In this document: piece by piece, positions 1-32,637 of the stretch
Layout: each line of letters begins with the position of its first letter
Position numbering within the stretch: the stretch's first letter is position 1
Assembly: GCA_020438395.1 (NCBI GenBank)
Contig: JAGQUR010000100.1
Coordinates: forward strand, 1 to 32,637
From: Solirubrobacterales bacterium
GTDB lineage: Bacteria > Actinomycetota > Thermoleophilia > Solirubrobacterales > 70-9
Reading direction: 5' to 3'
Length of the DNA: 32,637 nt
Notes under the pieces: model-generated
What the model saw: the letters and a program-made list of their open reading frames with translations, nothing else
The model's database searches: none
What the model was told of the DNA's origin: nothing
Made by a program: the position numbers and the translations under genes

Positions 1-55
1 CCCTGTGCACGACCCGCTCACGGTAGGTGCCGCCTCGGCAGCCCCGCCCTGGAGG

Positions 56-81
56 CCCCTGGCATCCACCCGCTGAAGGTC
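56..81. repeat. 26-bp direct repeat, copy 1
   Basis: These 26 bases recur identically and in the same orientation at 18925-18950. The unit begins CCCCTGGCATCC and ends GCTGAAGGTC. Weaker similarity (a GCCTC block) continues on the left side across a small gap. Both copies lie in intergenic DNA beside GC-rich inverted repeats. Identity and function are unknown. Confidence 0.85.
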
Positions 82-189
82 GGGCCCGGCAGCGCAAGGT
101 GTAACAAGTTTTGTGCGTTGTCTGCGGGAAATGTGTTTCGCCTCCGCTGGCCTGGCCGAGGAAGCCGGCTTTTCGGGGGATTGGGCAGG

Positions 190-263
190 GTTCGGTGGTG
201 TGCTTCCGAAACCTCTGGATGGGGAGCGCGAAGCGCGACGGTTTCGGAGGTACACCACCGGGC
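190..263 (+). repeat. Long near-perfect inverted repeat / RNA hairpin
   Basis: Bases 194-213 pair with 240-259 over 20 positions. Eighteen are Watson-Crick and two are G.U when read as plus-strand RNA; on the minus strand those two become C.A mismatches. Pairing extends outward to 190/263 with further G.U pairs. The 26-nt loop itself contains a small GCGC...GCGC palindrome. The strand bias suggests the functional RNA, if there is one, is read from the plus strand, opposite to def. Confidence 0.75.
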
Positions 264-277
264 GCTGCGGAAACGCC

Positions 278-291
278 CGGAGCCGGCTCCG
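278..291. repeat. 14-bp perfect palindrome
   Basis: CGGAGCCGGCTCCG is its own reverse complement. It directly follows the GGGCG/CGCCC hairpin at 260-278 and lies 41 bp beyond the def stop codon. It could be part of a def terminator region or of the structured element at 190-263; there is no T-tract. Confidence 0.6.
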
Positions 292-331
292 AGGCTTGGG
301 GCGACCGGACCGGCCCTCCGGGTGGGTGGGG

Positions 332-853
332 TTAGCGGTAGTTCTGGCGGCGGAAGAGGTCGTCCGTTATCGAGGCGACCCGGTCGAGGAAGAGGATTCC
401 GTCGAGGTGGTCGATCTCGTGGAGGACGCAGCGGGCTTCGAACCCGGCCAGCTGGACCTGGTTCATCTCGAAGTCCCTGAGGCCGTCGAGGAACTCGACC
501 GTCGCCTTGCGAGGGCGACGGACATTGGCGGTCAGGTCGGGCAGGGAGAGGCAGCCCTCGCGGCTGACCTTGGTTCCCTCGGAGCGGTGGACGACCCGGG
601 GGTTGACCAGAACCATCAGTCCATGCGGATCCTTGGCATTCGGGTGGTCGGTCACATCCACCACCGCGATGCGGACGGACTCCGAGATCTGCGGTGCGGC
701 CAGCCCGACGCAATGGTCGAACGAGTCCATCGTGTCGAGCAGGTCGGCGATCACCCGCCCGGTCTCTTCCCGGTCACCGGGGCCGGCCTGGGCCGGGGAA
801 CAGACCGACTTGAGAATCGGGTCGGGGTAGGTGAGAACCTTGCGTACAGCCAC
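332..853 (-). CDS. def: Peptide deformylase
   Basis: Removes the N-formyl group from nascent polypeptides as they leave the ribosome; a cytosolic metalloenzyme. All three family motifs are visible in the 173-residue product. Motif 1 is CVGLAAPQ (residues 48-55), motif 2 EGCLSLP (99-105), where the Cys is a metal ligand, and motif 3 HEIDH (145-149), supplying two His ligands and the catalytic Glu. The length is normal for a bacterial deformylase. One oddity is that the first Gly of motif 1 (usually GxGxAAPQ) is Cys48. The ATG start gives a conventional N-terminus. It is the last gene of a minus-strand run after degV and the ACT gene, with 33 bp separating it from the latter. Confidence 0.95.
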   Translation of the reverse strand: MAVRKVLTYPDPILKSVCSPAQAGPGDREETGRVIADLLDTMDSFDHCVGLAAPQISESVRIAVVDVTDHPNAKDPHGLMVLVNPRVVHRSEGTKVSREGCLSLPDLTANVRRPRKATVEFLDGLRDFEMNQVQLAGFEARCVLHEIDHLDGILFLDRVASITDDLFRRQNYR

Positions 854-886
854 CGGATGCCGACCTCAGCCGGAGGAGGAGGTCAT

Positions 887-1414
887 CTAGAAGACCTCGG
901 ACTCGAGTTCGGCGAGCCGGGCTTCGAGCTGCTTCGACTCCCGCAGCCCGTCAAGGGCCCGGTCGAGCTCGGGTTCCACGCCTTCCGGCACCGACACCTC
1001 GACCATCAGGGTGTAGAGCGGCGAGTCGGGGTCGCCGGTCCGGCGGGTCCGGAGGTCGGTGATGTTGACCCCGAGTGAAGCGAGAGTTGAAGCGGTGTCA
1101 TGAACTATCCCGGGACGGTCGGCTCCGTAGACGGTCAGCACATGGGTGGGTTCGGCACCACGATCCAGCCCCTCGACCGGGGAGACAGTGATGCCGCCAA
1201 GTTCGAATTCCCGACCGACCTCGGCCAGCCTTGCCTCCAACGACTCCAGCGAGGCGTCCTCGGGCACGGAGACGATCAGCATCACGGCGAAGTGACCATG
1301 CAGAATCGACATCTGCGAGTCATCGACGTTGCCGCCCGCCTCGAGCAGGGCGCTTGTGATCGCCGCGACGATGCCGGGCCGGTCACGTCCGATCGCGGTT
1401 ACCGCGAGATTCAT
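887..1414 (-). CDS. Double ACT-domain protein (GcvR-like)
   Basis: A 175-residue protein made of two ACT domains (about residues 2-75 and 88-165). Each begins with a strand followed by a GxDRPGIV turn (GRDRPGIV near residue 8, GADRPGIV near residue 94), the usual amino-acid-binding signature. This layout matches GcvR-type regulators, which act by protein-protein contact and bind glycine, but the target here cannot be read from sequence. A longer upstream frame exists but is Arg-rich and overlaps degV. I chose the ATG at 1414 because its first base is the last base of the degV stop codon (TGATG), a classic coupling arrangement. No DNA-binding or catalytic domain is present. Confidence 0.85.
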   Translation of the reverse strand: MNLAVTAIGRDRPGIVAAITSALLEAGGNVDDSQMSILHGHFAVMLIVSVPEDASLESLEARLAEVGREFELGGITVSPVEGLDRGAEPTHVLTVYGADRPGIVHDTASTLASLGVNITDLRTRRTGDPDSPLYTLMVEVSVPEGVEPELDRALDGLRESKQLEARLAELESEVF

Positions 1415-2301
1415 CAGAACTTGGATCCGACCGCGTCGGTCGGCACGGTTCCAATCGCGACCAGGCCGGGTCCGGCGTGGCAACCGAGAACGGTAGACAT
1501 CTCGTCGAGGAAGGCGCCTTCGCACTGGAACACCTCACGGCAGTGCGCAGCGAGCTCGGCCGCGAGTTCCGGGGCCTGGATGTGTTGCGCGGTCCAGGTG
1601 ATCTCCTGCCCGGAGGCGGCTTTCTCACTGGCGAAATCCTTAAGGCGCTGCATTGCCCGGGTTACGGTTCTGACCTTGTCGACCGGCTCCACTGTCTCCT
1701 CGAGAGTGATCAGCGGCTTGATCTTCAACGCTCCGCCGATCCAGGCCTGGGCCCCGCCGATCCGGCCACCCTTCCGCAGGTATTCGAGCGTGTCGACCAT
1801 GATCAGGGTGTCGAGCTCCTCGCGGGAGTCCTCGATCTGCTTCACGACCCCGTCGACGTCCTTGCCTTCCTTGATCGCGTTGGCGGCGGCGAGACTGCAA
1901 AGGGCGAGCCCCCCGGCAGTGGTGCGCGAGTCGACCACATGTATGCGCTCGCCTCCGCGTCCGTCTGCTTCGAGCTGGTCGGCGGCCTGGCGGGCCGCTT
2001 CGCAGGTGCCGGAGATGGCTCCGGAAAGGTGGAGCGAGACGACTTCCTTGCCCGCGTCGAGCAGAGGGCCGTACACCTCCATGAAGTCACCGATCGACGG
2101 CTGCGAGGTGGTGGTGAGTTGCGGCGATTCGAGCACTGCCTTGTAGAACGAGGCGTAATCGTCGATCTCGTTTTCGGGGCGTTGCTCCCCGTTGAGGATC
2201 ACATAGAGGTTGACCACGCTGATCTCGAGTCGCTCACGGTCCTCCTGCGTGAGCGAAGCGGTCGAATCTGTCACCAGCGCGATGGTGGACTCGGCGGACA
2301 C
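1414..2301 (-). CDS. DegV family fatty-acid-binding protein
   Basis: A 295-residue DegV/FakB-type protein. The N-terminus has the family TDSTASL motif, followed by TTSQPSIGDF (near residue 62) and HLSGAISGT (near 93), which shape the lipid carboxylate pocket. FakB members present fatty acids to the FakA kinase. No fakA is in this window, so the partner is unknown. The start is a GTG with only a weak purine stretch upstream. It heads a three-gene minus-strand unit with the ACT protein (1-bp overlap) and peptide deformylase. It is divergent from the IscA-type gene across a 102-bp region that contains an 18-bp direct repeat. Confidence 0.9.
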   Translation of the reverse strand: MSAESTIALVTDSTASLTQEDRERLEISVVNLYVILNGEQRPENEIDDYASFYKAVLESPQLTTTSQPSIGDFMEVYGPLLDAGKEVVSLHLSGAISGTCEAARQAADQLEADGRGGERIHVVDSRTTAGGLALCSLAAANAIKEGKDVDGVVKQIEDSREELDTLIMVDTLEYLRKGGRIGGAQAWIGGALKIKPLITLEETVEPVDKVRTVTRAMQRLKDFASEKAASGQEITWTAQHIQAPELAAELAAHCREVFQCEGAFLDEMSTVLGCHAGPGLVAIGTVPTDAVGSKF

Positions 2302-2319
2302 CTCACGGTTGTATCAGAA

Positions 2320-2372
2320 GGTGCGTCAGGTCACAGGAATGGCGGGTCCCCGATGGTGCGTCAGGTCACAGG
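2320..2372. repeat. Tandem 18-bp direct repeat between degV and the Fe-S gene
   Basis: GGTGCGTCAGGTCACAGG occurs identically at 2320-2337 and 2355-2372, a centre spacing of 35 bp. GGTCCC (2345-2350) and GGGACC (2371-2376) can pair across the second copy. The pair fills the divergent degV/iscA-like intergenic region, so either a regulator site or a REP-like element is possible. Confidence 0.8.
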
Positions 2373-2391
2373 GACCGGTCGGCCCACCCGC

Positions 2392-2397
2392 TACTCT
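2392..2397 (+). promoter_or_regulatory. Candidate -10 element, leaderless start of Fe-S gene
   Basis: TACTCT lies 12 nt before the ATG at 2404, placing the expected transcript start on or next to the start codon. There is no Shine-Dalgarno between them and no clear -35. It fits a pattern seen repeatedly in this window. Confidence 0.4.
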
Positions 2398-2403
2398 TTA
2401 AGC

Positions 2404-2781
2404 ATGTCCGAGAAGCCCGAAGCCGCAATCACGCTGACTGAAGCCGCCGCCGACAAGATCGCCGAACTGATTGGTGATTCGCCGGAAGGTGAGGAGCAGT
2501 CGCTGCGGGTCGCCGTGCGCGGTGGCGGGTGCTCGGGATTCCAGTACGCACTGGCCTTCGACACCAGGGACGAGGAAGATCACGTCTTCGAGCACCGGGG
2601 AGTCTCGGTCATCGTGGACAAGGTCAGCATGCAGTTCGTCTTCGGCTCCGAAGTCGACTACGTGGAAGGACTGACCGGCGCCGGCTTCCAGGTGAACAAC
2701 CCGAACGTCGTTGCCGCCTGCGGATGCGGGTCGTCGTTCCAGGTGAAGGACGACGCCGAAACCGCCGGCGCGACCGCCTGA
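2404..2781 (+). CDS. Iron-sulfur cluster carrier, IscA/ErpA/HesB family
   Basis: An A-type carrier that holds and passes on Fe-S clusters. The 125-residue product has the invariant pattern of three cysteines: one in GGGCSGFQY (about residue 40) and two in the C-terminal CGCGSSF (about residues 108-110). The ATG at 2404 gives the normal family length; the open frame continues far upstream, antisense to degV, without meaning. The gene stands alone, with a hairpin after its stop codon. A BolA/monothiol-glutaredoxin pair lies about 9 kb away, so several Fe-S trafficking proteins are encoded nearby. Whether it corresponds to ErpA, IscA or SufA cannot be decided here. Confidence 0.95.
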   Translation: MSEKPEAAITLTEAAADKIAELIGDSPEGEEQSLRVAVRGGGCSGFQYALAFDTRDEEDHVFEHRGVSVIVDKVSMQFVFGSEVDYVEGLTGAGFQVNNPNVVAACGCGSSFQVKDDAETAGATA

Positions 2782-2787
2782 TTCCAG

Positions 2788-2813
2788 GCCGGTTCGGCCC
2801 GGCTGAAATTTTC
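2788..2813 (+). terminator. Putative intrinsic terminator after Fe-S carrier gene
   Basis: GCCGG (2788-2792) pairs with CCGGC (2799-2803) around a short loop, followed a few bases later by the A/T-rich run AAATTTTC. It starts 7 bp after the stop codon. The stem is short, so this is a modest call. Confidence 0.45.
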
Positions 2814-2855
2814 ATCCCGGTAGCGCCGGGTTCTCAGAACTTTCACACGTTGTTG

Positions 2856-2875
2856 CCCGGATGAACACATCCGGG
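2856..2875. repeat. Hairpin upstream of the pst run
   Basis: CCCGGATG and CATCCGGG form a perfect 8-bp stem around AACA. A second inverted repeat, CGTGGG/CCCACG, lies at 2906-2922. Both sit in the 169-bp region before the secreted-protein gene, where the promoter of the long plus-strand run should be. They could be operator sites or leader structure. The reading GTTCATCCGGG on the minus strand (2866-2856) resembles one unit of an actinomycete Pho box, but I find no proper tandem partner. Confidence 0.5.
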
Positions 2876-2950
2876 GATTGATGTGACCCCAGACTTGCGA
2901 GTTGTCGTGGGAGACGCCCACGGAACAAAGCAAGAAAAAGGGGAATCTCA

Positions 2951-3622
2951 GTGAACAGCTCTAAGAGTCTGTATGGGGAACGAGGGAGCCACATCGGGCT
3001 CATGTTCGCCGCAGGTTTGGCAGTTGCGCTTCTCATGTGTCTCGGACTGACCGGCAAGGCTCAGGCAAGCAGCGTCAGTTGCTCGGGCACGATCAACCCG
3101 ACCACCGAAGGTCACGCCGAAGAAGAACTCGCCTACGCGATCAAGTGTGACGAGGACATCAAGGGGTACTCGATTACGTCCAATCGGGAACTCGCCTACT
3201 TCGGCACGGAGACGGTCGTCTTCGGCACCGACGGTGAAGTCGCCGAGGGCGAGTCCTTCGGCTGCGAAGGCAGCATCCCGTCCTGGGGCATCGGCTGCCA
3301 GGGCAAGATGACCGCCGGCAACACGGTCGAGTCGAGCATCGGTACCTCCGAGTCACTCTGCGAGGCAGCGGTCCAGCCGAAGTTCTGGGTCACGGCGCTC
3401 ACCTACCAGGACGTCAAGGGCACACCGACTCCGTTCGTTTCGGAGCCGTACCTGCTCAGGATCAAGCCCTGCGCGGTGCTGAACCCGACCAAGAAGGCGA
3501 TGGCGAAGCGGGACAAGGTCTGCTCCAAGGTCAAGTCGGCCAAGAGCAGGAAGGCCCGTGCCGCAGCCCGCAAGCGCTGCAAGGCGGCAATCAAGGCAGT
3601 CAAGAAGCTGAAGGCTTCCTGA
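2951..3622 (+). CDS. Secreted Cys-rich protein with basic C-terminal tail
   Basis: I do not recognise a family. The 223-residue product has a Sec signal peptide: a hydrophobic stretch at about residues 16-33, ending in GKAQASS. The body has well-spaced cysteines (eight in total), which suggests disulfides outside the cytoplasm. The last 45 residues are almost all Lys, Arg, Ala and Ser (for example KSRKARAAARKRCKAAIKAVKK). The GTG start has a good ribosome site (AAAAAGGGGA). It precedes pstS by 40 bp on the same strand, so it is probably co-transcribed with the phosphate transporter. The basic tail could bind anionic wall polymer, phosphate-rich polymer or nucleic acid; that is inference only. 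Confidence 0.8.
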   Translation: MNSSKSLYGERGSHIGLMFAAGLAVALLMCLGLTGKAQASSVSCSGTINPTTEGHAEEELAYAIKCDEDIKGYSITSNRELAYFGTETVVFGTDGEVAEGESFGCEGSIPSWGIGCQGKMTAGNTVESSIGTSESLCEAAVQPKFWVTALTYQDVKGTPTPFVSEPYLLRIKPCAVLNPTKKAMAKRDKVCSKVKSAKSRKARAAARKRCKAAIKAVKKLKAS

Positions 3623-3662
3623 CTTCGACCTTCACAGGAGAAAAGGAAAGAAAGGAAGAAAA

Positions 3663-4475
3663 ATGACACGCTCAAAGACAAGCGTGCTCTGGTTCCTGGT
3701 CGCCCTGGTCGCCCTCGTGGCAGGACCGGCAAGCGCCAGCGCCAAGCCCACCATCACCCTCAGCGGTTCGACCTCGGTCGCCCCGCTGGCCACCCTGCTG
3801 GCCCAGAAGTACGTGAAGTCCTGCAGGGGTTGCGTCAAGTTCAAGCTCCTCCAGGGCGGCTCGGACGTCGGCATCGCTGACGTTTCCCGCGGACGGGTCA
3901 CGGTAGGAATGTCCTCCCGCGATCCCAAGTCGAGCGACCCGGGCGGAATCGTGTTCAACCGGATCGCCAAGGACGCGATCTGCCTGGTCACGAACAAGGC
4001 CAACGCAGTGTCCAGCCTCGACCAGAACGCCGTCCAGTCGATCTTCGGCGGTTCGGTCCGCAGCTGGAGCCAGGTGCCCGGAGCCAAGCAGAACGGCACG
4101 ATCGACCTGTTCGTTCGTACCCCTGCTTCCGGAACCCAGGACGCCTTCCAGAAGATCTTCCTGGGCAGCACCTCGGTGTTCTCCGGTGCTTCGCAGAAGG
4201 CCTCCAACGGTCTGGTCCAGCAGGCAGTCCAGCGCGACAAGGCCGGTATCGGCTACGTGTCGCTGGCCTTCACCAGTGGTCTGGTCAAGGCCGCCTACAA
4301 GGGCGTGCCCTGCACCCTGCGCAATGCGAAGTCCGGCCAGTACGGCGGAGTCCGCAGCTTCTACTTCGTGACCCGCGGAGCTCCGAAGGGCGCGGTCAAG
4401 AAGTGGATCCGCTGGATTCGCAACAACAGGGCGGCGCTCCGTATTGCCGCCAAGGAATGGGTTCCCTTCAAGTAG
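3663..4475 (+). CDS. pstS: Phosphate-binding protein PstS
   Basis: Extracytoplasmic phosphate receptor feeding the PstCAB transporter. The mature part starts with TITLSGSTSVAPL (about residues 30-42), the phosphate-binding SGSTS loop. It also has RTPASGTQDAF (about residues 152-162), the second binding loop of the family. Length is 270 residues, at the short end for PstS. The signal peptide (residues 1-26) ends in ASASA and has no lipobox Cys, whereas PstS of Gram-positive bacteria is usually a lipoprotein. A purine-rich ribosome site (GGAAAGAAAGGAAG) precedes the ATG. The stop codon is 3 bp before pstC. Confidence 0.92.
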   Translation: MTRSKTSVLWFLVALVALVAGPASASAKPTITLSGSTSVAPLATLLAQKYVKSCRGCVKFKLLQGGSDVGIADVSRGRVTVGMSSRDPKSSDPGGIVFNRIAKDAICLVTNKANAVSSLDQNAVQSIFGGSVRSWSQVPGAKQNGTIDLFVRTPASGTQDAFQKIFLGSTSVFSGASQKASNGLVQQAVQRDKAGIGYVSLAFTSGLVKAAYKGVPCTLRNAKSGQYGGVRSFYFVTRGAPKGAVKKWIRWIRNNRAALRIAAKEWVPFK

Positions 4476-4478
4476 TCG

Positions 4479-5498
4479 ATGGAGGCAGCCTCTTTCAACG
4501 AAGTCGACCTCCAGGAACAGACCCTGGAGGTCGACCGGACGGACAGGCGCGTCGAGCTCTTGCTCGGCGCGCTTGCGTCCACCATCCTGCTCCTGATCGC
4601 GGGAATGATCCTGTTCGTCTTCGTGAAGGCGCTCCCGTCATTCACCCACAACGGACTGGCCTGGTTCGGTTCGGGCGGGTCGGTCGACGAGCAGTTGATG
4701 AACATCTTCAATTCACCGGCCGAGCCGGAGAACTACGTCTACCACCTGAGGGCCTGGCCACTGCTTTACGCGACGATCCTGATCACCGGGGTCGCGGTCC
4801 TGATCTCGGTCGTCTTCTCGGTCCTCTCCGGCATCTTCATCGTCGAGTTCGCGCCGGAACGGCTGCGTCAGACGATCGAGCCGGTGGTCAAGTTGCTCGC
4901 CGCAGTCCCGTCGGTGATCTACGGGCTGATCGGCATTCTCGTCGTGGTGCCCTTCGTCGCCGAGCACCTGATCTCGGAGGCGCGCAAGGAATCGGTCGCC
5001 TACGTGATCCAGCTTGACGGCACCAGCATCCTGGTCGGGGTTTTCATCCTCACTATCATGATCTGCCCGATCATGATCGCGATCATCGTCGACGCGCTCC
5101 GGGCCGTGCCCGAGAAGTGGGTCGAGGGTGCGGCCGCGCTCGGGGTCAACCGCTGGCGCGCGATGAGGACCGTCTCCCTGCGGGCGATCAGGCCGGCGAT
5201 CGTCGCCGCCCTGGTGCTCGCCACCGCCCGCGCGCTGGGCGAGGCGATCATGCTCTCGATGGTCGCCGGTTCGGTCGGCTTCGCCCCGAACCCGCTTGAC
5301 GGCTTCACCTTCTTCCTCGAGCCGGCCCGGCCGCTTGCTTCGACCATCGTCGACAACGCGGAAGGACTCTCGGTCGCGCCCTTCGGCCAGACCATGTACG
5401 CCTTCGCGGCGATCCTGCTGATTTCCAGCGCTTTCCTCTCCTTCGCCGGCTGGGCGGCCCGCAAGTCCTTCAGCCGCTACACCCTGGGGGGCCGATGA
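4479..5498 (+). CDS. pstC: Phosphate ABC transporter permease PstC
   Basis: Inner-membrane permease subunit pairing with PstA. The 339-residue protein has about six membrane segments: near residues 27-50, 93-120, 130-160, 185-210, 240-265 and 300-325. The ABC-permease EAA loop (EGAAALGVNRWRAMRTV) lies near residue 218 and docks with PstB. An extracytoplasmic loop after the first segment is typical of PstC. It starts 3 bp after pstS and ends in a 4-bp ATGA overlap with pstA. Confidence 0.93.
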   Translation: MEAASFNEVDLQEQTLEVDRTDRRVELLLGALASTILLLIAGMILFVFVKALPSFTHNGLAWFGSGGSVDEQLMNIFNSPAEPENYVYHLRAWPLLYATILITGVAVLISVVFSVLSGIFIVEFAPERLRQTIEPVVKLLAAVPSVIYGLIGILVVVPFVAEHLISEARKESVAYVIQLDGTSILVGVFILTIMICPIMIAIIVDALRAVPEKWVEGAAALGVNRWRAMRTVSLRAIRPAIVAALVLATARALGEAIMLSMVAGSVGFAPNPLDGFTFFLEPARPLASTIVDNAEGLSVAPFGQTMYAFAAILLISSAFLSFAGWAARKSFSRYTLGGR

Positions 5499-6514
5499 GC
5501 ATCGACGTTCGCACCGCCGCTCCGGGACCAAGGCCGGGTCCGGGAAGCGATCCGACCGATCCGCGGCCGAAGCCGAAGCCGTCGATGTCCGCGGCGGCCG
5601 GAATCTCGCATGAGACGGGCTGGAGCGTCGGCGACCGGGTCGGACTGGTCGCGGCCTGGGTCTGCGGGATCTCGCTCTGCGTGGTCGCCGCCTCGATCGT
5701 CCTCTTCATGGCCTGGAAGGGAATCCAGTTCCTGCATCTGGACATGCTCACCACGTCGCCCGAGGCATCGCTTGACCAGTCCAAGACGGGCGGCTTCCTC
5801 GACCCCCTGGTCGGCACCCTGCTGCTGACGGTGATCGGGATCGCTTTCGCGGTACCGACCGGGGTCGCGATCGCCGTGTGGCTGACCGAGTACGGGCGCC
5901 CGTCGGGCCTGGCCCGCCTGGTCGAGTCGGGGGTCGAGATCGTGGCCGGTACCCCTTCGATCGTGCTGGCGATCTTCGGCCTGCTGGTCTTCCAGCAGAG
6001 CTTCATGGGCATCTTCTCCTTCACCGCCGAGGGCGGAGCGGTCTTTGGCCGTTCCTTCCTGACTGCGGGGGCGATGATGGCCCTGATCGCCCTGCCGCTG
6101 GTCATCGGCTCGACCCGGGAGGCGCTCAACACGATTCCGCGGCATGTGCGCGAAGCCTCGTATGCGCTGGGCAAGGACAAGGCTTCGACGATCCGCCGGG
6201 TGTTGCTGCCCAGCGCCCGCAGCGGGATCGCGACCGGTGCCACGCTCGGCATGGGCCGGATCTGCGGCGACACCGCGATCGTGGTGATCCTGCTCGGCGC
6301 CTCGATGCAGACCACGCCGGAATCCGGCTTCCTCGGACTTTTCCGCGGGACCGGAAGCACCCTCACCAGCTACGTCTACAACAACTCGCCGGCCGGCGAA
6401 GGCAACGCACCGGACAAGGCGTATGCGGCGGCATTCGTGCTGCTGATGATCGTGATCCTCCTCAATTTCGTCGTCAGCCTGATCGGGAAAAGGAACAAGC
6501 CACAGTGGAACTGA
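5495..6514 (+). CDS. pstA: Phosphate ABC transporter permease PstA
   Basis: Second permease subunit. The 339-residue protein begins with about 45 hydrophilic, Pro-rich residues before the first membrane segment. Core segments and the EAA loop (EASYALGKDKASTIRRVLLP, near residue 220) follow. The motif VEIVAGTPSIVLAIFGL matches the conserved PstA/PstC GxPSIxxG region. The ATG overlaps the pstC stop as ATGA. The 3' end overlaps the likely pstB GTG start by 10 bp. Confidence 0.93.
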   Translation: MSIDVRTAAPGPRPGPGSDPTDPRPKPKPSMSAAAGISHETGWSVGDRVGLVAAWVCGISLCVVAASIVLFMAWKGIQFLHLDMLTTSPEASLDQSKTGGFLDPLVGTLLLTVIGIAFAVPTGVAIAVWLTEYGRPSGLARLVESGVEIVAGTPSIVLAIFGLLVFQQSFMGIFSFTAEGGAVFGRSFLTAGAMMALIALPLVIGSTREALNTIPRHVREASYALGKDKASTIRRVLLPSARSGIATGATLGMGRICGDTAIVVILLGASMQTTPESGFLGLFRGTGSTLTSYVYNNSPAGEGNAPDKAYAAAFVLLMIVILLNFVVSLIGKRNKPQWN

Positions 6515-7449
6515 AGGAAGACCAGCCCCAGAACGGGTCCGGCCCGGCGGCCGATGTGCCGCCGCTCAGGCGGATCGTCGTCGAGTCGGAGACCGTGCCG
6601 ATCCGGGTCGGCGACTATGCCGGCCCCCCGGACCCGAACTACGGTCGCGAGCCCTGGCAGGTCGGCGCCGGCAGCGAAGGCGAGCCGGTCTGGGTCGAGG
6701 AGCGGATGCGGACCGAAGACCTCTCGATCGCCTACGGCGACAAGCGGGCGGTGAAGGACGTCACGATCGAGGTGAACTCGGGCGAGGTGCTTGCCCTGAT
6801 CGGTCCTTCCGGCTGCGGAAAAACGACACTGCTGCGCTCGCTGAACCGCCTGGTCGAACTGACCCCGGCCGCCAAACGGACCGGGCGGATCATCCTCGAC
6901 GACCAGAGCGTCGACGACTTCGACGTCACCCAGCTGCGCTCCCGGGTCGGGATGCTCTTCCAGCAGCCGAACCCCTTCCCGATGAGCATCTTCGACAACG
7001 TCGCCTACGGGTTGCGTGAGCGGGGCAGCAAGAAGCCGCGGAAGAAGATCCTGGAGCCGATCGTGGTCGATGCGCTCGAGCGGGCCGGCCTCTGGGACGA
7101 GGTCTCATCCAACCTGAGCCATCCGGCGCTGGCCCTTTCCGGTGGCCAGCAGCAGCGGCTGTGCATCGCCCGCTCGCTGGCGGTTTCACCCGAGGTCCTG
7201 CTGCTGGACGAACCCTGCTCGGCGCTCGACCCGATCTCGACTTCGATCATCGAGGACACGATCGTCGAACTGAAGTCGGAGGTCGCGATCGTGATCGTCA
7301 CCCACAACCTCCAGCAGGCCGCCCGCATCGCCGACCGGGTCGCCTTCATGTACCTGGGTGACATGGTCGAACAGGGAGCTGCGGGCCAGGTCTTCGGGGC
7401 CCCCCGCGAGGAACGCACCCAGGACTACGTCGGCGGAGGTTTCGGGTGA
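6505..7449 (+). CDS. pstB: Phosphate ABC transporter ATP-binding protein PstB
   Basis: Cytosolic ATPase that drives PstCA. All ABC elements are present: Walker A GPSGCGKTT (about residue 100), a Q-loop FQQPNPFPMSIFDNV typical of PstB, signature LSGGQQQR (about 211), Walker B VLLLDEPCSALDP and switch His in VTHN. The GTG at 6505, with AAAAGGAA upstream and overlapping pstA, gives a 314-residue protein. It has 67 extra N-terminal residues compared with the usual start at MRTEDLSIAYGDK (ATG 6706, which also has an AGGAG 3 bp upstream). I prefer 6505 because otherwise about 190 bp would be non-coding in an otherwise packed operon. The stop overlaps the next gene as GTGA. No phoU follows. Confidence 0.9.
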   Translation: MELKEDQPQNGSGPAADVPPLRRIVVESETVPIRVGDYAGPPDPNYGREPWQVGAGSEGEPVWVEERMRTEDLSIAYGDKRAVKDVTIEVNSGEVLALIGPSGCGKTTLLRSLNRLVELTPAAKRTGRIILDDQSVDDFDVTQLRSRVGMLFQQPNPFPMSIFDNVAYGLRERGSKKPRKKILEPIVVDALERAGLWDEVSSNLSHPALALSGGQQQRLCIARSLAVSPEVLLLDEPCSALDPISTSIIEDTIVELKSEVAIVIVTHNLQQAARIADRVAFMYLGDMVEQGAAGQVFGAPREERTQDYVGGGFG

Positions 7450-8186
7450 AAGCCTCCCTCTTCCTTGTTGCCGGGGCCTGTCTGGCGCTGGTCGTTTCGG
7501 GCTGCGAGTCGACCCAGTCCAGAAGCGCCGCGCTTGAGTCCGAGGGTGCCGGCCTGGTCAAGCAGAAGACCTTCGACGTCGGGACGGAGAACCGCCAGAT
7601 TGACGTGGTCGAGAAGGTTGCGCTCACTGATGTCAACGGCAGCGCGGTAGCGGTCGTACTCAAGAACAATGGCACCGACGGCCTCTCGGATGCACCGATA
7701 CAGGTCAACGTCAAGAACGCCAAGGGCAAGTCGGTGTTCAAGAACGACCTGGCGGGCACCGAGTTCTCGCTGCTCCACGTCCCGGTGGTCAAGCCGAAGT
7801 CGGAGGTGTTCTGGGTCCATGACCAGATCCTGCCGGTCGGCGGCAAGCCCGCCTCTGTCGATGTGACGGTCGGTGAGGCGAAGCCCTTGCCCGCTGACAT
7901 TCCCGAAATCCAGGTTTCGTCACCGACCCTTCAGCGTGATCCGGTTTCCGGCCTGGAGGTCACGGGCACGGCGGTCAACAAGTCCGATGTCGAGCAGTCG
8001 GACCTGATCCTCTACGCGATCGCCCGCAAGAACGGGAAGATCGTCGCCGCCGGACGGGGCCTGATCCCGAAGCTCAAGACGGACGGTTCGCCGGCCTCGT
8101 ACCACATCTTTTTCATTGGTAATCCGACCGGTGCCGACGTATCGGTAATCGCGCCGCCGGTCAATCTCTCAGGAGGGACCTCATGA
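7446..8186 (+). CDS. Predicted lipoprotein, FxLYD-like beta domains
   Basis: A 246-residue predicted lipoprotein of unknown function. The signal peptide ends in a lipobox (LVVSGC, Cys19), so it should be anchored to the outer face of the membrane. The rest looks like two beta-sandwich repeats. The second (GTAVNKSDVEQSDLILYAIARKNGKIVAAG, about residues 178-207 in two adjoining parts) resembles the FxLYD pattern of bacterial surface lipoproteins. The GTG start overlaps the pstB stop by 4 bp, and the stop overlaps the next ATG by 4 bp. Coupling to pstB suggests a role beside the phosphate transporter, perhaps at the receptor side, but no function is known to me. Confidence 0.85.
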   Translation: MKASLFLVAGACLALVVSGCESTQSRSAALESEGAGLVKQKTFDVGTENRQIDVVEKVALTDVNGSAVAVVLKNNGTDGLSDAPIQVNVKNAKGKSVFKNDLAGTEFSLLHVPVVKPKSEVFWVHDQILPVGGKPASVDVTVGEAKPLPADIPEIQVSSPTLQRDPVSGLEVTGTAVNKSDVEQSDLILYAIARKNGKIVAAGRGLIPKLKTDGSPASYHIFFIGNPTGADVSVIAPPVNLSGGTS

Positions 8187-9199
8187 GCGACCAGACAGCC
8201 GTGCTGCCGGACACGCAGCCGGTCACCGAGCGCTGCACCGGCTGCGGCAAGCCGCTGGCCGAAGACCAGCGCTATTGCCTGAACTGCGGCAAGCGTCGCG
8301 GCAAGGCGAGAATCGAGTTCGAGAACTACCTGCCCGAGGCGGGCGGCGACGGGGCGGGAACTCCGCCGCCTCCCGCCCAGGGCGAGGTGCGCCCGGTCCC
8401 GCCGGAAGACCCGGACATGCGGCCCGAGCGCGAGGTGACCCCGCTGATGGCAGCGGTCGGGCTTTGTGGAGTGGCGGCGATCCTGCTGATCGGGGTGCTG
8501 ATAGGTCGCTCGGGCGGCGGCAACGACGGCAGCAGCGCCCAGCCGATATACGCCTCGACCGGAGCCCCGGCCGCCTCGACCTCGAGTACTTCGACCACCT
8601 CCACCTCGACCACTGTGTCCACCGACTGGCCGGAGGGACAGGAGGGCTACACGATCGAACTCGCGACACTGCCCAAGGACGGGACCGACGCCGCCACGGT
8701 GGATTCGTCGAAGACCGAGCTGACCAGCCAGGGCGCGACCGACGTAGGGGTGCTCGACTCGGACCAGTTCGGCAGCCTGCCGGCCGGAAACTACGTCCTC
8801 TACTCCGGTGTCTACACCTCGAAGGGCGAGGCGAACACCGCCCTTCAGAGTCTGAGCGCCAGCTTCCCTGACGCGCAGGTGATCCAGGTGGCCGCCCAGG
8901 CGAGCTCGGACACGGGCGGCGGGGGCGGCGCTGCCAAGACCGCCAGCAACAATGGGGGCGGAGCAGCCGCAGACGACGGCAAGGACACGACCCTGACCGA
9001 CGGCGGCGCCGCGAACAGCACCGAGACCGTCCACGCCTCGAAGGACGACCTCCAGGCGCTCGACAAGGCCACCGGTTCGGATTACGAAGAGATCCAGAAG
9101 AAGTTGCCGCCCACCATCGCGACGCCGGGCAAGGCACCTCCGAAGGACAACAAGCCTGCCGGTGGCGGCAGCAGCGGCGACGCGGTGACGATCGGGTGA
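8183..9199 (+). CDS. Zinc-ribbon membrane protein with SPOR-like extracellular domain
   Basis: Domain order is clear in 338 residues. An N-terminal cytoplasmic zinc ribbon (CTGC near residue 14, CLNC near 32) comes first, followed by a linker. One membrane span (about 91-112, rich in Ala, Leu and Ile) follows, then a Ser/Thr spacer of TSTSTTST type. A domain of about 80 residues (EGYTIELATLP to AQVIQVAAQ) with alternating strands and helices resembles SPOR or another RNP-fold domain. The tail is low-complexity and rich in Gly, Ala, Lys and Pro. SPOR domains bind denuded peptidoglycan; here the match is by pattern only. It is linked by 4-bp overlaps to genes on both sides. Confidence 0.8.
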   Translation: MSDQTAVLPDTQPVTERCTGCGKPLAEDQRYCLNCGKRRGKARIEFENYLPEAGGDGAGTPPPPAQGEVRPVPPEDPDMRPEREVTPLMAAVGLCGVAAILLIGVLIGRSGGGNDGSSAQPIYASTGAPAASTSSTSTTSTSTTVSTDWPEGQEGYTIELATLPKDGTDAATVDSSKTELTSQGATDVGVLDSDQFGSLPAGNYVLYSGVYTSKGEANTALQSLSASFPDAQVIQVAAQASSDTGGGGGAAKTASNNGGGAAADDGKDTTLTDGGAANSTETVHASKDDLQALDKATGSDYEEIQKKLPPTIATPGKAPPKDNKPAGGGSSGDAVTIG

Positions 9200-9885
9200 G
9201 TGCCTTGAACCTTCCCGGAAGAAAGAAGGACACTCCGCCGCCGGTTCCGGCTCCGCTCTCGCGACTTGAGACCCGTCGCGAGGAACTGCGGACCCGGTTC
9301 GCGGAACTCCAGTGGGACCTGGGCGGAGCGGCCTACGAGATGGCGGCTCGCGACTACTTCCGCCTGGACGTGCTCGCCTCGATGGCGGCGAAGCTGCAGG
9401 TGGTCGATGCGGAACTGGCCGAGATCGAGCGGATGGCACGGCTCGAAAGGGCCGGGGCGGCAGGAAGCTGTGCCGGATGCGGCTCGCTGTACGCCCGCGG
9501 GGCGATCTACTGCTGGCGCTGCGGGCGCAACCTGAACGAGGGCCGTGGCACCGTGGTCGGCCCGGCGATCACCGCCCCGGTGGTCCCCGAAGGCGCGACC
9601 GGCCAGCCGGACCCGGTCATCGACCCGGTAGCCAACAGGCCGACGTCGCGCCCGGGTCCGTCCCCTGAACCCTCGGGAGGGCCGGGGCCCGTGATCGACC
9701 AGCGGCCTTCCGCGCCGACGAGTACGGACGACGATCCGGATCTCGATCTCGACACCGACCCGGAACCCGACACCGACCCGGACATGGAACCCGTGGCGTC
9801 TGTCCCTCCGGATCCCGCCTCCGAGTTCCCGCATATCGAAAGCCGTGCGGGCTTCCGGCCGACCCCGAGGGGCTACCAGGTGTGA
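9196..9885 (+). CDS. Coiled-coil/zinc-ribbon protein of unknown function
   Basis: A 229-residue soluble protein. Residues 18-85 are charged and helical (LETRREELRTRFAELQWD onward), probably a coiled coil. A zinc ribbon follows, with CAGC near residue 92 and CWRC near 107. The C-terminal half is Pro/Asp-rich and disordered, including a DPDLDLDTDPEPDTDPD stretch. No catalytic motif is seen. The GTG start overlaps the previous stop by 4 bp. Its zinc ribbon echoes the one in the preceding membrane protein, so the two may interact or share a partner; that is inference. Confidence 0.8.
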   Translation: MSALNLPGRKKDTPPPVPAPLSRLETRREELRTRFAELQWDLGGAAYEMAARDYFRLDVLASMAAKLQVVDAELAEIERMARLERAGAAGSCAGCGSLYARGAIYCWRCGRNLNEGRGTVVGPAITAPVVPEGATGQPDPVIDPVANRPTSRPGPSPEPSGGPGPVIDQRPSAPTSTDDDPDLDLDTDPEPDTDPDMEPVASVPPDPASEFPHIESRAGFRPTPRGYQV

Positions 9886-11216
9886 ATCCCGGCCCGCCCG
9901 AACAGCCCGGGCTGTGGGAGCGGATCCGTGACTGGCGGCTGCCGGTCCGCTACAGGGTTCCGCCGCGCAACGATCTGATCGCCTTCGCGCTGATGGCCCT
10001 GGCCTTCGGGCTGATGGTCGGACTGGCGATCGCCCCCGGCTGGGGCAACGCCGGGTCGGCCCGGGCGATCATCGGCTTGCCGGCCGAGGAGAGCCCTGAC
10101 ACCGCTGCCACCGGTGACACCGGTTCCACAGTGGCGGCACTTCAACCACCGGCCGGAGGGGAGGAGTCTTCCTCCTCCGGGGGCGGCAGTTCCACGACGG
10201 TCCCGACTTCTACCTCCAGCGGAGAGACGGTCACCACCACCCAGGTCACTACTCAGACCGACACCGGCGACGGCAGCACCCCTCCGCCGGCCGACACCAC
10301 GGACAACAACTACACCGATCCGCCGGCATCGGACGATCCCTCCGGCGACACCGAAGACCAGCCGGCGCTCACGGCGACCGTGGTCGGAACCGACGACGCC
10401 GGGTACGCGGTCGCCGACAGCGCCGGCAACCTGCTCTACATCCACTATCCGAACCCCGTTGCGACAAGGCCGAAAGTCGGGAAGCGGATCGGAACCGACA
10501 TCACGCCGGTCGACAACGGGACCTTCCTGCAGTCGGATGCCCTCGAGAGCGAAGGCAGCGCGGCGAGTTCGAAGTTGAGCGGCATGGTCTCCTTCATCGA
10601 TCCCGAAAGCGGCGTGATCACCGTGTCAAGCCGGGGTGTGTCGGTCGCCATTGACGCTGCGAAGGCGATGGAGAAGAGCGCCAGTCCGCCGGTCCTCGGT
10701 TCCTGGGTGACCGGCACGATCAGCTTTCCGAACTCCAGCCGCAGGCAGTTGATCTCGGCCGAGCGGACCCGGGGTCCCGCAGACATGGCCGCGAATGGTT
10801 CCGGGGCCGAAAACCAGTCCCGGATCGACGCAGCCAACGACGACCCGACCGGGGAGGACCAGACCGAAGCCGATCCCGTGGAGGAGGACCCGATCGAGAT
10901 CCCTTCGATCAGCGCCAAGTCGATCGAGTCGACCGGTGATCCGCTGACCCAGATCGAGATTTCCGGGGCCGTGAGCTGGGATTCTGTCACCCGGCAGCTG
11001 ACCATCGGAGCAGACGGTTTCGGGGTCCTGAACCGCGAGATCACGATCGGGGTGACGAAGAAGCTGGCCCTGAAGGGGATCGAGGACGGACTGACTTACG
11101 CAGTCTCGGCCGACGTGGGAAGCTCGGGTGCGCTGAAGCTCGCGGGTCTCTCCGCCAACTTCAGCCTCAAGGCCGCGGGAGACTCAAAGCAGGCCTTCGG
11201 CACCCACGCCAACTGA
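9882..11216 (+). CDS. Membrane-anchored protein with beta-rich extracellular repeats
   Basis: Unrecognised, 444 residues. A short cytoplasmic N-terminus precedes one membrane span (about residues 33-53, LIAFALMALAFGLMVGLAIA). A long Ser/Thr/Asp/Pro-rich linker (about 60-165) follows, then two or three beta-rich units of roughly 60-80 residues: TATVVGTDDAGYAVADS, KLSGMVSFIDPESGVITV and EISGAVSWDSVTRQLTI. Their strand-turn-strand patterns look like small OB or DUF5666-type barrels. It is the last gene of the pst-linked series, joined by a GTGA overlap. Inverted repeats at 11223-11316 follow its stop codon. Confidence 0.8.
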   Translation: MNPGPPEQPGLWERIRDWRLPVRYRVPPRNDLIAFALMALAFGLMVGLAIAPGWGNAGSARAIIGLPAEESPDTAATGDTGSTVAALQPPAGGEESSSSGGGSSTTVPTSTSSGETVTTTQVTTQTDTGDGSTPPPADTTDNNYTDPPASDDPSGDTEDQPALTATVVGTDDAGYAVADSAGNLLYIHYPNPVATRPKVGKRIGTDITPVDNGTFLQSDALESEGSAASSKLSGMVSFIDPESGVITVSSRGVSVAIDAAKAMEKSASPPVLGSWVTGTISFPNSSRRQLISAERTRGPADMAANGSGAENQSRIDAANDDPTGEDQTEADPVEEDPIEIPSISAKSIESTGDPLTQIEISGAVSWDSVTRQLTIGADGFGVLNREITIGVTKKLALKGIEDGLTYAVSADVGSSGALKLAGLSANFSLKAAGDSKQAFGTHAN

Positions 11217-11241
11217 GGCAACGAGCCCGCGATCGTCGGGT

Positions 11242-11316
11242 CTCTACGAGCCTTCGATCGTTGGGCAAATGCGATCGATGTCGATCGAAGACTCTACGAG
11301 CCTTCGATCGACATCG
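11242..11316. terminator. Bidirectional terminator with repeated CTCTACGAGCCTTCGATCG
   Basis: Bases 11277-11290 (GATGTCGATCGAAG) pair perfectly with 11302-11315 around an 11-nt loop; one more C-G pair extends it to 15 bp. The hairpin contains the glutaredoxin stop codon. The 19-base unit CTCTACGAGCCTTCGATCG also occurs twice directly (11242-11260 and 11292-11310). A second small hairpin (GAGCCCG with CGGGTCTC) lies at 11223-11244. The location between convergent gene ends fits a two-way terminator, though T-tracts are absent. Confidence 0.6.
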
Positions 11317-11701
11317 GCGGCGACTTGTATGGCTCGTCGCTTGCCGGGGCCTCGGGGGCGGCCGGTTCGGTCTCAGCGGGCTGTTCGACCCCGAGCGCCT
11401 CGGCCAGTTCGCCGTTGTCGAACATCTCCTCGACGATGTCGCAGCCGCCGAGCAGTTCGCCGTTCACGTAGAGCTGGGGGAAAGTCTCCCAGTCGGAAAT
11501 CTCGCTGGTCACCTCGCGCAGGGGCTGAAGGGCCGGCAGCACGTCGATCGCCCCGTATTCGACTCCCATCGAGTCGAGTACCTGGACGGTCCGCATCGAG
11601 AATCCGCAGCGCGGGGCAGAGGGGGTGCCCTTCATGAAAAGCAGCACCTGATTCTCGGCGATTAGTTCGCGAACGCGGTCGGTGAGTTCCTGATCAGCCA
11701 T
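11294..11701 (-). CDS. Monothiol glutaredoxin (Grx4/GrxD type)
   Basis: A CGFS-type glutaredoxin that binds a bridging [2Fe-2S] cluster with glutathione or another small thiol. The active site RCGFSMRTV is near residues 32-40, preceded by MKGTP (24-28). The TFPQLYVNGELLGGCDI stretch (near 72-88) is the conserved cis-Pro and thiol-binding region. The catalytic fold ends near residue 105; the last 30 residues are an acidic, Ala/Pro-rich tail. Family length is normally about 105-115, so the tail is extra (135 total). The gene follows bolA by 29 bp. BolA is the known physical partner of CGFS glutaredoxins, which supports joint function in Fe-S handling. Confidence 0.92.
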   Translation of the reverse strand: MADQELTDRVRELIAENQVLLFMKGTPSAPRCGFSMRTVQVLDSMGVEYGAIDVLPALQPLREVTSEISDWETFPQLYVNGELLGGCDIVEEMFDNGELAEALGVEQPAETEPAAPEAPASDEPYKSPPMSIEGS

Positions 11702-11730
11702 GGGTTGATGGTAAAGGATGGTCCAGGCCG

Positions 11731-11961
11731 TCAGTCGAGGATCTTGATGGTCAGGGCGTGGATGGTGCCGTCGTCGAACCGTTCCCTCACGGCCGCTTTG
11801 ACCAGCCGGTGCTGGTCGATCCGGCTCCTGCCCTCGAACTGCGGAGCGGAGACCTCGGCCCGAAGGTGGTCACCTGTGCCGGTCTCGTCGATCACTTCGG
11901 CGGTTGATCCGGGCAGGGCCGACTCGATCATGCCCTTCAGCTCGTTCAGGTCGGCGGCCAT
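11731..11961 (-). CDS. BolA family protein
   Basis: A 76-residue BolA-like protein. It has a helix-strand start (LNELKGMIESALPGSTAEVID), the F/G-rich strand region (HLRAEVSAPQFEGRSRIDQHR) and the C-terminal IHALTIKI with the conserved His. BolA proteins form [2Fe-2S]-bridged heterodimers with CGFS glutaredoxins, and one is encoded immediately downstream. The frame is open upstream, but the ATG at 11961 gives the standard length. It shares one base with the fprA stop (TGATG), so I take it as the start. Confidence 0.92.
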   Translation of the reverse strand: MAADLNELKGMIESALPGSTAEVIDETGTGDHLRAEVSAPQFEGRSRIDQHRLVKAAVRERFDDGTIHALTIKILD

Positions 11962-13391
11962 CACTCGCCTCCGGCGGCGGCACCCGCCTCGGCCTGTTCG
12001 GCCGCGGTCTCGAGCATCTCGTCGATCCGCACGAACTTGACTCTCGGGCGACCATGGGGCTCGCCCTTGCCGACCTCGGCCGCGTCGATCTTCTCCCAGC
12101 CGCTGAAGGTGACGAAGTTCGCCCCGCGTTCGGCCAGCAGTTCCTCGATCGCGGCAGGTTCCGGGTTCGCCGGCTCGAGCAGACTGCCCGCAGCGACGTC
12201 TTCGAAGAGGTGGGCGACCGTCTCGGTCGCGCACTTCTTGTTGGTGCCGATCACACCGGAAGGCCCGCGCTTGATCCAGCCGGCCGTGTAGTGGCCGGTG
12301 CGGGGTTCGCCCCCGTGGCTTTCGAGCACCCGTCCACCGTCATTGAGGATGGTGCCGCGCCGCTCGTCGAAGGGCACCCCGCGCAGCGGAACGCCGGTGT
12401 AGCCGACCGATCGCAGGATCAGGTCGCATTCGAGCTCTTCGCGCTCGCCGGTGTCGCGGGCCCGGAGGCTGCCTTCCTGTTCGACCAGTTCGTTATGGCC
12501 GATGACGATGCTCTCTACCTTGCTGCCGCCCTTGATCTCGACCGGTGAGGCGAGGAACCTGAGCACGATGCGCTTCGGCTTGCCCTCTGGCTGGCGGGAG
12601 GCGTACTCCTTGACGATCTCGACGTTGACCCGGGCGGTCTTGTCGGCTTCGTCGGATTCGATCCAGGCCTGACTTGCCAGGTCCAGCTCGACTTCGTCCG
12701 GGTTGACGATTACGTCGGCTTCCTCGAGTTCGCCGAGTTCCTTGACTTCGGGGTTCGTGTAGGCGGCCTGGGCGGGCCCCCGGCGGCCCAGCACGACGAT
12801 CTCTTCGATGGTCGACGCGTCGAGCAACTCGATCGCGTGGTCGGCGGTGTCGGTCTTGCGGAGCTCGGCGTCATCGAGGGCGAGCATCCTGGCAACGTCA
12901 AGGGCAACGTTGCCGTTGCCGATCACCACGGCGCGTTTGGCCTGATCCAGCTTGAAATCACGGTCGGCGTAATCCGGGTGTGCGTTGTACCAGCCGACGA
13001 AGGCGGTGGCGGCGAAGCTGCCGGGCAGATCTTCGCCGGGGATGCCCAGCTCGCGGTCGGCCTCTGCCCCGAAGGTGTAGAGGATCGCGTGGTAGTGGTT
13101 CTCGAAGTCCTCGACGTTCAGGTCGCGGCCGATCTCGACGTTGCCGAAAAAGCGGAATCCCTCCTTGGCCGCGGTGCGCTCGTAGACCCGGGTCACCGAC
13201 TTGATCTTGGGATGGTCGGGAGCGACGCCGCCACGCACCAGCCCGTAGGGGGTGGGCAGGCGGTCGAAGAGGTCCACCTGGGCGTGGGTGTCGGGGTCTT
13301 TGATGATCTGGTCGGCGGCGTAGAAGCCGGAGGGCCCGGCGCCGATGATCGCTACACGGAGCGGGTTTTCGAGGGTTCCTGGATTACTCAT
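11961..13391 (-). CDS. fprA: Ferredoxin/adrenodoxin-type NADP+ reductase (FprA-like)
   Basis: A flavoenzyme that moves electrons between NADPH and ferredoxin. The 476-residue protein has an N-terminal FAD dinucleotide fold (VAIIGAGPSGFYAAD, residues 13-27) and the adrenodoxin-reductase signature PTPYGLVRGGVAPDHPKIK (about 46-64). The NADP fold has VVIGNGNVALDVARML, and a second FAD contact lies near HYTAGWIKRGPSGVIGTNK. Length matches mycobacterial FprA. A TATCCT hexamer lies 16 bases before the ATG with no ribosome site. Overlap with bolA and closeness to grx4 suggest it may supply electrons for Fe-S cluster work. Confidence 0.93.
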   Translation of the reverse strand: MSNPGTLENPLRVAIIGAGPSGFYAADQIIKDPDTHAQVDLFDRLPTPYGLVRGGVAPDHPKIKSVTRVYERTAAKEGFRFFGNVEIGRDLNVEDFENHYHAILYTFGAEADRELGIPGEDLPGSFAATAFVGWYNAHPDYADRDFKLDQAKRAVVIGNGNVALDVARMLALDDAELRKTDTADHAIELLDASTIEEIVVLGRRGPAQAAYTNPEVKELGELEEADVIVNPDEVELDLASQAWIESDEADKTARVNVEIVKEYASRQPEGKPKRIVLRFLASPVEIKGGSKVESIVIGHNELVEQEGSLRARDTGEREELECDLILRSVGYTGVPLRGVPFDERRGTILNDGGRVLESHGGEPRTGHYTAGWIKRGPSGVIGTNKKCATETVAHLFEDVAAGSLLEPANPEPAAIEELLAERGANFVTFSGWEKIDAAEVGKGEPHGRPRVKFVRIDEMLETAAEQAEAGAAAGGE

Positions 13392-13461
13392 GCGGCCAAC
13401 AAGGATAAGGAATCCCTACCGCCGGGAACGGACATCCCGGGTCCGGGTCGCTCCGCCGGGT

Positions 13462-14391
13462 CTAGCTGTCTTTGCCGGCGCGCCGGGCGACCCGGTCGAT
13501 CTCGTCGACGAAGCGGGGCCAGAGCTGCTCGGGGATGTCGTGGCCCATGCCTTCGTAGATGCGGAGCTCGGCATCCGGAATCGCCCGGGCGGTTGCCCGC
13601 CCGCCGCGCGGGAATACCAGCTTGTCGGCGGCGCCGTGAAGGACCACGGTCGGAACGTCGAGCCGGGCGAGGTCCCGGTCACGCTTCGGCTGGCAGTTGA
13701 TCGCGTGGAGTTGACGGGCGGTGCCATCGAGGTAGATGCCGCGCTCGTAGGCCACCGCCGCGATCTGCCGCAATCTTTCCTTGTCAGTCGGGAAATCCGG
13801 TGATCCGATCACCGCCGCGAGGGTCTCCATTCCACCCAGGTAGCTGTCGAGCGTGTTGGTCGGCCGGGTGCGCATCAGGGCGGCGAGCTCCCTGACGCCG
13901 GGGAAGGCATCGCGACGGGAACCGGTCCGGGACATCATCGAGGTGAGGGAGAGAACCCGTTCGGGATGCTCGATCGCCATGGTCTGGGCGATCATGCCGC
14001 CCATCGAGTAGCCGATCACGTGGGCACCATCGACCCCGAGATAGTCGAGGACGCCGACCGCGTCGGCCGCCATGTCGCCCAGCGTGTAGGCCAGGTCCCG
14101 CGGGATTCCCAGCATCATGGCCGGCAGGGCGGGCTTGCCCTTGTGCCGGAGGACGGTCGAGGCCCCGTTGTCTCTGTTGTCGATCCGGACCACGCGGAAT
14201 CCGCGATCGGTCAGCATCTCTACCAGGGGGAGGTCCCAGTAGACCATCTGGGTACCGAGGCCCGGGACCACGAGCAGAACCGGGTCGGACGGGTCTCCGT
14301 GGACGTCGAATGCGATTTCCACCTCGCCGACTCGGGCGAATTCGACTTCGGGGATTGCGAGAGCGTTCTGACCTATCGTTTCCGTTGTCAT
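13462..14391 (-). CDS. Alpha/beta-fold hydrolase
   Basis: A 309-residue hydrolase of the esterase/lipase type; substrate unknown. The oxyanion region is LLVVPGLGTQMVYWD, the nucleophile elbow is GYSMGG, the acid is likely the Asp in LHGAADKLVF, and the catalytic His is in GMGHDIPEQLWP. A longer frame begins upstream, but it is antisense to the divergent membrane gene; the ATG at 14391 (MTTETIGQN) is the better start. The two divergent start codons are close, so the genes share a very short control region. Confidence 0.85.
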   Translation of the reverse strand: MTTETIGQNALAIPEVEFARVGEVEIAFDVHGDPSDPVLLVVPGLGTQMVYWDLPLVEMLTDRGFRVVRIDNRDNGASTVLRHKGKPALPAMMLGIPRDLAYTLGDMAADAVGVLDYLGVDGAHVIGYSMGGMIAQTMAIEHPERVLSLTSMMSRTGSRRDAFPGVRELAALMRTRPTNTLDSYLGGMETLAAVIGSPDFPTDKERLRQIAAVAYERGIYLDGTARQLHAINCQPKRDRDLARLDVPTVVLHGAADKLVFPRGGRATARAIPDAELRIYEGMGHDIPEQLWPRFVDEIDRVARRAGKDS

Positions 14392-14458
14392 GCCGGACCT
14401 GACGATACCGGGGAGGAGCCATGGGCCGGCGTTTTTCGCCGGATCCAGGGCCATTTCG

Positions 14459-16384
14459 ATGCCCGGGACCATGCTTTTGTGCCTTGTAGCCCTGTTCCTC
14501 CTCGCTGTTCCGGCGTCGGCCGACGACCTGGCGGTGAGTGACGCGGCAACCGGCCACGAAGGGCAGGTGACGATCGTCGTCCTGCCTCAGGGAACCTCAC
14601 CGGCCGATCTGGCCGGCCTGGAACATGCCGCGATCGGACTCATGAACCCCGGTCTGGGGGACGTTTCGGCCCAGCAGACCTGGCTCGACGTGTCGCAGGG
14701 AGCAAGGGCGTTTGACTCAACGTATGACACTCCGTTAGACCGGGTGTATCCGGGCGGGGAATTCGCACAGGGATGGGAAAAGGTGGTCAGGAGGGCGAAG
14801 AGCAACGACACCACCCTGATTCCGGGTCTGATGGCCAGCGTGCTGGCCGGTCACGACCTCAATGCGGTGGCAGCGGACTCGGCAGGTGCGGCGGCGCTGG
14901 CGGTGGCCCGCCGGGACGGGGGGATCGCAAGGGCTCCGCAGGCCTGCGGCGGCCCCCCGGGAATGCTCGATTCAGGCTCCCCCGGGGCAGATGCCGCGAT
15001 TCCCGGCTGCCCTGACCCGGTGACCGTGCTCGCGATGCCCCTGGACTCCGCCGTGGAGGCGGCCGACAACCGGCGGGCCGGTGACCTGCAGATCTTCATC
15101 GAACAGCCCCCGGCCGATTCCGGCGACCAGCTTTCGATCGCGATCGCCGGACCCGGGATGAAAGGCGAACTCGAGTCGCCAAGCACCCGCACCGACGGCT
15201 ACGTGCTCTCCACCGATATCGCTCCGACGATCCTCCGCCACTTCGGGATCAAGACCCCGAAGGCAATGACCGGGCAGCCGATCGAATCCGGGGGCAAGCT
15301 CGACGTCGGTCGGCTGACCGACCTCGAAAACCGCTACGAACAGGTCGGCAAGCGCCGTGGCGCGGCCCTGGCGATCCCCCTCCTGCTGTGGATCGCGCTG
15401 GCCGGGCTCGTCTCCTTCGGCAGCCGCGGCCTCTACGCGAGACCGGCCCTGCGTCTGCTCTGCCTGTCGACCGTGCTGCTTCCGGTGGTCCTGCTCCTGA
15501 CCGCGGCCCTGGAACCGTCGCTTTTCGTGGAGAGAACGATCGCCACCCTGCTGCCCGTCCTCGTCGCCGCCCTGTTGATGCGTATCGCTCCGGGATGGCT
15601 CTCGCTCGCAATCGCCTGCGGTCTCACCGTGATCCCTTACGGCATCGACATGCTGGCCGGGTCGGCGCTCACGCCGCGTGCGGTGATCGGTCCCAACCCG
15701 GGGCTCGGGGCCCGCTTCTACGGGATCGGCAACGAACTCGAGTCAACCTTGATGATTCTCACTTCGATCGGCACCGGCGCATCCCTGACCTGGTTCGGGA
15801 CAACGGGCCGCCGTGCCGCGATCTGGTTCCTCGCGGTCGGAACCGTGGCCACGGTCGTATTCGCCGCCGGCCGGTTCGGCGCCGACGTCGGAGCGGCCAT
15901 TGTCTTTCCCGTCGCCGCAGTCGTAGCCGCGGCCTTCGCGGTCGGTCGGCCGCGACTGGCCTGGGCCGGCCTCGCCGCCGCTCTCGCCGCCCTGGTCCTG
16001 GTCGCCCTGGCCGATGTGGTCACCGGCAGCGAGACCCATTTCGTCCGTTCGATCGTCGGCGGCACCGGGGGCTCCTTCTTCGAGGTGATCGGACACCGGC
16101 TCGACGCCACCCTCGAGAGCTTCACGCGGGTTTCCCGGATACCGGTCACCCTGGTCGCGGTCGCTGTGATCGCCCTGGGGATCTGGCAACGCAGCACTGT
16201 TCTCTCCTGGATCGACGAATTGCCGATGATGAAGGCGGCCGCCGCGGCCGCCGCGGCAGGCTCCCTGGTGGGCGCCCTGACAAACGATTCCGGGGCACTT
16301 TTCATTCAGGTGGGGACGCTTTATCTGGCGCTGATAGCGGGATTTGCGTGGACGGCGTCGAAATACCACCCTGAATCGGGTTAA
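14459..16384 (+). CDS. Polytopic membrane protein with alkaline-phosphatase-like ectodomain
   Basis: A signal-like segment (MLLCLVALFLLAVPASADD) is followed by about 280 extracellular residues with the layout of the alkaline phosphatase/phosphodiesterase superfamily. The clearest match is LSTDIAPTILRHFGI, the usual C-terminal block of that fold. About ten membrane segments then run to the C-terminus. GLGARFYGIGNELE is a recurrent motif of this membrane family. I cannot find the usual metal-binding Asp/His and nucleophile set, so the ectodomain may be inactive. The start is uncertain: 14459 and 14471 are both in frame, and 14390 also is but has no ribosome site. A strong GGGGAGGAG precedes the out-of-frame ATG at 14421. 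Confidence 0.75.
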   Translation: MPGTMLLCLVALFLLAVPASADDLAVSDAATGHEGQVTIVVLPQGTSPADLAGLEHAAIGLMNPGLGDVSAQQTWLDVSQGARAFDSTYDTPLDRVYPGGEFAQGWEKVVRRAKSNDTTLIPGLMASVLAGHDLNAVAADSAGAAALAVARRDGGIARAPQACGGPPGMLDSGSPGADAAIPGCPDPVTVLAMPLDSAVEAADNRRAGDLQIFIEQPPADSGDQLSIAIAGPGMKGELESPSTRTDGYVLSTDIAPTILRHFGIKTPKAMTGQPIESGGKLDVGRLTDLENRYEQVGKRRGAALAIPLLLWIALAGLVSFGSRGLYARPALRLLCLSTVLLPVVLLLTAALEPSLFVERTIATLLPVLVAALLMRIAPGWLSLAIACGLTVIPYGIDMLAGSALTPRAVIGPNPGLGARFYGIGNELESTLMILTSIGTGASLTWFGTTGRRAAIWFLAVGTVATVVFAAGRFGADVGAAIVFPVAAVVAAAFAVGRPRLAWAGLAAALAALVLVALADVVTGSETHFVRSIVGGTGGSFFEVIGHRLDATLESFTRVSRIPVTLVAVAVIALGIWQRSTVLSWIDELPMMKAAAAAAAAGSLVGALTNDSGALFIQVGTLYLALIAGFAWTASKYHPESG

Positions 16385-16412
16385 CCGCCCCTCCCAGGAC
16401 CGCCACCTCCAC

Positions 16413-16418
16413 TATCCT
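16413..16418 (+). promoter_or_regulatory. Candidate -10 for the GT4-flippase gene
   Basis: TATCCT is 14 nt before the GTG start at 16427; the 42-bp gap before the gene has no Shine-Dalgarno. A separate, probably leaderless transcript is likely even though the previous gene is on the same strand. Confidence 0.4.
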
Positions 16419-16426
16419 TATCTATC

Positions 16427-18766
16427 GTGCGAATCGCCCTTGTCACACCGTATTCGTGGACTTACCAGGGCGGCGTAAACCGGCACGTCCAGTCGCTCGC
16501 CGAGGAGTACATCTCCCGAGGCCATTACGTCCGTGTCATCGCGCCCTTTGATCCACCCGACCGCCTCTCGAAGGTGCTTCACCGTGCCGAGGCGGAAGAC
16601 CGCGAGATCCCGGACTACCTGATCCCGGTCGGGCGCACCTTCGGCATCAACGCGAACGGAGCGGTTTCGAACATTCCGCTGTTCCCCTCGGGCGTGGTGG
16701 AGACCCGTCGCGCGATCGAGGAAGGCGACTTCGACGTCGTCCACCTCCACGAGCCGACCACGCCGGCCAACGGCTGGGACACCTGCCTGTCGAGCGACGT
16801 TCCGGTGGTCGGCACCTTCCACGCCTATTCGACCAAGCCGTTGCCGAATTACATCGCCAACGCGGTCGGCGCCCGGCGCACCCTGAACCGGCTCTCCGCC
16901 CGCATCGCCGTATCCCAGGCGGCCGCCTGGACCGGGCGACGCTGGTTTGGCGGCAATTACACGATCGTCCCCAACGGAGTCGACATCGATGCCGCGCCGA
17001 CCGGCCCCAAGCCCGAGACCGACCATCTGCGTGCGCTCTTCGTCGGTCGCCCCGACGAACGCAAGGGCCTGCCGGTGCTGCTTCGCGCTTTTTCCGCCTT
17101 GGTCGAACACGCCCCCGCCCGGCTCACAGTGGTCGGGGCCGACCCGGATGACGTCCACCGGATCCTGGCCCACCCGGAGCTCTCCGATCACCTGGATCTG
17201 AAGGGCAGGGTCTCCAACGAGGAACTCTGGCGCCAGCTTCACGAGGCCGACGTCCTGGTGGCACCTTCGCTCTCCGGGGAGTCGTTCGGAATGATCCTCA
17301 CCGAGGCATTCGCCGCCGGGACCCCGGTAATCGCATCGGGGATCGCCGGCTACAGCGATGTGGTCACCCACAACCACGACGGCATCCTCGTCCCGCCGGC
17401 CGACCCGCAGGCGCTGGCCGAAGAACTGCAGTGGGCGCACCACGAGCCCGAGCGTCTCGCCGAGATGGGCGAAGCCGCCCGCGAAAGCTCGCAGCGGTAT
17501 GCCTGGAGCTCCGTGGCCGACAAGGTCATGGACGTCTACGAACGGGCGATCGAAGTTCCCGAGCCACGCGACGTGGCCGACCGGGTTCGTCGCCGCTTCG
17601 GCGTCACGCCATCCGACGGCCTGCCGTGGGCGCCGGCCGTGAAGCTTCCCTCGCTTGATCCGGTCCCGGAGGGCGGGTCCGGCCGCCGCAAGGGCTGGAT
17701 ACGAAAAGCCGCGATCGGGTTCATGGCACTGTTCGGGCTCGGCCTGACCGCGATCGCAGCCCAGAAGATAGGCGTCGATCAGGTGGCCGAGGCGGTGGTC
17801 CGCTCCGACATCTCATGGGTGCTGGTCGCGCTCGCCCTGATGGCTTCCTCGCTCTTCTTCCGAGCCTGGTCCTGGTTCTTCATCGCCAAGTCGGCCCTGC
17901 CGCATTCCGGGCTCAAGCGGCGTGACTTCGCCTCGGCGACCATGATCGGGGTGTTGATGTCGGCAACGCTGCCTGCCCGTCTGGGCGAGCCCGCCAGGGC
18001 GATCAGCCTCGCCCGACACACGGGCCGGGCACGGGACACCCTGCCGGTCGTGGTCGGAACGATCGTCTCCCAGACGATGCTCAACATCCTCGCGATCCTG
18101 CTGCTGGGAGCCTTCGTCCTGTCCTCGATGGACAGTGTCTTCCACGGTGGCACCAGGCAGATCCTCCTCTTCAGCCTGATCCCGGCGGTCCTGCTCCTGG
18201 CGGTGATCGCCGCCCCGACCATCCTGGGCAACCAGAGCGGCAAGGGCCGTCTCGCCCGGGTCGGCGCTGTCGTGCATTCGGTGATGCTGCAGGTACGTCG
18301 CGGTCTGACCGTGTTCAGGCATCCGCGCAACGGCGCCCCGGCCGTCGCACTTCAGCTCTTCGCCTGGGTCATCCAGATGCTCTCCTGCTGGGCCCTGATG
18401 TTCGCCCTCGGTCTCGACAGCCAGGCCGGCCTCGCGGCATCCGCTGCGGTGCTGCTGGCGGTCAACGTCACCGCGGTCGTTCCGGTCACCCCGTCGAACA
18501 TCGGCATGTTCCAGGTCGCAGTGATCTTCGTGCTCCACAAAGGGTGGGGGATCTCGACCGCCGACGCGCTCGCCTACGGCGTGATCCTGCAGGCCGTTGA
18601 AATGGCGACCGCGGTCGCCCTCGGCGTTCCGGCCATGCTCCGCGAAGGCCTCACCTGGTCGGACCTGCGCACCCAGGCGATCGCCAGCGCGCCGGTCGAG
18701 CTGGAGGCCTATCCGCAGCGGAAGCGCAGCCAGGAAGAGCGGCGCGAAGTCACCTACACCCGTTAA
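16427..18766 (+). CDS. Fusion of PimA-like glycosyltransferase (GT4) and flippase-like membrane domain
   Basis: 779 residues with two clear parts. Residues 1-375 are a GT4 enzyme close to mycobacterial PimA: YSWTYQGGVNRHVQSLAEE, HLHEPTTP, TFHAYSTK, an IPNGV-type VPNGVDI, and SGESFGMILTEAFAAGTPV with the nucleotide-sugar Glu residues. Residues 376-425 are a linker. Residues 425-735 have about eight membrane spans of the lysylphosphatidylglycerol synthase TM/UPF0104 type; the LPARLGEPARAISLARHTGR and VTPSNIGMFQ motifs are the family hallmarks. PimA mannosylates phosphatidylinositol on the inner leaflet. A fused flippase-like domain suggests synthesis and movement of a glycolipid by one polypeptide; that is inference. 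The GTG start is leaderless-like. Confidence 0.88.
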   Translation: MRIALVTPYSWTYQGGVNRHVQSLAEEYISRGHYVRVIAPFDPPDRLSKVLHRAEAEDREIPDYLIPVGRTFGINANGAVSNIPLFPSGVVETRRAIEEGDFDVVHLHEPTTPANGWDTCLSSDVPVVGTFHAYSTKPLPNYIANAVGARRTLNRLSARIAVSQAAAWTGRRWFGGNYTIVPNGVDIDAAPTGPKPETDHLRALFVGRPDERKGLPVLLRAFSALVEHAPARLTVVGADPDDVHRILAHPELSDHLDLKGRVSNEELWRQLHEADVLVAPSLSGESFGMILTEAFAAGTPVIASGIAGYSDVVTHNHDGILVPPADPQALAEELQWAHHEPERLAEMGEAARESSQRYAWSSVADKVMDVYERAIEVPEPRDVADRVRRRFGVTPSDGLPWAPAVKLPSLDPVPEGGSGRRKGWIRKAAIGFMALFGLGLTAIAAQKIGVDQVAEAVVRSDISWVLVALALMASSLFFRAWSWFFIAKSALPHSGLKRRDFASATMIGVLMSATLPARLGEPARAISLARHTGRARDTLPVVVGTIVSQTMLNILAILLLGAFVLSSMDSVFHGGTRQILLFSLIPAVLLLAVIAAPTILGNQSGKGRLARVGAVVHSVMLQVRRGLTVFRHPRNGAPAVALQLFAWVIQMLSCWALMFALGLDSQAGLAASAAVLLAVNVTAVVPVTPSNIGMFQVAVIFVLHKGWGISTADALAYGVILQAVEMATAVALGVPAMLREGLTWSDLRTQAIASAPVELEAYPQRKRSQEERREVTYTR

Positions 18767-18789
18767 GCCCGGGCACCTGTTGCGGTGAG

Positions 18790-18877
18790 GCCGCGGGGCC
18801 GGCATGCGTCCCCGGGACCTCGTACTCGCTGCGCTCGTACACGGGAGTTTCCCGGGGACGCATACCGACCTCACGGC
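18790..18877 (-). repeat. Long imperfect inverted repeat (28-bp arms)
   Basis: Arms 18790-18817 and 18850-18877 pair over 28 positions, with 14 inner positions perfect (ATGCGTCCCCGGGA). As minus-strand RNA, 27 of 28 pair, including three G.U. As plus-strand RNA, three positions become C.A mismatches. The 32-nt loop contains GTAC...GTAC, which can extend the stem. It lies 24 bp after the GT4 gene and before arsR. There is no T-tract, so it is not a standard terminator. Confidence 0.8.
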
Positions 18878-18924
18878 CGGCCCAGACAGGTCGGGCGCCC
18901 GCCCGCCCGGCCACATAGAGGCGT

Positions 18925-18950
18925 CCCCTGGCATCCACCCGCTGAAGGTC
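18925..18950. repeat. 26-bp direct repeat, copy 2
   Basis: Identical to 56-81 and in the same orientation. It ends 5 bp before the -10 hexamer of the arsR gene, so it occupies the arsR -35 region. The long inverted repeat at 18790-18877 lies 47 bp to its left. Confidence 0.85.
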
Positions 18951-18956
18951 TGAGCT

Positions 18957-18980
18957 ATACTGAACTTTATGGTTCAGTAT
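18957..18980. promoter_or_regulatory. ArsR operator over arsR start codon
   Basis: ATACTGAAC (18957-18965) and GTTCAGTAT (18972-18980) are perfect 9-bp inverted arms around TTTATG. The palindrome covers the -10 hexamer TATACT (18956-18961) and the ATG at 18969. The -10 is 13 nt before the ATG, so the mRNA is probably leaderless and binding would block transcription directly. Autoregulation by the encoded ArsR protein is the natural reading. Confidence 0.75.
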
Positions 18981-19322
18981 TTTGATGATCGGACGGAGTT
19001 GGCTGAGCGGGCTTTTTCTGCTTTGGCTGACCCTGTCCGGATGGGGGTTCTGGACCGGCTTGGTGAGGGTGGGGCTTCGGTTTCGGATCTGGCCGGGCCG
19101 GCCGGGATGTCCCTGACCGGGATGAAGAAGCACATCGGGATTCTCGAGGAGGCCGGGCTCGTCCGGACCGAGAAACGGGGCAGAACCCGCTGGTGCGAAC
19201 TGGCGACCGAAGGATTCGACGAGGCCGCCTTCTGGCTCGAAGAGTTCCGCCGTCGCCGTCACGAACAGCTGAACCGTCTGGAAGAGGTCGTCGAAAGACG
19301 CAAACGAGAAAGGCAGACATGA
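18969..19322 (+). CDS. ArsR-family transcriptional regulator (AHSA1-linked)
   Basis: A 117-residue winged-helix repressor. The N-terminal helix (RAFSALADPVRMGVLDRL) leads into a helix-turn-helix (SVSDLAGPAGMSLTGMKKHIGILEEAGLV, about residues 37-66 including the wing start), then a wing and a C-terminal helix rich in Arg and Glu. No Cys-based metal site (CxC) is present, so it is not a classic arsenic sensor. It matches the ArsR type that travels with AHSA1/SRPBCC genes, and its stop overlaps such a gene by 4 bp. Roughly the first 40 codons use T-ending and TTG codons far more than the rest of the gene or its neighbours. Confidence 0.9.
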   Translation: MVQYFDDRTELAERAFSALADPVRMGVLDRLGEGGASVSDLAGPAGMSLTGMKKHIGILEEAGLVRTEKRGRTRWCELATEGFDEAAFWLEEFRRRRHEQLNRLEEVVERRKRERQT

Positions 19323-19816
19323 CCGGACTGAACGAACTTCACAAGACCGTGGTCACGCTCCCGGCCGACACCGAGATCCACACCGAGCGGATCTTCGACG
19401 CGCCACCGGAGGTGATCTGGGACTGCTTCATGGATCCGGAACTGCTGAAGCAGTGGCTGGGACCGGATCGCCTGGAGATGCGGGTCGACGAGTTCGACGC
19501 CAGGCCCGGCGGGAAGTGGAGCTACGTCCACATCGACAGCGACGGCACCGAGTACAGGTTCTTCGGCGAGTTCGTTGAACTTGACAGACCGGTCCGTGCG
19601 GTCCAGACCTTCAACTTCGTGATGGAGCCTCAGCCGCCGCCGTCGGTTGACGAGCTCAACCTGATTCCGCTCGAGAACGACCAGACCCGTCTGGTGACCA
19701 AGACGACCTTCGAGAGCAGGGAGCAGCGCGACGGGATGATCCAGGCCGGCATGGAGAAGGGAATGAACGAGGGCTACGAGAAACTGGATTCAATCCTGGC
19801 CGGACGCGAGCGCTGA
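19319..19816 (+). CDS. SRPBCC/AHSA1-domain protein
   Basis: A 165-residue START-like ligand-binding fold. The typical opening strand and helix are TERIFDAPPEVIWDCFMDPELLKQWLGPD split over residues 22-50. The GGKWSYVHID and FFGEFVELDRPVRAVQTF strands and the C-terminal helix (GMIQAGMEKGMNEGYEKLDSIL) complete the fold. These proteins bind hydrophobic ligands or act on them; the ligand here is unknown. Translation is coupled to the ArsR gene through ATGA. The gene ends 3 bp from the convergent GFA gene. Confidence 0.9.
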   Translation: MTGLNELHKTVVTLPADTEIHTERIFDAPPEVIWDCFMDPELLKQWLGPDRLEMRVDEFDARPGGKWSYVHIDSDGTEYRFFGEFVELDRPVRAVQTFNFVMEPQPPPSVDELNLIPLENDQTRLVTKTTFESREQRDGMIQAGMEKGMNEGYEKLDSILAGRER

Positions 19817-19819
19817 ATT

Positions 19820-20281
19820 TCAGAGGAGCTGGGTCCAGTCGATCCGCTCCGGGAATCTGGGCAGGCCGTCGTCGGGCACCGGGTACCAGGCGGCGGCGTA
19901 GTCGGTGAACTGGTGGGCGGCGGGGCGGATCCCCGGGTCCTCGTTCAGGGCTCCCATCCTGATCGCGAGAATGTCCGGGTTCTGCGGGTGCGAGGTGTAG
20001 AGCTGGCCTCCGCATTCGCGGCAGAAGAACTTGTTGAAGCCGCCGTCGCCCGGCTCGTAGGAGCCGATGTGTTCCTCTCCCGAAGTGATCCTGAAAGAGC
20101 CGGGTTTGGTCAGGGCCGTCGCCGAGAAGGCGGTACCGGTCCGGTGCTGGCAGCGGCCGCAGTAGCAGAGGGCCGCCCCGATCAGGGGAGCGTCGACCTC
20201 GAAGGTGACCTTGCCGCACATGCACTCGCCGGTCATGTGGCTGGCCGGCTCCAGTGGCTGATCCTGCGCTGAGCTTTCCAT
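19820..20281 (-). CDS. GFA family zinc protein (CENP-V/GFA domain)
   Basis: A 153-residue beta-rich Zn protein of the glutathione-dependent-formaldehyde-activating enzyme family, a name that often does not reflect the true reaction. Cys pairs are visible at CMCGKVTF (about residues 20-22), CYCGRCQHR (38-43) and FFCRECGG (about 87-90), enough for the two Zn sites of the fold. The ATG at 20281 is used; a later Met before TGECMCGK is possible. TAGGCT (minus strand, 20293-20288) lies 12 nt before the start with no ribosome site. Confidence 0.88.
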   Translation of the reverse strand: MESSAQDQPLEPASHMTGECMCGKVTFEVDAPLIGAALCYCGRCQHRTGTAFSATALTKPGSFRITSGEEHIGSYEPGDGGFNKFFCRECGGQLYTSHPQNPDILAIRMGALNEDPGIRPAAHQFTDYAAAWYPVPDDGLPRFPERIDWTQLL

Positions 20282-20344
20282 GACGCCAGCCTAGCCGGAG
20301 AGGATCGGGGTTAGGCTGGGGCAGGACAAGTCGATCGATGGAAC

Positions 20345-20968
20345 ATGGGCGCGAACACTGATCGAGAGGAACTGATCGCGGCGCTGTCGGCCGAAGTCAC
20401 CGACCGGCGGGTCCTGGATGCGATCGCCTCGGTTCCGAGGGAACTCTTCGTGCCGGAGGACCAGCGGCCGTACGCCTGGGAGAATCGCCCGTTGCCGATC
20501 GGGCAGGGCCAGACGATCTCCCAGCCCCTGGTGGTGGCGACCATGTGCGAAATGCTGGCGCCCGGACCCGACGATCTGGTCCTGGACATCGGCGGTGGCT
20601 CCGGCTACCACGCGGCGGTGCTGGCCCGGCTGGCCCGTCGGGTGATCTCGATCGAACGGCACCCCGAACTTGTCGGGCAGGCCAGACAGTCGCTGGAGGA
20701 TGCCGGGGTCGAAAACGTGGAAATGATCTGCGGTGACGGGTCGCACGGGTATCCGGCAGAGGCGCCATTCGACGTGATCAACGTAGCGGCCGCGGCTCGC
20801 GGGGAGGTGCCGGCCGCCCTGAAGGAGCAACTGGCCGAAGGGGGTCGAATGATCGTGCCGGTGGGCCGGTGGCGGCAGTGGCTGGAACTCTGGCGCCGGA
20901 AGGACGGGGAACTTTCCCGCGAGCGGGTGGTCGCGGTCGCCTTCGTCCCCCTGGTCGAAGACGGCTGA
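20345..20968 (+). CDS. pcm: Protein-L-isoaspartate O-methyltransferase
   Basis: Repairs damaged aspartyl/asparaginyl residues by methylating L-isoaspartate with SAM. The 207-residue product has the family PIGQGQTISQPLVVATM motif (about residues 51-67), SAM motif I VLDIGGGSGYHAA (79-91), and the acidic end of the next strand (ISIERHPEL). FVPEDQRPYAW matches the RxxFVP start of the family. It is divergent from the GFA gene, with a 63-bp space between them. A TAGGCT hexamer (20312-20317) could serve as its -10, giving a short leader. Confidence 0.92.
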   Translation: MGANTDREELIAALSAEVTDRRVLDAIASVPRELFVPEDQRPYAWENRPLPIGQGQTISQPLVVATMCEMLAPGPDDLVLDIGGGSGYHAAVLARLARRVISIERHPELVGQARQSLEDAGVENVEMICGDGSHGYPAEAPFDVINVAAAARGEVPAALKEQLAEGGRMIVPVGRWRQWLELWRRKDGELSRERVVAVAFVPLVEDG

Positions 20969-21000
20969 GCCCGATTCCACCCGCACGCACGCGGCGGTTC

Positions 21001-21006
21001 TAGGAT
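21001..21006 (+). promoter_or_regulatory. Candidate -10, leaderless methyltransferase gene
   Basis: TAGGAT is 12 nt before the ATG at 21013, with no Shine-Dalgarno between them. Confidence 0.4.
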
Positions 21007-21012
21007 CAGACC

Positions 21013-21702
21013 ATGGCAAAGGCCACCTCAGTATTCGAAAAGCAGGCCGCGACCTACCGGGGCCCGCGCGAGAAGCTGGTCCCGCAGATGGATCGCTTCT
21101 ACGGGATGGTGCCCGAAGCTGTCCGCCTGGCTTCCGCCGCGGCCGGATCCGGCGAAGGGCCACTTCGCGTCCTCGATCTCGGGGCCGGCACCGGGATGCT
21201 CTCTGCGGTCGTCTCCGAGTCGTTTCCCTCGGCGAGCTTCACGCTCTTCGACTTCTCGCCCCGGATGCTCGAACAGGCCCGCGAGCTGCTGGGGGAGGGG
21301 AGCGTGGTCGTTTCCGGCGACATGTACGAGGGGATCCCGGCCGGACCGTGGGATGCCGTGATCTCCGCCCTGGCCATCCATCACATGACCGACGAAGGCA
21401 AGCGGTCGGTCTATGAATCGGCCTTTCGAGAGTTGGGGCCGGGCGGGGTCTTCGTCAACGCAGAGCATGTGCTGGGGGAGACTCCGGCCCTCCAGGAGCA
21501 CTACGCCCGTTGGCACCGCTGGCAGGCCTACGAGAAGGGGCTGACCGACGCCGAGTGGGCCGACACGGTCGAGCGGATGAGCCACGATCACCTGACCCCG
21601 CTCTCGACCCAGCTCGGCTGGTTGAGGGAGATCGGCTTCACTGATGTCGACTGCCTCTGGAAAGACCACGGTTTCGCGGTCTTCTTCGGCCGCAGGTCCT
21701 GA
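21013..21702 (+). CDS. Class I SAM-dependent methyltransferase
   Basis: A 229-residue small-molecule methyltransferase. Motif I is VLDLGAGTGMLSA (about residues 53-65), the acidic residue that binds the ribose is in TLFDFSPRMLEQA, and post-motif I/II is DAVISALAIHHM. The FxKQAxTY start resembles UbiE/trans-aconitate methyltransferase relatives, but the substrate cannot be named. It stands alone; the downstream hydrolase is convergent with a 20-bp gap. Confidence 0.9.
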   Translation: MAKATSVFEKQAATYRGPREKLVPQMDRFYGMVPEAVRLASAAAGSGEGPLRVLDLGAGTGMLSAVVSESFPSASFTLFDFSPRMLEQARELLGEGSVVVSGDMYEGIPAGPWDAVISALAIHHMTDEGKRSVYESAFRELGPGGVFVNAEHVLGETPALQEHYARWHRWQAYEKGLTDAEWADTVERMSHDHLTPLSTQLGWLREIGFTDVDCLWKDHGFAVFFGRRS

Positions 21703-21722
21703 CCGGACCGGGTCCGTGGTGT

Positions 21723-22523
21723 TCAGGCGAGCCGGGCGGTGCCGGCGATCATCTCGGCGGTTTCGGCCGGGACTTCGAGCTGGGGACAGTGCCCGACTCC
21801 GTCGAGTTCCACATATACGGCGTCGGGAAACCATTTCTCCTGAAACCGGACAGCGGTCTCCGGCCAGCGCAGCAACTGGTCCGAGGTGCCCCAGATGAAC
21901 CGCACCGGGCAGTCGACGCGGTCGGGATCGAACTGGAAACCGGGCTCGCGAGCGAACTTCACCAGCGGTATCGCGGCCGGACAGTTGGCCGCCCCGACCA
22001 GCTGGCGAACCACCATTTCGGCGGTGATCAGGCTGTCGTCCTCGACGATGAACCGGGTCGCCTGGCGACGGCCTTCCGGGGTCGCGGCGATCTCCCTGGC
22101 GAAGGGCGCCGCTCTCTTGACCAGTTCCTGCTGCGTGACGAAATAGTCGAAGGCATGCCGCTCCTGGAAATCGGCCGACCAGCCGCCGACCGGGGCGAAA
22201 GCGGACACCGAAAGGGCCCGACCCCGTTCCGCGAGCCGGAGCGCCACCCAGCCACCGAGCGAATTGCCGGCCACATGCGCGGACCCGAATCCGACTCCAT
22301 CCATGGCTGCCTCGATTCCCGCCGGCAACGTGTCGGCGGTGAAGTCGCCCTTGAGTGCCGGTCCGCCGGCATGTCCGGGCAGGGTCACGGCCAGCACCTC
22401 GAATTTCCGCTCCAGCGGGGGTATGACCAACTCCCAGGTGCTCCAGGTGTCGGTGATCCCGTGGATGAGCACAAGCGGCGGGCCCGAACCGCCGTGATGG
22501 AAGGGCGTGAACACCGGTGTCAT
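21723..22523 (-). CDS. Alpha/beta hydrolase (paralogue of the 27813-28607 gene)
   Basis: A 266-residue hydrolase. HG oxyanion motif LVLIHGITDTW, nucleophile elbow GNSLGGW, acid Asp in IWGTSDQLLRW and catalytic His in GVGHCPQLEVP are all in place. It is clearly paralogous to the gene at 27813-28607: same N-terminus (TPFHxGGSGxPLVLIHG), same GHAGGP/MHAGGP segment and same elbow. It lies 13 bp after the NTF2-like gene and is probably co-transcribed with it, opposite to fadR. Substrate unknown. Confidence 0.88.
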   Translation of the reverse strand: MTPVFTPFHHGGSGPPLVLIHGITDTWSTWELVIPPLERKFEVLAVTLPGHAGGPALKGDFTADTLPAGIEAAMDGVGFGSAHVAGNSLGGWVALRLAERGRALSVSAFAPVGGWSADFQERHAFDYFVTQQELVKRAAPFAREIAATPEGRRQATRFIVEDDSLITAEMVVRQLVGAANCPAAIPLVKFAREPGFQFDPDRVDCPVRFIWGTSDQLLRWPETAVRFQEKWFPDAVYVELDGVGHCPQLEVPAETAEMIAGTARLA

Positions 22524-22536
22524 GACCGGGACTATT

Positions 22537-23037
22537 TCAATTGCGGGCGACCGGCTCGATCCCGAGTTCGGTGAGCTTGCGGTCGAAGTCGATCATGCGC
22601 CCGGTGTCCACGTAGAAGTCGCGCTGCTCGACCACTTTCCCCCATCTTGTGCGGACCAGGATCATCGTCTGGTTCGTATAGAGCGCTTCGCCGTCCGGAC
22701 CGATCGAGATGTCGTCGAACTGCGCTACCGCGGTCAGTGCCCAGGGCGGGCCGGAGGTCCAGAACTCGAGGATCTCCCCCTGGAGCCCGGCCGCCACGAA
22801 GTCCCGGAGGAACAGCTCGATCTGTTCGCGTCCGCGGTGCTCGCCGGCCCAGCGGTGGGGCGCGTCATTGAAGTGGAGGACGGCGTCATCGGCGAAGCCG
22901 TCCAGTAGCGGGCCGTAGTCGCCTTCGTTGAGGGCTTCGACGCTGCGGCGGAACTTTGTCAGGAGCAGCTTTCGGACGATGGCCTGGAAGCCAAGGGCGA
23001 GAACGATGCCGGTCAATACCGGTCGGAGGCGGCGCAT
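22537..23037 (-). CDS. NTF2/SnoaL-like protein with N-terminal membrane helix
   Basis: A 166-residue protein. Residues 5-25 form a hydrophobic helix (VLTGIVLALGFQAI) after a short Arg-rich start, so it is probably membrane-tethered. The rest is a SnoaL/NTF2-like cone fold: FRRSVEALNEGDYGPLLDGF, a central AVLHFNDAPHRWAGEHRGREQ block and a closing set of strands. Such domains are isomerases, hydrolases or ligand carriers; activity unknown. I prefer the ATG at 23037, which has AAAGG 8 bp upstream, over the one at 23067. It shares a 76-bp divergent region with fadR. Confidence 0.78.
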   Translation of the reverse strand: MRRLRPVLTGIVLALGFQAIVRKLLLTKFRRSVEALNEGDYGPLLDGFADDAVLHFNDAPHRWAGEHRGREQIELFLRDFVAAGLQGEILEFWTSGPPWALTAVAQFDDISIGPDGEALYTNQTMILVRTRWGKVVEQRDFYVDTGRMIDFDRKLTELGIEPVARN

Positions 23038-23095
23038 GAGGAGCCTTTCTCGAGGGGTTGAATCCAACCTATCCGACCGTTACCCGCATTCCAGT

Positions 23096-23105
23096 TGGTA
23101 GAACC
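23096..23105. promoter_or_regulatory. Possible second FadR site upstream of fadR
   Basis: TGGTAGAACC matches 9 of 10 bases of the core of the palindrome at 23859-23875 (TGGTATAACC). As in that site, the element contains a -10-like hexamer (TAGAAC, 23099-23104), 15 nt before the fadR ATG. Symmetry is poor outside the core. Confidence 0.35.
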
Positions 23106-23113
23106 TCCTTCAG

Positions 23114-23800
23114 ATGAGCGGTGAAGGCACAGCAACGGTTTCCCGGCGGGTCCACGATTCGCTGCGGCGTCAGATCCTTGAGGGAACCCTCTCTCCGGGG
23201 GACCGGATCCCCTCCGAGCGGGTACTGGCCGAGGAATTCGGGGTCAACCGGCATGCTGTGCGCGAGGCGCTCAAGGGGCTTCAACAGGCCGGTCTGATCA
23301 GGATCACCCACGGCGGCGCCACCCGGGTTCTTGACTGGCGCGATTCGGGCGGGCTGGAGGTGCTGCTTGACCTTGGCGGCGACCCGGTCGATCCGCCGGC
23401 CGAGATCGTCCGCTCGGTTCTCGAGATGAGGGCCTCGATCGGGGTGGATGCCGCCCGGCTCTGCGCCGGGCGAGCCAGCGAGGCCGAACGCGATGAAGTC
23501 GAACGGCTGGGAGAGCGGGCGGCCGCCCTCGTTGGCGCAGGCGACGACGACCTGCTCGACCAGTCCTTCGCCGAGTTCTGGATGGCGGTCGTTTCCGGTT
23601 CCGGCAACATCGCCTATCGCCTTTCGCTCAATTCGCTACTGGCGGCGATGCTCTCCTTCGGTGAGGTCGCGAACAGGATCCGACCCGATGATCCGAAGAT
23701 CATCACCCGCCTCGGCAGCGCGATCGGCGCCGGGGATCCGGACACGGCGGCCGAGGTCGCCGGTCACATGCTCCACGCCGACGTGAAGCGCGCCATCTGA
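23114..23800 (+). CDS. FadR-type GntR regulator
   Basis: A 228-residue GntR protein of the fatty-acid FadR kind. The winged HTH spans about residues 14-75. SPGDRIPSERVLAEEFGVNRHAVREALKGL is split over helix 2 and the recognition helix. The wing ITHGGATRV matches the IQHGKPTKV wing of E. coli FadR, including the DNA-contacting HG. The ligand domain has FWMAVVSGSGNIAYRLSLNSL (about residues 153-173), resembling IFRGLAFASGNPIYG of E. coli FadR and lacking the metal-binding His of FCD domains, so acyl-CoA rather than a metal-bound carboxylate is the likelier effector. It sits next to a lipid-type hydroxylase whose promoter has a FadR-like palindrome. Comparison is from memory of the E. coli protein. 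Confidence 0.82.
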   Translation: MSGEGTATVSRRVHDSLRRQILEGTLSPGDRIPSERVLAEEFGVNRHAVREALKGLQQAGLIRITHGGATRVLDWRDSGGLEVLLDLGGDPVDPPAEIVRSVLEMRASIGVDAARLCAGRASEAERDEVERLGERAAALVGAGDDDLLDQSFAEFWMAVVSGSGNIAYRLSLNSLLAAMLSFGEVANRIRPDDPKIITRLGSAIGAGDPDTAAEVAGHMLHADVKRAI

Positions 23801-23841
23801 CCATCCCGCGTTCCGGCCGCGGCCAGGTCCCGGCCGGCCAC

Positions 23842-23870
23842 TTGCCAACACAACATGCAACTGGTATAAC
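23842..23870 (+). promoter_or_regulatory. Sigma70-type promoter of the hydroxylase gene
   Basis: TTGCCA (23842-23847), a 17-bp spacer and TATAAC (23865-23870) make a near-consensus promoter. The expected start is within a few bases of the ATG at 23881, so the mRNA is probably leaderless or has a 1-4 nt leader. No Shine-Dalgarno is seen. Confidence 0.7.
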
Positions 23871-23875
23871 CAGTT
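23859..23875. promoter_or_regulatory. FadR-like operator palindrome
   Basis: AACTGGTATAACCAGTT is a perfect inverted repeat (7-bp arms, 3-bp centre), the same length and outer sequence as the 17-bp E. coli FadR consensus (roughly AACTGGTCNGACCAGTT). It is centred on the -10 of the hydroxylase promoter, an ideal repressor position, and lies 59 bp after the fadR homologue's stop codon. Confidence 0.75.
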
Positions 23876-23880
23876 GAGTC

Positions 23881-24852
23881 ATGAGCGACCTGATCCTCTA
23901 TGCGATCCCGTTCTTCTTTCTGGCTATGGGTCTGGAATACCTGACCCTCCGGCACGCGGCCCACGAACATGCCGAAGAGCAGGCCGCGATCGACCCGGAT
24001 GCGCCGATCGGGTTCGAGGCGAAGGACACCGCAACCAGCCTCAGCATGGGCGTCGGCCACCTCTTCATCGCCGGCGCCTGGAAGCTGGTCGTGCTGGTCA
24101 TCTACGCCGCGATCTATTCGGTCAGCCCGATCCAGCTCTCGCCTTCGGACTGGTGGACCTGGGTGCTGCTCTTCTTCGTCGACGACCTGGCCTACTACGC
24201 GTTCCACCGCAGCCACCACCGCATCCGCCTCTTCTGGGCGATGCATGTGGTTCACCACTCGTCCGAGCACTACAACTTCTCGACCGCGCTCCGGCAGGAC
24301 TGGTCGCCCTTCACCTCGATCTTCTTCTGGATGCCCGGCGCGCTCCTGTTCGAGCCCTGGATGATCTACCTCGCCTTCTCGTGGAGCCTGCTCTACCAGT
24401 TCCTGCTCCACACCGAGGCGGTCCGGAAGCTGCCGCGGCCGATCGAGTTCATCTTCAACACGCCCAGCCACCACCGGGTCCATCACGGCTCCCAGGAGCA
24501 GTACCTGGACAAGAACTACGGCGGCATCCTGATCATCTGGGATCGCATGTTCGGGTCCTTCGAACCGGAGGAAGAGCGGGTTCGCTACGGCCTGACCAGG
24601 AACATCGAGACCTTCCATCCGGTCAAGGTCGCCTACGGCGAATACGTGAACATCTGGCGGGACGTACGGGCGGCCGACAACTGGCGGGACCGCCTCGGCT
24701 TCACCTTCAAGGGGCCCGGCTGGAAGCCCCGCGAATCAGCCGGCGGCGTTTCTCCGGAAGCAGCCGACGAGGTGGGTGTTGACCAGGCCGACCGCCTCCA
24801 TCAGGGCGTACATGTTCGTCGGGCCGACGAACTTGAATCCACGCGAGCGTAG
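23881..24852 (+). CDS. Fatty acid hydroxylase / sterol desaturase family protein
   Basis: An integral-membrane di-iron enzyme of 323 residues. The His clusters are AFHRSHHR (about residues 105-112), MHVVHHSSEH (121-130) and PSHHRVHHGS (about 197-206), the classic HxxHH-type ligands. Hydrophobic segments lie near residues 5-20, 60-85, 95-105, 140-170. Substrate could be a fatty acyl chain, sterol/hopanoid or carotenoid-like lipid. FadR-type control favours a fatty-acid link. The C-terminal 39 residues are encoded over the end of the convergent tag gene (117-bp overlap) and do not look like part of the conserved fold. Confidence 0.88.
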   Translation: MSDLILYAIPFFFLAMGLEYLTLRHAAHEHAEEQAAIDPDAPIGFEAKDTATSLSMGVGHLFIAGAWKLVVLVIYAAIYSVSPIQLSPSDWWTWVLLFFVDDLAYYAFHRSHHRIRLFWAMHVVHHSSEHYNFSTALRQDWSPFTSIFFWMPGALLFEPWMIYLAFSWSLLYQFLLHTEAVRKLPRPIEFIFNTPSHHRVHHGSQEQYLDKNYGGILIIWDRMFGSFEPEEERVRYGLTRNIETFHPVKVAYGEYVNIWRDVRAADNWRDRLGFTFKGPGWKPRESAGGVSPEAADEVGVDQADRLHQGVHVRRADELESTRA

Positions 24853-25320
24853 TTCCTTCGCCAGGGCCTCCGACTCGGCGGAGCTGGTCGGCACCTCGGA
24901 GTGACTTGCCGGCTCGGGCGAGCGGGCTGGCGCGAAGCCGGAGATGAGTCCTTCGAGGCCGCCATCCCCGCGCAGATCGATCGCCGCCGCAGCGTTGCTT
25001 CGGGTCGCCTCGATCTTGGCGCGGGCCCGGATGATCCCCTCGTTGCCCATCAGATTCTCGACATCCCGGTCACTCAGGCCGGCGCAGTATTCGAGGTCGA
25101 AATCCCGGAACGCTTCCCGGAAGGCGGGCCGCTTGCGGAGGATGGTCGCCCAGCTGAGGCCGGCCTGGAAGGCTTCCAGGGAGAGGCGTTCGAACATCGC
25201 CTGCTCGCCGGCCACCGGAATTCCCCATTCCTCGTCGTGATAGTCCCGCATCATCTCGCTGCCATTGGCCCAGCCGCAGCGGATCCGGCCGTCATCTTCG
25301 AGTTCACTCACCGGCTCCAT
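24736..25320 (-). CDS. tag: DNA-3-methyladenine glycosylase I
   Basis: Excises 3-methyladenine from alkylated DNA. The 194-residue product has the zinc-snap residues of Tag: Cys15 (IRCGW), His28 (YHDEEWG), and near the C-terminus His and Cys in THLVGCF. It also has the family FERLSLEAFQAGLSWATILRKR block. An insert rich in Ser, Pro and Ala (about residues 135-150) is longer than I expect. The ATG at 25320 gives the standard N-terminus; an upstream open frame is antisense to the M14 gene. Its 3' end overlaps the hydroxylase gene tail to tail. Confidence 0.93.
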   Translation of the reverse strand: MEPVSELEDDGRIRCGWANGSEMMRDYHDEEWGIPVAGEQAMFERLSLEAFQAGLSWATILRKRPAFREAFRDFDLEYCAGLSDRDVENLMGNEGIIRARAKIEATRSNAAAAIDLRGDGGLEGLISGFAPARSPEPASHSEVPTSSAESEALAKELRSRGFKFVGPTNMYALMEAVGLVNTHLVGCFRRNAAG

Positions 25321-25341
25321 CTTGCCAGCTAGGTTGAACGG

Positions 25342-26094
25342 GTGAGAAGGATCCGGAAAGCCGCTCTGCTGACATCTTTCGTCGCCCTGGCATTTGCCTC
25401 GGGTCTGGCGCCGGCGTCGCCGGCCGCCCCGGCCGGGCTGAAGAAGAAGGTGATCGGGCGCTCCGTCGAGAACCGTCCGATCATCAGCTGGCGGCAGGGT
25501 GATTTCGCGGCCGGTTTCCGGGTGCTGGTGGTCGGCTCGATCCACGGGGACGAGCGACAGGGCATGAGGGTCGTGGCCAACCTGCGCCAGCGGCTGGCAG
25601 GGCGGAATGGACCGGAGGGGATCGCCTTCTGGACGATCAGGACCGCCAACCCGGACGGCACCGCAAGGAATACCCGCCGCAACGCCCGGCTGGTCGATCT
25701 GAACCGGAACTTCCCCTACCGCTGGGACGGCAGCCTGAACGGTGGCTACAACTCGGGTCCGCGGCCCGCCTCGGAACCGGAGACCAGGACCATCATGCGC
25801 TTCTCACGAAGGGTCGGTTTCGACCTGGCAATCTGGTTTCACCAGCCCTGGGGACGCACCCTTGTCCCCTGTAACCGGGACCGCCGTTGGGCGATTCTCT
25901 ATTCCCGGCTCTCCGGCCTCGGCACCGGCGGCGGATGCGACCGCGGCAGCTACCCGGGCAGCGCGATCTCGTGGCAGCACCATGAATACGGCACCACGGC
26001 GTTCGTGGTCGAACTCGGCCCGCGGGTCCAGAAGAGGGCCGTGATTGCGCGGCATGCCGGCGCGGTGATCCGCCTGGCCCGCCGAATGAGCTGA
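25342..26094 (+). CDS. Secreted M14-family zinc carboxypeptidase/amidase
   Basis: A 250-residue exported protein: signal peptide of about 30 residues (LLTSFVALAFASGLAPASPAA). The catalytic domain has the HxxE zinc motif SIHGDERQG (about residues 66-74), the substrate-binding VDLNRNFPY (about 113-121), third Zn ligand His in IWFHQPW and the general-base Glu in FVVELG. This is the pattern of the M14 MpaA/DAP-amidase branch, so a murein-peptide substrate is possible. The gene starts with GTG; TAGGTT is 12 nt upstream and no ribosome site is visible. Divergent from tag with only 21 bp between starts. Confidence 0.85.
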   Translation: MRRIRKAALLTSFVALAFASGLAPASPAAPAGLKKKVIGRSVENRPIISWRQGDFAAGFRVLVVGSIHGDERQGMRVVANLRQRLAGRNGPEGIAFWTIRTANPDGTARNTRRNARLVDLNRNFPYRWDGSLNGGYNSGPRPASEPETRTIMRFSRRVGFDLAIWFHQPWGRTLVPCNRDRRWAILYSRLSGLGTGGGCDRGSYPGSAISWQHHEYGTTAFVVELGPRVQKRAVIARHAGAVIRLARRMS

Positions 26095-26162
26095 GTGTCA
26101 GGAATCCAGTCCTGCGGCGAGACCGCGGAAGATCCCGTTGGCTCAGCTTCGTGTCCGGATCA

Positions 26163-26180
26163 TTCAACCAATTGGTTGAA
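26163..26180. promoter_or_regulatory. ArsR operator O1 (perfect 18-bp palindrome)
   Basis: TTCAACCAATTGGTTGAA is fully self-complementary. It overlaps the candidate -35 TTGAAA (26176-26181). Its centre is exactly 40 bp from that of O2 at 26203-26220, about four helix turns, so both sites face the same side of the DNA. Confidence 0.85.
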
Positions 26181-26204
26181 AATCTGGCGGGAATGTTCTA
26201 TCTT
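26176..26204 (+). promoter_or_regulatory. Promoter of the second arsR operon
   Basis: TTGAAA, a 17-bp spacer and TATCTT (26199-26204). The -10 is 13 nt before the ATG at 26212, so a leaderless mRNA is expected. Both hexamers are touched by operator palindromes. Confidence 0.65.
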
Positions 26205-26220
26205 CAACCACATGGTTGAA
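26203..26220. promoter_or_regulatory. ArsR operator O2 over the start codon
   Basis: TTCAACCA and TGGTTGAA are the same half-sites as O1, here around CA. The palindrome covers the last bases of the -10, the expected transcript start and the ATG at 26212. Confidence 0.85.
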
Positions 26221-26559
26221 GATTCGGAGAAGGTCGATCGCGTCTTTCATGCCCTTTCGAACGGCACCCGCCGGGGCATGGTCCGGCAGCTCTCGCGCGG
26301 TGAATGCACGGTCGGCGACCTGGCCCGACCTGCCGATATGTCCTTCGCCGCCGCCTCCAAGCACGTCAAAGTGCTGGAGCGGGCGGGCATGGTCAACCGC
26401 CGGGTGAAGGGGCGGCAGCACATCTGTTCGCTGAGGCCCGATCCACTCAGGGATGCGAGCGAGTGGCTCGGCTTCTACGAAAAGTTCTGGAGCGACAACC
26501 TCGAGAGACTCGCAGCCGCGGTTGAAACCGACTACGCCCGGGAACAGGAGGGGCGATGA
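26212..26559 (+). CDS. ArsR-family transcriptional regulator (second AHSA1-linked)
   Basis: A 115-residue winged-helix repressor. The N-terminal helix is VFHALSNGTRRGMVRQL, the HTH is VGDLARPADMSFAAASKHVKVLERAGMV (two adjoining pieces, about residues 34-61), and the wing is RVKGRQHICSLRP. It has no metal-binding CxC motif. I chose the ATG at 26212 over an upstream in-frame ATG because the latter would run through the promoter and operators. The stop overlaps the AHSA1 gene as ATGA. Domain layout and downstream partner match the 18969 gene, but operator sequences differ, so the two should not cross-regulate. Confidence 0.93.
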   Translation: MVEDSEKVDRVFHALSNGTRRGMVRQLSRGECTVGDLARPADMSFAAASKHVKVLERAGMVNRRVKGRQHICSLRPDPLRDASEWLGFYEKFWSDNLERLAAAVETDYAREQEGR

Positions 26560-27014
26560 CCACCTCCGGCGACTCGGTACAGATCGTCAAGCAGGTCGCG
26601 GCCCCGGTCGATCGGGTCTACCAGGCCTTCATCGAACCGGAGCAGCTGGTCAGCTGGATGCACCCGGACGGCTTCACCGGACACTCGGCGACCAACGACC
26701 CTCGTGAGGGCGGCAGGGGCGAGTTGAAGCACAACCTCCCCGACGGAGGCATCGGGGGCTTCAACTGGGTGTACCTCGAAGTCACCGAGAACGAAAGGCT
26801 GGTCATGGACTGGCAGTTCGGACCGGAAGGTGCCGACCCGGACGGCAAGCGTTCCCGCCTGACCATCGAACTTCACGAAGCGGGGCCCGGATCGACCGAG
26901 GTCACCCTGACCCACGACCGGCTCGGCGAAGCACCACCCGGCGGCCACGTCGGAGTCAACGCCGGCTGGACCCAGGCTCTCGACAGCCTCGGCCGCTATT
27001 TCGAAAACGATTGA
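26556..27014 (+). CDS. SRPBCC/AHSA1-domain protein (second)
   Basis: A 152-residue START-like protein. The opening VQIVKQVAAPVDRVYQAFIEP is the usual first strand and helix of AHSA1. FNWVYLEVTENERLVMDWQF and TEVTLTHDRLGEAPPGG are later strands, and VNAGWTQALDSLGRYFEND is the C-terminal helix. It probably binds a hydrophobic ligand; identity unknown. Coupled to the arsR gene by ATGA and followed by the DUF899 gene after 10 bp, so the three form an operon under the twin palindromes. Confidence 0.92.
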   Translation: MTTSGDSVQIVKQVAAPVDRVYQAFIEPEQLVSWMHPDGFTGHSATNDPREGGRGELKHNLPDGGIGGFNWVYLEVTENERLVMDWQFGPEGADPDGKRSRLTIELHEAGPGSTEVTLTHDRLGEAPPGGHVGVNAGWTQALDSLGRYFEND

Positions 27015-27024
27015 GAGGAACGAC

Positions 27025-27702
27025 ATGACTTTGCAGCCAACGGTTTCGGCCGATGAATGGGAGTCGGCCCGGCAGAAGTTGCTGATCAGGGAAAAGGAAG
27101 TGACCCGGGCGAAGGACGCGCTGGCCGCCGAAAGGCGCCGCATGCCCTGGCTGAAGGTCGAAAAGGACTATGAGTTCGAGGGGCCGGATGGCAGGGTCAG
27201 GCTTCTTGACCTCTTCGAGGGACGCCGGCAACTGATCATCTACCGGTTCTTCTTCGACCCCGAGGTGACCGGCCATCCCGATGCCGGCTGTCCCGGCTGC
27301 TCCTTCGGGGCCGACCAGGTCGCCGACCTCCGGCACCTCAACGCCCGGGACACGACCTTCTGCCACGTCTCCCGGGGCTCGCAGGAGAACATCGGCCGCC
27401 TGAAGGAGAAGATGGGCTGGCAGCAGATCCCCTGGTACACGGTTATCGACGACTTCGACAGGGATATGGGCGTCGGCGAGTGGCACGGAACCAACGCCTT
27501 CATACGCGACGACGATGGCACGATCTACCGCACTTATTTCATCGACGCCCGCGGCGATGAACAAATGGGAAGCACCTGGGCTCACCTCGACCTGACCGCA
27601 CTCGGCCGCCAGGAAGAGTGGGAGGACTCGCCCGAAGGCTACCCCCAGACCCCGCCGTACCAGTGGTGGCGTCGCCACGACGAGTACGAGCCGGTCTCAT
27701 GA
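27025..27702 (+). CDS. DUF899 family thioredoxin-like protein
   Basis: A 225-residue DUF899 protein. The N-terminal helix (REKEVTRAKDALAAERRRMPW) is followed by a thioredoxin-like fold. The diagnostic segment is GCPGCSFGADQVADL (about residues 88-102), a CPxC-like pair in thioredoxin position. RGSQENIGRLKEKMGW and the C-terminal PPYQWWRRHDEY are also typical of the family. The reaction is unknown; a redox role is plausible from the Cys pair. GAGGAA precedes the ATG. This family is frequently found beside ArsR and AHSA1 genes, as here. Confidence 0.9.
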   Translation: MTLQPTVSADEWESARQKLLIREKEVTRAKDALAAERRRMPWLKVEKDYEFEGPDGRVRLLDLFEGRRQLIIYRFFFDPEVTGHPDAGCPGCSFGADQVADLRHLNARDTTFCHVSRGSQENIGRLKEKMGWQQIPWYTVIDDFDRDMGVGEWHGTNAFIRDDDGTIYRTYFIDARGDEQMGSTWAHLDLTALGRQEEWEDSPEGYPQTPPYQWWRRHDEYEPVS

Positions 27703-27812
27703 TCCTCGCCCACATCGCCGGGATCCCGGTCGAGGAGATGCTAATGCTGGCCCCCGCCTTCGCGGGGGCGGGGATAGCCCTTCGCTCCCGCCTGAGGCGG
27801 GAGCGAAGGTAG
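27699..27812 (+). CDS. Putative small membrane protein (37 aa)
   Basis: An ORF starting ATGA-coupled to the DUF899 stop. The product begins MILAHIAGIPVEEMLMLAP, continues with a short hydrophobic stretch (AFAGAGIAL) and ends with a basic tail (RSRLRRERR). The first part reads like a small membrane protein; I think similar peptides with an AHxxGxPVEE start occur in actinomycetes, but this is from memory. The last third is encoded by two terminator-like hairpins, so the tail, or the whole ORF, may be fortuitous. Confidence 0.4.
   Translation: MILAHIAGIPVEEMLMLAPAFAGAGIALRSRLRRERR
27750..27809. terminator. Double hairpin, bidirectional terminator
   Basis: Hairpin 1: GCCCCCGC (27750-27757), loop CTTC, GCGGGGGC (27762-27769). 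Hairpin 2: CCTTCGCTCCCGCC (27779-27792), loop TGA, and its perfect 14-bp complement (27796-27809). They sit between the convergent DUF899 operon and the minus-strand hydrolase, 4 bp from the latter's stop codon, and could end transcription in both directions. No T-tract follows. Confidence 0.75.
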
Positions 27813-28607
27813 TCAGTCGCGTGCGAATTCGGTGATCAACTCGACCGTCTTCTCGGGCACGTCGAGCATCGGGCAGTGGCCGATTCCTTCGAGGATGATC
27901 CAGTCGGCGTCCGACAGGCCTTCCTGGAAGCGGGCGGCGGCGACGGGCCAGCCCAGGACCTTGTCCTCGGTACCCCAGACGATCCGGGTCGGGCAGTCGA
28001 TCGCGTCGTAGTCGAAACTCCAGTCAGTGGTGCGACCCATCTCGGCAAGCGCCAGCGCTTCGGTGCATCCGGCACCGCCCAGCAGGATCTTCTTCGACAG
28101 TTCCGGCGAAACGACTTCAGGGTGTTCGGTCAGGAACTGAAGCAGCATCGCCCGGCCTTCCGGGGTGGCAACGGCATCGTCGACGTGTTCCGCCGCCGCG
28201 GCAACCAGTGGGATCATCTCCTGGAAGAAGTCCATGGTCTGGTCGATCACGGGGTCACCTTCGGCCCAGCCGCCGGCCGGGGCGAGCGCGTTGACGGTTC
28301 TCGCCCTGCCGTTCGCCGCGAGTCGAAGTGCGGCATAGCCGCCGAGTGAGTTGCCGACAAGGTGGGCGGTTTCGATCCCCACCTCGTCAAGCAAGGTTTC
28401 GGTCCCTTCGATCAGCAGGTCGACACTCGCCTCGCCTTCGATCTCAGGGCCGCCGGCGTGCATCGGCAGGGTCGGGATGAATACATCGTATTTCTCCTCC
28501 AGGGGAGCAATGACCAGGTCCCACATCTCCCAGGTCCCGGTGAACCCGTGAATCAGAACCAGCGGTTCGCCGCTGCCACCACGATGAAAAGGCGTAAATT
28601 CGCTCAT
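27813..28607 (-). CDS. Alpha/beta hydrolase (paralogue of the 21723-22523 gene)
   Basis: A 264-residue hydrolase with the HG motif LVLIHGFTGTW, nucleophile elbow GNSLGGY, acid Asp in VWGTEDKVLGW and catalytic His in GIGHCPMLDVP. It shares the N-terminus, MHAGGP segment and cap-domain layout of the 21723 gene, so the two are duplicates of one ancestor. The ATG at 28607 removes a meaningless upstream extension and gives the same start context (MSEFTPFHRGGSG) as the paralogue. Divergent from the thioesterase gene across 68 bp. Substrate unknown. Confidence 0.88.
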   Translation of the reverse strand: MSEFTPFHRGGSGEPLVLIHGFTGTWEMWDLVIAPLEEKYDVFIPTLPMHAGGPEIEGEASVDLLIEGTETLLDEVGIETAHLVGNSLGGYAALRLAANGRARTVNALAPAGGWAEGDPVIDQTMDFFQEMIPLVAAAAEHVDDAVATPEGRAMLLQFLTEHPEVVSPELSKKILLGGAGCTEALALAEMGRTTDWSFDYDAIDCPTRIVWGTEDKVLGWPVAAARFQEGLSDADWIILEGIGHCPMLDVPEKTVELITEFARD

Positions 28608-28675
28608 GCCTACATTCTCCACCCTCGGATGGAATTCGGGGTCGTTCCAGAAAGCGGATAGGCTCGCAGCCGCAA

Positions 28676-29077
28676 ATGCCAGCCGAGACAACCCACAGGA
28701 TGCGGGTCCGTTACAACGAATGTGACCGGGTCGGGATCGTCTTCAACTCGAACTACCTCGTCTACACGGATGTGGCCGCGACCGAGTTCTGGCGCGAACA
28801 CCTCGGCGGCTACTCCGAGTTCAACGAGATCGGACTGGACATGGTCCTGGCCGAAGCGAACATCCGCTTCCGCCAGCCGCTCGAGTTCGATGACGAGTTC
28901 GACATCCGGGTGAGCGTCGGCGGTATGACCGCCCGCTCGATGACAATCGAGTTCGAGTTCACCCGGGCCGGTGACCAGATCGCCGAAATCGACATCTCCT
29001 ACGTCTGCGTTTCATCGTCCGAGCACACTCCCCAGCCGATCCCGGAGCGGATACGGGCCGTCCTCGAAGGCGAGTAG
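28676..29077 (+). CDS. Hotdog-fold acyl-CoA thioesterase (YbgC/4HBT type)
   Basis: A 133-residue thioesterase of the 4-hydroxybenzoyl-CoA/YbgC class. The family active-site block is RVRYNECDRVGIVFNSNYL (about residues 10-28), in which the Asp (ECD) and the downstream Asn-Tyr are conserved. It is followed by the long hotdog helix and strands (EANIRFRQPLEFDDEFDIR). It would cleave short or aromatic acyl-CoA. TAGGCT lies 17 nt before the ATG. The next gene starts 5 bp downstream, so the two are probably one operon. Confidence 0.9.
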   Translation: MPAETTHRMRVRYNECDRVGIVFNSNYLVYTDVAATEFWREHLGGYSEFNEIGLDMVLAEANIRFRQPLEFDDEFDIRVSVGGMTARSMTIEFEFTRAGDQIAEIDISYVCVSSSEHTPQPIPERIRAVLEGE

Positions 29078-29082
29078 GCCGG

Positions 29083-29661
29083 ATGCTGATCGACGAGCTC
29101 ATGCCGGAATACGACGCGATCCGGACCGAGCACCTGATCACGGACATGCCTGTCGAGCGGGCCTGGGACGCGGTCCTCGACGCCGACTTCATCGAAACTG
29201 CGACCAGTTCGAAACTGGTGCGGGGCCTGTTCGCCGTCCGGACTGCCGGCGAAAAAGTCGTGCAGACGGTGACCCGGCGTGCCCCCGGGCCACAGCCCGA
29301 ACCGGAATCGATGCGCCTGCGCGACATGGAAGCCGAAGGGGAATGGATCCTGCTCGGCAGGGTCGAGCCGATCGAAATCGCCTTCGGGGCGATCGGCAGG
29401 TTCTGGTCGGGTGAGACCGTCTGGAAGCAGATCACCCCGGAAGAGTTCACGCGATTCGAGGACCCCGGCTTCGCCCGGCTTGCCTGCAACTTCTCGCTTC
29501 GTGAATACGGGCCGGAGAGGACGCTGATCAGCTACGAATGCCGGACCCGGGCGACCAGCGAGGACGCCCGCAAGGCATTCATGCGCTACTGGCGGCCGAT
29601 GAGCCCGTTCATCGGCATGGTCCTGCGGGCCCAGCTCAGGATGATTGCCCGCCAGGGTTGA
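29083..29661 (+). CDS. SRPBCC-like protein of unknown function
   Basis: A 192-residue protein. The segment RTEHLITDMPVERAWDAVLD (about residues 14-33) is the usual strand plus helix of the SRPBCC/polyketide-cyclase fold. The central part is strand-rich (GEWILLGRVEPIEIAFGAIG). The end (SLREYGPERTLISYECRTRA, then a helix with RYWRPMSPFIGMVLRAQLR) matches a common actinomycete SRPBCC-like group whose last helix is hydrophobic and basic and may lie on the membrane. No catalytic residues are apparent. It follows the thioesterase by 5 bp, suggesting a related lipid or acyl substrate. Confidence 0.7.
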   Translation: MLIDELMPEYDAIRTEHLITDMPVERAWDAVLDADFIETATSSKLVRGLFAVRTAGEKVVQTVTRRAPGPQPEPESMRLRDMEAEGEWILLGRVEPIEIAFGAIGRFWSGETVWKQITPEEFTRFEDPGFARLACNFSLREYGPERTLISYECRTRATSEDARKAFMRYWRPMSPFIGMVLRAQLRMIARQG

Positions 29662-29740
29662 AGCGGTTCGACTCTCTCCTGGAGCCAAAGCTCTCTTCAA
29701 GGCAAGAGCGCCCTCAATTCGCTTAGGTCGGGAGCAGTTC

Positions 29741-30187
29741 TCAACCGCCGGGAGAAACGGGAGTGAGGCCGTGGCGGACCATCACTTCACCGATTGCCTG
29801 CGGGTCGGGTCCATTTTCGCCACCGGCGATGACCGCGTCCCGGATCTCGAAAAAATATTCCGGGCCGAGCACACCGGGCGTAACGATGGCGAGGAATGCG
29901 GCGTCGACGTCACCGGCCTCGAAAGAGTGAACTGCACCGCGACGGATGCAGTAGGTGTCCCCGGGTCCGATCGCGATTTCCCGGCCGTCGACCGTGAAGG
30001 TCGTGGTCCCCTCGAGTCCGTAGATCGTTTCCTCGAATTCGTCGTGGAAGTGGGGAATCGGCACGCCCGCTCCGGCGGCGACGTCACAGCGCCCGACGGT
30101 GACGGTTCCACCGGAATCTTCGGCAAGAACCGAGAAGGTCATGGAAATCGGACCGAGGTCAATCGGATCGCGGCTGTTGTCTGACAT
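29741..30187 (-). CDS. Cupin-domain protein
   Basis: A 148-residue single-cupin protein. Cupin motif 1 is seen as PHFHDEFEETIYGLEG (about residues 45-60), giving two His and a Glu metal ligand. Motif 2 lies around GDTYCIRRGAVHSFEAG (about 76-92), with the third His. A C-terminal helix region follows. Small cupins of this type bind a metal and are dioxygenases, isomerases or sensors; no specific role can be assigned. A GGAG ribosome site precedes the ATG. It is divergent from the marR gene across 76 bp and probably its target. Confidence 0.88.
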   Translation of the reverse strand: MSDNSRDPIDLGPISMTFSVLAEDSGGTVTVGRCDVAAGAGVPIPHFHDEFEETIYGLEGTTTFTVDGREIAIGPGDTYCIRRGAVHSFEAGDVDAAFLAIVTPGVLGPEYFFEIRDAVIAGGENGPDPQAIGEVMVRHGLTPVSPGG

Positions 30188-30212
30188 CTGGGTCTCCTGT
30201 CTGGGTAGTAAA

Positions 30213-30225
30213 GTAGTTTGACTAC
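30213..30225. promoter_or_regulatory. MarR operator candidate
   Basis: GTAGTTTGACTAC is an inverted repeat (5-bp arms, TTG centre). It overlaps the likely -10 of the cupin promoter and lies 38 bp before marR. A wider pair, TAGTAAA (30207-30213) and TTTACTA (30255-30261), flanks the intergenic region. Confidence 0.5.
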
Positions 30226-30249
30226 AACCACAATGTAGCAGAAGGTCAA
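30221..30249 (-). promoter_or_regulatory. Promoter of the cupin gene
   Basis: Read on the minus strand: TTGACC (30249-30244), a 17-bp spacer and TGTAGT (30226-30221). The expected start gives a leader of about 25-30 nt containing the GGAG ribosome site. Confidence 0.55.
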
Positions 30250-30263
30250 ATTCTTTTACTAAT

Positions 30264-30725
30264 ATGGCGAAGCGAGCATTGGAAAAGCGAAATCTCGGGG
30301 CCCCGCTTCTTGGGGCTCTGCTCCGCATGCCAGGCGACGAAATCCGCGAAAGGATGCTCGCCGCGCTGCATGACCAGGGGTTCTCCGACCTGACTTCAGC
30401 GCACATGGCCGTGCTCCGGTACCCCGGCCCGGATGGCCTGAAGCCGGTCGAGCTGGCGACCCAGACCGGGATGACGAAGCAGGCGCTCAACTATCTGCTC
30501 GCCCAGCTGGAAGAGGGCGGCTACCTGGTTCGCCGTGGCGATCCCGAAGACAAACGGGCGAAGCGGCTCGTGATGACCGAAAAGGGATTTGAGGCCGGCA
30601 GGGTGATGAGGGCAGAAGTACTCAGGATCGAGAAGGAGTACACCAACGCCTATGGCCGGAAAGCCCTTGACGAGCTGAAATCACATCTGGTTGATCTGGG
30701 ACGGGTGCTGGATCGACCCGACTGA
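30264..30725 (+). CDS. MarR-family transcriptional regulator
   Basis: A 153-residue winged-helix protein. After a dimerisation helix comes LTSAHMAVLRYPGPDGLKPVELATQTGMTKQALNYLLAQLEEGGYLVRR (residues about 43-91, in several adjoining motifs): the helix before the HTH, the HTH itself and the start of the wing. DPEDKRAKRLVMTEKG is the MarR wing signature. No ligand-specific residues can be read. The ATG has no clear Shine-Dalgarno. It probably controls itself and the divergent cupin gene through the GTAGTTTGACTAC palindrome. Confidence 0.92.
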   Translation: MAKRALEKRNLGAPLLGALLRMPGDEIRERMLAALHDQGFSDLTSAHMAVLRYPGPDGLKPVELATQTGMTKQALNYLLAQLEEGGYLVRRGDPEDKRAKRLVMTEKGFEAGRVMRAEVLRIEKEYTNAYGRKALDELKSHLVDLGRVLDRPD

Positions 30726-30745
30726 TCGATTGCCAAAGCGTCAGT

Positions 30746-32637
30746 TCAGGCACCGGCGGATGCTGCCGGTTCGCCTTCCGCTTCCGTGGGGCCTTCGTCG
30801 GGGTCTGCTTCGGGCGGGTTGGCGGAGCGGTCCGATTCGGCGATCACCTCGTCCGGGGCCTCTCCCTTGGGGATGAAGCCGGACTTCATGCCGAAGTAGA
30901 CCGCCTGGGGGTGGTGAGCGATGATCGCGACGGTGGACTGTTCGGGCATCACGGCGTAGCCGTCGCTCAGGTACATGCCGATCTCGCCCAGGTCGAGCAG
31001 CTCCCAGACCTTGGTGTGCTCGGACTGATCCGGGCAGGCCGGGTAACCCCATGAGTAGCGGCGACCCTGGCTGGAGGGTATGCCGAGGTCCTGGCGCACC
31101 TTGTAGTGGAGCCACTCGGCCAGGCCCTCGGCCGACTGGACGCCGAGCCCATGCGTGTAGAGCTGCTCGGCGAACTCGCCGTCCTTCTCCAGATGCTCCA
31201 TCAGCTCGGTCACCTCGGGGCCGACCGTCACGCCCTGCAGGGCGACCACGTCGCGGATCCCCTCGTCATTCAGGGGCCGGTAGAAGTCGGTCAGGCAGAT
31301 CCTGTCGTGCTTGGGCTGGCGGGGGAAGACGAGGCGGTTGATCTCCCTGTCCTGATCCTCGGGGTCGAAGATGACCAGCTCGTTGCCGTCCGCGTTGCAG
31401 GGGAAATAGCCGAGACGGGCCTTCGGGTGAAGGTAGTCCTGCTCGCGCCACATCCGCTCCAGCCGCGGCCGGAACTCCTCGCTTACGAGCTTGTCCCACT
31501 CCTCGCCCTTGACTCCCTTGCCGCCCCAGTGGAGCTTGAAGAGCACATGCAGGTCGAGGTGGTCGAAGACCTCGTCGAAGTCGACGGGTACTTCCTGTAC
31601 GCCCCACCACGGCGGGGTCGGGATCGGCGCGTCGGTGCTCGCGCTCGAGCGGACCGAATCGTCATCGAGCGGCGGCAGGTCCTCAACGACGACCGGCTTG
31701 TTCCGGTAATCCTCGGCCTCCTGCTTGAGGCGGCCGATCAGGGCTTCGCGGGCCCCGTCATCGATCAGGGCATCCATCGTGTCGAGCCCCTGGAAGGCGT
31801 CCTTGCAGTAGATGACTCCCGGCTCGTAGATCTCGTCGGACTCCTTGCCATGCGGGTAGAGGGTGCGGCGGCCGAAGTCGCGGTTGATCGCGGCGCCGCC
31901 GATCAGCACCGGGTATTCGAGTCCGCGCTGATGGAGTTCCTGGACCGCGATCGGCATCTGCTTGGAAGTCGAGACGAGCAGCGCGGAGAGGCCGATCGCA
32001 TCGGCTTCGTGTTCGATCGCCGCATCGATGATCGTGTCGACCGGAACCTGCTTGCCGAGGTCGATCACCGTGTAGCCGTTGTTGGTGAGGATGGTGTTGA
32101 CCAGTGACTTGCCGATGTCATGGACGTCACCGAAGACGGTCGCGATCACGACCTTGCCCTTGGTGTGGCCCTCGATCCGGTCGAGGTAGTTCTCGAGCCT
32201 GGACACGGCCTTCTTCATCACCTCGGCCGACTGCAGCACGAAGGGCAGGATCAGCTCGCCGGCGCCGAACTTGTCGCCGACCTCCTTCATCGCCGGCAGC
32301 AGGACCTCGTTGAGTGTGGGGACGGCACCGATCTTCTCTACCGACTTGTCGATCCAGTCCTCGACGCCTTCCTTCTTGCGGCGCAGGATCATGAAGTGGA
32401 GCGCCTCTTCCGGCTCCATGCCCGCCATCGCGTCCTCGGCTTCGGCCTCGTCTTCCTCGCCCTTCGACTCGAAGTGGGCGATGAAACGCTCCAGCGCGTC
32501 CTCGCGCCGGTTGAAGACCAGGTCCTCGGTCAGCTCGATCTCGTCGGCCGGGATCTCGCCGTAGGGCTTGATGTGATTCGGGTTGACCATCGCCAGGTCG
32601 AGCCCGGCCTCCACGCAGTGGTGGAGGAAGACCGAGT
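30746..32637 (-). CDS. metH: Cobalamin-dependent methionine synthase, C-terminal part
   Basis: Incomplete at the right edge: the reading frame stays open to 32637, so the homocysteine and most of the pterin domain are outside. Visible in order are the end of the pterin domain (CVEAGLDLAMVNPNHI), the cobalamin cap helices (PTLNEVLLPAMKEVGDKFGAGELILPFVLQSAEVMKKA in adjoining parts) and the cobalamin domain. That domain has the DVHDIGK lower-ligand motif and GLSALLVSTSKQM and GGAAINR loops. The AdoMet reactivation domain follows (PWWG, RYSWGYPACPDQ). It transfers the methyl of methyltetrahydrofolate to homocysteine. A 30-residue acidic, Ala/Pro-rich tail ends the protein. Convergent with marR, 20 bp apart. 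Confidence 0.95.
   Translation of the reverse strand, partial: SVFLHHCVEAGLDLAMVNPNHIKPYGEIPADEIELTEDLVFNRREDALERFIAHFESKGEEDEAEAEDAMAGMEPEEALHFMILRRKKEGVEDWIDKSVEKIGAVPTLNEVLLPAMKEVGDKFGAGELILPFVLQSAEVMKKAVSRLENYLDRIEGHTKGKVVIATVFGDVHDIGKSLVNTILTNNGYTVIDLGKQVPVDTIIDAAIEHEADAIGLSALLVSTSKQMPIAVQELHQRGLEYPVLIGGAAINRDFGRRTLYPHGKESDEIYEPGVIYCKDAFQGLDTMDALIDDGAREALIGRLKQEAEDYRNKPVVVEDLPPLDDDSVRSSASTDAPIPTPPWWGVQEVPVDFDEVFDHLDLHVLFKLHWGGKGVKGEEWDKLVSEEFRPRLERMWREQDYLHPKARLGYFPCNADGNELVIFDPEDQDREINRLVFPRQPKHDRICLTDFYRPLNDEGIRDVVALQGVTVGPEVTELMEHLEKDGEFAEQLYTHGLGVQSAEGLAEWLHYKVRQDLGIPSSQGRRYSWGYPACPDQSEHTKVWELLDLGEIGMYLSDGYAVMPEQSTVAIIAHHPQAVYFGMKSGFIPKGEAPDEVIAESDRSANPPEADPDEGPTEAEGEPAASAGA

What the first reader, a model, noticed from the sequence alone, without database searches (positions are those of the whole stretch)
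190..263. 24-bp near-perfect hairpin and neighbouring palindromes downstream of def
The stem at 190-263 has G.U pairs only if read from the plus strand. It is followed by two more palindromic units within 30 bp. Nothing in the coding annotation explains this block; a structured small RNA or a repeat element is possible.
Basis: partly seen in the sequence, partly recalled or inferred. Interest (0 to 1): 0.5.

Follow-up and report, generated by a model that had tools for sequence, protein, structure and literature searches.

The report
Repeated long hairpin beside gene ends
The hairpin next to the def gene is one of a family of long DNA hairpins scattered beside the ends of unrelated genes in a clade of uncultured actinobacteria; their arms differ in sequence but still pair, which marks them as a new variant of the known extragenic palindromic repeats and not a plain terminator.

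Summary
The hairpin is real (window 185-268; RNA z-score -6.45) and is not a def terminator. It is one of 29 distinct copies in its own draft genome (45 matches counting both strands), with relatives in 8 of 18 genomes of its genus. Carriers form one clade by def identity. Stems differ in sequence but stay paired (95.5% of cells against 69.9% in shuffles; covariation 0.653 against 0.202). The apex is nearly constant, GA-GC-GNA-GC-GA or a longer-stemmed form. Copies sit mostly within 60 nt of gene ends, are enriched between convergent genes, and lack a U-tract, GTAG/CGTC tag or target duplication, RAYT and reverse transcriptase. Best reading: a lineage-specific family of REP/BIME-like, non-autonomous palindromic repeats, kept foldable because an unidentified enzyme recognises the single-stranded hairpin. 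A transcribed 3'-end role is the main rival. A second hairpin of the class lies at 18789-18878. Transcription and mobility could not be tested.

The parts
185..268 (+). core hairpin, subfamily A (arms 185-213 and 240-268)
   Evidence: model R1 match 97.1 bits at 186-267
214..239 (+). terminal loop: one-sided 5' bulge, GA (224-225) facing GA (237-238), mini-stem 226-229/233-236, GAA triloop 230-232
   Evidence: constant or covarying in 14 copies; GA-GC..GC-GA in 69 of 78 copies
160..184 (+). 5' outer arm; pairs imperfectly with 269-290 and resembles the outer arm of other A/B copies
   Evidence: fold of 150-300
269..290 (+).
332..853 (-). def, peptide deformylase; its stop lies 64 nt from the 3' end of the hairpin model
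   Evidence: Pfam PF01327, 1.2e-45; distance
18789..18878 (-). second hairpin of the same class with apex GTAC-GA-GC-GCA-GC-GA-GTAC, 22 nt after the stop of the ORF 16427-18766(+) and antisense to it
   Evidence: three further copies among the loci read (L223, L228, L240)

Best explanation
The block is a copy of a lineage-specific family of long extragenic palindromic repeats, REP/BIME-like and without a gene of its own. Shown: dispersed copies; unrelated flanks in most copies; covarying stems; a near-constant apex; a fixed structured strand; placement beside gene ends. Inferred: copies spread when one DNA strand folds into the hairpin and is recognised at its apex (tandem G.A plus GNA triloop) by an enzyme not yet identified. 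That would explain why foldability of one strand is kept whichever way the neighbouring genes run. Also inferred: copies survive mainly in gaps between convergent genes and just after stop codons, where insertion harms little and where the transcribed hairpin may shield RNA ends or hold back antisense read-through.
For: 29 distinct places in the own genome. Subfamily A has seven full copies whose 68-nt cores are identical in five and differ at two or three positions in the other two, with unlike flanks in most of them. Each species has its own dominant stems, for example one stem type repeated in G007. Covariation: 29 of 33 pairs show changes on both sides, 528 such cells against 161.7 in shuffles. 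G.U 226 against A.C 20 over 78 hairpins; G.U exceeds A.C in all 6 stem-similarity clusters, although one cluster holds 66 of the 78. The loop motif alone points to the same strand in 70 of 78, to both in 6, to neither in 2. In tandem gaps orientation is even, sense to both genes 19 and antisense to both 17, which fits a cause independent of transcription. Convergent gaps: 25 of 56 with a hairpin against 3 of 33 without (gaps of 100 bp or more; Fisher p 4e-4). The hairpin's 3' side is nearer a gene than its 5' side in 58 of 71. At two loci a half hairpin is joined to another repeat at the same loop position.
Against: No target-site duplication or common insertion boundary was found, no empty site was shown, and no mobilising enzyme was identified (none among the 25 of 128 neighbour families shown). 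Several orthologous gaps carry hairpins in two or three species, which could mean long retention for a host function instead of recent movement. Covariation and G.U bias cannot separate RNA from single-stranded DNA: the plus strand is more stable with both parameter sets (74 and 75 of 78).
Confidence: 0.55

Rival explanations
1. RNA element kept for the host: hairpins at the distal end of intergenic transcripts act as 3'-end stabilisers or as barriers to antisense read-through between convergent genes, without a U-tract.
For: Convergent enrichment 25 of 56 against 3 of 33. Divergent pairs of hairpins, each just before the opposing gene. The structured strand reads toward the nearer gene end in 58 of 71. 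Orthologous gaps share hairpins across species, for example L111/L121/L132 with the same loop type.
Against: In tandem gaps orientation is even (19 sense, 17 antisense). 0 of 78 copies have TTTT within 12 nt on either strand. Ten of 18 genomes of the genus have no match to the model.
Confidence: 0.3
2. Classical MITE: a transposase recognises terminal inverted repeats and leaves a target duplication.
For: Short, palindromic, dispersed, no gene.
Against: The centre is the best conserved part and the stems diverge with compensation; no offset pair has direct repeats of 5 nt in more than 3 of 78 copies.
Confidence: 0.07
3. Independent small RNA gene, or an ordinary intrinsic terminator of def.
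For: Very stable hairpin near a gene end.
Against: No T-run, structured strand opposite to def, same element beside unrelated genes, no Rfam match.
Confidence: 0.08

Closest known systems
REP elements / REPINs / BIMEs with RAYT (GTAG REPs; Di Nocera 2013, PMC3733652: abstract, found passages and section 15 read)
   Same: Multi-copy, extragenic, palindromic, strand-specific, often in opposite-orientation pairs of unlike partners, mostly between convergent or same-direction genes and close to stop codons
   Different: Arms of about 28 paired positions or more, against 20-40 bp for a whole REP; no GTAG tag; no Y1 transposase found in any of 8 carrier genomes; conserved apex with freely varying stems
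CGTC REPs (same paper)
   Same: Palindromic repeats without a known dedicated transposase; heterodimers in some families
   Different: Stems of 8-9 bp with a CGTC tag there; tag absent here; the word actinobacteria does not occur in that paper's text
ERIC, Correia and other long palindromic intergenic repeats (recalled, not searched)
   Same: Roughly 100-130 bp, imperfect palindromes in intergenic DNA
   Different: No sequence or lineage link shown
Intrinsic terminators
   Same: Hairpin just after genes; compensatory change is also known there (PMC5381666, only the start of the abstract seen in a search listing)
   Different: No U-tract; repeated family; structured strand mostly antisense to the nearest gene

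Membership tests
GTAG/CGTC REP | unpaired GTAG or CGTC tag at one end | tested here: not met
   Within 10 nt of the model ends, over both flanks of 78 hairpins: GTAG 1, CTAC 4, CGTC 3, GACG 3
GTAG/CGTC REP | RAYT (Y1_Tnp, PF01797) in the genome | tested here: not met
   0 of 8 carrier genomes; only G004 of 18 in the genus, a non-carrier; assemblies are drafts
GTAG/CGTC REP | location near stop codons, convergent or same-direction gaps, opposite-orientation pairs | tested here: met
   compared with section 15 of PMC3733652
MITE | target-site duplication | tested here: not met
   No enriched direct repeat at any offset pair; element boundaries remain uncertain
MITE | parent transposon with the same ends | not tested
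   No systematic search of insertion sequences; no transposase among the 25 of 128 neighbour families shown
Intrinsic terminator | U-tract after the stem | tested here: not met
   0 of 78 with TTTT in 12 nt on either strand
Retroelement-derived hairpin | reverse transcriptase in the genome | tested here: not met
   PF00078: 1 of 18 genomes (G004, non-carrier); drafts
Kink-turn | 5' bulge followed by tandem G.A between two stems | tested here: inconclusive
   GA-GC..GC-GA in 69 of 78; the bulge is longer than the classical 3 nt and the fold in space is untested; consensus recalled
Known Rfam family | match above gathering score | tested here: not met
   0 matches in the window

The most novel reading that the evidence does not exclude
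A class of non-autonomous mobile hairpins distinct from REP, in which a single folded DNA strand with a tandem-GA/GNA apex is recognised by an unidentified enzyme and the stem sequence is free to drift as long as it pairs.
Probability: 0.3. Interest if true: 0.65.

Novelty: new variant of a known kind. Interest (0 to 1): 0.45.

Why it matters
This family gives an unusually clean covariation record for an extragenic palindromic repeat: stems that diverge while pairing is kept, a fixed strand and a near-constant apex. It defines a testable recognition motif and points to a missing mobilising or binding protein in a clade where no RAYT was found. It also offers a natural series for asking whether such repeats are kept for themselves or for their hosts.

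Tried and rejected
Plain def terminator: rejected (no T-run, wrong strand, repeated beside unrelated genes). Known RNA: none. Phage or plasmid cargo: no match to window 160-290 in the phage and plasmid collections, and the loop pattern had no hit in viral contigs. Wider spread: the loop pattern ATGGGGAGCGNAGCGACGG hit 30 stretches in genome contigs. The 11 hits in other taxa and one positive control were folded; none of the 11 formed the hairpin. RAYT and reverse transcriptase as mobilisers: not found in carriers. Target duplications: none. A dimer as the mobile unit: one C-A dimer type recurs at three loci in G000 (at one of them the C partner is degraded), but most pairs join unlike hairpins. 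Model R2: 10 of 232 genomes of the order, 9 of 399 of the class, including one lone match in G398 that I did not examine. Literature: four topic searches and one on GCGAAGC hairpins listed no description of this family; the library holds only open-licence PMC papers.

Rows dropped: from the 135 matches I kept the better strand of each place and dropped the duplicate locus L083, leaving 84 rows. Six of these were left out of the counts of 78: L074, L075, L076, L077, L084 (another genus) and L081:1617 (a different loop). Alignment A5 contains one hairpin (L070) in both strands. Not every match was fetched with flanks. Gene positions come from a simple caller of my own, not from annotation. The shuffle controls do not correct for relatedness, and A5 was fitted to the model's structure.

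Full report
Observation. The stem at 190-263 is present as described and extends to 185-268 with a 26-nt loop. The plus strand folds at -75.0 kcal/mol (z -6.45, 0 of 200 shuffles as good), the minus strand at -55.4 (z -4.78). The asymmetry arises because the imperfect positions are G.U on the plus strand and A.C on the minus strand. The small palindromes that follow are present; in the fold of 150-300 they largely take part in an outer stem of the same hairpin. def lies at 332-853 on the minus strand.

A repeat family. A DNA search of the own genome found seven further places at 88-96% identity plus weaker ones. Aligning them showed several stem types around one loop. Fourteen copies gave alignment A3, in which 96.7% of cells pair and 89 cells carry changes on both sides against 35.0 in shuffles. 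A covariance model (R1) found 45 matches at 29 distinct places in the own draft genome. In 101 relatives it matched 12 genomes, 8 of the genus and 4 weakly in another genus. A second model (R2) matched 10 of 232 genomes of the order, 8 of them in the genus, and 9 of 399 of the class. Named contigs with the same loop belong to Solirubrobacterales and Actinomycetota MAGs; one of them, folded as a positive control, forms the hairpin. By def identity, the seven carriers with an orthologue (own genome included) are at 84-100% and the eight non-carriers with one at 66-79%; G007 (carrier), G003 and G016 (non-carriers) had no match above 40%. As far as searched, the family is confined to one clade of the genus, with weaker look-alikes in a second genus.

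Structure. On 70 distinct rows, 95.5% of cells pair (shuffled 69.9), 29 of 33 pairs have changes on both sides, and the covariation score is 0.653 (shuffled 0.202; at most 0.152 when partners are slid by one to three columns). Over 78 hairpins the gapless stem has 1719 Watson-Crick, 226 G.U, 20 A.C and 141 other pairs; the loop motif alone gives the same strand in 70 of 78, both strands in 6 and neither in 2. The apex is GA-GC..GC-GA in 69, GAGCGC-NNN-GCGCTC in 6 and other in 3; the commonest inner pieces are GCGAAGC (24) and GCGCAGC (19). From recall, d(GCGNAGC) is an exceptionally stable DNA mini-hairpin, and a one-sided bulge followed by tandem G.A pairs is the layout of a kink-turn; neither was tested. 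The plus strand is more stable in 74 of 78 with RNA parameters and 75 of 78 with DNA parameters, so RNA and single-stranded DNA are not separated.

Place. Gene positions are from a simple caller of my own. Of 71 copies with both neighbours called, 31 lie between convergent genes, 19 are sense to both, 17 antisense to both and 4 lie between divergent genes. Gaps with a hairpin: 25 convergent, 28 tandem, 3 divergent. Gaps of 100 bp or more without one in the same loci: 3, 25, 5 (p 4e-4); against all gaps without one, 23 convergent of 201 (p 2e-7). The hairpin's 3' side is within 60 nt of a gene in 51 of 71 and its 5' side in 13 of 71. There is no T-run (0 of 78). Of the families matched by 124 neighbouring proteins, the 25 most frequent of 128 were shown and are ordinary cellular ones.

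Turnover. Orthologous gaps in different species often both carry a hairpin, but of another stem type or on the other strand (for example L032/L134, L004 and L123/L143, L107/L125/L142), and sometimes of the same loop type (L111/L121/L132). This fits either a preferred site used repeatedly or old pairs with loss and rapid sequence replacement. At two loci another repeat, F, joins a half hairpin at the same loop position, just before TGGGGAGC, and has a complete hairpin on its other side; F also precedes a hairpin at a third locus. Such mosaics recall BIMEs.

Mechanism. The even orientation in tandem gaps, the bursts of near-identical copies per species and the strand-specific foldability together favour selection during copying of a folded single strand. 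The convergent enrichment and the shared orthologous gaps favour, or at least allow, a role as a transcribed hairpin. I commit to the first at 0.55 and hold the second at 0.3. The enzyme is unknown: PF01797 and PF00078 were not found in any of the 8 carriers, with the reservation that all are drafts.

Comparison. In placement and pairing the family works like the REP elements described in PMC3733652 (abstract, passages and section 15 read). It fails the tests for their tags and for RAYT, so it is not filed as a REP. It is best called a new variant of extragenic palindromic repeat.

Noticed in passing
window 18789-18878: A second long hairpin of the same class on the minus strand, 22 nt after the stop of the ORF 16427-18766; three more copies seen in the genome (L223, L228, L240).
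   Followed up: partly
window 1-100: A different repeat (GGAGGCCCCTG..CACGACCCGCT..) that recurs, seen by eye, beside hairpins in L133 and L088 and beside def in L187 and L191.
   Followed up: no
L004 1620-1736, L032 507-625, L034 1290-1380: Repeat F (about 110 bp) joined to a half hairpin at the same loop position at two loci and next to a whole hairpin at three.
   Followed up: partly
L187, L188, L190, L196 (3' side of def in other species): The def gap in relatives holds other long palindromes (GTGGGTCGG..CCGACCCAC; GGTGCCGCAGGTTT..AAACCTGCGGCACC; arms around an ATATAG loop), including in the non-carrier G014, so the genus seems rich in several hairpin families.
   Followed up: no
L077 1501-1604, L084 1501-1605, L075 1501-1602: Another genus of the family has long hairpins with 46-49-nt loops that end in GCTGCGCGAC.
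   Followed up: no
window 27779-27809: Perfect 14-bp hairpin with a 3-nt loop, 76 nt after the ORF ending at 27702.
   Followed up: no
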